From Rhabdaerophilum sp. SD176 (GTDB lineage Bacteria > Pseudomonadota > Alphaproteobacteria > Rhizobiales > Beijerinckiaceae): a stretch of 64,000 nucleotides of DNA. Shown in pieces: positions 1 through 64,000 of this stretch. Within the stretch, counting starts at the first letter, position 1, and each line of letters starts with the position of its first letter. Under the pieces are notes generated by a model. That model was not told the origin of the DNA. It did no database searches and saw nothing but the letters and a program-made list of their open reading frames with translations. A program made the translations under genes and the position numbers. Location: assembly GCF_030143245.1 (NCBI RefSeq), contig NZ_JARJNS010000002.1:248001-312000 (forward strand), read 5' to 3'.

Positions 1-429
1 CCGTCACCTGCTGGTTCAGCAGGGCGACCTCGCGGAAGGCGCGGGCAGCCGCATTGCGCTCGTCCTCGACGGCGCGGTTGAGCGCGCCGATCCGCGCCTG
101 GTCCGCGCCCGCACTGCCAAGCAGCCCTTCCAGGCGCTCCCGCTCGGCCTTTTCGGTCGCCAGAGTGGCCTGAAGACCCAGGAGGCGCTGTTCGGCAGTG
201 TCCTTGGCATCCTTCTCGAGGGCGAGGAGATCGGTCAGCGTGGCCAGCCGCTGGTTGAGTTGCTGGAGGAAATCATCCTTGCCGGCAATTTCCCGGCTGA
301 TGAAGAACTGCCCCAGCATGAAGACAGCCAGCAGGAAGATGAAGACAAGCAGCAGGGTCGACAGGGCATCGACGAAGCCCGGCCAGTAATCGATCCCGCG
401 TTCGCGGTGCCGGCCCCGACCCAGCGCCA
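1..429 (-). CDS. MotB/OmpA-type peptidoglycan-linked protein, N-terminal part (cut by window edge)
   Basis: Only the first 143 codons are inside the window; the gene runs off base 1. The start is a GTG at 429 directly next to the stop of the MotA/ExbB-type gene, so the two are probably translationally coupled. The visible part has a short basic N-terminus, the motif IDYWPGFVDALSTLLLVFIF forming one membrane helix (about residues 14-40), then a long charged coiled coil. This is the plan of MotB-like proteins, which normally end in an OmpA-like peptidoglycan-binding domain; that domain would lie outside the window and is inferred. The Asp in the FVDALSTL motif is at the place of the proton-carrying Asp of MotB. 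Role: probable partner of a proton-driven energy-transducing complex, not necessarily flagellar, as no flagellar gene is near. Confidence 0.75.
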
Positions 430-1416
430 CTACTCGGCCTTCTTGTCGACCGGGGGCGCCGGGTTCTCCTGCGCCAGCTTTTCCAGCAGCCGCTTCACAT
501 CGGCTTGCTGGGCGGCCTGGGCTTCCACCCAGTTGCGGATCATCTGCTGTTCGTTGCGCATATGCTGGACCATGGCCTGGATGCCCTCGGCCAGGTTCGA
601 GATGGACTGCGAGGCATTGCGTCCGGCGCCGGCATCGCTCACCGCGCGGGAGATGCCGTCCAGCGTCTGGCGGAGATCGGCATTGGCGCCGATCGCTGCA
701 GGCTGGTCCTGCACGGCCGAGGACAGCCATTCCTCGACTTCGTAGAAGAACCGGCTCTGCGCCTGCCCGGCCTGCAGGTCGAGGAAGCCCAGTGTGAGCG
801 AGCCCGCGAGCCCGAAAAGCGAGGACGAGAACGCGATGCCCATGCCGGAGAGCGGGGCGGCGAGGTTGCGCTTGAGTTCATCGAAAAGGGCATTGTTCTC
901 GCCGGCGCTCGGGAGTTTCTCGATGACGGTGCCGATGGAAGAGACCGTCTCGATCAGGCCCCAGAACGTGCCGAGCAGCCCGAGAAAGACCAGCAGGCCG
1001 GTGAGGTAGCGCGCAAGCTCACGGCTCTCGTCGAGCCGGCCGCCGATCGAGTCAAGCACGGAGCGCAGGGTCATCGTGGAGATGCCGGTGCGTCCGATGC
1101 GGTCTCCCAGCAGGGCGGCCATCGGTGCCAGCAGGATCGGTTCGGGCGGTGGCGGGCGGGTCTCATCCGGCTCGATCCGGCTGTTGACCCAACGGATCTC
1201 GCGGAAAAGCCGGCCGACCTGCGCGAAGGAAAAAACGATGCCGAGGAACAGGACGAGCCCGATCACGCCGTTCAGCCCGGGATTGGCCCAGAAGGCAACC
1301 TGGATCTGCTTCTGCATGACGGCCAGCAGCAAGCCGCCCAGTACGAGGAAAACGATCATCCGGAACAGAAAAAGCCCGGGTGATGTCAACCGTCGGCCCG
1401 AACGCGTTTTCGCCAT
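430..1416 (-). CDS. MotA/TolQ/ExbB-type proton channel protein
   Basis: A 328-residue inner membrane protein if started at ATG 1416 (an in-frame TTG at 1443 would add nine residues). Four hydrophobic segments are visible: about residues 15-37, 46-70, a Gly-rich pair around YLTGLLVFLGLLGTFWGLIE, and one around GMGIAFSSSLFGLAGSLTLG. The last two match the conserved MotA/TolQ/ExbB core. A long C-terminal cytoplasmic tail follows. It lies directly upstream of the MotB-like gene, so the pair should form a stator-like complex using proton flow to act on the cell wall or outer membrane. Which process is driven cannot be told; similar non-flagellar pairs are widespread in Hyphomicrobiales. Confidence 0.8.
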   Translation of the reverse strand: MAKTRSGRRLTSPGLFLFRMIVFLVLGGLLLAVMQKQIQVAFWANPGLNGVIGLVLFLGIVFSFAQVGRLFREIRWVNSRIEPDETRPPPPEPILLAPMAALLGDRIGRTGISTMTLRSVLDSIGGRLDESRELARYLTGLLVFLGLLGTFWGLIETVSSIGTVIEKLPSAGENNALFDELKRNLAAPLSGMGIAFSSSLFGLAGSLTLGFLDLQAGQAQSRFFYEVEEWLSSAVQDQPAAIGANADLRQTLDGISRAVSDAGAGRNASQSISNLAEGIQAMVQHMRNEQQMIRNWVEAQAAQQADVKRLLEKLAQENPAPPVDKKAE

Positions 1417-1503
1417 CCCACGATCCTGATCTATTACGCCCAACCTGTCGCGCGGGCAGTCAAGCCGGTTCGGCGCCGCTTGGCAACCCGTTCCGCGCCC
1501 CGG

Positions 1504-2316
1504 TCAGGCGGTTGCCTGGCCGAGAAGCCGCACGAGTGACTGATGCGCCACTTCGTTGCCGGCAACGATGTTCCGGCTCTCGAAGATCCGGGCCGAACCA
1601 TCCAGTGCGGTCACGAAGCCACCGGCCTCGCGCACCAGAAGGATGCCGGCGGCCATATCCCAGGGCGAAAGGTTCCGTTCCCAGAAGCCTTCCATGCGGC
1701 CCGCCGCCACGAAGGCGAGGTCGAGCGCCGCAGCGCCCATGCGCCGTATGCCCGAGCAGCGCGGCATGATGCCCGCCAGTTCGCGGATGAAGAGGCCATG
1801 ATCGCCCCGGCCGGCATGCGGGATGCCGCAGCCGATCACGGAATCGGCGAAATCGGTGCGCGGCGAGACGCGGAGGCGGTAATTGTCGCGCGGGGTTGCC
1901 CCGACCACGAAGGCGCCCTGGCCCTTCTCCGCGATGAACATTTCCTCGCTGACAGGGTTGTAGATGAGGCCGGCGACGATCTCGTCATCGCGCTCGAGCC
2001 CGATCGAGATCGCGAATTGCGGGATGGCGTGCAGGAAGTTCGTCGTGCCGTCGAGCGGGTCGATGATGAAGCGATGGGTCTTGTCCGTGCCCTCGACCGA
2101 GCCTTCCTCCTCCATGAGGAAGCCATAGCCAGGCCGCGCGCGGGAGAGTTCCTGGAACAGGATCTTTTCGGCCCGCTTGTCGGCCTCCGAGACGAAATCG
2201 CCCGGCCCCTTGCGTGAGATGGTCAGCGATGGCAATTCGAGGAAATCGCGGCGGAGCGACTTGCCGGCCTTGATGGCGGCGGCCGTCATCACGTTCATCA
2301 GCGGTGAGCGAAGCAT
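1504..2316 (-). CDS. Inositol monophosphatase family protein
   Basis: 270 residues from ATG 2316, preceded by an AGGA ribosome site; a second ATG six codons on is also possible. Family motifs are clear: the metal-binding signature DPLDGTTNF preceded by FII, an upstream EEEGS acidic motif and the C-terminal WDMAAGILLVREAGG. Enzymes of this family hydrolyse small phosphate monoesters (inositol-1-phosphate, or other sugar or nucleoside phosphates) with Mg2+. Homologues in alphaproteobacteria are often called SuhB; the true substrate is not visible. It lies 89 bp downstream of the ThiE-like gene on the same strand and may share its transcript. A second, distinct member of the family lies at 36972-37760. 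Confidence 0.9.
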   Translation of the reverse strand: MLRSPLMNVMTAAAIKAGKSLRRDFLELPSLTISRKGPGDFVSEADKRAEKILFQELSRARPGYGFLMEEEGSVEGTDKTHRFIIDPLDGTTNFLHAIPQFAISIGLERDDEIVAGLIYNPVSEEMFIAEKGQGAFVVGATPRDNYRLRVSPRTDFADSVIGCGIPHAGRGDHGLFIRELAGIMPRCSGIRRMGAAALDLAFVAAGRMEGFWERNLSPWDMAAGILLVREAGGFVTALDGSARIFESRNIVAGNEVAHQSLVRLLGQATA

Positions 2317-2405
2317 GGTCGGATGGTCCTGGGAAACAGCGTTGCGCTTGGTTGCGCGATTACGGGCGGGAAGGCAAGGGGCAGGAAAGCAGGAGGGCTC
2401 CCGGC

Positions 2406-3059
2406 TCAGGTGCCTGCCGGTCGAAGGCTTCGTTCCTTGACCCTGCGGCGGGCTTCCGCCAGCAGGGCTGCGGGATCCTCCGCCTCGAACAGCCACGGGC
2501 CGAGGGCGATGAATTCGGCACCGGTCAGGGCCAGGGCCTCGACGCCGTCGAGATCGGGCGCATAGGCGACACAGGGGACCGTGAAGATCGAGGCCCACCA
2601 TTCCGCCCGCTCCACCGTCTGGCTGAAGGCGGGCAGGGTGCCATCCGGCCGGGGCTCGCCGAACATGACATAGTCGATATCGCGCTCGCCGGCCTCCATC
2701 GCATCATGCCGGGCCTTGAGGCCGCCGATACCGACGATGCGATCCGGTTTCAAGGCCTCCACGGCCTCGTCGAGGCGAGGGCCGGGGCCGGCGACATGGA
2801 CGCCATCAATGCCAAGCCGGGCCACCAGGCGGGCATCGGCAGGCATGTCGATCAGCATGGCCGCGCCGGCTTCCTGAACGAGGCGGCACAGGGCCGAAGC
2901 CGGACCCTTGAGTTCGGTGTCGTTGCCAGCGGCGAAGACCGCGCGGAGCACGGCGACGGCGCCGGTGGCGAGCACCGGCTCCAGTTTCGCCCGGAAGGCC
3001 ATGACATCCGTGATCGGCGGGGTCAGGAGGTAGAATTGCGGGATCATGCCGGTATCCAT
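2406..3059 (-). CDS. Thiamine phosphate synthase (ThiE)-like protein
   Basis: 217 residues with a TIM-barrel pattern close to ThiE/TenI: FYLLTPPITD at the N-terminus, then the strands MLIDMPADARLVARLGIDGVHVAGP, RIVGIGGLKARHDA, and AEFIALGPWLFE. ThiE joins the thiazole and pyrimidine phosphates to make thiamine phosphate. However, the usual ThiE phosphate-loop motif (GPVFxTxTK) reads here as FGEPRPDGTLP, so the catalytic role is uncertain; it may be a ThiE-like paralogue. It sits downstream of fba, separated by a hairpin terminator, so it probably has its own or read-through transcription. An alternative start is the Met four codons further in. Confidence 0.7.
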   Translation of the reverse strand: MDTGMIPQFYLLTPPITDVMAFRAKLEPVLATGAVAVLRAVFAAGNDTELKGPASALCRLVQEAGAAMLIDMPADARLVARLGIDGVHVAGPGPRLDEAVEALKPDRIVGIGGLKARHDAMEAGERDIDYVMFGEPRPDGTLPAFSQTVERAEWWASIFTVPCVAYAPDLDGVEALALTGAEFIALGPWLFEAEDPAALLAEARRRVKERSLRPAGT

Positions 3060-3073
3060 GCCATAAAACGACG

Positions 3074-3107
3074 AAAAGGGCGAATGCCGGTTCCGGCACT
3101 CGCCCTT
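3074..3107 (-). terminator. Hairpin terminator after fba
   Basis: Inverted repeat AAGGGCGA-A-TGCCGG / CCGGCA-C-TCGCCCTT with a two-base loop; read on the minus strand it ends in CCCTTTTC. It lies just after the fba stop codon and before the ThiE-like gene, so it should end or attenuate the glycolytic operon. Confidence 0.7.
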
Positions 3108-3127
3108 GTCGGCAGTGATGCGTAAAA

Positions 3128-4195
3128 TCAGGCGATCTTCGGGTCGAGCGCGCCCTTGGCGTAGAGCTTCGCCATGTCGCTGAGCGGGATGACCTTCTTG
3201 ATCTTCGACGCCTGGCCGGCGGTGTTGAATTCCTCGAGCCGCTGGCGGCAGAGCTTCGTCATCGCCTCCATGGCCGGCTTGAGGTATTTCCGCGGGTCGA
3301 ATTCGCCCGGCTCCTCGGCGAGGATGCGGCGGATCTGCCCCGTCATCGCCATGCGATTGTCGGTGTCGATGTTGATCTTGCGGACGCCATGCTTGATGCC
3401 GCGCTGGATCTCTTCCACCGGCACGCCCCAGGTCGGCTTCATCTTGCCGCCGAACGTGTTGATGATGTCCTGCAACTCCTGCGGCACCGAGGAGGAGCCA
3501 TGCATGACGAGATGCGTGTTCGGGAGTTTCCGGTGGATCTCCTCGATCACATGCATGGCCAGCACCTTGCCGTCCGGCTTGCGGGTGAACTTGTAGGCGC
3601 CGTGGCTGGTGCCCATGGCGATGGCGAGCGCATCAACCTTGGTTTCCTTGACGAATTTCACCGCCTCGTCCGGGTTCGTCAGCAGCTGGTCATGGCTAAG
3701 CTTGCCCTCGAAGCCGTGGCCATCCTCCTTCTCGCCCTCGCCGGTCTCGAGGCTGCCGAGCACGCCGAGCTCGCCTTCCACCGAGATGCCACCGAGATGG
3801 GCCATCTCGGTCACGGCCTTGGTCACGCCGACATTGTAATCCCAGTCACCCGGGGTCTTGCCATCGGCCTTGAGCGAACCGTCCATCATCACCGAGGTGA
3901 AGCCGGCCTGGATCGCCGTCATGCAGGTGGCGGGCTCGTTGCCATGGTCGAGATGCACGCAGACCGGGATATGCGGGTAGATCTCGGTCACGGCATCCAT
4001 CATGTGCTTGAGCATGATGTCATTGGCGTAGGACCGCGCGCCGCGGCTGGCCTGGATGATCACCGGCGCATCGGTGGCATCGGCGGCCGCCATGATGGCC
4101 AGGGCCTGTTCCATGTTGTTGATGTTGAAGGCCGGCACGCCGTATTCGTGCTCGGCGGCATGGTCGAGAAGTTGGCGAAGCGTGATGCGTGCCAT
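3128..4195 (-). CDS. fba: Fructose-bisphosphate aldolase, class II
   Basis: 355 residues from ATG 4195, which has a CAGGGAG ribosome site; longer in-frame readings upstream are rejected. Zinc-dependent aldolase that splits fructose-1,6-bisphosphate into dihydroxyacetone phosphate and glyceraldehyde-3-phosphate, and also acts in gluconeogenesis and the Calvin cycle. Visible family marks are [10 protein letters not shown] with the zinc histidine, the [20 protein letters not shown] loop, [10 protein letters not shown] and the [11 protein letters not shown] phosphate-binding motif. Length and motifs fit the Calvin-cycle-type class II subtype. It follows pgk by 23 bp and is the last gene of the tkt-gap-pgk-fba cluster. 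Confidence 0.96.
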
Positions 4196-4218
4196 GGTTG
4201 GGCTCCCTGGGAGAAAAA

Positions 4219-5427
4219 TCAGGCCGACAACGCCTTCACGCCCGGCAATTCCTTGCCTTCCATCCATTCAAGGAAGGCGCCGCCGGCAGTGGAGACGTAG
4301 GACAGGGCCTCGCCGACGCCAGCATGGTTGACCGCCGCAACCGTATCGCCGCCACCGGCGACGGAAACGAGCTTGCCGGCATTGGTCAGCGCGGCGGCCG
4401 CGCGGGCCACGGCCACGGTGGCCGTGTCGAAGGGCTGGAGTTCAAAGGCGCCGAGCGGGCCGTTCCAGACCAGCGTCTTCATGCTGTCGAGCTTCGCGAT
4501 GATGATCTCGGTGGCGGTCGGGCCGGCATCAAGGATCATCTCCTCCGGGCCGACCGAGGTGACCGGCGCGGCGCGATGGAGCGGGTTGGCCTTGAATTCC
4601 TTGGCGAGCAAGGCATCCGTCGGCAGAAGGATCTCGCAGCCGGCCGCCTTGGCCTTGGCCTCGATCTCCCTTGCGGTGGCGACGAGGTCATGTTCGCACA
4701 GGCTCTTGCCGACATTGACCCCGCGCGCAGCGAGGAAGGTATTGGCCATGCCGCCGCCGATGACGAGGCAATCGACCTTGGCCACGAGGTTGCCAAGCAG
4801 GTCGAGCTTGGTCGAGACCTTGGCCCCGCCGACAATCGCCATGACCGGGCGCGTCGGCGCGCCGAGGGCGGCGTCGAGCGCCCTGAGTTCCGCCTCCATG
4901 GTGCGGCCGGCATAGGCCGGCAGATGGCGGGCAAGGCCTTCGGTCGAGGCATGGGCACGATGGGCGGCGGAAAAGGCGTCGTTCACATAGGCATCGCCCA
5001 ACGCGGCGAGGGCGGCGGTGAAGGCGGCGTCGTTCTTTTCCTCGCCCTTGTGGAAGCGGGTATTCTCGAGGCAGAGCACCTCGCCATCGCCAAGAGCGGC
5101 GACGGCCGTCTCCGCGTCCGGGCCGATGCAGTTGCCGGCAAAGGCGATCGGCTGTCCGAGGAGACCCGCAAGGGCGACGGCGACGGGGCGGAGGCTCTCG
5201 CCGGGACTGGCACGCTCCTCGAAAGTCTCGCCCTTGGGCCGGCCGAAATGAGCCAGCAGGATCACCCGGCCGCCGCGCCCCGCGAGATCGCGGATCGTCG
5301 GCAGGATGCGTTCAAGGCGGGTCGCATCCGTGACCTGCCCGTTTTCCATCGGGACATTGAGATCGACGCGGACGAGTATGCGTTTGCCCTTGGGCGCGAG
5401 GTCATCGAGGGTCTTGAAGGCGGTCAT
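4219..5427 (-). CDS. pgk: Phosphoglycerate kinase
   Basis: 402 residues, the usual length. It transfers phosphate between 1,3-bisphosphoglycerate and ADP in the cytoplasm. Motifs: [11 protein letters not shown] near the N-terminus, [24 protein letters not shown], and the C-terminal nucleotide loop [13 protein letters not shown]. Its ATG overlaps the stop of the upstream small membrane protein gene by four bases (ATGA), pointing to translational coupling. Lies between gap and fba as in other alphaproteobacterial glycolytic clusters. Confidence 0.97.
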
Positions 5428-5804
5428 TTCACGAGGCCCGGGGCGAAGCGGAGCAGGAGGACGAGGAGGAGCGTGGTGGCCGCAGCCGTGACGAGGGCCG
5501 TCACGATCAGCGCACCGAAGCGCGGCACCTTCTCGACCCGCGCTTTCAGCGCGGAGACTTCCGTGGAAAGCTCGACCGCGTCGACCGAGCGGGCGGCTTC
5601 CTCCACCCGGTGAGCGGCGGCATCGAGGCGGTTTTCCACCCGCCCGAACAGGGCTTCGTAGCGGGCGAATTTCTCCTCGATGCGCGCGGCCTTCTCCTCG
5701 ATGCGGGAGAGCTGGTCGAGCGCGGAGCGCGGCGGCGCCTTGCTGGCGGGAGCGGGTGCCGGTTCGGCAGTCGGATCGACAGTCGGTTCAATGCGATCGT
5801 TCAT
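5424..5804 (-). CDS. Small coiled-coil protein with C-terminal membrane anchor
   Basis: 126 residues, no family recognised. A proline/alanine-rich N-terminus (to about residue 27) leads into a charged coiled coil (about 28-92) with repeated [18 protein letters not shown] and [13 protein letters not shown] segments. It ends in one strong membrane helix (about 97-120) and a few residues. The likely topology is coiled coil in the cytoplasm with a tail anchor, but this is inferred. Its stop codon overlaps the pgk start by four bases, and it begins 48 bp after gap, so it is a true operon member. Confidence 0.75.
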
Positions 5805-5852
5805 TCTCAGCTCCCGTCAGGGTTGCGCGCGGCGATCCTTCTTTCCGCGTGG

Positions 5853-6860
5853 TCAGATCAACTTCGCCATCGCCACGGCGGTATCCGACATGCGGTTCGA
5901 GAAACCCCATTCGTTGTCATACCATGACAGGATCGAGACAAGCGTACCGCCCATGACCTTGGTCTGATCCATATGGAAGACCGAGGAATGCGGATCGTGG
6001 TTGAAATCGATCGAGACATTCGGCGCGTTGGTATAGCCGAGAATGCCCTTGAGCGGGCCATCGGCCGCCGCCTTGATCGCCGCGTTGATCTCGTCCTTCG
6101 AGGTCTCGCGCTTGGCGACAAATTTCAGGTCGACGACCGAGACATTCGGCGTCGGCACGCGGATGGAGGAGCCATCAAGCTTGCCGTTGAGTTCCGGCAG
6201 CACGAGGCCGACGGCCTTGGCGGCGCCGGTCGTGGTCGGGATCATCGACAGGCTTGCGGCGCGCGCGCGGTAGAGGTCCTTGTGCATGGTGTCGAGGGTC
6301 GGCTGGTCGCCGGTATAGGAATGGATCGTCGTCATCATGCCACGCTCGATGCCGACGGCTTCGTGCAGGACCTTCGCCACCGGGGCGAGGCAGTTCGTGG
6401 TGCAGGAGGCGTTCGAGACGACGAGGTGATCCTTGGCAAGCTTGCCATGGTTCACGCCGAACACCACCGTGAGATCGGCGCCGTCGCAGGGGGCGGAGAC
6501 GAGGACCCGCTTGGCGCCGGCCTCCAGATGGGCTGCAGCCTTGTCCTTCGAGGTGAAGATGCCGGTGCACTCCATGGCGATGTCGACGCCGAGGGCGCCA
6601 TGGGGCAATTCGGCGGGGTTGCGGATGGCCGTCACCTTGATCGGACCAGTGCCGACATCGATCGTATCGCCATCGACCGTCACCGTGCCGTTGAACTTGC
6701 CGTGGACGCTGTCATAGCGGAAGAGATGCGCGTTGGTTTCCACCGGGCCCAGATCGTTGATGGCAACTACCTGGATATCCTTGCGGCCCGATTCCACGAT
6801 GGCGCGCAGGACATTCCGCCCGATACGCCCGAAACCGTTGATCGCAACCTTCACAGCCAT
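5853..6860 (-). CDS. gap: Glyceraldehyde-3-phosphate dehydrogenase, type I
   Basis: 335 residues. Converts glyceraldehyde-3-phosphate, phosphate and NAD(P)+ to 1,3-bisphosphoglycerate. The Rossmann motif [14 protein letters not shown] is at the N-terminus, and the catalytic cysteine is C153 in SNASCTTNC. The C-terminal [13 protein letters not shown] motif is intact. Asn34-Asp35 (AINDLG) at the end of the second strand suggests NAD preference. It lies between tkt and the coiled-coil gene, all on the minus strand, consistent with a cbb-like or glycolytic operon. Confidence 0.97.
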
Positions 6861-6927
6861 TTCATCCTCCTCGATCCATACTCTGTGCGGTCCCCTTGCT
6901 TCGGGAGACCTGAATATTGCCTGAAGC

Positions 6928-8916
6928 TCAGCGCTTCAATTTTGCCCTGGCGGCCAGAACGACGGCTTCTGCCGTGATACCAAAATGGTTGAACACCTTG
7001 CCAGCCGGGCCGGACGCGCCGAAGCCATCCATGCCGATGAAGGTCCCGTCGGGGCCGATCACGGCATCCCAGCCCTGGCGGACGGCCGCTTCGATCGCGA
7101 TCTTCACCCTGGCGCGGCCGATCACATTGCGGCGATAGACTTCCGGCTGGGCCAGGAACCGGTCGAGGCAGGGCACGGAGACAACGCGGGCGAGAATGCC
7201 GGATTCCAGCAGCGTCTTGCGCGCCGAGACGGCCAAAGCGACTTCCGAGCCGGAAGCGAAGAGCGTCACCTCGGCACGGCCATCGGCGCCGATCAACTCG
7301 TAGGCGCCGAGGGCCGCGAGGTTCTTCGCTCCGGCATCCTGCCGGAGCTGCGGCAAGTTCTGGCGCGTCAGGGCCAGCACGGTCGGCGTCCGGGTGTTGG
7401 CCAGCGCGCATTCCCAGGCTTCTGCCGTCTCGATGAGATCGCAGGGGCGGAAGACATCGAGGTTCGGCATGGCGCGGAGCGAGGCGATGTGTTCGACCGG
7501 CTGATGCGTCGGGCCATCCTCGCCCACGCCGATGGAATCATGCGTGAAGACATAGACAACGCGCTGGTTCATCAGCGCCGAGAGCCGGATGGCCGGGCGG
7601 CAGTAATCGGCAAAGACGAGGAAGGTTCCACCGACCGGGATCGTGCCGCCATGCAGCGCCAGCCCGTTCATGGCCGCCGCCATGGCATGCTCGCGGATGC
7701 CGTAATGGACGAATTGCCCGCCAAAGCTGCCGGCCTTGATCGTGGCCATGGCCCTGGTTTTCGTGTTGTTCGAGCCGGTCAGGTCGGCCGAACCCGAGAC
7801 GAGTTCGGGCAGGAGCGGCGTCAGCGCGTCGAGGACGATCTCGCCGGCCTTCCGCGTGGCCATTTCCTGCGGGTTGGCAAGGGCGGCGGCCTTGACCTGC
7901 CGGATCGCCTTGCCGAGCGTCTTCGGCAGGGCGCCCGCGGTGACGCGCAGGAATTCCTCGCGCGCCTTCGGCTTGGCCTTGCCGAGCCGCTCCTTCCAGG
8001 CAGCATGGGCGGCAGCGCCGCGCTTGCCGGTCTCCTTCCAGAGGGCATAGACCTCATCCGGAACGATGAAGGGCGCATGCGTCCAGCCGAGCTTGGCCTT
8101 GGCGGCCTCAAGCTCTCCGGCGTCGGTGATCGCGCCATGGGCGGTCGAGGTGCCGGCCTTGGTCGGGAAGCCGTAGCCGATCGTGGTCTTGCAGGCGATC
8201 AGCGTCGGCTTGTCCGAGGCCCGGGCCATGCTGATCGCGCCGGCAATCGCCTCGGGATCATGGCCGTCAATGGCGATGGTCGCCCAGCCCGAAGCGGCGA
8301 AACGCGCCAGCTGGTCAGTTGAATCGGTGATCGAGACCGGACCGTCAATCGAGATGCCGTTATCATCCCAGAGCACGATGAGGCGAGAGAGCTTCAGATG
8401 GCCGGCGAGGGTCAGCGCCTCCTGGCTGATGCCCTCCATCAGGCAGCCATCGCCTGCGAGCACATAGGTGTAATGATCGACGACCGACTTGCCGAAGCGG
8501 GCATTGAGCACACGCTCGGACAAGGCCATGCCGACGGCCGTGGCCAATCCCTGGCCCAGCGGACCGGTTGTCACCTCGACGCCGGCGAGATGGCCGAATT
8601 CGGGGTGGCCGGCGGTTTTCGAGCCGAGCTGCCGGAAGGCCCTCAGCTCTGCCATGCTGGCTTCCTTCACCCCGATCAGGTGAAGGAGCGAATAGACCAG
8701 CATGGAGCCATGCCCCGCGGAGAGCACGAAGCGGTCACGATCAGGCCAGGCGGGATCGGCCGGGTCGAAATTCAGGAAATCGCGGAAGAGCACCGTGGCG
8801 ATATCGGCGGCGCCGAGTGGCAGGCCGGAATGGCCGGATTTGGCCGCTGCGACAGCATCCATCGAGAGGGCGCGAATGGCATTGGCCATCGCGTTGTGCT
8901 GGGCGCGGTTGATCAT
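6928..8916 (-). CDS. tkt: Transketolase
   Basis: 662 residues from ATG 8916, which follows an AAGGACG ribosome site; the longer in-frame extension lacks one. Thiamine-diphosphate enzyme moving two-carbon units between sugar phosphates in the pentose phosphate and Calvin pathways. Motifs include [13 protein letters not shown], the ThDP-binding [33 protein letters not shown] and [19 protein letters not shown]. First gene of the tkt-gap-x-pgk-fba cluster. The promoter should be in the 164 bp shared with the divergent acyl-CoA ligase gene. Confidence 0.96.
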
Positions 8917-9080
8917 GGTCGTCCTTCGAAAACAAAACCGGAGGCTTTCGGCGCCCTCGTTATCAGGCAAAAGCGACGAGTCAATGCGTTCGCGCCGATT
9001 TCCGGGCGCGGCTTGTGCTTCCTCGGTCGCTGGGACAGGATCGGGGCAAGAAAGGCCCGATGAACGGGCAGGGAGCGTCA

Positions 9081-10724
9081 ATGTCTGCAGAATCCTATGG
9101 CCGCGATCTCGACCGCCGCGTCGCGAATTTCCAGCCGCTCTCGCCGGTGACCTTTCTGGAACGCGCAGCGAAGGTCTTCCCTGACCATTCCGCCATCCTT
9201 CATGGCGGAATGCGCATCTCCTACGCCGAGTTCTGGCAGCGGGCCCGCCGGATGGCCTCGGCGTTGCAGCAGGCCGGTATCGGCAAGGGCGACACCGTGG
9301 CTGCCTTGCTGCCGAACATTCCGCTGATGCTCGACCTGCACTACGCCGTGCCGATGACCGGCGGCGTCCTGAACACGATCAACACGCGCCTCGACGCGCC
9401 GATGGTCCGGTTCATCCTCGAGCATGGCGAGGCCCGGATCGTCTTTGTCGATACGGAATTCTCGGCCCTGCTCCGGGATGCCCTGGCCGGGATGGCCGAT
9501 CCGCCGCGCATCATCGAATTCCGTGATCCGGAATGGCGGGAGGACGGGCGCGAGATGGCGCCGCCCCGGCTGTTCGATGAGGATGCCGAGGCCTTCCGGA
9601 GCGCGGGCGATGCCGGGGCCCTGTTCCCGCGCCCGGCGGATGAATGGGACGCGATCACGCTCAATTATACGTCAGGGACAACGGGGAACCCCAAGGGCGT
9701 CGTCTATTCCCACCGCAGCGCCTATCTGATGTGCTTCGCCAACAGCCTTGCCACGGATATCGGGCGCCACCCGATCTACCTCTGGACGCTGCCGATGTTC
9801 CATTGCAATGGCTGGTGCTTTCCGTGGACACTCTCGGCCGTGATCGGCACGCATGTCTGCCTGCGGCATGTCCGCGCCCGCGCGATTTTCGAAGCAATCC
9901 GCAACCATGGCGTCACGCATCTTTGCGGTGCGCCGATCGTGATGTCGACGCTGCTCAACGCGAAGGAGGAGGAGAAGACCGCCTTCACCCACCGCGTGAA
10001 ATTCATCACGGCTGCCGCCCCGCCGCCGGAATCGGTGCTTGCTGCCATGAAGGGCGCCGGTTTCGACGTGGTGCATGTCTATGGACTGACCGAAACCTAT
10101 GGTCCGGCCGTGGTCAATGAATGGAAGTCGGAATGGGATGCGCTCCCCGAAGCGCGCCGTGCGCCGCTCATGGCGCGGCAGGGCGTGAATTATCCTGGCC
10201 TCGAGGACCTCACCGTACTCGACCCGGAGACGATGCAACCGGTTCCGGCCGATGGCCAGACACTGGGTGAGGTGATGTTCCGCGGGAACATTGTCATGAA
10301 GGGCTATCTCAAGAACCCGAAGGCCAGCGACGAGGCCTTCGAGGGCGGCTGGTTCCATTCCGGCGATCTCGCGGTGATGCATCCCGATGGCTATATCCAG
10401 CTCAAGGACCGGTCGAAGGACATCATCATTTCCGGGGGCGAGAACATCTCGTCGATCGAGGTGGAGGATGTGCTGTTCAAGCATCCGGCCGTGATGCTTG
10501 TGGCGGTGGTCGCGCGTCCGGACGAGAAATGGGGCGAGCATCCCTGCGCCTTCATCGAGTTGCGCCCGGGTGCCTCGACGGATGCCGCCACGATTATCGC
10601 TTTCGCGCGGGAGCATCTGGCGGCATTCAAGGCGCCGCGGACGGTGGTGTTCGGCGATCTGCCGAAGACCTCGACCGGCAAGGTCCAGAAATACATCCTC
10701 CGCGAGCGGGCACGGCAGCTCTGA
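9081..10724 (+). CDS. Acyl-CoA synthetase (AMP-forming)
   Basis: 547 residues from ATG 9081 with GGGAG six bases upstream. It activates a carboxylic acid as acyl-adenylate and then as CoA thioester. Signature motifs are the P-loop-like YTSGTTGNPKGVVYSHR, YGLTETYGPAVV, the hinge LKDRSKDIIISGGENISSIE and the C-terminal lysine in TSTGKVQKY. Length and N-terminal sequence resemble medium-chain ligases of the AlkK/DmdB group (fatty acids or methylthiopropionate); the substrate cannot be fixed from sequence. Transcribed away from tkt and apparently alone. Confidence 0.9.
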   Translation: MSAESYGRDLDRRVANFQPLSPVTFLERAAKVFPDHSAILHGGMRISYAEFWQRARRMASALQQAGIGKGDTVAALLPNIPLMLDLHYAVPMTGGVLNTINTRLDAPMVRFILEHGEARIVFVDTEFSALLRDALAGMADPPRIIEFRDPEWREDGREMAPPRLFDEDAEAFRSAGDAGALFPRPADEWDAITLNYTSGTTGNPKGVVYSHRSAYLMCFANSLATDIGRHPIYLWTLPMFHCNGWCFPWTLSAVIGTHVCLRHVRARAIFEAIRNHGVTHLCGAPIVMSTLLNAKEEEKTAFTHRVKFITAAAPPPESVLAAMKGAGFDVVHVYGLTETYGPAVVNEWKSEWDALPEARRAPLMARQGVNYPGLEDLTVLDPETMQPVPADGQTLGEVMFRGNIVMKGYLKNPKASDEAFEGGWFHSGDLAVMHPDGYIQLKDRSKDIIISGGENISSIEVEDVLFKHPAVMLVAVVARPDEKWGEHPCAFIELRPGASTDAATIIAFAREHLAAFKAPRTVVFGDLPKTSTGKVQKYILRERARQL

Positions 10725-11001
10725 GCGCCGGTTCGGGCCGGCATCGCCTGTGTGGCACGACCACGGCAAGGATGGCCGACCGGCGGCGGGCCGCTTCCTC
10801 CATGGGCGGGAATGCGGATTTTGCCAGAAATGGCGTTTCACGGCTGCGTGAAGCTGGTTCACAAAGCGCACCGCTTTCGTGAGCGAAACGACACCGGCTG
10901 TTGATTGGCCGGTGACAGCGGCAACGGACTACATTCGGGTCACTGAAAGGGCGCCGTCGATGCCTCAGGGGTCGGCGGGCTCTCAACAACAGGAGTTGAC
11001 C

Positions 11002-11226
11002 ATGAAGACCGTTCTTGCTGCCGCTTTTGCTGCCGCCACACTGTTTGCCGGTGCCGCCCAAGCCGCCGAAGCCACCCATGGCGGCGTGCAGGTCCGCTCG
11101 ACCGCTGTCCAGCCGCCCGAGCAGGCCCAGAATACCGGCTTCGGTGGCCTCTCGGTCCAGCGCGAGGTTGGCCCGGGCAAAGTCGTGCCGACCAACGATC
11201 CGGCCCGCGGCGCTTACAACCGCTAA
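11002..11226 (+). CDS. Small secreted protein of unknown function
   Basis: 74 residues from ATG 11002, with AGGAG eight bases upstream. The first 22 residues form a typical signal peptide ending AQA|AE, so the mature product is about 52 residues, periplasmic or exported, rich in Gly, Val, Pro and Gln and without cysteine. No domain recognised. It is followed by a strong intrinsic terminator, which supports a real single-gene transcript. In-frame upstream extension to 10879 is rejected because the signal peptide and ribosome site both point to 11002. Confidence 0.75.
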   Translation: MKTVLAAAFAAATLFAGAAQAAEATHGGVQVRSTAVQPPEQAQNTGFGGLSVQREVGPGKVVPTNDPARGAYNR

Positions 11227-11290
11227 GTGCTGCTGCTGGTCCTGAAGGTCCAGACGGACCTGAAGGGCCACGCAAACATGCCGACCAATC

Positions 11291-11321
11291 GGGCGTCATC
11301 CCAGCGGGATGGCGCCCTTTT
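11291..11321 (+). terminator. Intrinsic terminator
   Basis: Twelve-base arms 11291-11302 and 11306-11317 (GGGCGTCATCCC / GGGATGGCGCCC, one G-T pair), a three-base loop and TTTT. Placed 65 bp after the small secreted protein gene. Confidence 0.8.
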
Positions 11322-11342
11322 GCCGGGCCGGGATACGGCGTC

Positions 11343-11537
11343 TCAATGCAAGGATGGCGAGGGTCGTGGAGAACCGGTTCGAAGCCGGGAAATCTCGTCC
11401 TTGAGGACCAGCTTCTGGCGCTTCAGGGCGGCGATCCTCACCGTGTCCTTGTTGGGATGCGCCTGCTCATCAGCGATCTTTTTGTCGAGCGCCTGATGTT
11501 TGCGCTCCAGTTCGGCAATGTGTGCCGTCATCGACAT
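11343..11537 (-). CDS. DUF465 (YdcH) family protein
   Basis: 64 residues from ATG 11537 with a GGAGG ribosome site. Nearly all of it is one charged alpha-helical hairpin: an ELERKHQALDKKIADEQ helix, a short turn HPNKDTVRI, then LKRQKLVLKDEISRL. This is the YdcH/DUF465 pattern, a small cytoplasmic helical family of unknown function common in proteobacteria. It is transcribed divergently from a second DUF465 gene 216 bp away. Confidence 0.85.
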   Translation of the reverse strand: MSMTAHIAELERKHQALDKKIADEQAHPNKDTVRIAALKRQKLVLKDEISRLRTGSPRPSPSLH

Positions 11538-11753
11538 GTGCAGAACCTCCGTTCCTGATGTCGGGGATCATCAGTCTGTCACAAAAGCAATCGTCCACAA
11601 GGGGGAATCGTGTGGCGTCGAAACGCTTCATGTCGGCTGTGGACAACGCCGTTAGCGGTGGGTTAACGAGTGTCGTGGTGCGGTGTGTTCCGCATCGGAC
11701 GGGCCTTTTGAGGGCATCCGTTCCGTTCCCTGGTGTCGAGAGTGGAAAACCCC

Positions 11754-11972
11754 ATGCGGATGCAGTTGTCGGACGAGGAGCGTCAGGCGCTGGAAGCGGA
11801 ATGGCACAGGCTCCAGATCGAACATCGTGACCTTGATGCGGCGATCGCGGCTCTGGAATTGCTTGGAAGCTATGACCAACTGCAGATCCAGCGGCTCAAG
11901 AAGCGGAAACTGCAGCTGAGGGACCGCGTTTCGGCCATCTCCGACCGCCTGACGCCCGACATCATCGCCTGA
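11754..11972 (+). CDS. DUF465 (YdcH) family protein, second copy
   Basis: 72 residues if started at ATG 11754; in-frame GTG codons at 11742 and 11733 are alternatives, and none has a strong ribosome site. The helical hairpin EWHRLQIEHRDLDAAIAALE ... LKKRKLQLRDRVSAI is the same DUF465 pattern as the divergent gene at 11343-11537, with a longer turn. Function unknown. The shared 216 bp intergenic region probably holds both promoters. Confidence 0.8.
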   Translation: MRMQLSDEERQALEAEWHRLQIEHRDLDAAIAALELLGSYDQLQIQRLKKRKLQLRDRVSAISDRLTPDIIA

Positions 11973-12098
11973 GGTGTTTTTCCCGCCAGACGCACGATAG
12001 GGCTTGCCTTTGGCGGGCGTTCCTCCTATCGCGCTCAGCTTCGGGCCGCGAACGTGCCGGAATGGTGTGTTTCGACCGACCTCAGGGAGGGGCGGGAC

Positions 12099-12587
12099 GT
12101 GAAGCCAGCCGTTGCCATCATCATGGGCAGCCAGTCGGACTGGCCGACCATGCGGCATGCTGCCGAAATTCTCGAATCCCTCGGCGTGGCCTATGAGGCC
12201 CGCATCGTTTCCGCCCATCGGACGCCGGACCGTCTGGTGGCTTTCGCGACGTCCGCCAAAGCCAAGGGTTTCAAGGTGATCATCGCGGGCGCCGGCGGAG
12301 CCGCGCACTTGCCGGGCATGACGGCGGCGATGACGTCCTTGCCCGTTCTCGGCGTTCCCGTGGAATCGAAAGCGCTTTCGGGGAAGGATTCGCTGCTTTC
12401 CATCGTCCAGATGCCGGGCGGCATTCCCGTCGGAACGTTGGCGATCGGCAAGCCGGGCGCGATCAATGCCGGGTTGATGGCGGCCGCCATCCTGGCCCTG
12501 ACCGACGAGCCCCTCGCCGCGCGGCTGGAGGCCTGGCGCCGCAAGCAGACCGAATCCGTCGCCGAGTTTCCGGTCGACGGGGCCTGA
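12099..12587 (+). CDS. purE: N5-carboxyaminoimidazole ribonucleotide mutase
   Basis: 162 residues from GTG 12099, chosen because AGGGAGG lies upstream and the protein then begins with the family N-terminus [17 protein letters not shown]. It isomerises N5-CAIR to CAIR in purine synthesis. The SAHRTPDRL loop, [12 protein letters not shown] motif and LPVLGVPV strand are all present. Followed nine bases later by purK, with which it acts in consecutive steps; the two are an operon. Confidence 0.96.
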
Positions 12588-12596
12588 GCGTCGGGC

Positions 12597-13673
12597 ATGA
12601 TCCTCGCGCCCGGTTCCACCATCGGCATTCTCGGCGGCGGCCAGCTCGGCCGGATGCTTGCGCTGGCTGCGGCGCGGCTTGGCCTCAGGACGCATATTCT
12701 CGCACCGGAGACGGACAGCCCCGCTTTTGACGTTGCCGCGGCGGCAACCGTTGCTGACTACACTGATCTCGATGCGCTCTCGCGGTTCGCAGCAGCGGTC
12801 GATGTCGTGACCTACGAATTCGAGAATGTCCCGGTCGAGAGCGTCCGCTTCCTCGAGCGGACCATGACGGTGCGGCCAGGGGCGCTTGCGCTCCAAGTGG
12901 CGCAGGACCGGCTGGCCGAGAAGCGGCTGGCGCAGTCCCTCGGTGCGCGCACCGCCGATTTCCACGAGGTCCAGAGTTTCGACGACCTGACGGCGGGCGT
13001 CGAGGCGATAGGCTTTCCCTCGATCCTCAAGACAACCCGGCTCGGTTACGACGGCAAGGGGCAGGCCAAGCTGCTCGGAGCGGCCGACCTCCAGCGCGCT
13101 TTCGCCATGCTGGATGGCGCTACTGGCATCCTCGAGGCTTTCGTGCCGTTTCGCTGCGAGGTTTCGGTGGTGGCGACGCGCGGCCGCGACGGCGCCTTCG
13201 CGGCCTTCGCGCCGACTGAAAACGAGCATCGGAACCATATCCTGCATCGGTCCTGCGTGCCGGCCGCCCTGACGCCGGCGGCCGCTGAGGATGCGATCCG
13301 GATCGCGCAGCGGATCGGCGAGGCGGTCGATTATGTCGGTACCTTCGCGGTCGAGTTCTTCGTGATCGAGACACCTGCCGGCGAGGGCGTCGTCGTCAAC
13401 GAGATCGCGCCGCGCGTCCATAATTCAGGGCACTGGACGATGGATTGTGCCGTGACCTGCCAGTTCGAACAGCATATCCGCGCCGTGGCCGGCTGGCCCT
13501 TGGGCGAAACCGCAAGCCTTGGCCCGGCGGAGATGATCAACCTGGTCGGGCAGGATGCGGAAGGCTGGATGGATGCGCTGCGCGATCCGCGGGCGCGGCT
13601 TCACCTCTACGGCAAGCGCGAGATCCGCGAAGGCCGCAAGATGGGCCATGTCAACCGGCTGCTGAATCGATGA
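12597..13673 (+). CDS. purK: N5-carboxyaminoimidazole ribonucleotide synthase
   Basis: 358 residues. ATP-grasp enzyme that carboxylates aminoimidazole ribonucleotide with bicarbonate. N-terminal nucleotide-fold motif IGILGGGQLGRMLALAA; ATP-grasp elements SILKTTRLGYDGKGQ and GEGVVVNEIAPRVHNSGHWT. Directly follows purE. The ribosome site before ATG 12597 is weak, which fits translational coupling to purE. Confidence 0.96.
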   Translation: MILAPGSTIGILGGGQLGRMLALAAARLGLRTHILAPETDSPAFDVAAAATVADYTDLDALSRFAAAVDVVTYEFENVPVESVRFLERTMTVRPGALALQVAQDRLAEKRLAQSLGARTADFHEVQSFDDLTAGVEAIGFPSILKTTRLGYDGKGQAKLLGAADLQRAFAMLDGATGILEAFVPFRCEVSVVATRGRDGAFAAFAPTENEHRNHILHRSCVPAALTPAAAEDAIRIAQRIGEAVDYVGTFAVEFFVIETPAGEGVVVNEIAPRVHNSGHWTMDCAVTCQFEQHIRAVAGWPLGETASLGPAEMINLVGQDAEGWMDALRDPRARLHLYGKREIREGRKMGHVNRLLNR

Positions 13674-13803
13674 AGATCCTGTTTTTGTGGCATCCAGCAT
13701 GTGCAGTGGTGGACAAGGCAGGCCAGCTTTGCTATAGGCGCCGCTTCCATTAGCCATACTTGTGGCTAGTCGCCCGAAAATGCACTCACAGATTGGAGCT
13801 ACC

Positions 13804-14034
13804 GTGCAGGTTCTCGTCCGCGATAACAATGTTGATCAAGCTTTGCGCGCCCTGAAGAAGAAGATGCAGCGCGAGGGTATCTTCCGTGAGATGAAACTGC
13901 GCGGCCATTATGAAAAGCCGTCCGAGAAGAAGGCGCGCGAGAAGGCCGAGGCCGTCCGCCGCGCCCGCAAGCTGGCCCGCAAGAAGCTGCAGCGCGAAGG
14001 CCTTCTTCCGATGCCGGTCAAGAAGGTGAAGTGA
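13804..14034 (+). CDS. rpsU: Small ribosomal subunit protein bS21
   Basis: 76 residues from GTG 13804, with GGAG just upstream; the family start is [20 protein letters not shown]. Strongly basic, with the [20 protein letters not shown] region typical of bS21. Alphaproteobacterial bS21 has the C-terminal extension seen here ([16 protein letters not shown]). The longer upstream reading is rejected. It has its own intrinsic terminator at 14063-14091. Confidence 0.96.
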
Positions 14035-14062
14035 CCGCGGTTCGGTCGTCGGCAAGATCGGG

Positions 14063-14091
14063 AAAGCGCTCGGCAGAACGGGCGCTTTTTT
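14063..14091 (+). terminator. Intrinsic terminator of rpsU
   Basis: Arms AAAGCGC (14063-14069) and GCGCTTT (14082-14088), followed by more T residues; 28 bp after the rpsU stop. Confidence 0.85.
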
Positions 14092-14225
14092 CATTTTGGT
14101 TATCGTCTGGTAAGCTTGCGGCAATTTTTCGCTGCAATTGTCCCGCATCTCGACGTTCGACCCAACGCGGTCTTGGGGGACCGGCAAAGACAAAAGGCCG
14201 CATGAAGGGCCAAGAGGCAGGAGCC

Positions 14226-15128
14226 ATGCACGAGGCAGTGATGATGAACGCTCAGATCAGCGCGACCGTAGCCCGATCCCGCGTCTGGCCTTCCCTGCGC
14301 ATCGTGGTGCTTGCCGGGGCGCTGGCTGCCGCCCTTGCCGCTTGCGAGACCGTCGGCGGGATCAATCCGACCGGTATCGCCGAGGTGGATGATCCGCAGG
14401 GCCGTGAGGCGGCGCAGACCAATATTGCCTCGCTCTCGGATGTGATCCGCGCGAATCCCAATGATCCGCAGGCGCATAACACGCGCGGCGTCGCCTATGC
14501 CCGGTCGGGCCGGTTCCAGGAGGCGATCGCTGATTTCAACCGTGCGATCCAGCTCAATCCGAATTACGCAGCGGCCTATACCAACCGTGCGCTTGCCTTC
14601 CGCCAGATGGGCCGCAACGATGCCGCCCTGGCGGATTTCAACCGCGCTCTGACGGCAGACCCGAACTACCATCAGGCCTATCTCGGCCGTGGCAATCTCT
14701 ACCGGGCGCAGGGTGCTGCCGGTGAGGCGATTGCCGATCTCGGCCGTGTGATCCAGCTCAACCCATCGGGCGCCGAGGCCTATCACGGGCGCGGCCTTGT
14801 CTATCAGGCGCAGGGCCAACACGGCCTCGCGATTGGCGATTTCGACGCCGCGATCGACCGCAACCCCTATGTGGCGCCGCCCTACCAGGCGCGTGGCCAG
14901 AGCCTGATCGCGACCGGCAAATACGAACAGGCACTCGAGGATTTCAATGCGGCGCTCAGCGTCGACAACCGGAACGCCGACAGCTGGGCCTTGCGTGGCA
15001 TTGCCGAGGATAAACTCGGCAAGAAAAGCGAGGCGCAGGAAAGCTTCCAGCGCGCCCTTGCGCTTGACAGCCGCAATGCGATTGCCAAGCAGGGCCTTTC
15101 GGGCGCGCGGTCAGGCGGGCTCTTCTGA
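14226..15128 (+). CDS. TPR-repeat lipoprotein
   Basis: 300 residues from ATG 14226, chosen for the AGGCAGGAG ribosome site; an ATG at 14202 is an alternative. The N-terminus is a lipoprotein signal (hydrophobic VVLAGALAAALAAC, lipobox cysteine then ETVGG). About seven tetratricopeptide repeats follow, each close to the pattern AYxxRGxxYxxxGxxxxAIxDFxxAIxLNP. It is probably anchored in the outer membrane as a protein scaffold; NlpI-like proteins have this plan. Its last 18 bases overlap the convergent acetyltransferase gene. Confidence 0.88.
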   Translation: MHEAVMMNAQISATVARSRVWPSLRIVVLAGALAAALAACETVGGINPTGIAEVDDPQGREAAQTNIASLSDVIRANPNDPQAHNTRGVAYARSGRFQEAIADFNRAIQLNPNYAAAYTNRALAFRQMGRNDAALADFNRALTADPNYHQAYLGRGNLYRAQGAAGEAIADLGRVIQLNPSGAEAYHGRGLVYQAQGQHGLAIGDFDAAIDRNPYVAPPYQARGQSLIATGKYEQALEDFNAALSVDNRNADSWALRGIAEDKLGKKSEAQESFQRALALDSRNAIAKQGLSGARSGGLF

Positions 15129-15611
15129 GGACGGGCGAATGAGCCGCTCCATCTCGATGGCGATGGGGCTGAAGCCGGCCCGTTCATAGGCTTTCAGCGC
15201 CAGCGCATTGCCCGGGACAACGCCAAGCGTCACGCGCGTAGCCCCTGTCTTGCGGGCGATCTCCTCGATCGCCTCCAGCAATGCCTGCCCATAGCCGCGG
15301 CCACGGGCCGATGCGCAAACGACCAGGTTCTCGACATAGATGCCCGGCGAGAACGCTTCCGGCAGGAAGGGCGGTGCTTCTGCATGCCGATAGGCTGAAT
15401 AGCCGACAACCCGCCCTTCGACCTCCAAAACGATCTGGCCTCCCTCAAGCGCGGCCTTCGATGAATCGTCCTCGAAGCAGTCCATGGCGGCCTGGCGGTC
15501 GGTGCGGCGGCGAGCGCCCATCTCCGCCTCATGATTGTTCAGCTGGTCGATCAGTTCAATCACCGCCTCGCGGTCCTTGCTCGCAAGGGGGCGGATGACA
15601 GGGTTGTCCAT
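15111..15611 (-). CDS. GNAT family acetyltransferase
   Basis: 166 residues from ATG 15611, the second of two adjacent ATG codons, with AGGAG at better spacing. GNAT fold: acetyl-CoA-binding motif VCASARGRGYGQALLEAIEE, then GATRVTLGVVPGNALALKAYERAGF. Substrate unknown. Lies 19 bp downstream of the alpha/beta hydrolase gene on the same strand and overlaps the TPR lipoprotein gene end-to-end by 18 bases. Confidence 0.88.
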   Translation of the reverse strand: MDNPVIRPLASKDREAVIELIDQLNNHEAEMGARRRTDRQAAMDCFEDDSSKAALEGGQIVLEVEGRVVGYSAYRHAEAPPFLPEAFSPGIYVENLVVCASARGRGYGQALLEAIEEIARKTGATRVTLGVVPGNALALKAYERAGFSPIAIEMERLIRPSSEEPA

Positions 15612-15630
15612 CATTGGCTCCTGAATGACT

Positions 15631-16494
15631 TTATCGCAGGGGCGCGAGGAACTCTGACATATCCGGCCAGGGCCCGCGATCCAAGGGGACAACATGCCTT
15701 TGCCCGGGATAGAGCTTCCGGGTGACGAGGCCCGGGCGGCCAAGTGCGGCGAGTGCTTCCGAGTCGGAGAGGGGAATAAGGTCATCCTCTGTACCATGGA
15801 GGATCAGGACCGGCACCGTGACCTCGCGGATCCAGAGATCGGAGCGGAACTGGTCAACCAGCAGCCACGAAACGGGCAGCCATGGATAGGCCGCTTGCCC
15901 GCGCGCCATGACGGAGAGGTAGGGGCTGTCGAGCATCACGCCACGCACCGGGCGCTGCCGGGCGAGGTTCAGCGCAACGCCGGAGCCGAGGGATTCGCCG
16001 AACAGGACGATCCGGTCTGCCGGAACGCGCTTGCCCAGTTCGGTCAGGATAAGGGCGGCATCGGCATGCAGGTTCGCCTCCGTCGGCTGGCCCTCGCTGC
16101 CGCCGTAGCCCCGATAGGACATGGCGAGCAATCCGTCGCCGGTGGAGGTCATCAGGCCGAACCGCGTCGCCCGCCGCTGCAGCCCGTTCGCATTGCCGTG
16201 GAAGTAAAGATAGGTCAGGGCATCGGGCCGTTTCGGGGGGATGAACCAGCCGGTCAGGAGCGTCCCATCTGTGGCGCGGATCTCCAGCCGTTCAGCCTGG
16301 GGCAAGCCATGATCGGCGGGCGCGATCCAGCCCGGTGCAGGCCTGTAGAGGAAGCTGCGCTGGTTGAGTGCCATATAGGCGGCAGCGGTGAGATAGGCGC
16401 CGGCCGCGAGGGCCAGCAGGGTGAAAAGCCCTCTGCGGAGCCATATCCGCACAGGCGAGGCGGCGGGGCGAAGGGATGTCGAAACGGTATCCAT
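15631..16494 (-). CDS. Membrane-anchored alpha/beta hydrolase
   Basis: 287 residues. One N-terminal membrane helix (about residues 21-45), then a serine hydrolase domain: YFHGNANGLQRR oxyanion region, SYRGYGGSEG, the nucleophile elbow FGESLGSGVA with the catalytic serine, LHGTEDDLIP with the acid, and GQRH with the histidine. The plan is that of the ABHD13/Bem46-like family, whose substrates are mostly unknown. Probably cotranscribed with the acetyltransferase gene. Confidence 0.85.
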   Translation of the reverse strand: MDTVSTSLRPAASPVRIWLRRGLFTLLALAAGAYLTAAAYMALNQRSFLYRPAPGWIAPADHGLPQAERLEIRATDGTLLTGWFIPPKRPDALTYLYFHGNANGLQRRATRFGLMTSTGDGLLAMSYRGYGGSEGQPTEANLHADAALILTELGKRVPADRIVLFGESLGSGVALNLARQRPVRGVMLDSPYLSVMARGQAAYPWLPVSWLLVDQFRSDLWIREVTVPVLILHGTEDDLIPLSDSEALAALGRPGLVTRKLYPGQRHVVPLDRGPWPDMSEFLAPLR

Positions 16495-16532
16495 GCCTGA
16501 CGAGGTAAGTCAGGCTCCCGGCACGTCAAGGC

Positions 16533-16562
16533 AAAAAAAAAGAGCCGCGCACGGCGCGGCTC
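16533..16562 (-). terminator. Intrinsic terminator of the pnt operon
   Basis: Perfect nine-base arms GAGCCGCGC / GCGCGGCTC with a three-base loop; on the minus strand nine T residues follow. Located 39 bp after the pntB stop. Confidence 0.92.
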
Positions 16563-16600
16563 CTTCACATCGGCGTGGGGAAAGCCTCAATGAGCAAGCC

Positions 16601-18004
16601 TCAATGGGCGAGGCCCTTGACGATCTCCTCGGTGACCTTCTTGGCGTCGCCAAAGAGCATCATCGTGTTGTCCTTGAAGAACAGCTCGTTCTCGACACCG
16701 GCATAGCCCGACCCCATGCCGCGTTTGATGAAAAGCACGGTCTTGGCCTTCTCGACATCGAGAATCGGCATGCCGTAGATCGGCGATTGCGGATCGGTTT
16801 TCGCAGCGGGGTTGGTCACGTCATTCGCGCCGATGACGAAGGCAACATCCGCCTGCGCGAATTCGTTGTTGATGTCCTCGAGTTCGAAGACCTCATCATA
16901 CGGCACATTGGCTTCGGCCAACAGGACGTTCATGTGGCCCGGCATGCGGCCTGCCACCGGATGGATGGCGTATTTGACCTCGACGCCTTCCTTCTTGAGC
17001 GTATCCGCCATCTCGCGCAGGGCGTGCTGCGCCTGGGCCTGCGCCATGCCGTAGCCCGGCACGATGATGACCTTGGAGGCATTCTTCATAATGAAGGCCG
17101 CATCGTCGGCCGAGCCCTGCTTGACCGGGCGAGTTTCCTTGGCACCGCCAGCCGCAGCCGCAGTATCCCCGCCGAAGCCGCCGAGGATCACCGAGATGAA
17201 GGAGCGGTTCATGCCCTTGCACATGATGTAGGACAGGATCGCGCCCGACGAGCCGACCAGCGCACCGGTGATGATCAGCGCGAGGTTGCCGAGCGTGAAG
17301 CCGATGCCGGCGGCCGCCCAGCCCGAATAGGAATTCAGCATCGAGACGACGACCGGCATATCCGCGCCGCCGATCGGGATGATCAGCAGCACGCCGAGGG
17401 CGAGGCTGAGCACAACCACGGCCCAGAAGCTGACGCGGCTTTCGGTCGAGATCAGGCCGATCAGGAAGAAGATGATCAGCAGGCCGAGCACAATGTTGAT
17501 GACATGGCGCTGCGGCAGCATGATCGGCTTGCCGCTCATCCGGCCGTCCAGCTTAAGGAAGGCGATGATCGAGCCGGTGAAGGTGATCGCGCCGATCGCA
17601 ACGCCGAGAGCCATTTCAAAGAGCGAGGCCGCCTTGATCTGGCCGATCGTGCCGATACCGAAGGCCTGCGGCGCATAGAGCGCGGCAGCGGCGACGCAGA
17701 CAGCGGCAAGGCCGACCAGCGCGTGGAAGAAGGCCACGAGCTGCGGCATCTTCGTCATCTCGACGCGCTTGGCCATCACGGCGCCAATCCCGCCGCCGAT
17801 GCCGAGGCCGAGAATGGTCAGCAGCCAACCGGAGAGACCGGCCGGCGGCGAGAGGAGCAAAGTCGTCAGGCCGGCAATGCCCATCCCGGCCATGCCGAAG
17901 AAATTGCCCTGGCGCGAGGTGGAGGGGTGCGACAGGCCGCGCAGGGCGAGGATGAAGAGAACCCCCGAGGCCAGGTACAGAAGGTTGGCGATATTCGCGC
18001 TCAT
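16601..18004 (-). CDS. pntB: NAD(P) transhydrogenase subunit beta
   Basis: 467 residues. Integral membrane subunit of the proton-pumping transhydrogenase, which uses the proton gradient to move hydride from NADH to NADP+. N-terminal half has many membrane helices; the C-terminal NADP-binding domain shows IVPGYGMAQAQAQH, HPVAGRMPGHMNVLLAEA, and FVIGANDVTNPAA. Four bases after pntAB. Last gene of a three-gene operon ending in the terminator at 16533-16562. Confidence 0.97.
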   Translation of the reverse strand: MSANIANLLYLASGVLFILALRGLSHPSTSRQGNFFGMAGMGIAGLTTLLLSPPAGLSGWLLTILGLGIGGGIGAVMAKRVEMTKMPQLVAFFHALVGLAAVCVAAAALYAPQAFGIGTIGQIKAASLFEMALGVAIGAITFTGSIIAFLKLDGRMSGKPIMLPQRHVINIVLGLLIIFFLIGLISTESRVSFWAVVVLSLALGVLLIIPIGGADMPVVVSMLNSYSGWAAAGIGFTLGNLALIITGALVGSSGAILSYIMCKGMNRSFISVILGGFGGDTAAAAGGAKETRPVKQGSADDAAFIMKNASKVIIVPGYGMAQAQAQHALREMADTLKKEGVEVKYAIHPVAGRMPGHMNVLLAEANVPYDEVFELEDINNEFAQADVAFVIGANDVTNPAAKTDPQSPIYGMPILDVEKAKTVLFIKRGMGSGYAGVENELFFKDNTMMLFGDAKKVTEEIVKGLAH

Positions 18005-18008
18005 CGAC

Positions 18009-18458
18009 TCAGCCCTTCTTCTTGTACATGGCCAGCATGCGCTGGGTGACGAGGAACCCGCCGAAAATGTTCACGCTGGCGAGGACCAGGCCGAGGAAGC
18101 CGAAACCGCGGGCAGCTGTCGTGCCTTCCGAAAGCAGCGGAACCCCGACCGATAGCAGGGCGCCGACAACGATGACCGAGGAGATCGCATTGGTGACCGA
18201 CATCAGCGGGGTGTGGAGCGCCGGCGTGACCGACCAGACCACGTAATAGCCGACAAAGATCGCCAGCACGAAGATCGCGAAGCGGAAAACCGTCGGGTCG
18301 ATGGCGCCGCCTGTGGCCGCGGCTGCCGCAGCGCCGCCGGCATCGGCAAGTTTCTCTGCCGCGGCGAGCGCGGCCTGCGCCTTGGCGAGGGCGGCATCGG
18401 CCGCCGCCTGGGCCGCCTTGGCCTGTTCAATGAGTTGCTGGGCTGACTGCGTGGACAT
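18009..18458 (-). CDS. pntAB: NAD(P) transhydrogenase subunit alpha, membrane part
   Basis: 149 residues. Corresponds to the C-terminal membrane domain of PntA in enterobacteria, split off here as in Rhodospirillum and other alphaproteobacteria. An alanine-rich, coiled-coil N-terminus (about 1-45) precedes three to four helices with [40 protein letters not shown] and a C-terminal [11 protein letters not shown] segment. Lies between pntAA and pntB. Confidence 0.94.
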
Positions 18459-18493
18459 GACCGCCTCCTCCGGCGTTGGGCTGAGGGTCCGAA

Positions 18494-19630
18494 TCAGGCC
18501 TTGGGGGCGAAGATCGGGTGGACGAGGGCACCGTCCTTCGTCAGGCAGGTTGCCTTGACGAGTTCGTCGTCCCAGTTGATGGCGAGCTTTCCTTCCTTCT
18601 TGTCGACCATCGTGTCGAGGAAGGAGAGCAGGTTGCGGGCGTAAAGCGCCGAGGCGCTGGGCGCGAGGCGCCCGGGCGTGTTCGACCAGGCGATGATCCG
18701 GACTCCGTTATGGTCGGACACCTTGTCCGCCACGGAGAGTTCGCAATTGCCGCCGCGCTCGACGGCCAGATCGACGACGACCGAGCCCGGCCGCATCGAT
18801 TCGACCATCGCCTTCGAAACGAGGCGCGGGGCCGGCCGGCCGGGGATCAGCGCGGTGGTGATAACAACATCCTGCTTGGCGATATGCTCGGCCACCAGGG
18901 CGGCCTGCTTGGCCTGGTATTCGGCGGACATCGGCTTGGCATAACCGGCTGCCGTCTCGGCCTGCTTGAATTCGTCATCCTCGACGGCAATGAATTTCGC
19001 GCCGAGCGACAGCACCTGCTCCTTTGCCGCGGGGCGCACATCGGTCGCGGTGACAACCGCACCGAGCCGGCGCGCGGTGGCGATGGCCTGAAGGCCCGCC
19101 ACGCCGGCGCCCATGACGAAGACCTTCGCAGCCGGGATCGTGCCGGCTGCCGTCATCATCATCGGGAAGGCACGCCCATAGATCTCGCAGGCATCGAGCA
19201 CTGAACGGTATCCGGCAAGGTTGGCCTGCGACGAGAGAACGTCCATGACCTGCGCGCGGGTGATGCGCGGCATGAGTTCCATCGAGAAACTGGCCACGCC
19301 CTTGTTGGCGAAGGGCTGGATGGCCTCGCCATTGCCATAGGGATCCATGATGGCGAGCAGCACCGCGCCGGATTTCATCTTGCCGGCCAGCTCGCCCTTC
19401 GGACGGCGCACGGCGAGGATAATATCGGCATCCTTGAGCGCGTCATTCGCGTTCTTGGCGAGCGTGGCACCGGCAGCCTCGAAGGCCGAATCGGGGATGG
19501 ACGACGCCGTGCCGGCGCCCTTTTCCACCACGACCTGGCCACCGAAGGCCTTCATCTTGCCGATGGTTTCCGGGGTCACCGCAACGCGTGGTTCGCCGGC
19601 CTTGGATTCGTCCAGAACTGCAATGCGCAT
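18494..19630 (-). CDS. pntAA: NAD(P) transhydrogenase subunit alpha, NAD-binding part
   Basis: 378 residues, soluble NAD(H)-binding domain I related to alanine dehydrogenase. Motifs: N-terminal [20 protein letters not shown], Rossmann [20 protein letters not shown] followed by a TDVRP loop, and [17 protein letters not shown] with [15 protein letters not shown]. First of the pntAA-pntAB-pntB operon; the aa3-oxidase subunit IV gene lies 88 bp upstream on the same strand. Confidence 0.97.
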
Positions 19631-19718
19631 TCCGTTACCCGTCCTTCGGTTTGGGAAAGGGCTGTTCCCTGGAACCAGGCCGCGAGAGAGGCGGCCCGGC
19701 GATGCAGGGATCAGGCGA

Positions 19719-19931
19719 TCAGAAGAACTTCACCACGATCGCGATCAGCGCAACCGTTACCGCGAGGAAGAAGATCCACGAAATCGTGCCCGTGGCCGCG
19801 CCGGCCAGCAGCGTCAGGACCAGCGAGACAACCGTGCCCCATTTCACCAGGCTGGCGAAGAGACCGAAGGTTTTCTCGTGTTCGGCATAGTCCATCGCCG
19901 GGACATCGTGGTGATGCGGATCAGCTGCCAT
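19719..19931 (-). CDS. aa3-type cytochrome c oxidase subunit IV
   Basis: 70 residues from ATG 19931 (GGGGGAAAAG upstream); longer in-frame reading rejected. A histidine-rich N-terminus, then the family motif MDYAEHEKTFGLF (about residues 13-25) and two membrane helices. This is the small bacterial subunit IV of aa3 oxidases in alphaproteobacteria, found in oxidase preparations but not essential for catalysis. The rest of the oxidase is not in the window; location upstream of the pnt genes is a recurrent alphaproteobacterial arrangement. Confidence 0.85.
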   Translation of the reverse strand: MAADPHHHDVPAMDYAEHEKTFGLFASLVKWGTVVSLVLTLLAGAATGTISWIFFLAVTVALIAIVVKFF

Positions 19932-20043
19932 CTTTTCCCCCGAAAGCGGTTGTCGAGTTTGTTGCCTGCAATTGTTGGCCTCTAGCGGAACTCGGCCGGC
20001 TTCGCAATTGTTTCCATGGGTTTCGTGGCGGGCTTTGCGGGGA

Positions 20044-21417
20044 TCAACCGGCGGGCATCCGGTCGAGACCCACCCTGCCGAACGCGTCAGCCTGCCGTGC
20101 TGCAACGGTATCGACGCTGAAACCGTCGATCTCGGTGTTGAACAGCCGGTAGAAGTTCAGTTCCGCATCGAGATGCAGGAACACGCCGCCGAGCCCGATC
20201 GCGGCTCGGTCCATGAAGACGAATTCGCGGGGAATGGTGACGGGGCCCTTGGCCTTGAGCTCCTGATGCACGCGGGCTGCCTCGTTCCGGCCATAGGCAC
20301 CGGGCGAGATGCCGTCGGCAATCGTGCGGGTACGGTCATCGAGCAGCGGGCCATAGATGAAGCGGGCCCAGATCGTCAGGACGTCGATCAGTTCCTTCTT
20401 GAGGTTGCGGAAGCCCCAGGTCTCGTAGGCATGGACCATGCGGGCCTGGTCATCCTCGAGGATGCCCTTGTAAAGATCGACCACGGCACCGACGAATGTC
20501 GGCGTGAACAGACGGATGCAGCCGTAATCGAGCAGGTTGATCCCGCCGGGTACGCCGTCGCCATCACGGAAGACGGTGTAGTTGCCCAGATGCGGATCGC
20601 CATGGATGACGCCGAAATGGCTGAACGGGTGCCACCATGCCTTGAACATGGCCGTGCCGAGCCGATTGCGGGTTTCCTTGTCGGCTTCCTTGAAGTTCAG
20701 GATCTTTTCGCCCTGGAGCCAGCCCATGGTGAGCAGGCGCCGCGTCGAGAGCGGTTCGATGATCGACGGCACGCGGATCAGCGGTTCGTCAGCCAGCATA
20801 TGTGCGTAGAGCTGGGCATGGCGTGCTTCGCGGCCGTAATCGAGTTCCTCGCGGATGCGGGCGCCGATCTCGACCTTGATCTCGCTCGTGTCGACGGCGC
20901 GATCCATCTGCCGGTGCAGGGAGAAGAGCAGGTTGAGCTGGTTGAGATCCGCCTCGACCGCCGATTCCATGTCGGGATATTGCAGCTTGCAGGCGAGGGG
21001 GGTGCCGTCCGGCAAGGTCGCCCGGTGGACCTGCCCGAGTGAGGCTGCCGCGGCGGGCTCTTTCTCAAAACTGCCGAAACGGGAAAGCCAGTCGGGGCCA
21101 AGTTCGGCGGCCATCCGGCGGCGCACGAACACATAGGACATGGGCGGCGCCTCGGACTGGAGCTGCCGGAGTTCCTCGGCATATTCGGCCGGAATTGCTT
21201 CCGGGATCGTAGCCAGAAGCTGGGCGACCTTCATCAGCGGGCCCTTCAGGCCACCAAGGGCGCGGGTCAACGCTGCGGCATTGCGTCGGTCGGCCTCGCT
21301 CGACCGGCCCGTCAGCAGCGAGCCGGCGATGCGGGCGGCAACGCCGCCCATATTGGCGCCGACGCGGGCATAGCGGGTGGCGCGGGCGGAGAATCGGTTC
21401 TGTTCGGAATCGCTCAT
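20044..21417 (-). CDS. ABC1/AarF (UbiB-like) kinase family protein
   Basis: 457 residues from ATG 21417. ABC1 atypical kinase domain: KxGQ-like GPLMKVAQLLATIPEAIPAE, the Ala-rich loop AAAASLGQVHRA, PLACKLQYPD with the ATP-binding lysine, and the catalytic HGDPHLGNYTV and LLDYGCIR. Family members such as UbiB and COQ8 support ubiquinone synthesis; others have unclear roles. Annotated at family level, because the C-terminal membrane helices of true UbiB are not evident. Ends 61 bp after pepF begins its 3' flank, i.e. just downstream of pepF on the same strand. Confidence 0.88.
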   Translation of the reverse strand: MSDSEQNRFSARATRYARVGANMGGVAARIAGSLLTGRSSEADRRNAAALTRALGGLKGPLMKVAQLLATIPEAIPAEYAEELRQLQSEAPPMSYVFVRRRMAAELGPDWLSRFGSFEKEPAAAASLGQVHRATLPDGTPLACKLQYPDMESAVEADLNQLNLLFSLHRQMDRAVDTSEIKVEIGARIREELDYGREARHAQLYAHMLADEPLIRVPSIIEPLSTRRLLTMGWLQGEKILNFKEADKETRNRLGTAMFKAWWHPFSHFGVIHGDPHLGNYTVFRDGDGVPGGINLLDYGCIRLFTPTFVGAVVDLYKGILEDDQARMVHAYETWGFRNLKKELIDVLTIWARFIYGPLLDDRTRTIADGISPGAYGRNEAARVHQELKAKGPVTIPREFVFMDRAAIGLGGVFLHLDAELNFYRLFNTEIDGFSVDTVAARQADAFGRVGLDRMPAG

Positions 21418-21482
21418 CCGGTGGATATGGGGCTCGACCGGGCTTTTGTTGAGTCCCCGGGGCGGCCCTGCGCTGTCAGGCC

Positions 21483-23318
21483 TCAGGCCTCCATGCCCTC
21501 GAGCTCGATGATCATGCCCTCGATCACCGAAAGCCCGATCTGCCAGAAGGCGGGGTCGCGCGCATCGAGGCCGAAGGGTGCGAGCACTTCGGAATGATGC
21601 TTCGTACCACCGGCCGAGAGCAGGGCGAAATAGTGATCCACGAATTTCGGATCGGCTTTCTGGTAGACGCCGTAGAGCGAATTCACGAGGCAATCGCCGA
21701 AGGCATAGGCATAGACGTAGAACGGCGAATGGACGAAATGCGGGATGTAGCTCCAGTAGACCTCGTAACCTTCCGAGAGGCGGATCGAGGGGCCGAGGCT
21801 GCCGGCCTGCACGCTCATCCAGATCTCGTTGATCGCCTCTGCGGTCAGTTCACCGTTCCGCCGTTCGGTGTGGAGTTTCCGCTCGAAGGTGTAGAAGGCG
21901 ATCTGCCGGACGACTGTGTTGATCATGTCCTCGACCTTGCCGGCCAGCAGTGCCTTGCGGGCAGCCGGTTCCTTGGTGCGGTCGAGCAGGCGGCGGAAGG
22001 TCAGCATTTCGCCGAAGACCGAGGCGGTTTCAGCCAGGGTCAGCGGCGTCGGCGCCATCAGGGCGCCGTTCCCGCCGGCCAGGACCTGATGCACGCCATG
22101 GCCGAGTTCATGGGCCAGCGTCATGACATCCCGCGGTTTGCCGAGATAGTTCAGCAGCACGTAAGGGTGGGCCGAGGGCACAGTGGGATGGGCGAAGGCG
22201 CCCGGTGACTTGCCGGGCCGGCTCGGGGCATCGATCCAGCCCTCGTCGAAGAAGCGCCGGGCGATATCGGCCATTTTCGGCGAGAAATCGCCATAGGCAT
22301 CGAGGACCAGCGCCCGCGCTTCCTTCCAGCCGATTGTCGCCTGCGGGACTTTCGGTAGCGGCGCGTTACGATCCCAGAATTCCAGCTTGTCCTTGCCGAA
22401 CCAGCGCGCCTTCAGCGCGTAATAGCGATGCGAGAGGCGCGGATAGGCCGCCTCGATCGCGGCGACCATGGCATCTACCACCTCGCGCTCGACGCGATTC
22501 GCAAGATGGCGGCTGTCGGCGACATCGGTGAAGCCGCGCCAGCGATCCGAGATTTCCTTGTCCTTGGCCAGGGTGTTGGTGATCAACGCGAACAGACGGG
22601 CATTGGCCGCCAGCGTCTTCGAGATCGCCATGGCAGCACTGCGGCGCTTGTTCTCGTCCGGATCCTGCATCCGCGTCAGGGTCGGTTCCAGCGTCAGGCT
22701 TTCGCCGTCGATCTCGAAGCGCAGGGTGGCGAGCGTCTCGTCGAAGAGGCGGTTCCAGGCGCCGCGTCCCGTCGTCGATTTCTCGTGGAAGAGCTGCTCG
22801 ATCCGGTCCTCGAGCTGGAAGGGCTTGTCCTTGCGCAGGTCGGTCAGCCAGGGCGCGAAATGATCCAGCGGCGGCTGGGCCATCAGGCGGTCGACAAGCG
22901 CATCATCCAGCTGGTTCAATTCGAGCTGGAAGAACAGCAGATCGCTCGAGGCCGCGGTGACCTTCTCCTGCGTGTCGCCGTAGAACTTGCCATGGGCGGG
23001 CTTGGTCGTGTCACCGGCATAGATCAACCCGGCATAGGACATGATCCGCCCCATCCGGTCCTCGATGGCCTCGTAAGTGCGAATCACCTCGCAGAGCGCC
23101 GCAGCGCCATCCGGCCGTGCGGCGAGGCCGGCCAGCTGGCCTTTGTAGTGAGCGGCAAAGGCGGCGCATTCGCTGGCCATGGCCTCGAGATCGGCCAGGA
23201 ATTCCGGCGAGGTCATGCCGGGATAGAGATGATCGAGCGTCCAGACCGGCAGATCGCCGAGTTCGACGCCGCCGGAAGCGGTGCTGGCAAGGACGGGATG
23301 CGGGGCGCGTTCGATCAT
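21483..23318 (-). CDS. pepF: Oligoendopeptidase F (M3 family)
   Basis: 611 residues from ATG 23318; an in-frame start at 23375 would add 19. Zinc metallopeptidase degrading oligopeptides in the cytoplasm. The zinc motif HELGHGVHQ is intact in TLAHELGHGVHQVLAGG, with the downstream glutamate in LAETASVFGEML. Length matches the pepF/M3 oligoendopeptidase group. Divergent from the sigma-54 regulator gene across 189 bp. Confidence 0.94.
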   Translation of the reverse strand: MIERAPHPVLASTASGGVELGDLPVWTLDHLYPGMTSPEFLADLEAMASECAAFAAHYKGQLAGLAARPDGAAALCEVIRTYEAIEDRMGRIMSYAGLIYAGDTTKPAHGKFYGDTQEKVTAASSDLLFFQLELNQLDDALVDRLMAQPPLDHFAPWLTDLRKDKPFQLEDRIEQLFHEKSTTGRGAWNRLFDETLATLRFEIDGESLTLEPTLTRMQDPDENKRRSAAMAISKTLAANARLFALITNTLAKDKEISDRWRGFTDVADSRHLANRVEREVVDAMVAAIEAAYPRLSHRYYALKARWFGKDKLEFWDRNAPLPKVPQATIGWKEARALVLDAYGDFSPKMADIARRFFDEGWIDAPSRPGKSPGAFAHPTVPSAHPYVLLNYLGKPRDVMTLAHELGHGVHQVLAGGNGALMAPTPLTLAETASVFGEMLTFRRLLDRTKEPAARKALLAGKVEDMINTVVRQIAFYTFERKLHTERRNGELTAEAINEIWMSVQAGSLGPSIRLSEGYEVYWSYIPHFVHSPFYVYAYAFGDCLVNSLYGVYQKADPKFVDHYFALLSAGGTKHHSEVLAPFGLDARDPAFWQIGLSVIEGMIIELEGMEA

Positions 23319-23507
23319 GATGGGTCCAGATGCAGGGCCGGCTCCGGCGGGATGACGGGGCCGCTTCGGCATCATCCATGGCCCAAGCCGGCCGGGCTTT
23401 CAATCGGGTCGGTTTCTTCTCGTCAGGATTTACAACCTGTTTACGCGGCTCAGCGACACTGCCTCGAAACGAGACACCACCCCGTCATTGCGGGTGGCAA
23501 CGCAGAA

Positions 23508-25013
23508 ATGATGTCGATGAGTGCAATTATCCTGGTTGTCGATGACGATCCCGTCCAGCGCCGCCTGCTGTCGGAGATGGTCAAGCGTTCCGGCTACACG
23601 GCAGAGGTCTGCGACAACGGTGCCGACGCATTGAAGCGCGTGCAGGATCGCAGCCTCGCGCCTGTCGACGCAATGGTGCTCGACCTCGTGATGCCGGAAC
23701 TCGACGGCATGGCCGTGCTGGAGCGGCTGGCCCAGATGGAGGCCCGGCCGCCGGTCGTCGTGCAGACAGCGCATGGCTCGATCGAGACCGTGATCAGCGC
23801 GATGCGGGCCGGAGCCATCGATTTCGTCGTCAAACCGGTGGGTGCCGAGCGCCTGCAGGTCTCGCTGACGAATGCCCTGCGCGTCGATGCGCTGGAAGGG
23901 GAGGTGCGCCGGCTCGCCAAGCGGGCCAATGGCGCGCTGGCCTTCACCGACCTTACTTCGGCTTCGGCCGACATGGCGCGCGCGGTCCGCCTCGGCGAGC
24001 GCGCCGCGAAATCGGGCATTCCGGTGCTGCTGGAAGGCGAATCAGGCGTTGGCAAGGAAGTCTTTGCCCGGGCGCTGCAGGGTGCGTCGGACCGGCGCGG
24101 CAGGCCCTTTGTCACGGTGAATTGCGGGGCCATTCCGGCCAATCTCGTCGAGAGCATCCTGTTCGGCCATGAGAAGGGGGCCTTTACCGGCGCGACCGAA
24201 CGGCACGCCGGCAAGTTCGTTGAGGCCAATGGCGGCACGCTCTTCCTCGACGAGGTCAGCGAATTGCCGCTGGAGGCGCAGGTGAAGCTCCTTCGCGCAA
24301 TTCAGGAAGGCGAAGTCGATCCGGTTGGCGGGCGCAAGACCGTGAAGGTGGATATCCGCCTCGTCTCCGCGACCAACCGCGACCTGATCGAGGCCGTCCG
24401 CCAGGGGCGGTTCCGCGAGGATCTCTATTACCGCCTGAACGTATTCCCGATCTCGATTCCGCCCCTGCGCAACCGGCGCGAGGATATTCCGGCACTTGCA
24501 CGGCGATTCCTGGCCCGGTTCTCGGCCGAGGAAGGCCGGCCGATCCGCGCCATTTCCGAGGAGGCCATGGCTTTGCTCTCGCGGTTCGACTGGCCGGGCA
24601 ATGTACGCCAGCTGGAAAACGCGATGTTCCGCGCGGTCATTCTCTGCGAGGGCGACACGCTCACCCTCACCGATTTCCCGCAGGTGGCGCAGGCTGTCGA
24701 GGGCTATTCGGTCGAGATTCCGCCGCTTGCCACCGCGCCGCTGATGCCGGCCCGGCCGGAGCGCGAGATTGTCCGCGTCGAGATCAAGGATCCGAGCGCG
24801 CTGACCCTGCTCGACCAGACCGGCGATGTCCGCCCGCTCGACCAGGTCGAGGGCGACACGATCCGCTTCGCGCTTGAGCATTATCGCGGCCAGATGTCGA
24901 AAGTGGCACGCAAGCTCGGGATCGGGCGGTCGACCCTTTATCGCAAGTTGAAGGATCTCGGTATCGAGACCGAGGATTCCGAGGAAGGTATGGAGGATAG
25001 CCGCGTCGCATAA
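23508..25013 (+). CDS. Sigma-54-dependent response regulator (NtrC type)
   Basis: 501 residues from ATG 23508 (23511 and 23517 also possible). Domains in order: receiver (1-130) with acidic pocket DDD and phospho-accepting D59 in VLDLVMPELDG; AAA+ domain (about 150-380) with Walker A GESGVGKE, the sigma-54 contact loop GAFTGA, Walker B GGTLFLDEVSELP; C-terminal Fis-type helix-turn-helix around MSKVARKLGIGRSTLYRKLK. The intact GAFTGA loop means it should activate sigma-54 promoters. No histidine kinase is adjacent. The two cell-wall genes downstream on the same strand are possible targets, by position only. Confidence 0.93.
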   Translation: MMSMSAIILVVDDDPVQRRLLSEMVKRSGYTAEVCDNGADALKRVQDRSLAPVDAMVLDLVMPELDGMAVLERLAQMEARPPVVVQTAHGSIETVISAMRAGAIDFVVKPVGAERLQVSLTNALRVDALEGEVRRLAKRANGALAFTDLTSASADMARAVRLGERAAKSGIPVLLEGESGVGKEVFARALQGASDRRGRPFVTVNCGAIPANLVESILFGHEKGAFTGATERHAGKFVEANGGTLFLDEVSELPLEAQVKLLRAIQEGEVDPVGGRKTVKVDIRLVSATNRDLIEAVRQGRFREDLYYRLNVFPISIPPLRNRREDIPALARRFLARFSAEEGRPIRAISEEAMALLSRFDWPGNVRQLENAMFRAVILCEGDTLTLTDFPQVAQAVEGYSVEIPPLATAPLMPARPEREIVRVEIKDPSALTLLDQTGDVRPLDQVEGDTIRFALEHYRGQMSKVARKLGIGRSTLYRKLKDLGIETEDSEEGMEDSRVA

Positions 25014-25123
25014 ATGTCGCGGCCATCCGTTTTTCCGAGAACCGACCCGGTTTGTGCGCCAGCGCACTTGACGGAAACCGGAATTCACGAGAGCAAGATT
25101 CGCATCGTCGAGGGGCCAAAGAC

Positions 25124-27088
25124 GTGATTGCACAGAAGGTTAACGGATCCTCAAAGTGTCGCACCGCCCCGCTGGCGCTGGCCTCCGCGCTGGCTCTGAT
25201 GGCGCTGGTGGCGCCCGTTTCTGCGCAAGGCGACGAAACCCGCCCCGCACCGGCCGAGGCGATCATCGAGAAGGAGGCTTCGGCGCTGCTGCGGCTGGAC
25301 CTGCCGCCTGTTCCCGATGTGACGCTCCAGGTCGATGCCGTTGAAACCCCTTCCCGTGCGGCCGAGGCCGACATCACCCTGCCTGCGGCGCCCGAAATTG
25401 AACTTTCCGAGGATCTCCGCGCTCCCGCTGCTCCCGTTCAGCAGGCCGAAACGCCGGTGCCGAAACTCGACCTGCCGGAACCGCCGACAGTCACTGTCGC
25501 GGTCGATCTGCCCCCGCCGCCCCGACTGGTGCTGCCGGCCGACGAGGCCGCGATCCGTGCCGCGCTGGAGCCCGCCCGGACCCGGTACCGGTTCAAGGCT
25601 ACCGAGATGGATGCGCTGGCCGGTTTCTATGCCGCCCGGGATTTCCGCCCGGTCTGGCTTGAAGCCCGATCGGACGGTGCCTTCGTGCAGTCGCGCGTGG
25701 CGACCCTGTCCAAGCTTGCCGCCGATGCCGAGCAGGAAGGGCTTGATGCCGTCCGGCTGCTTTCGGCGCTGCCTGTCCGGACCAACGGGATCATTCCGGC
25801 GGAGCGGCTGATCGAGACGGATCTCGCCATCAGCGTCGCGGCGTTTCTTTATGCCCGGGATGCCCGTGGCGGGCGGATCGAGCCCTCGCGGCTTTCCGGC
25901 ATGCTGACGCCGGAACTGACCCTGCCGAACCCGGCCGAATTGCTGGCCTCGATCACCGATCAGCCGGCGGATAAACTCACGGCGTTGCTGCACAGCTATC
26001 ATCCGCGCCATGCCGGCTACCGTGCCCTGCGGGCAGAACTGATGAAGTTGCGCGAGGAGATGTCCGCACCGATCCTCACCGGCTCCGTAGCCGGGCTGGC
26101 CGGCGCGCCGCAGCCGGTCGCGGCGGGCCTGCCGCCCAAATGGCTCGAAGGCCCGGCGCTGGCCTTCGGCAAGCCTGATCCGCGCGTGCTGCATCTGCGC
26201 AGCCGGCTCGGCCTGCCGGCCGAAGGTGGCGAGGTCTATGATGCGGAATTGCGCAAGGCTGTGGAAGCCTTCCAGCGTGTGAATGGACTCACGCCGAACG
26301 GGCGCATTACGCCGAAAACGCGCGCCGCGCTCGAGAATCCCCAGACGCCGGTTACCGAATCCGAGCGCAAGCCCGACAAGCAGGTTCTGGCCAACACCAT
26401 CATCGCAAATATGGAACGCTGGCGCTGGCTGCCGGTCGAACTCGGCGAATTCCATGTTTTCGTGAATGTGCCCGATTTCAAGCTCCAGATCGTCCAGGAC
26501 GGCCGGAGCGTGCACGAGACGCGCGTCATTGTCGGCAAGCCGCAGACACAGACGCCGGTTTTCTCGGACGAGATGGAGCATCTCATCGTCAATCCGTCCT
26601 GGGGTGTGCCGCCGTCGATCCTGAAGAAGGAATTCCTGCCCAAGCTGGCCACTGATCCGGATTATGCGACCCGGCGCGGCTTCGAGGTGGTCCGGCGCGG
26701 CAATTCGATCTCGATCCGGCAGCCGCCGGGTGAGAAGAACGCGCTCGGCTTCGTCAAGTTCATGTTCCCGAACAACCATTCGGTCTATCTGCATGACACG
26801 CCGAACCGCTCCTTGTTCGGCAATGATTTCCGTGCCTTCAGCCACGGCTGCGTCCGTGTTGACAAGCCCTTCGCCTTTGCCGAGAAACTGCTCTCGACGA
26901 GCCTTGGCTATTCGGAAGGCTATCTCCGCGGGATGATCGGCCGGGGCGAGCGTATGGTCCGCCTGCCGCGCAGGATCCCCGTGCATCTGAGCTATTTCAC
27001 GGTTTTCGTGGATGCCGAGGGCAAGCTCCAGGAGCGGCGCGATCTCTACGGCCATGACGCGCGGGTGCGCTCGGCGCTCCAGCTCTGA
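25124..27088 (+). CDS. L,D-transpeptidase (YkuD domain), LdtD/YcbB-like
   Basis: 654 residues from GTG 25124, chosen because AGGGG lies at good distance upstream. A signal peptide ends near VSAQG; a proline-rich low-complexity stretch follows (about 25-130), then the scaffold domain, a peptidoglycan-binding repeat (LRSRLGLPAEGG ... AVEAFQRVNGLTPNGRITPKT) and the YkuD catalytic domain with FSHGCVRVDKPFAFAEKLL holding the catalytic cysteine. It makes 3-3 cross-links in peptidoglycan in the periplasm. Followed by a DUF882/MepK-type gene, the same pairing as ycbB-ycbK in E. coli, where the second enzyme cuts 3-3 links. Confidence 0.93.
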   Translation: MIAQKVNGSSKCRTAPLALASALALMALVAPVSAQGDETRPAPAEAIIEKEASALLRLDLPPVPDVTLQVDAVETPSRAAEADITLPAAPEIELSEDLRAPAAPVQQAETPVPKLDLPEPPTVTVAVDLPPPPRLVLPADEAAIRAALEPARTRYRFKATEMDALAGFYAARDFRPVWLEARSDGAFVQSRVATLSKLAADAEQEGLDAVRLLSALPVRTNGIIPAERLIETDLAISVAAFLYARDARGGRIEPSRLSGMLTPELTLPNPAELLASITDQPADKLTALLHSYHPRHAGYRALRAELMKLREEMSAPILTGSVAGLAGAPQPVAAGLPPKWLEGPALAFGKPDPRVLHLRSRLGLPAEGGEVYDAELRKAVEAFQRVNGLTPNGRITPKTRAALENPQTPVTESERKPDKQVLANTIIANMERWRWLPVELGEFHVFVNVPDFKLQIVQDGRSVHETRVIVGKPQTQTPVFSDEMEHLIVNPSWGVPPSILKKEFLPKLATDPDYATRRGFEVVRRGNSISIRQPPGEKNALGFVKFMFPNNHSVYLHDTPNRSLFGNDFRAFSHGCVRVDKPFAFAEKLLSTSLGYSEGYLRGMIGRGERMVRLPRRIPVHLSYFTVFVDAEGKLQERRDLYGHDARVRSALQL

Positions 27089-27214
27089 TTTCCTCCAATC
27101 TTGTCATCCCTTTCGCCTGCCTGTATCACCGGGCAAGCTTGAGGCTGTGAGCATTTTTTCGCCATGGTTGTCCGGCAAAGCGAAGGATCGGCATCTCAGT
27201 CAGGGGGGAGCCCG

Positions 27215-29182
27215 TTGAGTTTCGCACCTGCTGCCTTCCGGGCCCGATCCGGGGCAGGGCTCTCGCGTGCTCTGCGGATGGCCGGAGCCGTGCTCTGCGC
27301 CAGCCTTCTCTGCCTGTCCTTTTCCACCGCGACGCAGGATGCGAATGCCAATGGCGAGACGCGCGCGCTGACGATGCATCACGCCCATACGAACGAGCTG
27401 ATCACCATCACCTTCAAGCGGGATGGCTCCTTCGATTCCGCCGCGCTCGAGAAGCTCAACTGGTTCCTCAGGGACTGGCGTGTGGATGAGCCGACCAGCA
27501 TGGCGCCGCAGCTTTTCGACGTGATCTGGTTCGTCTATCGCGAAGTGGGAGCCTCCGAGCCGATCAAGGTCATGTCGGCCTATCGCTCGCCCGGCACCAA
27601 TGCGATGCTCCGGCGGCGGTCGCGCGCTGTGGCGAAGGAAAGCCAGCACATGCGCGGCAACGCCATGGATATCCACATTCCCGGTGTGTCGATGGCGCGT
27701 GTGCGCGAGATCGGCATGCGGCTCCAGCGCGGTGGTGTCGGCTATTATCCGAGCGCCGGTTCGCCCTTCGTGCATCTCGATGTCGGCTCGGTCCGGTCCT
27801 GGCCGCGCATGCCGCGCGAGCAGCTCGAACGCCTGTTCCCGGACGGCAAGACCGTGCATCTGCCGAAGGATGGCATTCCGCTCGCCAATTACCAGGCAGC
27901 CCTCGCCGAGGTGCAGGCGCGCGGCGGCTCGGCACTCGATTACGAGACCGTCACCACAAACCGCGGCAAGAGCCTCTGGGCCCTGCTGTTCGGCGGTGAT
28001 GAGGACGAGGATATCGCCCGCGATGTCGGCCGTGGCGGCCGCAATGCGCGTGTGGCCGCGCGGGGTCGTGGCAATGCGGCAACCGAACAGGTCGCCGCGC
28101 TGCCCAGCTCCGGCGATGGTCCCGGTGCTTGGGGTGTCGCGGGGCTTACGGGTGCTTCGCAGCCCCGCGTCGCGCGGGCACCGGTCATTGCGACGCCATC
28201 ACCTGACGCCGAACCCGCCGCCGCGCCGTCGCCACCTGCGCCTGCATCACCCGCTGTTGCAGAGCCGCAGAGCGCTCCGCTTCAGGTGGCGTCCCTGCCC
28301 ATCCCGCCGATCCGTCCGAAAGGGACGCAATTTGCAAGCCTTGTCGCCGCCGCCGAGCCGCTTCCGCCGATCCGCCCCTCGGGTCTTGGCCTGACTTCGC
28401 CCGTCCCCAACTTCGCGGCCAGCGCGGCTCCGGCACCGGCCGAGCCGGTGGCTCTCGCCGCCGCCCCGAACATGCCGCTTCCTCCGGTCCGGCCAGCACC
28501 TGTCGCGGCTGCAGAGGCTCAGCCACCTGTTGCCGCGCCCACGCCTGTTGCTTCGCCTGCCCCTGTTGCTGTTGCGAATGTGCCGATGCCCCCGCTCCGG
28601 CCCGCGGCTCCAGCGACATTGGAAGCGCCTGTCGTCGTGGCGGCCGCACCAAGCCCGGTTTCAGCACCGCTCCCGCCGCTACGCTCCGCCCTGCCGGCCG
28701 CCGCTGCCCCCGAAACGGCATTGCCGTCCATCGTCAGCCGCGCATCCGAACCGGAGCGCCCGGCTGGACCGCTGGTCCAGGCTTATGCCGCCGTTCCGGC
28801 GCCGATCCCGCCGAGCCGACCGGTTCCCGCCCCGGCCACTGCCGCTGTTGCGCCGTCATTGCCGGCCGCCGCCCCGGCGATCGTCCCGCCACCACCCGCA
28901 GCGACGCAAGCCCCGCCCCAGCCAGTCCGCCCGCGTGAGGCGCGACCGGCTTTCGTGCCGCGTCCGACCAACCCGATGGCGATGGTGGCGGCGCAACCGG
29001 CAATCGAGACCCGGCCGAGCCAGGTCGTCCAGGTTGCCGAGCCGCCGGTCGGCCGTGAATTGCGCAGCGCGGTGACGGCCTCGCCGCTTGCGGCGGTGGG
29101 CGCGGCTGCGGCGCCTGCCTCCGGGTTCACCGGAAGTTTTATCCGGCCTCTTGGCGCCAGTTTCACCCGGTCGGGCGAATAG
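27215..29182 (+). CDS. DUF882 (YcbK/MepK-like) peptidase with long Pro/Ala-rich tail
   Basis: 655 residues from TTG 27215, chosen because AGGGGGGAG is just upstream; an ATG at 27164 lacks such a site. N-terminal hydrophobic segment (about 17-40), then the DUF882/M15-like domain (about 50-210) with VMSAYRSPGTNAMLRR, the SQHMRGNAMDIHIPG zinc motif and PFVHLDVGSVRSWP. The following 430 residues are low complexity, rich in Pro and Ala, with at least five PPxRP motifs (PPIRP, PPIRP, PPVRP, PPLRP, PPSRP). MepK of E. coli is about 180 residues, so the tail is an addition, perhaps spanning the cell wall. Confidence 0.88.
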   Translation: MSFAPAAFRARSGAGLSRALRMAGAVLCASLLCLSFSTATQDANANGETRALTMHHAHTNELITITFKRDGSFDSAALEKLNWFLRDWRVDEPTSMAPQLFDVIWFVYREVGASEPIKVMSAYRSPGTNAMLRRRSRAVAKESQHMRGNAMDIHIPGVSMARVREIGMRLQRGGVGYYPSAGSPFVHLDVGSVRSWPRMPREQLERLFPDGKTVHLPKDGIPLANYQAALAEVQARGGSALDYETVTTNRGKSLWALLFGGDEDEDIARDVGRGGRNARVAARGRGNAATEQVAALPSSGDGPGAWGVAGLTGASQPRVARAPVIATPSPDAEPAAAPSPPAPASPAVAEPQSAPLQVASLPIPPIRPKGTQFASLVAAAEPLPPIRPSGLGLTSPVPNFAASAAPAPAEPVALAAAPNMPLPPVRPAPVAAAEAQPPVAAPTPVASPAPVAVANVPMPPLRPAAPATLEAPVVVAAAPSPVSAPLPPLRSALPAAAAPETALPSIVSRASEPERPAGPLVQAYAAVPAPIPPSRPVPAPATAAVAPSLPAAAPAIVPPPPAATQAPPQPVRPREARPAFVPRPTNPMAMVAAQPAIETRPSQVVQVAEPPVGRELRSAVTASPLAAVGAAAAPASGFTGSFIRPLGASFTRSGE

Positions 29183-29200
29183 GCGCGGCCGGAGCCGCAC

Positions 29201-29446
29201 TCATTCCATGCCGAGTGCGCGGAGATAGGTCTCGAGGATTTCTTCCTGCTCGCGGCGCTCATCGGCATCCTGCCGGCGCAGCGAAACGATTTTCCGCAGG
29301 ATCTTGGCGTCGAAGCCGTTCGCCTTCGCTTCGGCATAGACATCCTTCACATCGTCGGCGATCTGGCGCTTTTCTTCCTCGAGGCGCTCGATCCGCTCGA
29401 TGAAGGCCTTGAGCTGGCCGGCGGTGGCGGGGTTCACGTCTTCCAT
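29201..29446 (-). CDS. gapR: Nucleoid-associated protein GapR (DUF2312)
   Basis: 81 residues. Matches the DUF2312 family: [20 protein letters not shown] followed by [21 protein letters not shown]. In Caulobacter the GapR protein clamps overtwisted DNA ahead of replication and transcription forks and helps gyrase and topoisomerase IV. The protein is almost all helix with a long coiled coil. Faces the DUF882 gene tail-to-tail (18 bp apart) and lies behind a weak hairpin from the DUF1244 operon. Confidence 0.93.
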
Positions 29447-29467
29447 GGAGGGCTCCGAAACTGGGAT

Positions 29468-29488
29468 AAAAAGGCACGACTTGCCTTT
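29468..29488 (-). terminator. Weak hairpin terminator before gapR
   Basis: Arms AAAGGCA (29470-29476) and TGCCTTT (29482-29488); on the minus strand the stem runs into TTTTTAT. It would separate the amidohydrolase-DUF1244 transcript from gapR. Confidence 0.5.
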
Positions 29489-29578
29489 CTTTCCGCCCTT
29501 CCTTGGCCCCGGGGAAGGGGTCCGGTCAACCCGGAATTTCGCCCATCCATTCCAGCCCGCATCGGGATCAGGCGAAGC

Positions 29579-29896
29579 TCAATGGCCGGGATCGCGGCTG
29601 GCGAAGGCCGCCTGCTGTGCGGCACTCGCCTCCTTCTGGTGGCGGGCCTTCCATTCCTCATAGGGCATGCCATAGACATGCGTGCGCGCGCTGTTCCGGT
29701 CGAGCGGGACGCCCTGATCCCGCGCAGCATCTTCCATCCAGTTCGACAGGCAGTTCCGGCAGAACCCGGCGAGATTCATCAGGTCGATGTTCTGGACCTC
29801 CGGCCTGTCGCGCAGGTGCTGCAGCAGCCGGCGGAAGGCGGCGGCCTCGAGGTTGCGGAGTGTTTCGGCATCCGGAAGCTTCGGTGTCTCTGTCAT
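29579..29896 (-). CDS. DUF1244 family protein
   Basis: 105 residues. Family marks: DLMNLAGFCRNCLSNWMEDAA with two close cysteines (CRNC) and HVYGMPYEEWKARHQ. DUF1244 is a small helical family of unknown function, common in alpha- and gammaproteobacteria. The CxxC pair could hold a metal or a disulphide, but this is inference. Start overlaps the amidohydrolase stop by four bases, indicating translational coupling. Confidence 0.88.
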   Translation of the reverse strand: MTETPKLPDAETLRNLEAAAFRRLLQHLRDRPEVQNIDLMNLAGFCRNCLSNWMEDAARDQGVPLDRNSARTHVYGMPYEEWKARHQKEASAAQQAAFASRDPGH

Positions 29897-30717
29897 GGGT
29901 GCTTTCCTCTCGCGCGGCGGGGCTGCGGATGCGCGCCGAACCGGCGTGCTTCCCGTAAATCTGGGTGCGAAACCAGCGGGCGCAAGTGGCGTGCAAGCCT
30001 TTCGCCCCAGGCTTCCACACCGTCAGGCGTCGTGATCAGGTCCTGGCGGATCTCGACGAGTGCATGCGCATAGCCGGCCCCGAGGCAGTGCCGGTCGATC
30101 GTATCGCCAGCGTAGCCGCCCTGATAGGGCTCGTTCTCGCCGACAATCAGTTCCGGCTCTCCAGCAAGGGATTCAAGCAGGCGGCGGTTGAGCCGCGGGT
30201 CGAAATCCCAGATCACGGTGACATGCCAGGGCCGTTTCACGCCTTTCATCTCGGGCGTGAAGGAATGCATGGCCACGACAATCGGTGGCTGGCCGGTTGC
30301 GGCGATGGCGGCGAGCGTTGTCTTGATCGCCGCGTCATAGGGCCGGTAAAAGCGGTCGATGCGGCGGCGAATCTCATCCGGCCCGATCGTCGCATTGCCG
30401 GGAATGATCGCACCATCAGCGATCCTCATCACCAGGGTCGGATCATCCTCGCCGCGATTCGGATCGATCAAAAGCCGCGAGAACCGGCTCAGAACGGCGG
30501 GCGCGTCGAAATGCCGGGCGAGGCTGCGTGTCACAGCCTCGGCCCCGATATCATAGGCGATATGCCGTTCGAGTTCGCGCCAGTCGAGGCCAAGCCGGGC
30601 ATATTCCGCGGGCATCCGCGCCGTGGCATGGTCACAGAGGAAGACAAGGCCGGATTCGGCCGAACCTTCGACAATCTCGTGGGAATCCTCGTTCAAACGG
30701 GCGGCGATCCGGGGCAC
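29893..30717 (-). CDS. N-formylglutamate amidohydrolase family protein
   Basis: 274 residues. N-formylglutamate amidohydrolase family: CDHATARMPAEY with the metal histidine, VAMHSFTPEMKG, and EIRQDLITTPDGVEAW. Members deformylate N-formylglutamate in histidine breakdown, but many alphaproteobacterial members sit outside hut operons, as here, and their substrate is uncertain. Coupled by a four-base overlap to DUF1244. A second family member lies at 35684-36595; the two are clearly diverged. Confidence 0.88.
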   Translation of the reverse strand: MPRIAARLNEDSHEIVEGSAESGLVFLCDHATARMPAEYARLGLDWRELERHIAYDIGAEAVTRSLARHFDAPAVLSRFSRLLIDPNRGEDDPTLVMRIADGAIIPGNATIGPDEIRRRIDRFYRPYDAAIKTTLAAIAATGQPPIVVAMHSFTPEMKGVKRPWHVTVIWDFDPRLNRRLLESLAGEPELIVGENEPYQGGYAGDTIDRHCLGAGYAHALVEIRQDLITTPDGVEAWGERLARHLRPLVSHPDLREARRFGAHPQPRRARGKHP

Positions 30718-30838
30718 GGCTGGTCCTCTCTGGCTATCCAGCCCTGCCGCAATCGGGCCGCGCTGGCAAGCCTCGCACGGCGCATCGGGCCGATTTCAGG
30801 CATTGGCCTCGCCCGAGGGATTGGCTAAGGTCCGACGC

Positions 30839-32143
30839 ATGTTTGAAGGCATGAAGATCCGCACGCGCCGCCGCCATTGTCTTTCGATTTTCGAGGCGGC
30901 CGTCCAGGCCGTTTCTCCTGCCCGTTTCCTGCCGGCCCATCTGCCGGCGCCGCCGGAAACCGGGCGCCTTTTCCTCATGGGCGCCGGCAAGGCCGCTGCC
31001 TCGATGGCCGACGCTGCGGAAGCCCATTACCTCGATACGCTCGGTTTCCCGCGCGAGCGCCTCCGCGGGCTGGTGGCGACCCGTCATGGTTATGGCGTGC
31101 CGACGCGCGTTGTCACCGTGATCGAGGCCGGCCATCCGGTGCCTGATTCGCAGAGCGAGATGGCGGCAAATGCCCTGCTCAGGCTGGCAGACGAGGCCGG
31201 CCCAGGGGATCTCGTCGTGTTTCTGGCCTCGGGTGGAGCTTCCGCCAATCTCGTCCTGCCGGTGGGGGCGATTACACTCGAGGAGAAGAAGGCTTTCAAC
31301 AAGGCGCTGCTCCGGTCCGGCGCGCCGATCGATGCGATGAATACCGTGCGCAAGCATATCAGCGGTATCAAGGGCGGGCGCCTTGCCGCCCGGATCGCGC
31401 CGGCGCGGCTCGAAACCATCGCCCTGTCGGATGTGCCGGGTGACGACCTCGCGACGATCGGCTCCGGCCCGACCCTGCCGGACATTACCACTCTCGCTGA
31501 TGCCCGCGCCATCATCGAGCGTTACCGCATTACCGTGCCGGATTCGGTGCGCTTGGCGCTGGAGGACCCGGCGAACGAGACGCTGAAGCCCGGCGATCCC
31601 GCCTTTGACGGCTCTCGTGCCGTGATCGCGGCGCGGCCGCTCGATGCCTTCACCGCAGCCTGTGCCGAAGCGGAGGCACTTGGCTACCGGGTCATCAATC
31701 TCGGAAATGACCTCGAGGGCGAGGCTCGCGATGTTGCTGTCCAGCATGCGGCCGTCGCGCTGCGCGAAGCGCAAAGCGGGGAACGGATTGCCCTGTTGTC
31801 GGGCGGCGAGCTGACAGTGACCATCCGGGGCGAGGGCACAGGCGGCCCCAACCAGGAATACGCGCTGGCCCTGGCCATGGCGCTTGGCGGCACCCCGGAT
31901 ATCGTGGCGCTTTCGGCGGATACGGACGGAACAGATGGCGGTGCCGGCAAGGCCAGCGATCCGGCCGGGGCGCTGGTCGATCCGACCACGCTCACCCGGG
32001 CCGAGGCGGCCGGGCTCGATCCGCTGGCCGCCCTGGAGCGCAATGACTCGACGCCGTTCTTCGCGGCCCTGGAAGACCTGCTCCAGACCGGGCCAACCTT
32101 GACCAATGCCAATGATCTCCGTGTCATCCTGCTGGGATCGTAG
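30839..32143 (+). CDS. Glycerate 2-kinase (MOFRL family)
   Basis: 434 residues from ATG 30839 (AAGG upstream); longer upstream reading rejected. N-terminal DUF4147 domain with MGAGKAAASMA and FLASGGASANLVLPVG; C-terminal MOFRL domain with LLSGGELTVTIRGEGTGGPNQEYALALA and DTDGTDGGAG. Phosphorylates D-glycerate to 2-phosphoglycerate, feeding photorespiratory or serine-cycle carbon into lower glycolysis. Pyruvate kinase lies two genes downstream in the same operon, which fits the pathway. Confidence 0.93.
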   Translation: MFEGMKIRTRRRHCLSIFEAAVQAVSPARFLPAHLPAPPETGRLFLMGAGKAAASMADAAEAHYLDTLGFPRERLRGLVATRHGYGVPTRVVTVIEAGHPVPDSQSEMAANALLRLADEAGPGDLVVFLASGGASANLVLPVGAITLEEKKAFNKALLRSGAPIDAMNTVRKHISGIKGGRLAARIAPARLETIALSDVPGDDLATIGSGPTLPDITTLADARAIIERYRITVPDSVRLALEDPANETLKPGDPAFDGSRAVIAARPLDAFTAACAEAEALGYRVINLGNDLEGEARDVAVQHAAVALREAQSGERIALLSGGELTVTIRGEGTGGPNQEYALALAMALGGTPDIVALSADTDGTDGGAGKASDPAGALVDPTTLTRAEAAGLDPLAALERNDSTPFFAALEDLLQTGPTLTNANDLRVILLGS

Positions 32144-32147
32144 CCCG

Positions 32148-32618
32148 ATGTGCGCGGGCTTCCTGTCCAGGCTTCCGGATATCCGCCTTCCCGGGCGCAG
32201 GCTGCGTCTCGCGGTGCTCGCGCTCCTCGCCGGCCTGGCCTGCACGGTCGAGGCGCGGGCCGATCTGCGCGTCTGCAATGCCACATCGGGCCGGGTCGGC
32301 GTGGCAATCGGCTATCTCGACGGACCAGTCTGGGTGACCGAGGGCTGGTTCAACCTGAAGCCGAATCGCTGCGAGACGATCGTCCGCGGGCGGCTGACCT
32401 CGCGGTATTTCTACATCCATGCCGTGGATTATGACCGCGGCGGTGACTGGAGCGGGTCGAATATTCTCTGTGTCCGGGATGTCGAGTTTTCCATCCGCGG
32501 GCCGCTGGACTGTTATGCCCGCGGCTTTGACCGGGCCGGGTTCATCGAGGTGGATACCGGGCAACAGCCGGATTGGACGGTTGAACTTGGCGATGGCGGC
32601 CTTGTCTCAAACCGGTAG
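32148..32618 (+). CDS. DUF1036 secreted protein
   Basis: 156 residues from ATG 32148, only four bases after the kinase stop. N-terminal signal peptide (hydrophobic VLALLAGLACTVEARA), then the DUF1036 domain: LRVCNATSGRVGVAIGYLD, WVTEGWFNLKP, and a cysteine-rich pattern with four spaced cysteines likely paired in the periplasm. Function unknown. Sits between glycerate kinase and pyruvate kinase, an arrangement that says little about its role. Confidence 0.88.
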   Translation: MCAGFLSRLPDIRLPGRRLRLAVLALLAGLACTVEARADLRVCNATSGRVGVAIGYLDGPVWVTEGWFNLKPNRCETIVRGRLTSRYFYIHAVDYDRGGDWSGSNILCVRDVEFSIRGPLDCYARGFDRAGFIEVDTGQQPDWTVELGDGGLVSNR

Positions 32619-32658
32619 TATAATCATCCTATGAATTCGGGGAATCGGGGGGCTCGGC

Positions 32659-34089
32659 ATGCGGCGAAACAGACGGACAAAACTCATCGCGACGCTTGGG
32701 CCCGCCTCGCAGGATGATGCCGTCGTCAAAAGGCTTTTCGAGGCCGGCGCCGATGTTTTCCGAATCAATATGAGCCATTCCAGCCATGAGGTGCTCCACC
32801 AGCGCGTAGCGCAGATTCGCCGGATAGAGCAGGAACTGGGCCGTCCGATCGGCATCCTCGCCGACCTGCAGGGGCCAAAGCTGCGCGTCGGCACCTTCGC
32901 CGCGCCGCCGGTCATGCTGGAGACCGGCCAGAAATTCGTGCTCGATTCCGATCCAAAGCCGGGGGATTCCCGCCGGGTCCATCTGCCGCATCCGGAAATC
33001 CTGCAGGCGCTGAAACCCGGGCACCGGGTGCTGATCGATGACGGCAAGCTGCTGTTCCGCGTCACAAGTGTCACGGCCAAGCGGGCGGAGATCATGGTCG
33101 AGGTCGGCGGGGCGATCTCGAACAAGAAGGGCGTTAGCCTGCCGGACAGCCTGCTGCCCAGTTCCGCCCTGACGGAGAAGGATCGGTCCGACCTGACCGC
33201 CGCACTGGAAGCGGGAGTTGACTGGATCGCCCTGTCCTTCGTGCAGCGGCCCGACGACGTGGCGGAAGTGCGCAAGATCGCGCGCGGGCGGGCGCTCGTG
33301 ATGTCCAAGCTCGAAAAGCCCCAGGCGATCGAAAGGCTCGACGAGATCATGGAATTGTCCGATGCGCTGATGGTGGCGCGCGGTGATCTCGGCGTGGAAA
33401 TGCCCCTCGAGGTTGTTCCCGGCCTCCAGAAGCGGATCACTCGCCTGGCCCGCAAGCTCGGCAAGCCGGTGGTCATCGCGACGCAGATGCTCGAATCGAT
33501 GATCGTGAGCCCGATGCCGACGCGAGCCGAGGTTTCGGACGTGGCCACTGCCGTGTTCGAGGGCGCCGATGCGGTGATGCTCTCGGCCGAGAGCGCGGCC
33601 GGGCAATACCCGATCGTAGCGGTCGAGACGATGAGCCGGATTGCGGAGGCGGTCGAGAAGGATCCGAACTACACGGTGCTGCTCGCAGGGCAGCGTTCCC
33701 CGCCCGAGCCGACTGGTGCGGATGCCATCGCGGCGGCAGCGCGCTCCGTTGCCGAGACGCTCGATCTCAAATGCATCGTGGCCTGGACGGCCAGCGGCGC
33801 GACCGCGCTCCGGATCGCGAGGGAGAGGCCCTATCCGCCCATTCTCACGTTGACAACCAGCATGCAGACAGCCCGCCGCCTGGCTCTGGTCTGGGGTGTG
33901 CATGCGGTGGTGGGCGAGGATCCGGCGGATGTCGATGACATGGCGCGTCTGGGCGCGCGGGTCGCACGGGAGCAGGAATTCGCCAATCCCGGCCAGCGCG
34001 TCATCCTTGTTGCCGGCGTGCCGTTCGGAACGCCGGGCGCGACCAACATGCTGCGGATCGCTTTCGTGGGAGCCGGTGGCGCAAGCTGA
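32659..34089 (+). CDS. pyk: Pyruvate kinase
   Basis: 476 residues, with a GGGG-rich ribosome site upstream. Makes pyruvate and ATP from phosphoenolpyruvate. Motifs: KLIATLGPAS, the active-site IERLDEIMELSDALMVARGD with LGVEMPLE, the ATQMLESM loop, and the C-terminal regulatory-site fold ending in GVPFGTPGATNMLRI. Last gene of a glycerate kinase-DUF1036-pyk operon; ends six bases before the convergent TPR protein gene. Confidence 0.97.
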   Translation: MRRNRRTKLIATLGPASQDDAVVKRLFEAGADVFRINMSHSSHEVLHQRVAQIRRIEQELGRPIGILADLQGPKLRVGTFAAPPVMLETGQKFVLDSDPKPGDSRRVHLPHPEILQALKPGHRVLIDDGKLLFRVTSVTAKRAEIMVEVGGAISNKKGVSLPDSLLPSSALTEKDRSDLTAALEAGVDWIALSFVQRPDDVAEVRKIARGRALVMSKLEKPQAIERLDEIMELSDALMVARGDLGVEMPLEVVPGLQKRITRLARKLGKPVVIATQMLESMIVSPMPTRAEVSDVATAVFEGADAVMLSAESAAGQYPIVAVETMSRIAEAVEKDPNYTVLLAGQRSPPEPTGADAIAAAARSVAETLDLKCIVAWTASGATALRIARERPYPPILTLTTSMQTARRLALVWGVHAVVGEDPADVDDMARLGARVAREQEFANPGQRVILVAGVPFGTPGATNMLRIAFVGAGGAS

Positions 34090-34095
34090 CCGGCT

Positions 34096-34710
34096 TCAGA
34101 TTGGCTGACCCTCGACCTCGACCTTCATGCGTTCGAGCTGTTGCTTCAGGTCGGCGAGGAAGGGATGGATTTCGAGCGCGCGGGTGAACGCCTTATAGGC
34201 GCCCTTTGCGTTGCCGCTGGCCCGCAGGATTCCGCCCAGCCCTGACAGGGCAATGTAATGGCGTGGCTCCCGCGACAGGACCTCACGAATATCCCGATAG
34301 GCCGCATCTCGGTCATTGCGCAGGAAATGGATCATGGCCCGACGGTGAAACGGTTCGGCCCATTGCGGCTTGAGCGTCACGATATAGTCGAGCAGGTCGA
34401 GGGCGAGATCGAAATCGCGCGCGGTCATCGCGTCCTTGGCCCGGGTGAAGAGCAGGTCGGTCGTCGGGCTGCCAGATTGTTCGAGAGCCCGCACGATATC
34501 GGCCGCGACGATCCGGGCCGCCGTCGGGCTTTCTGATTCCTTGAGCTTCTCGAAGAGTTTGTCCAGCCTTTGGCCGGCTCGCGTCGTCGCGTCAGGCGCG
34601 GGAGCCTCGGATGCGGCTGGTGGCGCAGGCGGCGGGTTGTTCTGCGCGGTCACGAGAGCCGGGTGGAAAAGGCAAGCGAGAAATGTGGCGAGGATCACTG
34701 ATGAGCGCAT
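34096..34710 (-). CDS. Periplasmic TPR-repeat protein
   Basis: 204 residues. Signal peptide (MRSSVILATFLACLFHPALV, cleavage near TAQ|NN), Pro/Ala-rich linker to about residue 42, then three or more tetratricopeptide-like repeats, including RAMIHFLRNDRDAAYRDIRE and GAYKAFTRALEIHPF. Probable periplasmic interaction scaffold; partner unknown. Faces pyk tail-to-tail. Confidence 0.82.
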   Translation of the reverse strand: MRSSVILATFLACLFHPALVTAQNNPPPAPPAASEAPAPDATTRAGQRLDKLFEKLKESESPTAARIVAADIVRALEQSGSPTTDLLFTRAKDAMTARDFDLALDLLDYIVTLKPQWAEPFHRRAMIHFLRNDRDAAYRDIREVLSREPRHYIALSGLGGILRASGNAKGAYKAFTRALEIHPFLADLKQQLERMKVEVEGQPI

Positions 34711-34782
34711 GATCCGAAGGTAGCCCGGCCGGGCGGGGCGTCAAGCCTCAGGCAGCCGCACCGGGCATCACGAAAACGCGAA

Positions 34783-34802
34783 AAGCGCCCGCAAGGGCGC
34801 TT
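34783..34802 (-). terminator. Intrinsic terminator of rpmJ
   Basis: Arms AAGCGCCC / GGGCGCTT around a four-base GCAA loop; on the minus strand it continues as TTTTCGCGTTTTC. Located 27 bp after the rpmJ stop. Confidence 0.75.
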
Positions 34803-34829
34803 CGGCATGCCTCATGATGCAATGAAGGC

Positions 34830-34955
34830 TCAGCCCTGGCGGGCCTTGTAGCGCTTCTGCGTCTTGTTGATGATGTACACGCGGCCGCGGCGGCGAACCA
34901 TCTGGTTGTCGCGGTGCCGCTTCATCAGCGCCTTGAGCGAATTCCTGACCTTCAT
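34830..34955 (-). CDS. rpmJ: Large ribosomal subunit protein bL36
   Basis: 41 residues: [18 protein letters not shown] at the start, then [17 protein letters not shown] and KARQG at the end. This is the alphaproteobacterial L36 form, lacking the zinc-binding cysteines of the C+ type. Ribosome site GGAG upstream of ATG 34955. Too short for many gene callers, but conservation of this pattern makes it certain. Followed by its own terminator. Confidence 0.95.
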
Positions 34956-34988
34956 CGTCTCAACTCCATCCGGTGACCCGGTTAAAAA

Positions 34989-35063
<75 letters not shown>

Positions 35064-35168
35064 GAACGCGAAGCCGAAGACGCCGCGTCGAAATTGGGAA
35101 GCGCCCGTATAGTCAGAGCGCGGCGAAAGGGCAAGGCTTTTTGGCAACCGCCCGAAGAGAAAATCAAA

Positions 35169-35528
35169 TCAGGCGGCGAGCATCCGCTTCACCTCATTGA
35201 CGAGGTCCTTGAGGTGGAAGGGCTTGGAGAGGACGCGCGCATCCTTCGGCGCGTTTGATTCCGGATTGAGCGCAACCGCCGCAAAGCCGGTGATGAACAT
35301 CACCTTGATGTCCGGATCGAGTTCGGTCGCACGGCGTGCGAGCTCGATCCCGTCCATTTCGGGCATCACGATGTCGGTGAGCAGAAGCTCGAACGGCTCC
35401 TCGCGCAGCCGGTGATAGGCCGAGCGGCCATTGTCGAAGGACGCGACATCGTAGCCCGCATTCTGGAGCGCCCGCACGAGAAAGCGGCGCATGTCGTTAT
35501 CGTCTTCGGCGAGGAGAATCTTGCTCAT
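35169..35528 (-). CDS. cpdR: Response regulator CpdR
   Basis: 119 residues from ATG 35528; a single receiver domain with acidic residues DD near the N-terminus (LLAEDDNDMRRFL), phospho-accepting Asp in LLTDIVMPEMDG and the conserved lysine in LSKPFHLKDLV. Length and wording match CpdR, which when unphosphorylated primes the ClpXP protease to degrade cell-cycle and other substrates and is phosphorylated through CckA-ChpT. It is divergent from the second amidohydrolase gene, a neighbour pairing seen in related genomes. Confidence 0.9.
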   Translation of the reverse strand: MSKILLAEDDNDMRRFLVRALQNAGYDVASFDNGRSAYHRLREEPFELLLTDIVMPEMDGIELARRATELDPDIKVMFITGFAAVALNPESNAPKDARVLSKPFHLKDLVNEVKRMLAA

Positions 35529-35683
35529 GTCGGTCTCTTCGGGCTTGCCGCGCAAACTGGCAACGAGGGTTAGGCCGTCATGGTAAATATCGGGTGTATT
35601 TTTCCGGCAAAGCCGCAAGGGGGCTGGACCGCCCGGAGCCGGCGCGCCATGTTGCGCGGACGTCCAGCAGGGAAAGGGCTTTC

Positions 35684-36595
35684 ATGGCGGGGCAGGTGCC
35701 GCTCGATCTGGCTGATCTCCCGCCCTTCATTCTCGAGGGCGAGGAAAACCGGGCCACACCGCTCTTCCTGAATTCGCCCCATTCGGGGGATCTCTTCCCG
35801 GCACATTTCCTGGCCCGGAGCCAATTGGCGAGGTCTGCCCTCCGCCGCGCTTCCGACCTCTATGTCGACAGCCTGTTCCGGCCGCTTGTCGCGGCAGGGT
35901 TGCCGTTGATGTCGGCGCAGTTGCCACGCTCCTATGTCGACCTGAACCGCGAGCCGCTGGAACTGGACCCGCGGCTGATTGCCGGAAACCTGCCGGTCGA
36001 TGCGAATACGCGGTCATTGCGGGTTGCCGGCGGGCTGGGTACCATCCCCCGGGTGATCGGCGACCAGGTCGAGATCTATGCCGGAAAGCTGCCGCTCGAG
36101 GAGGCTCTGGCCCGTATCGAAGCGCATTACGTGCCCTATCATCTCCGGCTTCACCGTGAACTCGCGCGGCGGCACCGCGATCATGGCATGGTGCTGCTGC
36201 TCGATCTGCATTCCATGCCGTCGCAGACCTTGCCGCGCCCGCACCGGAGCATGCCGGATCTCGTCATTGGTGACCGCTTCGGCAGCAGCGCCGCGACGAT
36301 GCTGGTCGAGCGGCTCGAACACCTGGCCCGCTGCGCCGGCTTCCGTGTGGAGCGGAACCAGCCCTATGCCGGCGGCTATATCACCGAGCATTACGGCCGC
36401 CCTGGCCTCGGCTGGCATGCCATCCAGATCGAGGTGAACCGCGCACTTTACATGGATGAAGCCCGGCTGGTGCCCCATGACGGGTTCGCCGGCCTGTCGG
36501 CGGCGCTCTGCGAGATCGTGTCGCAACTTGTCGCAGAGCAGGCATTCGATTCCCGCAATTCGGCCTTGCATTTTTCTCAGAAGGCTGCTGAATAA
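35684..36595 (+). CDS. N-formylglutamate amidohydrolase family protein, second copy
   Basis: 303 residues from ATG 35684 with GGAAAGG upstream. Family motifs: FLNSPHSGDLFP with the metal histidine, SYVDLNREPLELDP, LLLDLHSMPS and the GRPGLGWHAIQIEVNRALYMDE segment. This is the longer HutG-like type. No other histidine-breakdown genes are near, so the natural substrate is open. Reads toward the MmgR-like sRNA and may end at the hairpin at 36810-36839. Confidence 0.9.
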   Translation: MAGQVPLDLADLPPFILEGEENRATPLFLNSPHSGDLFPAHFLARSQLARSALRRASDLYVDSLFRPLVAAGLPLMSAQLPRSYVDLNREPLELDPRLIAGNLPVDANTRSLRVAGGLGTIPRVIGDQVEIYAGKLPLEEALARIEAHYVPYHLRLHRELARRHRDHGMVLLLDLHSMPSQTLPRPHRSMPDLVIGDRFGSSAATMLVERLEHLARCAGFRVERNQPYAGGYITEHYGRPGLGWHAIQIEVNRALYMDEARLVPHDGFAGLSAALCEIVSQLVAEQAFDSRNSALHFSQKAAE

Positions 36596-36691
36596 GGGCG
36601 CTCGTTGCCTGATCCGGTGGCGAAACGATCCGAACGGGGCATCCGAATCAAGGGCAGCCCCGCAGAAACGCCGGAATCCATGATTTCGGCC

Positions 36692-36776
36692 AAAAAAAAG
36701 GCCGCACGAAGCGGCCTGAAAGTCTAGGGAGGAAACGCCCAAGGAGGGCATGTCACGAGGGCGAACCGTCGTGACA
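36692..36776 (-). ncRNA. mmgR: MmgR / suhB-type trans-acting small RNA (alpha-r8 family)
   Basis: The minus strand folds as: stem TGTCACGA/TCGTGACA (36769-36776 with 36751-36758), a small hairpin GCCC-TCCTT-GGGC (36737-36749) that exposes CCTCC-like bases, a single-stranded run with TTTCCTCCCTAG, then a GC hairpin GGCCGC/GCGGCC and eight T residues. This order and the CCCTCCTTGGGCGTTTCCTC wording match the conserved alphaproteobacterial suhB/MmgR sRNA, known in Sinorhizobium to affect polyhydroxybutyrate storage. The CCTCC runs can pair with ribosome sites. It lies beside an IMPase-family gene (36972), as the name suhB suggests. The rest of 36596-36971 holds no gene. Confidence 0.82.
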
Positions 36777-36781
36777 AGTCG

Positions 36782-36809
36782 AATATATATTGCGGCGCAC
36801 AAAAGACAA
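36782..36809 (-). promoter_or_regulatory. Sigma-70-type promoter of the small RNA
   Basis: On the minus strand, -35 TTGTCT (36804-36809) and -10 TATATT (36782-36787) are 16 bases apart. The predicted start, about seven bases on, falls at 36775-36776, exactly at the first hairpin of the sRNA. Confidence 0.65.
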
Positions 36810-36839
36810 GGCCTGTCGTGATCGACGGGCCCTTTTTTT
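36810..36839 (+). terminator. Intrinsic terminator on the plus strand
   Basis: Arms GGCCTGTCG (36810-36818) and CGACGGGCC (36823-36831), four-base loop, one G-T pair, then CTTTTTTT. The only plus-strand gene before it is the amidohydrolase ending at 36595, whose transcript would cross the sRNA gene in antisense. Confidence 0.8.
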
Positions 36840-36971
36840 ATTCATCGCTAAGAATGCGTTGTCCCGGGCGGGTTTTCTGCCCTTTGCCAAGCGCGGGAGA
36901 GCACGGGCTTCTGGCCACGGCATCCGGTCTCCGCTAAGGAGAATCACCGGTTGTCCCTCCCGCGAGGATCC

Positions 36972-37760
36972 ATGCGTCCAGTCGATCTCTCGGCCTTTCT
37001 CGAACGGCTTGCCCAGCAATCCGGCGAGGCCATCCTGCCGTTCTTCCGCACCGAACTCAGTGTGCTCGACAAGGGCAGTGACGGGTTCGACCCGGTGACG
37101 GAAGCGGACCGCGCTGCCGAAACCGTGATCCGCCGGCTTATCCAGGCGACCTTTCCGACACATGGCATCCGGGGCGAGGAATTCGACGACGTCAATCCGG
37201 AAGCCGAATACCAATGGGTTGTTGATCCGATCGACGGGACGCGCGCCTTCCTGTGCGGGCTGCCGGTCTGGGGGACTTTGATCGGCCTGATGCGCGATGG
37301 CAATCCGGTGATGGGCGTCATGAACCAGCCCTATACCGGCGAGCTGTTCTTCGGCGATGGCCGGCAGGCGAAGCTCAAGGGACCGCGCGGGCAACGCGCG
37401 CTCATGACTTCCAGCAAGACCCGGCTTGCCGATTCCCACCTCATGACCACCGATCCGCGCCTGTTCCGCGGTGACGAGGCCGAGGCGTTCCTCCGCGTCG
37501 AGAAGCAGGTGAAGCTCTCGCGCTACGGGGTCGATTGCTATGCCTATGCGATGCTGGCTTCAGGCCAGGTCGAGCTGGTCATCGAATCCGGACTCAAGGC
37601 GCATGACATTGTCGGGTTGATCCCTGTCATTGAAGGAGCAGGCGGGGTCATCACCACATGGGATGGCGAGTCTGCCACGAAGGGCGGTGCCATCGTGGCC
37701 GCCGCCAATGCCGAACTCCATGCCCAGGCTTTAGGCCTGCTCGCCCGGCGCGGTGGCTGA
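36972..37760 (+). CDS. hisN: Histidinol-phosphatase / IMPase family enzyme (HisN-like)
   Basis: 262 residues from ATG 36972 with AGGA close upstream. IMPase-family motifs: EEFDD, the metal signature VVDPIDGTRAFLCGLPVWG, and the C-terminal AHDIVGLIPVIEGAGGVITT. Wording is closest to the HisN type that dephosphorylates histidinol phosphate in histidine synthesis in actinobacteria and rhizobia; other small phosphate esters are possible. Lies next to the MmgR-like sRNA. Its last 30 bases overlap the convergent hydrolase gene. Confidence 0.85.
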   Translation: MRPVDLSAFLERLAQQSGEAILPFFRTELSVLDKGSDGFDPVTEADRAAETVIRRLIQATFPTHGIRGEEFDDVNPEAEYQWVVDPIDGTRAFLCGLPVWGTLIGLMRDGNPVMGVMNQPYTGELFFGDGRQAKLKGPRGQRALMTSSKTRLADSHLMTTDPRLFRGDEAEAFLRVEKQVKLSRYGVDCYAYAMLASGQVELVIESGLKAHDIVGLIPVIEGAGGVITTWDGESATKGGAIVAAANAELHAQALGLLARRGG

Positions 37761-38747
37761 AGCGGGTTCGCCGCCCTGCGCCGGCAGGGTGCCGTCACCC
37801 AGCACAGGCTCCCGGCAGAAGGCATCGAAGGCGGCCCAGAATTGCTGCCGGATCCGGCCGCGCTCCATCAGGATTTCATGCTGCGCGCCAAGAAGTGTGA
37901 TGGCGCTGGTGCCGCGCATCCGCCTGGCGAGGGTGGCGGCGGCCCGGGAATCCACCACGCGATCGGCGCCGGCCAGCACGAACAGGCAGGGCGTGCGGTT
38001 CTCGAGGCCGAACCGGTCATCATCGAAGCGGGCCATGGCCTCGAAGGCCGCATCCACCCAGCCGATGGTTGGATCGCCGATGGCAAGGCGGGGTTCCTGC
38101 TTCTGCCAGAGTGCCATCCGGGCGAAGCGTTCCGGATCGCTGGTCAGCGGGTTGCCATCGAAGGGGCCGTCCGCGATCGTGATCCGCCGGCCGCCGGGAA
38201 TGAAAGCGGTCGAAAGGCCGAGGCTTGCGAGGATGCGCGCGAGCACGCGGCTGGCATCCGGCCAGCGGAGGCCGGCGATGGCGACAAGCGGCGAGGAGAG
38301 GATGGCCCGTGTGAACAGGACGGGTTGGCGGGCAAGGGCAAGCAGGGCGATGGCTCCGCCCGTCGAATGGGCGAGGAGATGGTAGGGCTCCGGCAGGCCT
38401 CGGCGGCGGATTTCCGCGAGGAGGGCGTCGAGATCGAGCAGGTAGTCGTTGAAATCCTCGACATGGCCCTTGCGCGGGTTGCCGACCTGCCGATCGGAGC
38501 CACCTTGACCCCGCCAGTCGAGCGCGGCGACCGCGAAGTCGCGTGTCATCAGTTCGGAAAAGACCTCGCCGTATTTTTCGATATATTCGGCGCGCCCCTG
38601 GAGCAGCACGACCGTGCCGGCCGGCTTGCCCTCCGGCAGCGCGAAGGCGGCGCGGATGCCGATCCCGTCCGCCGCCGTCAGGCAGGCAATCTCGATCCGA
38701 TCCGAGAAGGGCACGCCTTCTGGCGGCTGGACTAGAAACTCAAGCAT
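37731..38747 (-). CDS. Alpha/beta hydrolase, lysophospholipase-like
   Basis: 338 residues from ATG 38747 with GGGG upstream. Serine hydrolase fold: VVLLQGRAEYIEKYGEVF, ALDWRGQGGSDR, the nucleophile region LLAHSTGGAIALLAL with catalytic serine (AHSTGG), LFVLAGADRVVDS and the C-terminal GAQHEILMER with the histidine. This is the monoglyceride lipase/PldB type. Cytoplasmic (no signal peptide). Overlaps hisN end by 30 bases. Confidence 0.87.
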   Translation of the reverse strand: MLEFLVQPPEGVPFSDRIEIACLTAADGIGIRAAFALPEGKPAGTVVLLQGRAEYIEKYGEVFSELMTRDFAVAALDWRGQGGSDRQVGNPRKGHVEDFNDYLLDLDALLAEIRRRGLPEPYHLLAHSTGGAIALLALARQPVLFTRAILSSPLVAIAGLRWPDASRVLARILASLGLSTAFIPGGRRITIADGPFDGNPLTSDPERFARMALWQKQEPRLAIGDPTIGWVDAAFEAMARFDDDRFGLENRTPCLFVLAGADRVVDSRAAATLARRMRGTSAITLLGAQHEILMERGRIRQQFWAAFDAFCREPVLGDGTLPAQGGEPASATAPGEQA

Positions 38748-38825
38748 GGCCCCGTGCGCGTCTCGCCCTTCCGATGGCGGCAATCCGAAAGCCCGCCCTC
38801 GCGCGCTGGTTCCGGTCCGTGGTGT

Positions 38826-39233
38826 CTAGTTCGCAGGAGTCCGGGCGATCGGCAAGGGGGAGGCGAGGCAGCCGGGGCGGGCTTCGTTCGGTTCCAGCAG
38901 CCGGAAACCGATCAGCGTCTGGTTGCGGGCGTCGAGCACAAGCCGGAGGGCCTGGCCATCGCGCGTGCAGACTTCGCCGACGACGCTGTTACCGCGCCGC
39001 TGGAAGCCCGGCAGGGTGCCGAGCTCGACCATGGTACGGTTTTCGACGAGGCGCGAGCCGCCTGGTGCATCTGTCGTGGCGGGGCTCCTGGACAGGGCCA
39101 TCAGGCCGAAACCGCCCAGGATTGTTGCCACAAGCACGCCCACAAGGACGTGCCGCGGCCAGAGCCGATCCGAAAAACCTGTTCTCTCCGCGCCGCCCGA
39201 AACCGGGAAGCCGGCGCCCTGTGCGCGTGGCAT
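38826..39233 (-). CDS. Unknown protein with single membrane anchor
   Basis: 135 residues from ATG 39233 (GAGG upstream); an in-frame ATG at 39329 would add 32. One membrane helix (about residues 26-47), then an approximately 85-residue domain outside the membrane, with two cysteines (EVCTRDGQ and RPGCLAS) that could pair. No family recognised. Upstream of the hydrolase gene on the same strand, 78 bp apart. Confidence 0.65.
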   Translation of the reverse strand: MPRAQGAGFPVSGGAERTGFSDRLWPRHVLVGVLVATILGGFGLMALSRSPATTDAPGGSRLVENRTMVELGTLPGFQRRGNSVVGEVCTRDGQALRLVLDARNQTLIGFRLLEPNEARPGCLASPLPIARTPAN

Positions 39234-39379
39234 GAAGCAAACCTCGATCCGGGCCTTCCTGGTGCCCGATAATGATGCTTCTGGCAGAGGCGGGCTGAAC
39301 CGGATGCGAGCCCGAGGTTCATCCGGCATTCATGGGAAGGGCATCGTTGCCGCGCGCCGCGACGGGCGGAGCCATTACC

Positions 39380-39408
39380 CTTGAAATCCGGAAATCCGCT
39401 TCCCACCT
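39380..39408 (+). promoter_or_regulatory. Heat-shock (sigma-32/RpoH) promoter of hsp20
   Basis: -35 CTTGAAA at 39380-39386 is a perfect heat-shock box; CCCACCT at 39402-39408 is one mismatch from CCCATNT, 15 bases on. The predicted start, near 39415, coincides with the first hairpin of the thermometer leader. Confidence 0.7.
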
Positions 39409-39414
39409 CGTTGT

Positions 39415-39498
39415 TGTGCCGGCCAGAGCTGGCGGCACATTCCCGGTCCGGCCCTTTGGGCGGACTTCAACTGCATGTCGCTTCAAGGAGGATATGCC
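39415..39498 (+). promoter_or_regulatory. ROSE-like RNA thermometer in the hsp20 leader
   Basis: Three successive hairpins: TGTGCCG/CGGCACA (39415-39421, 39433-39439), GTCC-GCCC/GGGC-GGAC (39446-39465), and a last one, GCATGTCGCTTC with GGAGGATATGC (39473-39497). The last hairpin covers the AAGGAGG ribosome site one base before the ATG. The left arm carries TCGCT, fitting the UYGCU signature of ROSE elements that pairs imperfectly with the AGGAGG. At low temperature translation should be blocked; heat opens the hairpin. Confidence 0.8.
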
Positions 39499-39957
39499 AT
39501 GCGTTCCTATGATCTTGCCCCTCTCTATCGTTCGACCGTCGGTTTTGACCGGTTGTTCTCGCTGATGGACCAGGTTGCCGGTTTCGAGCAATCCGCCCCC
39601 AGCTACCCGCCCTACAATATCGAGAAGACCGGCGAGAATGCCTATCGCATTTCGCTCGCCGTCGCCGGGTTCACTGAAGCCGATCTGACGATCGAAGCCG
39701 AGCCGAACTCGCTCATCATCCGGGGCGACAAGGCTACCGGTGCCCCGCGGGACGGCGCCTACCTCTTCCAGGGGATCGCCTCGCGCCAGTTCGAGCGGCG
39801 GTTCCAGCTTGCCGATTACGTGAGCGTGACGGCTGCCCGGCTCGAGAACGGCCTGCTCCATGTCGATCTGGTGCGTGAAGTGCCGGAAGCCCGCAAGCCG
39901 CGCGTGATCCCGATCAGCGCGCCAGCCGGTCAGGCTGTCGAGCATCTCGCGGCCTGA
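39499..39957 (+). CDS. Hsp20 family small heat-shock protein
   Basis: 152 residues from ATG 39499, with AAGGAGG upstream. N-terminal RSYDLAPLYRSTVGFDRLFS is typical of the rhizobial/IbpA-type class A small heat-shock proteins; the alpha-crystallin domain covers about residues 36-130 (YNIEKTGENAYRISLAVAGF ... LENGLLHVDLVREVP). The C-terminal I-x-I anchor is present as VIPI. An ATP-independent holdase that binds unfolding proteins. Controlled by a sigma-32 promoter and a ROSE-like leader. Confidence 0.95.
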   Translation: MRSYDLAPLYRSTVGFDRLFSLMDQVAGFEQSAPSYPPYNIEKTGENAYRISLAVAGFTEADLTIEAEPNSLIIRGDKATGAPRDGAYLFQGIASRQFERRFQLADYVSVTAARLENGLLHVDLVREVPEARKPRVIPISAPAGQAVEHLAA

Positions 39958-39982
39958 AGCCGGCCTTTTCCGATACAGCGAA

Positions 39983-40006
39983 GGGGCGTCCTAGACGCCC
40001 CTTTTT
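39983..40006 (+). terminator. Intrinsic terminator of hsp20
   Basis: Perfect eight-base arms GGGGCGTC / GACGCCCC, three-base loop, TTTTT. 25 bp after the hsp20 stop. Confidence 0.92.
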
Positions 40007-40077
40007 CATATGCGTCCCTCTTCAAGGCGGGTCCGACGCCTTGCGCCGGTCCCCTCCTGTGCCGGGGGCGGCCCCGT

Positions 40078-40665
40078 TTACTGCGCCCCGGTTCCGGGGG
40101 ATTGCGGGGCCCAGAGCGAAGGGTCGCGCGCCGGGGCGACCGGAGCCGGTCGGCTGGCGGCAGCGCCGGAGCCCGGCCCTTGCGCAACGGCATCCGGGCG
40201 GCGCGGCGGCAACGGATTGGCCGTCTCGCCAGCCGGTGTTTCCGGACGGGCGCGGGGTGCCTCGCGCGGGAAGCGCGGATCGGGGTTCAGCGCGGCCGTT
40301 CCACGGGGCGTCGGGGTGCCGGCCTCGCGCTGGAATCGTTCCAGAACCTCACCGTCATAGGCATCGACAATGAGCCGGACCGGCTGGCGGTTCCGGTCGA
40401 TCGCGTCGACGACCAGCACATCCGGGCGGCGGCCGGACAGGACGAGGCTGCGATAGCCGCGATCCCGCAGGTCTTCGAAGATATCGCCCACCGAAGCGCC
40501 GATCGGACGCCGCGGAACCGGCACGACGATCGGGCCGGAATAATAGCCGCCGTAGAAGAACGGGCGCGGATAATATTGCGCCGAGGCTTCCGTCGCGGCG
40601 AAACCTGCCATCGCAGCCAGCAGGCCGGCGAGGCCAGCCATGCGCGTTGCCTTTGCAATCACCAT
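40078..40665 (-). CDS. Secreted PepSY-like protein with Pro-rich C-terminus
   Basis: 195 residues from ATG 40665 with GGAGAG upstream. Signal peptide to about ASAQ, then a tyrosine/proline stretch, then one small alpha/beta unit IFEDLRDRGYRSLVLSGRRP ... VRLIVDAYDGEVLERF, which resembles a PepSY repeat, and a 90-residue Pro/Ala/Arg-rich tail. Function unknown. Related secreted proteins are common in Hyphomicrobiales. Confidence 0.72.
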   Translation of the reverse strand: MVIAKATRMAGLAGLLAAMAGFAATEASAQYYPRPFFYGGYYSGPIVVPVPRRPIGASVGDIFEDLRDRGYRSLVLSGRRPDVLVVDAIDRNRQPVRLIVDAYDGEVLERFQREAGTPTPRGTAALNPDPRFPREAPRARPETPAGETANPLPPRRPDAVAQGPGSGAAASRPAPVAPARDPSLWAPQSPGTGAQ

Positions 40666-40793
40666 TACGAACTCTCCATTGGATGCCGTGGCATCGAGCC
40701 GCCCCATTCTGCGAGCATGCCTAACGGGCGATTAAGTTTCGCTGAACAGGCAATGGTTTTGGGGCGAAATGATGGAGCCCGCGGTGCGTTGGC

Positions 40794-41861
40794 TCACGCT
40801 GCGGCGCGGAACCCTCGTGCAGCGGCAATCAGGGCGTCGACATCCTCCTGGCGCGTGGCGAAGGACGTGACCAGCCGCAAAACCACCTCGCCCTCGCGCA
40901 AGGCCGCTTCCGGTGGCAGGGACAGGTCTGACCAGTCGACACATTTCAGGCCGGCTGCCGTCAAATGGTTCCAGAGAGCCTCGCTGACGATCGGGAAGAC
41001 CTCGTTGATCTGCCGTTCCCAGCCGAAGCGGATGCCTGGAATGCCGGCAAGTCCATCGGCCAGCCGCTTGGCCATCGCATTGGCATGGGTGGCGAGGTCG
41101 CGCCAGTGATCGCCATCGAAAAAGGCCTCGAACTGGGCCGAGATCAGCCGCTGCTTCGACAGGGTCTGCCCCGCCCGCTTGCGGCGGAATCGGAATTCCT
41201 CCGCCAGTGCCTCGTCGAAGAAGACCACGGCTTCCGCCATCAGGCAGCCATTCTTGGTGCCGCCGAGAGAGAGCACATCAATCCCGGCCTGCCACGTCAA
41301 TTCCGCCGGCGTGCAGCCGAGCGCCACCAGAGCGTTGGAGAACCGGGCGCCATCCATGTGCGTGCGCATGCCATTGGCGCGGGCGCAGTCTGTGAGCGCG
41401 CGCACCTCTTCCGGCGTGTAGATCAGTCCGAATTCGGTGCCCTGCGCGATGGACAGCGCCTTGATCGGCGGGCGGCGGGTGCCGCCGGGTTCCGCCGCGA
41501 GATGCGCCTCGATGATGGCCGGCGTGAGCTTGCCACCGATGCCGGGCAGGCCGGCGAGCTTGGCACCGCCCATGAAGAATTCGGGCGCGCCGCATTCATC
41601 ATCGATGACATGGCTCTCGCGGTGGGTCAGCAGGCAGCCCCAGGGCGGGCAGATGGCCGAGGCGGCAAGAGCATTTGCCGCTGTTCCGGTCGTGACGAGG
41701 AAGGCCGTCACCTTGCGGCCGAAAAAGGCATCGAGTTGCGCATCGACGCGCGCAGTCCAGGGATCGGCGCCATAGGAGCCGGCGGCACCCTCGTTGGCGG
41801 CGACGAGAGCGGCGAGGACCTTGGCGCTGGCGCCAACGATATTGTCACTGACGAAGTTCAT
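40794..41861 (-). CDS. ltaE: Low-specificity L-threonine aldolase
   Basis: 355 residues. PLP enzyme splitting threonine or allo-threonine to glycine and acetaldehyde. Motifs: FVSDNIVGASAKVLAAL at the N-terminus, FLVTTGTAANALA, HMDGARFSNALV and the PLP lysine in LSLGGTKNG. Transcribed divergently from gltB; their 438 bp spacer holds the AT-rich and structured elements described separately. Confidence 0.92.
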   Translation of the reverse strand: MNFVSDNIVGASAKVLAALVAANEGAAGSYGADPWTARVDAQLDAFFGRKVTAFLVTTGTAANALAASAICPPWGCLLTHRESHVIDDECGAPEFFMGGAKLAGLPGIGGKLTPAIIEAHLAAEPGGTRRPPIKALSIAQGTEFGLIYTPEEVRALTDCARANGMRTHMDGARFSNALVALGCTPAELTWQAGIDVLSLGGTKNGCLMAEAVVFFDEALAEEFRFRRKRAGQTLSKQRLISAQFEAFFDGDHWRDLATHANAMAKRLADGLAGIPGIRFGWERQINEVFPIVSEALWNHLTAAGLKCVDWSDLSLPPEAALREGEVVLRLVTSFATRQEDVDALIAAARGFRAAA

Positions 41862-41987
41862 GGGATTCCGGAATGGCTGGAGAGGTAGCCGTCATCAAGG
41901 CGCAAATCGACCGATGGTGCAAGCATCGTGGCCCGGCGGCAGCCCTCGGGGCCAGAAGGCCGCAGCCCCTTGCCGTTCGTGTTTTAG

Positions 41988-42055
41988 ACGCAATATTGTT
42001 TCTTAGGAGGAGCAAAAGTAATTTTATTGCGTATATTTAGGCAGTTCCCGCAATA
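41988..42055. repeat. Three CGCAATA repeats in the AT-rich gltB upstream region
   Basis: ACGCAATA at 41988-41995 and TATTGCGT at 42025-42032 form an inverted repeat with a 29-base spacer, and CGCAATA recurs at 42049-42055. The segment 41980-42090 is much more AT-rich than the surroundings and lies in the 438 bp gene-free stretch between ltaE and gltB, so it is a likely promoter and operator area. The regulator is not known. Confidence 0.5.
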
Positions 42056-42114
42056 AAAGGGATAAAATTCTTCTAAAGAGTGCTTGTAAGGCCGGTTGGT
42101 TTCTGGTTATGTGC

Positions 42115-42207
42115 GGCTCGGATAGGACAGTGTTGCTGACCTACTCTCCGAGCCCGGTTTCCGGTGGCCGGCTGGTCTCCCCCGGCCCGCCGTCGGAAAT
42201 CGGGCTC
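42115..42207 (+). promoter_or_regulatory. Structured leader of gltB with two competing hairpins
   Basis: Hairpin I: GGCTCGGA-TAGG-A-CAG (42115-42130) pairs with CTG-A-CCTA (42136-42143) and TCCGAGCC (42147-42154). Hairpin II: GAGCCCGGTTTCCG (42150-42163) pairs with CGGAAATCGGGCTC (42194-42207), one G-T pair, with an inner GGCCGG/CCGGCC stem. The two share bases 42150-42154, so their full forms exclude each other. This is the layout of a two-state regulatory RNA. It ends 92 bases before the gltB ATG. No T-run follows, so any effect would be on translation, decay or Rho. No known riboswitch class recognised. Confidence 0.55.
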
Positions 42208-42299
42208 GACGTGTCTGAAAGCCAACGAGGGCGCCGGCCAGGCATGGCGGCGAAAACAGAACTGCAGATTTCTTTGGGCCTTGAGCCAGGAGCGAGACC

Positions 42300-45200
42300 A
42301 TGACGACGAGAGAGACGAAGTTTGATGCCGTGACGCAACGCCCCGCGGCGAATGCGCGCGCCACCAAACGCGCCGTCGCGTCGGTTTCGCGGGGGCCGCA
42401 GGTGGTCCGCGATCCGGGATTCCCGGCGCCGGAAGGGCTCTATGATCCGGCGCACGAAAAGGATTCGTGCGGTGTCGGCTTTGTGGCGGATATCAAGAAC
42501 CGCAAGACCCACACGATCATCGAGCACGGGCTGAAGATCCTCGAAAATCTCGACCATCGCGGCGCTGTCGGTGCCGATCCGAAGGCCGGCGATGGTTGCG
42601 GCATGCTGGTGCAGATCCCGCATCGCTTCTTCCGCGAGGAATGCGCGAAGCTCGGCTTTGAGCTGCCTGAGCCGGGGCATTACGCCGTCGGCCAGTATTT
42701 CCTGCCGCGGGATATCGAGGCGCGGACGAAGATCGAGCAGATCATCGAGCAGACCATCGTTGCGGAAGGGCAGAAGGTGCTCGGCTGGCGCGACGTGCCG
42801 GTCGACAACAGCGATCTCGGCGAGAGCGTCAAGCCGACCGAGCCCTATCACCGGCAGGTTTTCATCGGGCGCGGCCCCGACATTACCGACGAGGAAAGCT
42901 TCGAGCGGCGCCTTTTCATCCTGCGCAAGGTCGTCTCGCATACGCTCTATCTCGGGCAGGAACGGGCCAAGGCCTCGTATTACCCGGTCTCGGTCTCGTG
43001 CCGGACCGTGACCTACAAGGGCATGCTGCTCGCCACCCAACTCGGCGGCTACTTCAAGGATCTCACCGATCCGCGCTTCGAGAGCGCGTTGGCCCTTGTG
43101 CACCAGCGTTTTTCGACCAACACCTTCCCGACCTGGCAGCTCGCACATCCTTACCGGATGGTCGCGCATAACGGCGAGATCAACACCCTGCGCGGCAACG
43201 TCAACTGGATGGCGGCGCGACAGGCCTCGGTCGACAGCGAACTCTACGGCATCGAGATCGGCAAGCTCTGGCCGATCTCGTATGAGGGCCAGTCGGACAC
43301 GGCCTGTTTCGACAATGCGCTCGAATTCCTCGTGCGCGGCGGCTACAGCCTTGCCCATGCGGTGATGATGCTGGTGCCGGAAGCCTGGGCGGGCAACCCG
43401 CTCATGGATGAGGAGCGGCGCGCCTTCTACGAGTATCACGCGGCGCTGATGGAGCCGTGGGACGGCCCGGCCGCCATTGCCTTCACCGATGGCCGGCAGA
43501 TCGGTGGCACGCTGGACCGGAACGGCCTCCGGCCGGCCCGCTACTATGTGACCAAGGACGATCTCGTTGTCATGGCGTCGGAAATGGGCGTGTTGCCCTT
43601 CCCGGAAAGCGAGATCGTGACCAAGTGGCGGCTCCAGCCGGGCAAGATGCTGCTGATCGACCTTGAGGAAGGCCGCATCGTCTCCGACGAGGAGGTCAAG
43701 GCCAGCCTCGCCAAGGCCAATCCCTACACGGAATGGCTGCAGCGTTCCCAGATCGTGCTGGAGGATCTCCGGCCGGTCGAGCCGCGCGCCTCGCGCACCG
43801 ATGTCAGCCTGACCGACCGGCAGAAGGCGTTCGGCTACACCCAGGAAGACACGAAGCTCCTGATGTCGCCCATGGCGGTGACCGGCCAGGAAGCCGTGGG
43901 CTCGATGGGCACGGATACGCCGCCTTCCGTCCTCTCGGACAAGTCGAAGCTGCTCTACACCTATTTCAAGCAGAACTTCGCGCAGGTCACCAACCCACCG
44001 ATCGATCCGATCCGCGAGGAGCTGGTGATGAGCCTCGTCTCCTTCATCGGGCCGCGGCCGAACCTGTTCGATCTGGAAGGTAATGCCCGCCGGAAGCGGC
44101 TCGAGGTGCGCCAGCCGATCCTGACCAATGGCGATCTCGAGAAGATCCGCTGCATCGGCCATTTCGAGGACCGCTTCGATACCAAGACGCTCGATATCAC
44201 CTATCCGTCCCAGCAGGGCGCGAAGGGGATGGAAGCGGCTGTGAAGCTGCTCTGTGACCGGGCGGAAGCGGCGGTGCATGGTGGCTATAACATCATCATC
44301 CTGTCCGACCGGATGGTCGGGCCTGACCGGATCCCCGTGCCGGCCTTGTTGGCGACGGCAGCTGTCCATCACCACCTGATCCGCAAGGGCCTGCGCACCT
44401 CGGTCGGTCTGGTGATCGAGACCGGCGAGGCGCGCGAGGTGCATCATTTCGCCTGCCTGGCCGGCTATGGCGCGGAGGCGATCAACCCCTATCTCGCCTT
44501 CGAGACCCTGGTGGCCATGAAGGCCGACATGGAATTCCCGGAAGAGGTGGACGAGACCGAGATCGTCAAGCGCTACATCAAGGCCGTCGACAAGGGGCTG
44601 CTCAAGGTCATGTCCAAGATGGGCATCTCGACCTACCAGAGCTATTGCGGTGCGCAGATCTTCGATGCGGTCGGGTTGTCGAGCGAGCTGATCAACCGGT
44701 TCTTCTTCGGTACGGCCTCGACCATCGAGGGGGTCGGGTTGGCCGAGATCGCCGAGGAAACCGTGCGCCGCCATCGCGAAGCCTTCGGGAACCTTCCGGT
44801 CCTGCGGAAGTTCCTCGATGTCGGCGGCGAGTATAATCTGCGCCAGCGCGGCGAGGACCATGTCTGGACCCCGGATGCGGTGGCGGACCTGCAGCACGCG
44901 GTGCGCCTGAATGCGAAGGACCGGTTCGAGGCCTATTCGAAGCGCATCGACGAGCAGGAGAACAAGCACTCGACCATCCGTGGCCTGTTCCGGATCAAGT
45001 CGGCGGCGGATGACGGCCGCCAGCCCGTATCGATCGACCAGGTCGAGCCGGCGGTGGAGATCGTGAAGCGCTTCGCCACCGGGGCCATGTCCTTCGGCTC
45101 GATCAGCCGCGAGGCGCACGAGACGCTGGCCAAGGCGATGAATGCCATCGGCGCCAAGTCCAATACGGGCGAGGGCGGCGAGGAAGCCTCGCGCTTTGAG

Positions 45201-47051
45201 CCGCTGCCGGATGGCTCGCCCAATCCGCGCCGCTCGGCCATCAAGCAGGTGGCTTCGGGCCGGTTCGGCGTGACGACGGAATATCTCGTCAATTCCGACG
45301 TGATGCAGATCAAGGTGGCCCAGGGCGCGAAGCCCGGCGAGGGCGGCCAGCTGCCCGGCCACAAGGTGGATGCGACCATTGCCAAGGTCCGGCATTCGAC
45401 ACCGGGCGTCGGACTGATCTCGCCGCCGCCGCATCATGACATCTATTCAATCGAGGATCTCGCCCAGCTGATCTTTGATCTGAAGAACGTCAACCCGAAG
45501 GCGGATGTCTCGGTGAAGCTCGTCTCGGAAGTGGGGGTCGGCACGGTTGCTGCCGGCGTCGCCAAGGCGCGCGCCGACCACATCACCATCTCCGGCTACG
45601 AGGGTGGCACGGGGGCCTCTCCGCTCACCTCGATCAAGCATGCCGGCAGCCCGTGGGAAATGGGACTTGCCGAAACGCAGCAGGTGCTCGTGCGCAACCG
45701 CCTTCGCGGCCGCGTGGCGCTGCAGGTCGATGGCGGTCTCCGGACCGGGCGCGACGTGATGATCGGTGCACTTCTGGGAGCCGACGAGTTCGGCTTCTCG
45801 ACCGCGCCGCTGATCGCAGCGGGCTGCATCATGATGCGCAAGTGCCATCTGAACACCTGCCCGGTCGGCGTGGCGACGCAGGATCCCGTGCTCCGCAAGC
45901 GCTTCAAGGGCCAGCCGGAGCATGTGATCAACTTCTTCTTCTTCGTGGCGGAAGAAGTGCGCGCGCTGATGGCGGAGATGGGCTTCACCCGGTTCGAGGC
46001 GCTGATCGGCCGGTCGGATCTGCTCGACACCCGCGAGGGCGTCGCGCACTGGAAGGCCAAGGGCCTGGATTTCTCACGGCTCTTCGCCCAGCCTGATGTG
46101 CCGGCCGATGTGGCGCGCAAGCATGCCGAACGGCAGAAGCACCCGATCGACGACGTGCTCGACCGGAAGCTGATCGCCGAGAGCCGCGAGGCGCTCGAGC
46201 ATCACAAGCCGGTCCGGCTCAGCCATCGCATCCGCTCGGTCGACCGGGCGGCCGGCGCCATGCTCTCGGGCGAGATCGCGATGCGCTATGGCCATGCCGG
46301 TCTGCCGGATGACACGATCCACGTGTCGCTGCGCGGTACGGCCGGCCAGTCCTTCGGGGCGTGGCTGGCTGCGGGTATCACGCTCGATCTCGTCGGCGAG
46401 GCGAATGACTATGTCGGCAAGGGGCTTTCCGGCGGTCGGCTGATCATCCGGCCGGCCGAGGATGCGGCCATCGTGCCGGAAAAGTCGATCATCGTCGGCA
46501 ATACCGTGCTCTACGGTGCGATTTCCGGGGAATGCTATTTCCGCGGCGTCGCCGGCGAGCGTTTTGCCGTGCGTAACTCCGGTGCCATCGCGGTGGTGGA
46601 AGGCACGGGCGACCATGGCTGCGAATACATGACCGGCGGCGTGGTGGTGGTGATCGGCGAGACCGGGCGCAATTTCGCGGCGGGCATGTCCGGCGGCGTG
46701 GCCTATGTGCTCGACGAGGACAGGTCCTTCCGTTCGCGGTGTAACCTGTCGATGGTCGATCTCGAACCGGTCGAGGAGGAGGAAGTCCTGCTCGAGCGCG
46801 ATTACCACCATGGCGGCGATCTCGAGTTCAAGGGCCGGATCGACATCATGGGCGACATGTCGCGGCATGACGAGGAGCGCCTGCACCAGCTGATCGCCAA
46901 CCATCTGCGCTATACGGGTTCGGCGCGCGCCAAGCATATCCTTGACCATTGGGCCGAGTACCGGACCAAATTCGTCAAGGTGATGCCGGTCGAATATCGC
47001 CGCGCCCTGCGCGAGATGGAAAAGGCGCGCCAGCTCCAGGCTGCGGAATAA
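42300..47051 (+). CDS. gltB: Glutamate synthase (NADPH) large chain
   Basis: 1583 residues, ATG 42300 with CAGGAG upstream. Takes the amide of glutamine and makes glutamate from 2-oxoglutarate. Order: propeptide of 56 residues, then the Ntn amidotransferase domain beginning at C57 ([10 protein letters not shown]), central domain, FMN and 3Fe-4S synthase domain with [14 protein letters not shown], and the C-terminal beta-helix GXXGXXXG domain ([11 protein letters not shown] ... [20 protein letters not shown]). The propeptide is longer than the 36-42 residues of well-studied enzymes. Followed by gltD; the leader upstream is structured. Confidence 0.97.
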
Positions 47052-47179
47052 GGACGATCCGGTCGGGCGGCGCTCGGGCAGCGCCGCTCGCGATCCACGC
47101 GAAAACAGGGTATCGAGGCGCCGGAAGCGGGGCTTTCAGGCTGCCGGAACAGAGGTCTGCCGCAAGGCAGGGAAGACAT

Positions 47180-48601
47180 ATGGGCAAGGTCACTGGGTTT
47201 CTCGAAATCGACCGGCGGGAGTCGAAGTATCAACCGGCTTCCGACCGCATCCGCCATTTCCGCGAATTCGTCCTGCCGATGGACGAGAAGGACGTGCGTG
47301 AGCAGGCGTCGCGGTGCATGGATTGCGGCATTCCGTATTGCCATGGTCCGACCGGCTGCCCGATCCACAACCAGATCCCGGACTGGAACGACCTCGTCTA
47401 CCAGGATGACTGGCAGCTCGCGCTGGACAACCTGCATTCGACGAACAACTTTCCGGAATTTACCGGCCGTATCTGCCCGGCGCCGTGCGAGGAAGCCTGC
47501 ACGCTGAACCTCGAGAACTCGCCGGTGACGATCAAGACGATCGAACAGGCGATTGCCGATACCGGCTGGAAGAATGGCTGGATCCGCCCCGAAGCGCCGG
47601 AAAAGCTGACCGGCAAGCGCGTCGCCGTCATCGGCTCCGGGCCGGCGGGCCTCGCCGCCGCGCAGCAGCTGGCCCGCGTGGGCCACGAAGTCCATGTCTT
47701 CGAGCGCGAGCCACGCGCCGGCGGCCTGCTCCGCTACGGAATTCCTGATTTCAAGATGGAAAAGCACCATATTGACCGCCGCGTCGCGCAGATGACGGCG
47801 GAGGGCGTGACCTTCCATTACGGTGTCAATATCGGCGTCACCAAGTCCGTCGACGATCTGAAGCGGGATTTCGACGCCGTGCTCATGGCCGGCGGTGCAG
47901 AAGCCCCGCGTGATCCTGAACTGCCGGGGCAGGAGCTTGAGGGTGCCCATTTCGCCATGCCCTATCTCGTCCAGTCAAACCGGCGGGTCGGCGGCGAGCC
48001 GGAAGCCGAGCGGCCGGTTCTCGCCGGCGGCAAGAATGTCGTGGTGATTGGCGGCGGCGACACGGCCTCGGATTGCGTTGGTACGGCCTTCCGCCAGGGG
48101 GCGCTGTCGGTGACGCAGCTCGACATCCGCCCGCGCCCGCCGGAACTGGAAGACAAGCTCGTGATCTGGCCCTATTGGCCGACGAAGTTCCGCACCTCGT
48201 CCAGCCAGGCCGAGGGTGCTGACCGCGAATTCCAGGCGGCAACGCTCGGCGTGGTCGGGAAGAACGGCCGCGTGACCGGCGTGCAATGCGCGCGCGTCGA
48301 CGAGAAGCGCCGGCCGATCGCCGGAACCGAATTCATCATCAAGGCGGATCTGGTGTTCCTCGCTATCGGCTTTGCTGGCCCGGTCAAGGAAGGCCTCGTC
48401 GCTCAGTCGGGCGCGGCGCTCGACAAGCGGGGCAATGTTGTCGCGAATGACGAGAATTACCTGACGTCGCAGGAAAAGGTCTTTGTTGCGGGGGATATGC
48501 GCCGTGGGCAGAGCCTCGTGGTCTGGGCCATCCGCGAAGGGCGACAGGCGGCGCGGGCCATTGACGAATTCCTCATGGGTTCTTCTGTCCTGCCGCGTTG
48601 A
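47180..48601 (+). CDS. gltD: Glutamate synthase (NADPH) small chain
   Basis: 473 residues from ATG 47180 with GGGAAG upstream. Carries the FAD and NADPH sites and passes electrons to GltB. N-terminal iron-sulphur ligands [16 protein letters not shown] and [15 protein letters not shown] motif [25 protein letters not shown] motif [14 protein letters not shown]; and the C-terminal [20 protein letters not shown]. The 128 bp gap after gltB has no hairpin, so gltBD is one operon, closed by the terminator at 48643-48676. Confidence 0.97.
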
Positions 48602-48642
48602 GGCGCGGAAGCGCTAAAATAAACATTCAACATCAATGCTTT

Positions 48643-48676
48643 GGCCGCCCGGTGCCTGTCTCCGGGCGGCCTTTTT
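48643..48676 (+). terminator. Intrinsic terminator of gltBD
   Basis: Perfect ten-base arms GGCCGCCCGG / CCGGGCGGCC around a nine-base loop, then TTTTT; 42 bp after the gltD stop. Confidence 0.92.
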
Positions 48677-48790
48677 CTGTCGCAATACCTCGCGTGGTTA
48701 ACCAATCATGAATGGAGTGCTTTGGATATTTGGCAACATAAAGTATTTGTTTACTAAGGATCAGGGGATCCGGAGGGAGCAAGTCCTGTG

Positions 48791-49729
48791 ATGCGTGTAT
48801 CGAAGGAATGGAAAATCGCCCTGGCCGCAACGGCCGCCACTTTCGTGCTGGTTTCTGCAGCACAGCATGGCATCAGCCAGACGACGGGATCCATCCCGGC
48901 GCCGAGCGTGTCATCGCAACCGAGTGTTGCTTCACAGCCGGTGCCCGCAAGCGTTCCGAGTTTTGTGGATTCGTTTTCTGACAATGCCTATGCCCAGAAT
49001 GTGAAGTACTTCAAGACGATCAAGGATGAAATTTCCTTCAGGACGGACAATTTCCCGGCCGCGATCGCCGAGAAGTTTTCCGAGACCTTGGCGGATTTCT
49101 CTGAAGAACTGCCGCGCCGCACCAACTGGATGCTGCCGACCGATACCGGTTGGGTGAGTGCGGGAGGGGCTGATCTGTATGAGGTGCATGTCGCGCTCAA
49201 GGCGACCGGCCGTCTCAAGCCGGATGGCAAGATGAAATATGGCCCGCTGACGCTGGGGCCGGAGCTGATGACCGACATCAACAACAGCGGCAAGCGCGTC
49301 GAGGCGCGCTTCGGCAACAAGATCCTGGCGTTCAAATCGGCGGAGAACCGGGATCGCTACATGGAACTGGTGAAGACGGGCACGTTGCTTGAGCTTCAGG
49401 ACATGCAATGCGCGATGGCGCCGGTGCATCCCAAGCGTCCGCATCTTGCCGGAGCCACGTTGATGGTGGTTGTGGGCGAGGAGATGCCGGGCAAGAACGG
49501 CAAGCCGGTCCTGGTCCAGACCTACAACTCGGCGCATGTCGCGGCTTCCTACGATACGGAAGCCTGTGCGGCGATCTCGAACGCCTCGTTCCGTGCGCTT
49601 TCCGAAGCGGGCCGGACCTATGAAGGTGCGGTGGACCTTGTGAAGCGCAAGCGGCTCGACGATATGCGGGTGCCGGCCTTCACGCCGATCAACCCCATCC
49701 AGAATGTCCGCTGCGCGCCGCTCAGCTGA
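48791..49729 (+). CDS. Secreted protein of unknown function
   Basis: 312 residues from ATG 48791; GTG 48788 just before it is also possible, GGAGGGAG lies upstream. N-terminal signal-like helix (about residues 8-30), a Ser/Pro/Val-rich linker to about residue 58, then one continuous 250-residue domain without repeats, with conserved-looking segments GWVSAGGADLYEVHVALKAT and MQCAMAPVHPKRPHL and three cysteines. No family recognised. Upstream DNA (48700-48770) is AT-rich, which may reflect its promoter. Confidence 0.72.
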   Translation: MRVSKEWKIALAATAATFVLVSAAQHGISQTTGSIPAPSVSSQPSVASQPVPASVPSFVDSFSDNAYAQNVKYFKTIKDEISFRTDNFPAAIAEKFSETLADFSEELPRRTNWMLPTDTGWVSAGGADLYEVHVALKATGRLKPDGKMKYGPLTLGPELMTDINNSGKRVEARFGNKILAFKSAENRDRYMELVKTGTLLELQDMQCAMAPVHPKRPHLAGATLMVVVGEEMPGKNGKPVLVQTYNSAHVAASYDTEACAAISNASFRALSEAGRTYEGAVDLVKRKRLDDMRVPAFTPINPIQNVRCAPLS

Positions 49730-49743
49730 ACCCGGATGGACTG

Positions 49744-49784
49744 AAAAAGGGCGGGCCGGGCAGACAATTCCGTCTCCCGGCCCG
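49744..49784 (-). terminator. Intrinsic terminator of the HU-like gene
   Basis: Arms CGGGCCGGG-C-AGAC (49752-49765) and GTCT-CCCGGCCCG (49772-49784); on the minus strand TTTTT follows. Lies seven bases after the HU-like stop and could also stop transcripts from the other side. Confidence 0.82.
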
Positions 49785-49790
49785 TTCGCG

Positions 49791-50039
49791 TCAGCCGACC
49801 TTCAGGACGAGCGTCGTCTTGGCCGGAACATCGACCATCGCGCCAGTGCGCGGGTTGCGGGCCTTGCGGGCCGGCTTGGTCACGGCCTTGAAGCGGCCCA
49901 GATCCGGCAGGACCGCGAAACCGGTCTTTGCCTGCGCGACCGCAACTTCCGCGTAGGCGCGGGCGATGCGATCCGCCTCGGCCTTGGTCAGGCCTGCGGA
50001 CTTGGCGAAGGCATCGATAAATTCGGCTTGCGTGGCCAT
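49791..50039 (-). CDS. HU family DNA-binding protein, short form
   Basis: 82 residues. HU/IHF fold: helical N-terminus (QAEFIDAFAKSAGLTKAEADR), LPDLGRFKAVTKPARKARNP, then the DNA-binding arm RNPRTGAMVDVPAKTTLVLKVG. Typical HU is about 90 residues and ends in a helix (like KPGKALKDAV); here the protein stops soon after the arm, so the last helix is absent or reduced. It probably binds and bends DNA, but this loss could alter dimer contacts. Confidence 0.85.
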   Translation of the reverse strand: MATQAEFIDAFAKSAGLTKAEADRIARAYAEVAVAQAKTGFAVLPDLGRFKAVTKPARKARNPRTGAMVDVPAKTTLVLKVG

Positions 50040-50248
50040 GGTGGCTCTCCTCTCTTCAGCGACATGCCTGCTGCACTGTTCTTGCTCTGAAGCGGCAGGC
50101 GCGGAGCGGGATCCTTAGCCATCACTTCCGGTTTCGCCAGCGCAAAGGCCCCGATTTCGGGCAATATCTGGAAAAATGGTGTGATTAACCCCGAAAAATC
50201 GATCGGTGGTTGTGTCGTATAACAGCGGGTGGCGACGGCTGCGCCACG

Positions 50249-50276
50249 AAAAACGGCCCGCGCATGGGCGGGCCGT
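50249..50276 (-). terminator. Intrinsic terminator of asd
   Basis: Arms ACGGCCCGC (50253-50261) and GCGGGCCGT (50268-50276) with a six-base loop; on the minus strand TTTTT follows. 40 bp after the asd stop. Confidence 0.9.
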
Positions 50277-50316
50277 CAGGTTGTTCGGGGTATTCGGTCG
50301 CTCGGGAGATCCGGTT

Positions 50317-51351
50317 TCAGGCCGCCTTGCTGCGCGGCTGGATCAGCTTGCGGTTGATCAGGCATTCCGCGATCTGGATCGCATTGAGCGCGGCGCCCTT
50401 GCGGAGATTGTCGGAGACGCACCAGAAGGTGAGGCCGTTCTCGACCGTGATGTCCTCGCGGATGCGGGAGATGTAGGTCGCATCCTCGCCCGCCGACTCG
50501 TGCGGCGTGATGTAGCCACCGGGCTCGCGCTTGTCGATCACCAGCACGCCCGGCGCGGCGCGCAGGATGTTGCGTGCTTCCTCGGCCGTGACCGGCTTTT
50601 CGCATTCGATGTTGACCGCCTCGGAATGGCCGACAAAGACCGGCACGCGCACGCAGGTGGCGGTGAGCTTGATCTTCGGGTCGAGGATCTTCTTGGTCTC
50701 GACCATCATCTTCCATTCTTCCTTGGTGTAGCCGTCCTCCATGAAGACATCGATATGGGGGATGACGTTGAAGGCGATCCGCTTGGTGAACTTCTTGGTC
50801 TTCGGCTCGCCGGCAGAGAAGATCGCGCGGGTCTGGTCGAAGAGTTCGTCCATGCCGTCCTTGCCGGCGCCGGAAACCGACTGGTAGGTCGAGACGACCA
50901 CCCGCTTGATCCCGAAACGATCATGCAGGGGCTTCAGGGCAACCACGAGCTGGGCGGTCGAGCAGTTCGGGTTGGCGATGATGTTCTTCTTGGTGAAGCC
51001 GCGAACAGCCTCGGCATTCACTTCCGGCACGACCAGCGGAACGTCTGAATCGTAGCGCCAGGCCGAGGAATTATCGATCACGACACAGCCCTGCGCGCCG
51101 ATCTTGGGCGACCAGGCCTTCGAGATCTCGCCGCCGGCGGACATCAGGCAGATATCCGTGTCGGCGAAGTCGTAATGCTCGAGCGACTGGACCTTCAGCG
51201 TCCGGTCGCCGAAGGAGACTTCCTTGCCGATCGAGCGGCTGGAGGCGAGCGCGACGACTTCCGAGACCGGAAAGGCCCGTTCTGCCAGAATGTTGAGCAT
51301 TTCCCGGCCCACATTGCCGGTGGCACCCGCGATTGCGACCTTGTAACCCAT
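50317..51351 (-). CDS. asd: Aspartate-semialdehyde dehydrogenase
   Basis: 344 residues from ATG 51351 with AGGAAG upstream; longer in-frame reading rejected. Reduces aspartyl phosphate to aspartate semialdehyde, the branch point to lysine, threonine, methionine and diaminopimelate. N-terminal Rossmann motif VAIAGATGNVGREML, catalytic C130 in ANPNCSTAQL, STYQSVSGAGKDGMDEL, and the histidine region VPVFVGHSEAVN. A Thr/Lys-rich small open reading frame and competing hairpins lie upstream (51378-51525) and may control it. Confidence 0.96.
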   Translation of the reverse strand: MGYKVAIAGATGNVGREMLNILAERAFPVSEVVALASSRSIGKEVSFGDRTLKVQSLEHYDFADTDICLMSAGGEISKAWSPKIGAQGCVVIDNSSAWRYDSDVPLVVPEVNAEAVRGFTKKNIIANPNCSTAQLVVALKPLHDRFGIKRVVVSTYQSVSGAGKDGMDELFDQTRAIFSAGEPKTKKFTKRIAFNVIPHIDVFMEDGYTKEEWKMMVETKKILDPKIKLTATCVRVPVFVGHSEAVNIECEKPVTAEEARNILRAAPGVLVIDKREPGGYITPHESAGEDATYISRIREDITVENGLTFWCVSDNLRKGAALNAIQIAECLINRKLIQPRSKAA

Positions 51352-51377
51352 GATGGACTTCCTGTTCTGATCGAGAT

Positions 51378-51443
51378 CTCCCCCGGGTTGGTGGACCCGG
51401 TGGCCGGGTCTCGCCCTTTCCCCCGCCGGGGGAGGGCCCGAGA
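51378..51443 (-). promoter_or_regulatory. Competing helices between leader peptide and asd
   Basis: Hairpin A (51409-51443): TCTCG, CCC and TCCCCC pair with GGGGGA, GGG and CGAGA. Hairpin B (51394-51410): GACCCGG/CCGGGTC. On the minus strand CTCCCCCGG (51434-51426), inside hairpin A, is also fully complementary over nine bases to CCGGGGGAG (51386-51378), just upstream of the asd ribosome site. A and this long pairing exclude each other. No T-run is seen, so a classic terminator is not shown. Confidence 0.45.
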
Positions 51444-51456
51444 GCGAGGACAAGCG

Positions 51457-51525
51457 TTAGTGCACGAAGCCGCCTTTGGCGGTCGTGGTTTTCGTCGTCG
51501 GTTTTTTCGTCATCAGGGCCGACAT
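51457..51525 (-). CDS. Candidate leader peptide of asd (Thr/Lys-rich)
   Basis: 22 codons, ATG 51525 to TAA 51457, with GGGGAAAG six to ten bases upstream. Composition: six threonines, four lysines and two methionines among 22; the core is MTKKPTTKTTTAK. All four lysines use AAA, though AAG dominates in the neighbouring genes. These are products of the asd pathway, the pattern of attenuation leader peptides such as E. coli ThrL. It ends 105 bases before asd. The rest of 51352-51733 holds only the hairpins and a possible TTGACT -35 box near 51590. Confidence 0.5.
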   Translation of the reverse strand: MSALMTKKPTTKTTTAKGGFVH

Positions 51526-51733
51526 CGAACGCTTTCCCCGGCTGGAATGCCGATGCGTCAGCAGAAACACGCAAAGGACTGAAAAGTCAATCCAACCTTC
51601 CAATATCGCATCGGGAACGGCCTGTTTACCATCCCCGCAGGTTCTCCGCCGCCGGTAAGTCCCTGCTCGCATTTCCGCGTCATCTTCGCCGCTGGATGGG
51701 AAAGCGGGCGAAGCCTGCAAGGGGCGTGAACAG

Positions 51734-52813
51734 ATGAGGGGCATGGCAAGGCTGCTTGCAGAGGTAGCCGATTTTCCGCCGGTACCCAGCATGACCGTCG
51801 AACAGGCGCTGGGCCAACGTCGCCGCGCCTCCCGGCTTGCCGCCATGGCCTCGGCCTGCTGGCTGACCCTGGTCGCGCTGGCTGCCGGGTTCTCGCTGAT
51901 GTTCGCCCGGGCGGCACGGAACCATCGGGCCGCCACCACCATCACCGTCATCCTGTCGCTTGTCTTCTCGGCGTGGCTGGCCGCCATGGTCCTTCCCGAG
52001 CGGGAGCCGGACATGATCGCGACGGCTGCCGCTTCGAACGCGGCAGCGGCCGGGCCAGCCCCCGCTGTCGAGCCTGCCCGGGATCTGGCTGCAAATGATC
52101 CGTCCCAACAGGTCCTCTCTGCCCAGCCCGCGGCCGAGCCTTTCCGGGTGCAGCTCGCACCGCCGGCCCGTGATGTGTGGATGCCCGTCCGCAAGCCCTT
52201 CGCCGTCTATCATGTCGAGGCACCGGAGATTGAGCAGGCGGAACTCGTCCATCGGGTTGCAACGAAGGACCGGCAGACCCGGCAGGACAGCTTCCTCTGG
52301 ACCAACAGCCAGCCGAAGTCGAATTCGCTGCAGCGGCCCGCGATCCATCTCGTCATCGAGCGCTTTGAGAACGGGCTGCCGACGGCCCGGCCATTGTTTC
52401 CCGACCTCGCGCGTCGCGCCGCGGAAATCGGCGTTTCGATCGAGCGCCTGCAGGCGGCGCAGGATGTCATGACCAAGTTCGGCTCGATGGAGGTTGCCGA
52501 GGCGCATCTCGCCTCGGACAGCAGCCGCATGGCATGCCTTGCTTTCCGCCGGAACGATACGTCCGGGCTGGTTCTGGCCGGCTGGTATTGCGGCACGAAG
52601 GACCGCCCGGCGGACCGGGTCAGCTTCGTCTGTTTCATCGACCGGATCGATCTTGTCGGCGCGGGGCAGGACCAGCCCCTCCGCCGCCTCTTCGCGCAGG
52701 CCGAGCGCCAGCGGAAGGGGTGCCAGAGCCAGCGCCAGCCGGGCCGGAAGATAACCTGGCTTGACCATGAGGCGCCCCTGCCTGCGCTGAAAACATCACA
52801 GCGGCGACCTTGA
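51734..52813 (+). CDS. Unknown protein with two membrane helices
   Basis: 359 residues from ATG 51734 (ATG 51743 is an alternative). Short cytoplasmic N-terminus, two membrane helices (about residues 37-58 and 66-86), an Ala/Pro-rich linker to about 130, then a soluble domain of about 220 residues outside the membrane. Visible pieces include PLFPDLARRAAEIGVSIERL and MACLAFRRNDTSGLVLAGWY with C-x-C-like pairs. No family recognised. Transcribed away from asd. Confidence 0.7.
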   Translation: MRGMARLLAEVADFPPVPSMTVEQALGQRRRASRLAAMASACWLTLVALAAGFSLMFARAARNHRAATTITVILSLVFSAWLAAMVLPEREPDMIATAAASNAAAAGPAPAVEPARDLAANDPSQQVLSAQPAAEPFRVQLAPPARDVWMPVRKPFAVYHVEAPEIEQAELVHRVATKDRQTRQDSFLWTNSQPKSNSLQRPAIHLVIERFENGLPTARPLFPDLARRAAEIGVSIERLQAAQDVMTKFGSMEVAEAHLASDSSRMACLAFRRNDTSGLVLAGWYCGTKDRPADRVSFVCFIDRIDLVGAGQDQPLRRLFAQAERQRKGCQSQRQPGRKITWLDHEAPLPALKTSQRRP

Positions 52814-52905
52814 TAACGGCCGGCGCAGGATTCAGAATTGCGTTACGCTAACGAGGTGTTAAGCACTGCTTGTCATGGTTAATCCAGCCATACGAGGAGA
52901 GTTCC

Positions 52906-53181
52906 ATGCGCGTCGTTGCCCTTGCCGCCTTCACCGTTTTCCTGGCCGGCTCCGCATTCGCGCAGAGCTCGAACCGTCTCGTCATCGAGGTCAAGCCGCG
53001 TTCCTGGCTCGATGCCGGCCGGCAGGTGCCCGTCGGTTCCATGCAGAATTATGTCTATGATACGCAGGGCCCCTCCGATGCAGCCCGGTTCGGCGCGCGC
53101 GGCAGCTCGCCCTCGCTCCTGCCGGACCGCTTCTCCTCGGGCCGCGGCATCCCGTTTGAATCACCGATTTTCTGGCGCTGA
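52906..53181 (+). CDS. Small secreted protein of unknown function
   Basis: 91 residues from ATG 52906 with GAGGAGAG upstream. Clear signal peptide (VVALAAFTVFLAGSAFAQ|SS); the mature 72 residues contain EVKPRSWLDAGRQVPVG and no cysteine. No domain recognised; such short exported proteins are common in Hyphomicrobiales. Meets leuB tail-to-tail through a shared terminator. Confidence 0.75.
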   Translation: MRVVALAAFTVFLAGSAFAQSSNRLVIEVKPRSWLDAGRQVPVGSMQNYVYDTQGPSDAARFGARGSSPSLLPDRFSSGRGIPFESPIFWR

Positions 53182-53211
53182 TCTGCGGCGCGACAAACCG
53201 GGTTCCAGCAA

Positions 53212-53235
53212 AAAGGGCGCCTCGCGGCGCCCTTT
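53212..53235. terminator. Bidirectional intrinsic terminator
   Basis: Ten-base arms AAAGGGCGCC / GGCGCCCTTT with a four-base loop, flanked by A-rich and T-rich ends, between the convergent small secreted protein gene and leuB. Confidence 0.82.
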
Positions 53236-53263
53236 ATCGTTCCGGCAGCGCAAAATGGCGCAG

Positions 53264-54373
53264 TCAGAGGCGCTTGCGCAGGGCGGCGACGATGGCATCG
53301 CCCATCTCGACCGTGCCGACCGCGTTGGCGCCCTTGGCCGCGATGTCGCGCGTGCGCAGGCCTGAAGCCAGAACATCGGCAATCGCTGCATCAACGAGAT
53401 CCGCCGCCTCGCCAAGGCCGAGGGAATAGCGCAGGGCCATGCCGAACGAGCCGATCATGGCGATCGGGTTGGCGAGACCCTGGCCGGCAATATCCGGCGC
53501 CGAGCCGTGGACCGGCTCGTAAAGCGACTTACGCTTGCCGGTTGCAGCATCCGGCGCGCCGAGCGAGGCCGAGGGCAGCATGCCCAGCGAGCCGGTCAGC
53601 ATGGCAGCCACGTCGGAGAGCATGTCGCCGAAGAGATTGTCGCAGACGATGACGTCATATTGCTTGGGCCAGCGCACGAGCTGCATGCCGCAGGCATCGG
53701 CGAGGTGGTGTTCCAGCTCGATATCCGGATATTCCTCGGCGCCGATGCGTGTCACGACTTCCTTCCAGAGCACGCCCGAGCGCATGACGTTGTGCTTCTC
53801 GGTCGAGGTGACCTTGCCACGGCGCACCTTGGCAAGATCGAACGCGACGCGGGCGATGCGCTCGATTTCATGGGTGGTGTAGACCTGCGTATCGACGGCG
53901 CGCTTCTGGCCGTTCTCGAGCGTCACCACTTCCTTCGGCTCGCCGAAATAGACGCCGCCTGTCAGTTCGCGGACGATCATGATGTCGAGCCCCTCGATCA
54001 CCTCGCGCTTGAGGGACGAGGCCTCGGCCAGGGCCGGATAGCAGACTGCCGGCCGCAGGTTGGCGAAGAGGGCGAGATCCTTGCGCAGGCGCAGCAGGCC
54101 GGCTTCCGGGCGATGCTCATAGGGGACCTTTGCCCATTTCGGCCCGCCAACGGCGCCGAAAAGCACGGCATCGGCCGAAAGGGCGAGTTGCATGGTGCTG
54201 TCGGCGACGGCCTTGCCATGGGCATCATAGGCCGCACCGCCGACGAGATCGGTCTCGGTCTCGAACGTGCCGAGGCCGGCCTTGCCGAGCGCATCCGCGA
54301 CCTTCTTCACCTCGGCCATCACTTCGGGCCCGATCCCGTCACCGGGCAGCAGCAGGAGGTTGAAGGAGGCCAT
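53264..54373 (-). CDS. leuB: 3-Isopropylmalate dehydrogenase
   Basis: 369 residues. Oxidatively decarboxylates 3-isopropylmalate in leucine synthesis. Motifs: [12 protein letters not shown] at the N-terminus, [23 protein letters not shown], and the nucleotide-binding [22 protein letters not shown]-type family with the usual length. On the same strand as leuD and leuC but separated from them by a transglycosylase and other genes. Confidence 0.97.
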
Positions 54374-54550
54374 GGTCTAACCCTTTCCGACAGAAACCGA
54401 GTGGCGCCATCCCGGCGCGGCACGGGTTGACTACAGAAGCCCGGGGCTGGCCGCAAGCGCCTTTCGATTAAGGTAAATTCTTCCTTTGGCTGGCTCGATC
54501 CGGCTCTCTGTGACAAGGAGAGGATGCTGCATGCGGGCAAGAGGTGATCC

Positions 54551-55075
54551 ATGCCGATTCGAGCCTTCCTGGCCGGCGCCGCGTTCTCGCTGATGCTCGT
54601 CACCCTTGCCGGGGCTGCCATCGTCTTCGGCCCTTCCGTCCTCGCTTTCGCGCCGGAAGCTGCCGCAGTGCCGGTTTCCCGGGCGCCGATGGTCGATTAC
54701 GGGCCGCAGAAGGTGGTTTATCATGTCTCGACCCGGGGCTCCTGGCGCGATCGCGAGAGCGAAGCCCGCCGGCTGATCGCGGTGCTCAACAACCACCTCC
54801 AGGCGCTCGAACCGGATCCTGCCGAGATCCAGGTGATCCTCCAGGGCGACGGAATCGATATTCTCCGGCGGGCCAGCAGCAGCCCGAATCTTGCCCGATC
54901 GGTCGATTCCCTCCGCGAGCGTGGCGTGCGCTTCCGCGTCTGCGCCAATACGCTCGACGCCTATCGGGTGGGGCTTGATACGCTGCATGGCGTGCGCGAG
55001 ACGGATCTGGTCCAGGCCGGCGTCGCCGAGCTGATCCATCTCCAGCGGCAGGGCTTCGGCTACATCAAGTTCTGA
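54551..55075 (+). CDS. DsrE-family protein with N-terminal membrane helix
   Basis: 174 residues from ATG 54551 with AAGAGGTGA upstream. One N-terminal hydrophobic segment (about residues 4-30, anchor or signal), then a DsrE/DsrF-like fold: KVVYHVSTRGSWRD, EIQVILQGDGIDILRR, and RFRVCANTLDAYRVG with a single cysteine at the usual active position. Family members handle sulphur relay in the cytoplasm, but an exported member is less clear; role unknown. Confidence 0.82.
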   Translation: MPIRAFLAGAAFSLMLVTLAGAAIVFGPSVLAFAPEAAAVPVSRAPMVDYGPQKVVYHVSTRGSWRDRESEARRLIAVLNNHLQALEPDPAEIQVILQGDGIDILRRASSSPNLARSVDSLRERGVRFRVCANTLDAYRVGLDTLHGVRETDLVQAGVAELIHLQRQGFGYIKF

Positions 55076-55102
55076 CCGCCGGCGGCCTGCCAAGGGCCGG
55101 TC

Positions 55103-56281
55103 CTAGCGCAGGGAGTCGAACACCTTGCCACCGGCACGACCGGTTTGCGGCATGCCGAGTTTGGCCTCCACATCCTTGATCGCGGCGCGGGTCAGGGGGC
55201 CGATCGCGCCGTCGGGCTTGCCGACATCGTAGCCGGCGCGGACCAGCCGTTCCTGCAATTCCTTGCGCTCGGCGCGGGAAAGGCCGCGATCATCGGTCGG
55301 CCAGGGCGTGCGGATGCCGGGGCGGCCGCGCAGCCGGTCGGACAGGATCGAGATGGCGAGAGCGTAGCTCTCGGCGGCGTTATAGGCATAGGCCGCGTCG
55401 AAATTCTTCGTGACGAGGAAAGCCGGGCCGTTGCGTCCCGCCGGCAGAAGCAGACCCGCCGCCGGCAGGCCTGACAGCGCGCTGCCATCGATCCGGGTGA
55501 TGCCCCGGCCCGCCCAGCTGGCGAGATCCTGCTTGCCGGTGCGGCCGGAGGGCCCGGCATAACCGGCCGGGAGACGCACCTCGTAGCCCCAGCTCGCGCC
55601 GGTGATCCAGCCGGATCTCTTCAGGTAATTGGCGGTGGACGCGAGGGCGTCGGGGATCGAGTCCACGAGGTCGCGGCGTCCGTCGCCATCGAAATCTACC
55701 GCGAGGCGGAGATAGGTCGAGGGGATGAACTGGGTGTGCCCGAAGGCGCCGGCCCAGGAGCCGCGCAGTTTCTCGGCATCGAGATCGCCGCGCTGCACGA
55801 TCTTCATCGTCGAGACGAGTTCGGTCCGGAAGAACTCGCGCCTGCGCGTGCCGAAGCAGGCGGCGGTGGAGAGGGCCTGCGGCAGTGACCAGCGGCCGGG
55901 CACCTGACCGAAATCGCTCTCGACGCCCCAGACCGCGACCACGGTATGCCGGTCGACGCCATAGGCCTGCTCGATGCGCGCAAGGACAGAGGCATGCCTT
56001 GCCAGCATCGCTCGGCCCTCGGCAATTTTCTGGTCATCGACGAGGGTGGCGAGATAATCCCAGATCGGCGTGCGGAATTCCGGCTGCGCGCTCATCGCCT
56101 CGATGATCTTCATGTCGGGCGTCACGCCGGACATCATCCGGTCGAAGGTGGCGCCGCTGATGCCCTGCCCGAGGGCATGGCTGCGCAGGCCGGAGACGCA
56201 GCTGGCAAAATCGGCCTGCGCCGGGCCGATGACCGCAGCCAGAGCAAGGGCGATAAGGGGCAGGCGGCCGAAGCGCTTCAT
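55103..56281 (-). CDS. Lytic murein transglycosylase (MltB type) with peptidoglycan-binding domain
   Basis: 392 residues from ATG 56281 with GGAGA upstream. Signal peptide ends near AQA|DF. MltB/SltB domain (about 25-310) with catalytic E121 in AVWGVESDFG, GAFGHTQFIPSTYLR and a DFDGDGRRDLVDS motif that may bind calcium. A C-terminal peptidoglycan-binding domain (about 330-390) has LQERLVRAGYDVGKPDGAIG. Cuts peptidoglycan glycan strands in the periplasm, giving 1,6-anhydro ends. Confidence 0.94.
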   Translation of the reverse strand: MKRFGRLPLIALALAAVIGPAQADFASCVSGLRSHALGQGISGATFDRMMSGVTPDMKIIEAMSAQPEFRTPIWDYLATLVDDQKIAEGRAMLARHASVLARIEQAYGVDRHTVVAVWGVESDFGQVPGRWSLPQALSTAACFGTRRREFFRTELVSTMKIVQRGDLDAEKLRGSWAGAFGHTQFIPSTYLRLAVDFDGDGRRDLVDSIPDALASTANYLKRSGWITGASWGYEVRLPAGYAGPSGRTGKQDLASWAGRGITRIDGSALSGLPAAGLLLPAGRNGPAFLVTKNFDAAYAYNAAESYALAISILSDRLRGRPGIRTPWPTDDRGLSRAERKELQERLVRAGYDVGKPDGAIGPLTRAAIKDVEAKLGMPQTGRAGGKVFDSLR

Positions 56282-56385
56282 GCGGGCAGTCTCCAACGAT
56301 AACGGCGCCAAAATAAGGCGCCGTCGTTAACGGAGATTCACCATGAGGGCGTTTTCCGCCCCGCGCGGCGCGGGGCCGCAGCGTT

Positions 56386-56991
56386 TCACAGCCAGGGGCG
56401 CTCGGTCTTGGCCTTGGCTTCGTAGCTGTTGATCTTCGGTGCCTTTTCCATGGTCAGGCCGATATCGTCGAGGCCTTCCATGAGACATTTCTTGCGGAAC
56501 GGATCGATCTCGAACTTTACCGTTCCGCCATCCGGGCCGCGGATTTCCTGCGCCTCGAGATCGACCGTGAGCGTGGCATTCGAGCCGCGATCGGCATCGT
56601 CGAAGAGCTTGTCGAGATCTTCCGGCGAGACAGTGATCGGCAGGATGCCGTTCTTGAAGCAGTTATTGTAGAAGATATCGGCGAAGCTGGTGGAGATCAC
56701 GCAGCGGATGCCGAAATCGAGCAGCGCCCAGGGCGCATGCTCGCGGCTGGAGCCGCAGCCGAAATTGTCGCCGGCGATCAGGATCTCGCTCTTGCGATAG
56801 GCCGCCTTGTTCAGCACGAAATCCGGGTTCTCGGTGCCATCCTCGTGATAGCGCATCTCGAAGAACAGCGACTTGCCGAGGCCGGTGCGCTTGATCGTCT
56901 TCAGGAACTGCTTGGGGATGATCATGTCGGTATCGACATTGACCACCTTCATCGGGGCCGGGGTGGAGGTGAGCGTCTTGAACGGCTGCAT
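56386..56991 (-). CDS. leuD: 3-Isopropylmalate dehydratase small subunit
   Basis: 201 residues from ATG 56991 with CAGGAG upstream. Works with LeuC to isomerise isopropylmalate. Motifs: [32 protein letters not shown] after GDN, and [18 protein letters not shown]. Length is that of bacterial LeuD. Upstream of mltB on the same strand; leuC lies 2 kb further, with three unrelated genes between. Confidence 0.96.
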
Positions 56992-57146
56992 GGCAGAACT
57001 CCTGATCAGCGCGTGATACCGCATTCCGCAGCGGATTCAAGCCTCCGGGCATGCGGGGCGAAGCCGGACATCCGATGATCGCCTTTGCCGGTCCTTAAGG
57101 GTCCTCTGGCAGGGTCCGGGCGGATACCTTCAGGGGGCTGGATCCG

Positions 57147-57731
57147 ATGAACGGCATGCATTCCCTTCCGCGGGAGGCACTCCAGCGGTTGACGCGCGAG
57201 CTGGCGGGCGAGCCGATCCTCTGGGCGGGCCAGCCCGCGCCGGGGCTTGCCTTCTGGCGGGCGGCCCTGCTCTGGCTTTTTGCCGTGCCCTGGACGGCCT
57301 TCTCGCTGGCCTGGGAGGGGATTGCGCTGGCGGCGTTCTTCTCCGCCGAGCCGGGGCAGAGGCCGGAAGGCGTCGGGGCGGTTCTCATCTGGATTTTCCC
57401 GCTTTTCGGCCTGCCTTTCGTGCTGATCGGGCTGTGGATGCTGGCGAAGCCCTTCCTCGAGGCCCGCAAGGCCCGCCGGACCGTGCATGTGCTGACCGAA
57501 AAGCGGCTCATCACGGCGGAACTCGGCGAAGCGATCAGCCTGACGAGCCTGCCGCCCTCGCGCATTGTCGAGATCACCCGGCGGGCGGGGCCAGCAGGGA
57601 CCGGCACGCTCAGCCTGTCCCTGGGGCAGTTCCGCGACAACGACGGCGATCGGGTCGAGAAGGTGATCCACTTGCTCGGCGTGCCGGACGTCGAGCAGCT
57701 CGACCGGGAATTGCGGCGCCTGATGGGCTGA
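57147..57731 (+). CDS. Membrane protein with PH-like domain
   Basis: 194 residues. N-terminal LAGEPILWAGQPAPG, typical of bacterial PH-domain membrane proteins (YdbS-like). Two membrane helices follow (about 33-63 and 77-101), then a beta-rich domain HVLTEKRLITAELGEAISLT ... SLSLGQFRDN. Function unknown. Ends 11 bases before the convergent metallopeptidase gene. Confidence 0.72.
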   Translation: MNGMHSLPREALQRLTRELAGEPILWAGQPAPGLAFWRAALLWLFAVPWTAFSLAWEGIALAAFFSAEPGQRPEGVGAVLIWIFPLFGLPFVLIGLWMLAKPFLEARKARRTVHVLTEKRLITAELGEAISLTSLPPSRIVEITRRAGPAGTGTLSLSLGQFRDNDGDRVEKVIHLLGVPDVEQLDRELRRLMG

Positions 57732-57742
57732 AAGCGCCGCGC

Positions 57743-58171
57743 TCAGCCCGCGGCGGCCTCGATCTTTTCCATATCGGCATCGGAGAGGCCGAAATGATGG
57801 CCGATCTCGTGCACGAGGACATGGGTGATGACGGCGCCGAGGGTTTCCTCGTTCTCGGCCCAGTAATCGAGGATCGGCCGGCGATAGAGCCAGACCATGT
57901 TCGGGCCCTGCCCGGTTTCCGGCACGGCACCGGCTTCCGTCATCCCGTGGCCGTGAAACAGGCCGAGAATGTCAAACGGGGTCTCGAGTTCCATCGCCTC
58001 GATCACCTCGTCATCCGGGAAATCCTCGATCCGGATGATGACGGTGCCGCAGAGGGTGCGGAAGGATTCGGGCAATTGCCGGAAGGCCTCGTCGGCCATC
58101 GCTTCGAAATCCTCGAGCGTGGGGGCCTGCATCGGCGCCCAGGAGGCGGAGGGGAAGCGGGACGTTGCCAT
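57743..58171 (-). CDS. Zincin-like metallopeptidase family protein
   Basis: 142 residues from ATG 58171; an ATG five codons upstream is possible. Zinc motif HVLVHEIGHHFGLSDADM, an HExxHxxGxxD pattern, near the C-terminus, with IIRIEDFPDDEVIE and LGLFHGHGMTE upstream. This is the small metallopeptidase family found in many alphaproteobacteria and actinobacteria; substrate unknown. The zinc site is intact, so activity is likely. Confidence 0.86.
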   Translation of the reverse strand: MATSRFPSASWAPMQAPTLEDFEAMADEAFRQLPESFRTLCGTVIIRIEDFPDDEVIEAMELETPFDILGLFHGHGMTEAGAVPETGQGPNMVWLYRRPILDYWAENEETLGAVITHVLVHEIGHHFGLSDADMEKIEAAAG

Positions 58172-58275
58172 GGTCTTCGGGTGCACGCTTTAAGATAATA
58201 CACGACAGGGAGCCGCGCATATTGCGCCGCACATCCCCTATCTAGCCCTTTGCACCCGTGCGGGGAAGGGCCGGC

Positions 58276-58473
58276 TCACCACCATTTCAGCTGGTAGCCG
58301 AAATACCAGGCGAGGCCGATGAACGCGATCAGTGACAGGCCGCGCCCGATCCGCGTGGCCCAGCGCTCGATGCCATCGGCCTTTTCCGCATCCTTCGCCG
58401 CGAAATGTTCGCCTGCCCGCGCGAGCGAGGAGGAGAGGAACGTGCCGGAATCGTCGGGGCGTTTTTCGGTCAT
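58276..58473 (-). CDS. Small protein with C-terminal membrane helix
   Basis: 65 residues, ATG 58473 with GAGGTG upstream. A charged N-terminal two-thirds with RAGEHFAAKDAEKADGIERW and one membrane helix at the C-terminus (about 47-62, LSLIAFIGLAWYFGYQL). No family recognised. Stands alone between the metallopeptidase and the secreted protein genes. Confidence 0.6.
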   Translation of the reverse strand: MTEKRPDDSGTFLSSSLARAGEHFAAKDAEKADGIERWATRIGRGLSLIAFIGLAWYFGYQLKWW

Positions 58474-58624
58474 GGGGCGGCACCTCGGGTGATGGGGGCG
58501 ATGTTGGCCTTCCCGGGCCCGAGGTCAACCCCCTTCGGCCGGTGCTGCATCACACGGCGGGCCAGGCCACGGCGCGGCATTCTCCTCCCATGCGGCAATC
58601 CCGCCGCGAAAGGAGGTCGCTCCG

Positions 58625-58903
58625 ATGAAACGCTCATTCCTGATGCTCGCCGTTCTGGCGGGCGGAACCTTCTCGGCGGGGCTGGTCGCGGCCCCGCGCG
58701 AGGCCGAAGCCCGGGTCTGTATCTCCCGGTACCATGATCTGCGCGGCACCTGCGCGCGCTGGGCGCCGGGCTGGGGCCCGGGGGCGATGCGCCCGATCCG
58801 GCCCGGCTGGGCGGGGCTGGGCCCCTATCGCTGCCGCTGGGTGTCCTATGCCGTTCCCACCCCCTGGGGGGTGAGGGTCGAGCGCCGGCGCATCTGCGGT
58901 TAG
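58625..58903 (+). CDS. Small secreted Arg/Trp/Cys-rich protein
   Basis: 92 residues from ATG 58625 with a strong AAAGGAGG ribosome site. Signal peptide, then a short mature part with four cysteines (RVCISRYHDLRGTCARW, YRCRW, RRICG) that could form two disulphides, and many Arg, Trp and Pro. No family recognised. Expression as a periplasmic or exported peptide is likely. Confidence 0.7.
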   Translation: MKRSFLMLAVLAGGTFSAGLVAAPREAEARVCISRYHDLRGTCARWAPGWGPGAMRPIRPGWAGLGPYRCRWVSYAVPTPWGVRVERRRICG

Positions 58904-58998
58904 GCGGGTGCCCGGGCCGGGTCTTCCGCCCGGCCCTGTCGACCGGACGCCTTTTCTGCGATCTGCCGGCTTCCGTCAGATCGGAAAAAGCTATGGCC

Positions 58999-60408
58999 TC
59001 AGCCGATCGTGCGGATATCCACGAAGCGGCCGGCAATGGCCGCAGCGGCCGCCATCTGCGGCGAGACGAGATGCGTGCGGCCCTTGAAGCCCTGGCGGCC
59101 CTCGAAATTGCGGTTCGAGGTCGAGGCGCAGCGCTGGCCCGGCTTGAGCTGGTCCGGGTTCATGCCAAGGCACATGGAGCAGCCCGGCTCGCGCCACTGG
59201 AACCCGGCGGCGATGAAGATCTTGTCGAGACCTTCGGCCTCGGCCTGTTCCTTGACGAGGCCCGAGCCCGGCACGACCATCGCGTAATCAAGGCGCGAGG
59301 AGACCGTCTTGCCCTCGAGGATCTTGGCGGCGGCGCGCAGATCCTCGATCCGGCCATTGGTGCAGGAGCCGATCCAGACCACGTCCAGCTCGATATCGGT
59401 GATCTTCGTGCCGGCGGCGAGGCCCATATAGGCGAGGGCGCGGATCTTCGATTCACGCTTGGTCTCGTCCGGGATAACGGAAGGATCCGGCACGGCGCCG
59501 GTGATCGAGACGACGTCTTCCGGCGAGGTGCCCCAGGACACGATGGGCGGCAGGTTGTTCGCATCCAGCGTCACCACCCGGTCGAAATGTGCGCCGGCAT
59601 CGGTGCGCAACGTGTCCCAGTAGCGGCGGGCCGCATCCCAGGCGGCGCCCTTCGGCGCTTTCGGCCGGCCTTCGAGATAGGCATAGGTCTTCTCGTCCGG
59701 CGCGATCAGGCCGGCGCGGGCGCCGCCCTCGATCGACATGTTGCAGACGGTCATGCGGCCTTCCATCGAGAGCGCCTCGATGGCCGAGCCGGCATATTCG
59801 ATCACCGAGCCGGTGCCGCCGGCGGTGCCGATCTCGCCGATGATGGCAAGGACGATATCCTTGGCGGTGACGCCGCCCTGCAGGGTGCCATCCACCTGCA
59901 CGCGCATGTTCTTAGCCTTTTTCTGGATCAGCGTCTGGGTGGCGAGCACATGCTCGACCTCGGACGTGCCGATGCCATGGGCGAGGGCCCCGAAAGCGCC
60001 ATGGGTAGAGGTGTGGCTGTCGCCGCAGACGATGGTCGTGCCCGGCAGGGTGAAGCCCTGTTCCGGGCCGATCACGTGGACGATGCCCTGGCGCTTGTCG
60101 CGCTCGGAGTAATATTCAACGCCGAAATCGGCAGCGTTCTGCGCCAGCGTCTCGACCTGGATGCGGCTTTCCTCTTCCTCGATGCCTTTCGAGCGGTCGG
60201 AGGTGGGGACATTATGGTCGACCACGGCGAGGGTCTTTTCCGGGGCACGGACCTTGCGGCCCGTCATGCGGAGGCCCTCGAAAGCCTGCGGCGAGGTGAC
60301 CTCATGGACGAGATGGCGGTCAATGTAGAGCAGGCAGGTTCCATCCGGCTGGCGATCCACCACGTGGTCGTCGAAGATCTTGTCATACAGGGTGGTCGGC
60401 GTGCTCAT
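58999..60408 (-). CDS. leuC: 3-Isopropylmalate dehydratase large subunit
   Basis: 469 residues from ATG 60408 with AGGAGAG upstream; longer reading rejected. Aconitase-family enzyme of leucine synthesis with a 4Fe-4S cluster. Motifs: [36 protein letters not shown], the cluster ligands in [14 protein letters not shown] and [10 protein letters not shown]. Partner LeuD is at 56386-56991. Divergent from kup across about 300 bp. Confidence 0.97.
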
Positions 60409-60713
60409 CTCATCTCTCCTTCGCGTCGCCGGGCAGGGCGGCGGCGTGGCACGGCAGCTTCCCGCCGCGCGGCGCCGTGATTTACGCCAATCGCCGCCCG
60501 GATTCCAGCCCCTTCTTGGGAAAGGTTCCAAAGCGGAAGGGCGGTGCGGTTATCCGCCCTGCGGACAAAACCGGGCTATCCGCTGTCGGGCGATGGGTGT
60601 ATAAGGCGCGCCGCCCCGACCGGTTTGCCTTGCGCTGCAGCAAGGCCCGGACGGGTTACGGACGAGACAGGCGCGGCTTGTCCTGCCGGCCTATCGAACA
60701 AGGGAATTCCGGC
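60409..60713. other. Intergenic region between leuC and kup
   Basis: 305 bases between divergent genes; both promoters should be here. The only clear structure is a short hairpin AGGGCGG/CCGCCCT at 60538-60560 without a T-run. No leader peptide rich in leucine is seen ahead of leuC, and no known riboswitch ahead of kup. Confidence 0.5.
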
Positions 60714-62648
60714 ATGGGCGATCATTCGTCGACGGGCGGGCCGCATGAGGATCATGGCGGGCACGGGGCCGGATTGTCGGGCCCCATGCGCACCTTCGCG
60801 CTGGCCGTCGGTTCCGTCGGCGTGGTCTACGGCGATATCGGCACCTCGCCGCTCTATGCGCTGAAGGAATCTGTCCATCACGCCGCGAAGGACGGGATTA
60901 CCCGCGCCGAAGTGATCGGGATCGTCTCGCTGCTCATCTGGGCGGTGATTGTCGTCGTCACCATCAAATATGTCATCTTCATCATGCGTGCCGACAACAA
61001 GGGCGAGGGCGGCACGCTCTCGCTGATGGCGCTGGCGCAGCAGGCTTTCGGCCGGCGCAGCCCGGTCATCTTCCTGCTCGGCGTGATGGGCGCAGCCCTT
61101 TTCTACGGTGATTCGATCATCACCCCGGCGATCTCGGTGCTCTCGGCCGTGGAGGGGCTCAAGCTCGTCCACCCCGCCTTCACCGACCAGTGGAACGTGA
61201 TCATGCTGGCGATTGCCATCCTGTTCGCGCTTTTCCTGGTGCAGAGCCGGGGCACCGAGAGCGTCGCCCGGTTTTTCGGCCCGATCATGGTGATCTGGTT
61301 CACCGTGATCGCTGTGCTCGGCATCATGCATATCGAGGATGACATCGGCATCCTCGCCGCGTTCAACCCCTATCACGCGGCCGAATTCGTGGCCGGCCAT
61401 GGCGTGATCGGGCTGCTGGTGCTGGGCTCCGTCTTCCTCGCTGTGACCGGTGCCGAAGCGCTTTATGCCGATATGGGGCATTTCGGCCGCCGCCCGATCC
61501 GGCTCGCCTGGCTGCTCTTCGTTTTCCCGGCCCTCACGCTGAACTATCTCGGCCAGGGCGCGTTCGTGCTCAAGAACATCACCGATCCCAAGGCGATCGA
61601 GAACCCGTTCTTCCTGCTCGCCCCGGAATGGGCCGTGCTGCCGCTGGTCATCCTGTCGGGCGTGGCGACCATCATCGCCAGCCAAGCCGTGATTACCGGC
61701 GCCTTCTCCCTGACCCAGCAGGCAGTCCAGCTCGGCCTGCTGCCACGCATCGAGATCCGCCATACCTCCGAGACCACGCTCGGCCAGATCTATATCCCGC
61801 AGGTCAATTGGCTGCTGGCGCTCGGCGTCTTCGCGCTGGTGCTGTCGTTCAAGACCTCGAGCTCGCTTGCCTCGGCCTATGGCATCGCCGTGACGGGAGC
61901 CATGCTTGCGGATACGGGGCTGTTCTTCATCGTCGCGCGCTATGTCTGGCAATGGCCGAACTGGCGCGTGGCGTTGTTCGGCATCCCGTTCCTTGCGATC
62001 GACCTGATCTTCTTCGGCGCGAATTGCCTGAAGATCCCCGATGGCGCCTACATGCCGCTGATCTTCGGCGCGGTGCTGATCCTGATGATGTGGACCTGGG
62101 TCCGCGGGACGCGGATCATCAACGAGAAGTCGCGCAGGGATTCGGTGCCGCTGGTCGACCTGATCAAGATGCTCGAGAAATCGAAACCCGTCCGCGTGGC
62201 CGGGACGGCGGTGTTCCTCACCGCCGATCCGGAGACCGCGCCCGGTGCCTTGCTGCATAATCTCAAGCACAACAAGGTGCTCCACAAGCGCAACATCATG
62301 CTGACGATCCGCACCGAGGACATGCCGCGCGTGCCGGAATCGGAGAAACTCCTCATCGAGGAACTCAGCGAGGATGTGAAGCGGATCGTCGTCCGGATCG
62401 GCTATATGGAAACGCCGCGCGTGCCGCATTTCCTCGCGCTGGCGCGCCGCCGCGGGCTGGATTTCGACATCATGCAGACGTCGTTCTTCCTCGGAAAGCG
62501 GACGATCAAGGCCGCGGCAACGTCCGGCATGCCGCTCTGGCAGGACAATCTCTTCATCTTCCTGTCCCGGACGGCGGCGAATGCGACGGACTTCTTCCAT
62601 ATCCCGACCGGGCGTGTGGTCGAGCTCGGCGCGCAGGTCACGGTCTGA
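60714..62648 (+). CDS. kup: Kup-type potassium uptake transporter
   Basis: 644 residues from ATG 60714 with AAGGG upstream. Proton-coupled potassium uptake in the inner membrane. N-terminal His-rich tail, then about twelve membrane helices; family motifs VGVVYGDIGTSPLYALKES and VTGAEALYADMGHFGRRPI. A C-terminal cytoplasmic domain of about 150 residues has the pattern RVPHFLALARRRGLDFD. Transcribed alone; may read into the agmatinase gene 69 bp downstream. Confidence 0.96.
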   Translation: MGDHSSTGGPHEDHGGHGAGLSGPMRTFALAVGSVGVVYGDIGTSPLYALKESVHHAAKDGITRAEVIGIVSLLIWAVIVVVTIKYVIFIMRADNKGEGGTLSLMALAQQAFGRRSPVIFLLGVMGAALFYGDSIITPAISVLSAVEGLKLVHPAFTDQWNVIMLAIAILFALFLVQSRGTESVARFFGPIMVIWFTVIAVLGIMHIEDDIGILAAFNPYHAAEFVAGHGVIGLLVLGSVFLAVTGAEALYADMGHFGRRPIRLAWLLFVFPALTLNYLGQGAFVLKNITDPKAIENPFFLLAPEWAVLPLVILSGVATIIASQAVITGAFSLTQQAVQLGLLPRIEIRHTSETTLGQIYIPQVNWLLALGVFALVLSFKTSSSLASAYGIAVTGAMLADTGLFFIVARYVWQWPNWRVALFGIPFLAIDLIFFGANCLKIPDGAYMPLIFGAVLILMMWTWVRGTRIINEKSRRDSVPLVDLIKMLEKSKPVRVAGTAVFLTADPETAPGALLHNLKHNKVLHKRNIMLTIRTEDMPRVPESEKLLIEELSEDVKRIVVRIGYMETPRVPHFLALARRRGLDFDIMQTSFFLGKRTIKAAATSGMPLWQDNLFIFLSRTAANATDFFHIPTGRVVELGAQVTV

Positions 62649-62717
62649 GGTCGGGCCAACGGCGCTTGCCTTCGCCACTCGGGCTTGCCACTCTTCGCGG
62701 CAACGCGAGGATTGACC

Positions 62718-63761
62718 ATGGATCCGAAGAAACTCGAGGCCCTCCGCGCCCGCTACAGCGGGGCTGGGGCCACCGATGTGCATGACCCCGAATTCAGGAA
62801 GGTCGTTGACCTGCTGTTCACCGGCAAGGACCGCCGGGCCAAGCCCTATGAGGGCATCTCCACCTTCCTCGATGCGCCTTACCGGCCCGAGATTGCATCG
62901 GACAAGGCGTTTTCCGCGCTGGATGTGCCGCTGATCGGCGTGCCGATGGATCTCGGCGTGACGCATCGGCCCGGCTCGCGTTTCGGGCCAAGGGCCGTGC
63001 GGCAGGTGGAGCGGATCGGGCCCTATCACGAGGTTCATCGCATCGTGCCGCTGGCGGAATGCCGGATCGCCGATATCGGCGATGTGCCGTTCCGCAGCCG
63101 CTACAACCTTGCCGAGAGCCACGAGGATATCGAAGCCTTCTACGGCCCGATCGCCGCGGCGGGCTGCCGGCCGGTCTCGGTCGGCGGGGATCATTCCATC
63201 ACGTTGCCGATCCTCAAGGCGCTGGGGCGCGGGCGGCCGGTGGGGATGATCCATATCGATGCCCATTGCGACACGAGTGCGCCCTATGAGGGCACGCGTT
63301 TCCATCATGGCGGGCCGTTCCGGCAGGCGGTGCTGGAAGGCGTGCTCGATCCCGAACGGGTGATCCAGATCGGCATCCGCGGCAATGCCGAGTATCTCTG
63401 GGAATTCTCCTATGAAAGCGGGATGACGGTGATCCATGCCGAGGAATTCCACCGTCTCGGCGTGGACGAGACCATCGCCCGAATGCGCAAGGTGGTGGGC
63501 GACGGGCCGGTCTATCTGTCCTTCGACGTGGATAGCCTCGATCCCGCCTTCGCGCCGGGAACGGGGACGCCGGAAGCCGGCGGGCTCTCGACCCGCGAGG
63601 CGATGGCTTTGCTGCGTGGCGCGGCGGGGCTCGATATTGTCGGCGGCGATGTTGTCGAGGTGGCGCCCCAATATGATGCCACGAGCAATACCGCGCAGGC
63701 CGGCGCGCAGATCCTTTTCGAGATCGTGAGCCTGATTGCGCTCAGGCTCCGCAAAGACTGA
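62718..63761 (+). CDS. speB: Agmatinase / ureohydrolase family protein
   Basis: 347 residues from ATG 62718 with GAGG upstream. Manganese ureohydrolase: metal ligands H159 in VGGDHS, D181, H183 and D185 in HIDAHCDT, and D270, D272 in SFDVDSLDPAFAPG. It removes urea from agmatine, or from guanidinobutyrate/guanidinopropionate; the N-terminal extension of about 50 residues over E. coli SpeB is shared with the latter enzymes, so the substrate is uncertain. Last 20 bases overlap the convergent hydrolase gene. Confidence 0.88.
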   Translation: MDPKKLEALRARYSGAGATDVHDPEFRKVVDLLFTGKDRRAKPYEGISTFLDAPYRPEIASDKAFSALDVPLIGVPMDLGVTHRPGSRFGPRAVRQVERIGPYHEVHRIVPLAECRIADIGDVPFRSRYNLAESHEDIEAFYGPIAAAGCRPVSVGGDHSITLPILKALGRGRPVGMIHIDAHCDTSAPYEGTRFHHGGPFRQAVLEGVLDPERVIQIGIRGNAEYLWEFSYESGMTVIHAEEFHRLGVDETIARMRKVVGDGPVYLSFDVDSLDPAFAPGTGTPEAGGLSTREAMALLRGAAGLDIVGGDVVEVAPQYDATSNTAQAGAQILFEIVSLIALRLRKD

Positions 63762-64000
63762 CCAGTTGGCCGGTTAATTCGCTGTCAGGGTCAGCCAATC
63801 CGGCGATCACGGTGAAATGGTTGGCGCCGGCGAGTTCGAGGCAGGTCGTGTCGATGCCATGCCTCTGCCAGACCCGGCAGATATCACGGCTCTGGCGGAG
63901 ATATTCGGCGCTTTCCGCGCCACCCACTGCAGCGACGAGGCGGCGGCCTGCGGGCGGCATATGCACGATCGGCGAGAGGCGCCGGGCCTCGGCCTCGGAC
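63742..64000 (-). CDS. Alpha/beta hydrolase, C-terminal part (cut by window edge)
   Basis: The last 85 codons are inside the window; the gene begins beyond base 64000. The end shows LSPIVHMPPAGRRLVAAVGG, ESAEYLRQS and the catalytic histidine in GANHFTVI, a pattern of the kynurenine-formamidase-like/BD-FAE alpha/beta hydrolases. The nucleophile is outside. Overlaps the ureohydrolase gene tail by 20 bases. Confidence 0.7.
   Translation of the reverse strand, partial: SEAEARRLSPIVHMPPAGRRLVAAVGGAESAEYLRQSRDICRVWQRHGIDTTCLELAGANHFTVIAGLADPDSELTGQLVSLCGA

Follow-up and report, generated by a model that had tools for sequence, protein, structure and literature searches.

The locus considered here raises the question of what is encoded on the minus strand between an amidohydrolase gene and hisN in the window, i.e. 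the whole stretch of 64,000 nucleotides of Rhabdaerophilum sp. SD176 that was analysed. An initial annotation had placed there a small RNA (sRNA) gene of the suhB/MmgR (αr8) type, and had described its promoter, its stems and its terminator. The observation is confirmed and its interpretation supported: with high confidence, the minus strand of 36776-36692 is an ordinary member of the αR8/MmgR family in the genomic setting already published for such RNAs. As a family member the gene is a matter of routine annotation, and its value is that of a comparative data point. In the literature covered, experiments on αR8 RNAs concern only Sinorhizobium meliloti MmgR and the Caulobacter siblings, plus in-line probing of an Agrobacterium copy. 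The features of the locus are collected in Table 1.

Table 1. Position, strand and basis of the features at the sRNA locus and of its flanking genes (window coordinates).
Feature	Positions	Strand	Basis
cpdR response regulator	35169..35618	-	NF046022, 200.6 bits (cut-off 180); true start probably lies inside the listed ORF
FGase-like gene (N-formylglutamate amidohydrolase family)	35594..36595	+	TIGR02017, 101.2 bits; synteny
αR8/MmgR (suhB) sRNA gene	36692..36776	-	RF00519 match, fold; start inferred
Intrinsic terminator with eight T	36692..36717	-	stem AGGCCGC-TTCGT-GCGGCCT 36717-36699, T run 36699-36692
Anti-Shine-Dalgarno 10-mer TTTCCTCCCT, αR8 core	36726..36735	-	sequence; published core (PMC12559287)
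Small hairpin GCCC-TCCTT-GGGC	36737..36749	-	Rfam structure line; nearly invariant
5' stem-loop, 8 bp, TGTCACGA 36776-36769 / TCGTGACA 36758-36751, 10-nt loop	36751..36776	-	covariation
Sigma-70-like promoter TTGTCT-16-TATATT	36782..36809	-	TTGTCT 36809-36804, 16 nt, TATATT 36787-36782
PhaR/AniA-type operator core TGCGCCGCA (YGCRNYGCR), between -35 and -10	36791..36799	-	motif match
Opposite-strand intrinsic terminator beyond the sRNA promoter, candidate FGase mRNA end	36810..36838	+	stem 36810-36831
hisN, histidinol-phosphatase	36951..37760	+	TIGR02067, 313.2 bits (cut-off 275.15)

Identity and distribution of the sRNA

The check named in the initial annotation was a covariance-model search against the Rfam suhB family. 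When run over the window, this search matched RF00519 (suhB/mmgR) to the minus strand at 36756-36685 with 64.5 bits (E 5.4e-11), which spans model positions 1-77 and exceeds the gathering score of 41 bits by 23.5 bits; the match agrees with the proposed identity and nothing in it refutes the proposal. It is the single RF00519 match in the strain's own genome (3.96 Mb, 25 contigs searched). The RNA had further been said to be covered by no protein gene. Mechanically called ORFs do overlap it, for example 36014-36802 on the minus strand opposite the FGase-like gene and 36753-37439 on the minus strand opposite hisN; the statement holds in so far as these ORFs sit opposite named genes.

In the published descriptions covered, S. 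meliloti MmgR (αr8, SmelC689, sm8) shares with the window sRNA the Rfam family, the 10-mer core, the terminator, the single copy and a PhaR-type site between -35 and -10. The two differ in length (predicted 80-85 nt in the window vs 77 nt in S. meliloti), in the operator core (TGCGCCGCA vs TGCACCGCA) and in their host, as MmgR comes from a rhizobium whereas the host of the window sRNA is not one. Similarly, SisA of Caulobacter crescentus, which is also an αR8 RNA, shares the family, the core seed and the adjacency to FGase (PMC12559287), although four αR8 copies are described in Caulobacter and one is present in the window genome.

When the own genome and 60 relatives were searched, αR8 matches were found in 55 of the 61 at E <= 1e-3 and in 48 over the cut-off. 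Two of the 14 control genomes, Caulobacter vibrioides and Thermus composti, also gave matches, one of which was over the cut-off; that of Thermus composti was taken as spurious. An unusual expansion was observed in one genome of the same family (G029), with 14 αR8 matches at E <= 1e-3, of which 12 are over the cut-off and three lie outside contig 1.

Genomic neighbourhood

The gene is flanked by the FGase-like gene and hisN, as the position given in the initial annotation had implied. FGase and the sRNA are arranged tail to tail, with cpdR and hisN alongside, in 15/15 genus genomes giving the locus; one further genus genome holds a weak αR8 match only (L042), without any of the three neighbours, and another gave no αR8 match. 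Outside the genus, loci fetched through the sRNA (L002-L050), which are short, include FGase in 25/34 cases and all three neighbours in 16/34. Of the loci fetched through FGase, 68/80 carry the αR8 core in their flanks. The order cpdR-FGase-αR8-hisN is a conserved block. The linkage of αR8, in particular of its main copy, to an FGase gene has already been published (PMC12559287), and the window sRNA has the same linkage, to a neighbour whose protein belongs to the hutG family but scores far below the TIGR02017 equivalog cut-off (101.2 vs 278.75 bits). The nearest named relatives of this FGase protein come from three Beijerinckiaceae bacterium MAGs (96, 95 and 93% identity), and its identity to the protein of Rhizobiales bacterium PAR1 is 72%, which places the host close to Beijerinckiaceae within the Hyphomicrobiales. 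The hisN ORF starts with TTG, and an ATG follows at 36972.

The block precedes hisN, and its motif was originally discovered ahead of a suhB-like gene (PMC1273637); it could on these grounds be a cis-acting leader of hisN/suhB. However, the promoter, the terminator and the Rfam structure all lie on the strand opposite hisN, and the original authors of the suhB motif, in the part of their paper covered, abandoned the cis reading themselves (PMC1273637). With its structure on the wrong strand, a hisN leader was rejected as extremely improbable, and the block is taken to be an αR8/MmgR sRNA gene.

Ten Methylobacterium FGase loci (L058, L059, L060, L062, L063, L064, L065, L067, L087, L100) show no αR8 core, at up to four substitutions, in the ~3 kb flanks fetched; L080 and L105, likewise from Methylobacterium, do carry the core near FGase. 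A tRNA gene is found at window 34992-35063 on the minus strand (68.8 bits).

Promoter and PhaR-type operator

The sigma-70-like promoter reported in the initial annotation is present and is the sole promoter-like site found in 36550-37000 (shuffle mean 0.1). The TGCGCCGCA site between its hexamers fits 20/21 positions of the long PhaR consensus, the one miss being the outermost position. In S. meliloti, mmgR is repressed by PhaR (AniA), and gel shift showed that His6-PhaR binds the mmgR promoter; this promoter holds CAATTGTGCACCGCAGCATTA, the consensus being WNWD2NYGCRNYGCRNH2WNW (PMC12542648). The S. meliloti mmgR operator itself, at up to one mismatch, is absent from 397 genomes of the order, and the published start site could therefore not be placed on homologous sequence. 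The RNA start was derived from the -10 spacing and from the distance between PhaR site and start published for S. meliloti mmgR (PMC12542648).

The conservation of the core was counted over 119 distinct upstream sequences, which represent 126 sites; 14 coreless loci, including the ten from Methylobacterium, and L031, with its site near the locus end, were excluded from the promoter and fold counts. The core occurs in the -35/-10 interval in 100 of the 119 (shuffle mean 4.95) and in the next interval, around the predicted start, in 87 (shuffle mean 4.3), with both operator intervals defined after the sequences had been inspected. All genus sequences hold the first core (15/15) and none the second (0/15), and outside the genus the first is present in 85/104 and the second in 87/104 distinct sequences (e.g. 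L003, L005, L061). Where both are present the spacing of the cores is 18-22 bp, roughly two turns of the helix, in 73 of 74 sequences, and when measured from the first core per interval it is 19-21 in 71 of the 74. The second core, around the start, may be a real operator; no description of it was found in the part of the mmgR literature covered.

Across the genome the full PhaR motif has 20 sites vs 18 for the reversed control, which is no clear enrichment; because this count barely tops its control, the operator is called from where it lies and how well it is conserved. Genes for PhaR (152.9 bits) and Hfq (110 bits) are present in the genome, and three phasin matches are over their cut-off. 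One phasin gene (L134) has two adjacent copies of the full motif in its upstream region; a second (L133) is preceded by two copies of the core, one of them placed between promoter-like hexamers, like that of the sRNA, and the third (L135) by a single core match in a GC-rich stretch. We are moderately confident that PhaR would control transcription of the sRNA. A role in storage-polymer accumulation is proposed by analogy with S. meliloti, and the operator core together with the PhaR, phasin and Hfq genes is consistent with it.

Structure of the RNA

The predicted transcript is ~80-85 nt long, starting probably at 36776-36772 and ending with the T run at 36692. For the 83 nt of 36775-36693 the predicted folding energy is -36.7 kcal/mol (z -6.7), lower than that of any of 200 shuffles. 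The elements of the initial annotation, viz. a perfect eight-base first stem, a small hairpin and linker with CCTCC runs, and an intrinsic terminator with eight T, were all recovered (Table 1). In a model-fitted alignment that comprises 96 distinct sequences, the small hairpin is paired in 100% of its cells. The core UUUCCUCCCU is predicted from sequence and fold to be single-stranded and lies 3' of a weak hairpin, as is characteristic of αR8 RNAs (PMC12559287), and the Rho-independent terminator expected of αR8 members is present, with seven pairs that never vary in nine genus sequences. These observations bear on whether the locus could be a decayed, unexpressed αR8 copy, a reading which is hardly credible given that the pairs of the small hairpin and the terminator are invariant in the nine genus sequences and that the 5' stem shows compensatory changes. 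The reading as an αR8/MmgR sRNA gene is therefore preferred.

The 5' stem deserves separate consideration because the Rfam model begins at 36756, inside its 3' arm and with the first seven model positions unpaired, which leaves the eight-base stem outside the curated Rfam structure. The structure of RF00519 suhB (clan CL00108) has two helices, whereas a third, 5' helix is supported in the window sRNA and its relatives. The discoverers of suhB, in the part of their paper covered, reported besides the terminator just one short helix near the 5' end (PMC1273637). A review, likewise covered in part, gives MmgR three stem-loops (PMC7143759), and a third stem as such may hence not be new.

In the genus alignment, built from nine of the 15 genus sequences, every stem cell is paired and 2/8 pairs show compensatory change. 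Two both-side-changed pairs were matched by 238 of 500 shuffles of this alignment; the number of both-side-changed cells (7) and the covariation score were reached by 0/500. In the model-fitted alignment (99 matches, 96 of them distinct, from 92 sources of 132 records around αR8 or FGase), both-side changes are found in 8/8 stem pairs and 94.6% of the stem cells are paired; the complete structure has 97.7% of its cells paired, vs 29.5-58.1% when it is shifted by 1-3 columns. As the fitted alignment leans toward the model structure, an unfitted fold test was added, in which folding of the 32 nt before the small hairpin yielded z < -2 for 12/12 distinct genus segments and for 73/97 others, where the second operator may raise foldability; the upstream control segment gave z < -2 in 1/12 and 5/97, respectively. 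The genus lacks the second PhaR-type core and yet keeps the stem by compensatory change, which argues that the palindrome of that core does not by itself account for the stem. A third, 5' helix in the window sRNA and its relatives, absent from the two-helix Rfam structure and apparently kept by covariation, is hence a well-supported prediction, and the stem of the genus adds comparative evidence on a helix that the Rfam model omits.

Proposed mechanism and predicted targets

The locus as a whole is best explained by an αR8/MmgR sRNA gene, a reading that we hold with high confidence, and the following mechanism is proposed for it. A housekeeping sigma factor would direct transcription of an 80-85 nt RNA that would end at the intrinsic terminator and fold into three stem-loops, with the single-stranded seed UUUCCUCCCU between the second of these and the terminator. 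Together with Hfq, the seed would pair with purine-rich ribosome-binding sites and block the translation of several mRNAs, and a PhaR-type repressor at the -35/-10 site would couple transcription of the sRNA to the state of polyhydroxybutyrate storage. The expression, Hfq binding, target repression and PhaR control in this scheme are carried over from MmgR of S. meliloti and SisA of Caulobacter.

The initial annotation had suggested that the CCTCC runs could pair with the ribosome sites of many mRNAs. The linker does hold the published 10-mer; the predicted sites, on the other hand, are no more specific than those of a one-base-off control. Across 17 genus genomes the exact seed complement AGGGAGGAAA has 94 sites; the sRNA locus itself accounts for 15, and of the 79 non-self sites 37 precede, by 0-15 nt, a start codon that opens at least 60 aa. 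By cluster, solute-binding proteins account for 13 of these 37 start-proximal sites, and Pfam assigned 6 of 10 chosen proteins from seed sites to solute-binding families; in the own genome, 3/5 non-self seed sites are at a ribosome-binding site. A reversed control, with 20 sites in 17 genomes, had looked favourable. The one-base-off control AAGGAGGAAA, however, gave 53 sites in 7 genomes that hold 46 non-self sites of the seed, and among the 30 of its 53 sites that were fetched 19 lie before a start, 9 of these being solute-binding by eye, not by Pfam. Exact-seed targets were rejected, as this control equals them in number and in kind, and since the seed lists do not beat it no target is claimed. 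The three phasin starts examined have ordinary purine-rich sites, with a perfect 10-mer complement in 0/3.

The seed complement also recurs in nine genus genomes (L151, L176, L177, L181, L187, L212, L225, L231, L235) opposite a conserved coding sequence, presumably pyrG. The recurrence was taken as chance; 2 of the 37 start-proximal sites belong to this antisense site.

Possible antisense transcription and a candidate sponge RNA

The FGase gene points toward the sRNA, and the place where its mRNA ends is of consequence for the latter. In no genus row did the 250 nt preceding the sRNA core yield a plus-strand terminator. Beyond the sRNA promoter the scan did detect one, in 14/15 genus genomes giving the locus, and an imperfect version, with mismatches, was seen there by eye in the 15th; the FGase mRNA may hence run antisense through the whole sRNA. 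Outside the genus a terminator on that side was found in 1/96 rows (L108), and the scan, a simple one that found no plus-strand terminator in 94/96 non-genus rows, does not show how FGase ends there.

It is conceivable that in the genus the activity of αR8 is set by antisense transcription, with FGase read-through to 36810-36838 and the two RNAs titrating or destroying each other. The arrangement of terminators just described holds across the genus with sequences that differ between two subclades, FGase and αR8 are convergent in all rows in which both were found, and Caulobacter is known to have a sponge RNA that targets αR8 (PMC12559287). FGase transcription could nevertheless end by Rho, the plus-strand terminator may merely shield hisN, and its presence outside the genus only in L108 leaves the wider linkage to FGase unexplained. 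Our confidence in antisense control is low, and we consider it unlikely. Somewhat more doubtful still is the extended proposal that the FGase mRNA of the genus would have gained a long 3' region, a full-length antisense of αR8 closed by the genus-conserved terminator, which would be a cis-encoded αR8 sponge, and that other Hyphomicrobiales would use a separate one, for which αr9 is the candidate; if true, a metabolic mRNA would sponge a global anti-Shine-Dalgarno sRNA. The locus offers, in any case, an antisense arrangement that is testable. The αR8/MmgR gene with the PhaR-coupled mechanism set out above stays the preferred reading.

The opposite strand of the locus itself was also considered as αr9 (RF02343, SmrC9), whose weak match there includes a stretch complementary to the αR8 core. 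This was rejected, since the score is 21.9 bits against a threshold of 45 and the own genome holds no αr9 match at E <= 0.1; among the matches listed, none is from the family of the window strain. In S. meliloti, SmrC9 binds Hfq (PMC2848018). It is possible that αr9 sponges αR8 as CrfA does in Caulobacter, a role of which no mention was found in the literature covered, including parts of PMC2780559 and PMC3927594, and the search around this locus thereby yields a testable sponge candidate.

Matches to αr9 were obtained in 127 of the 397 genomes of the order, and the best 30 loci from these (L267-L296) all hold GTCTTGGGAGG. This sequence lies inside a 14-base αr9 stretch that is complementary to the αR8 core at 12-13 positions; in mononucleotide-shuffled αr9 sequences the complementarity averages ~9, and one of 600 reached 13.
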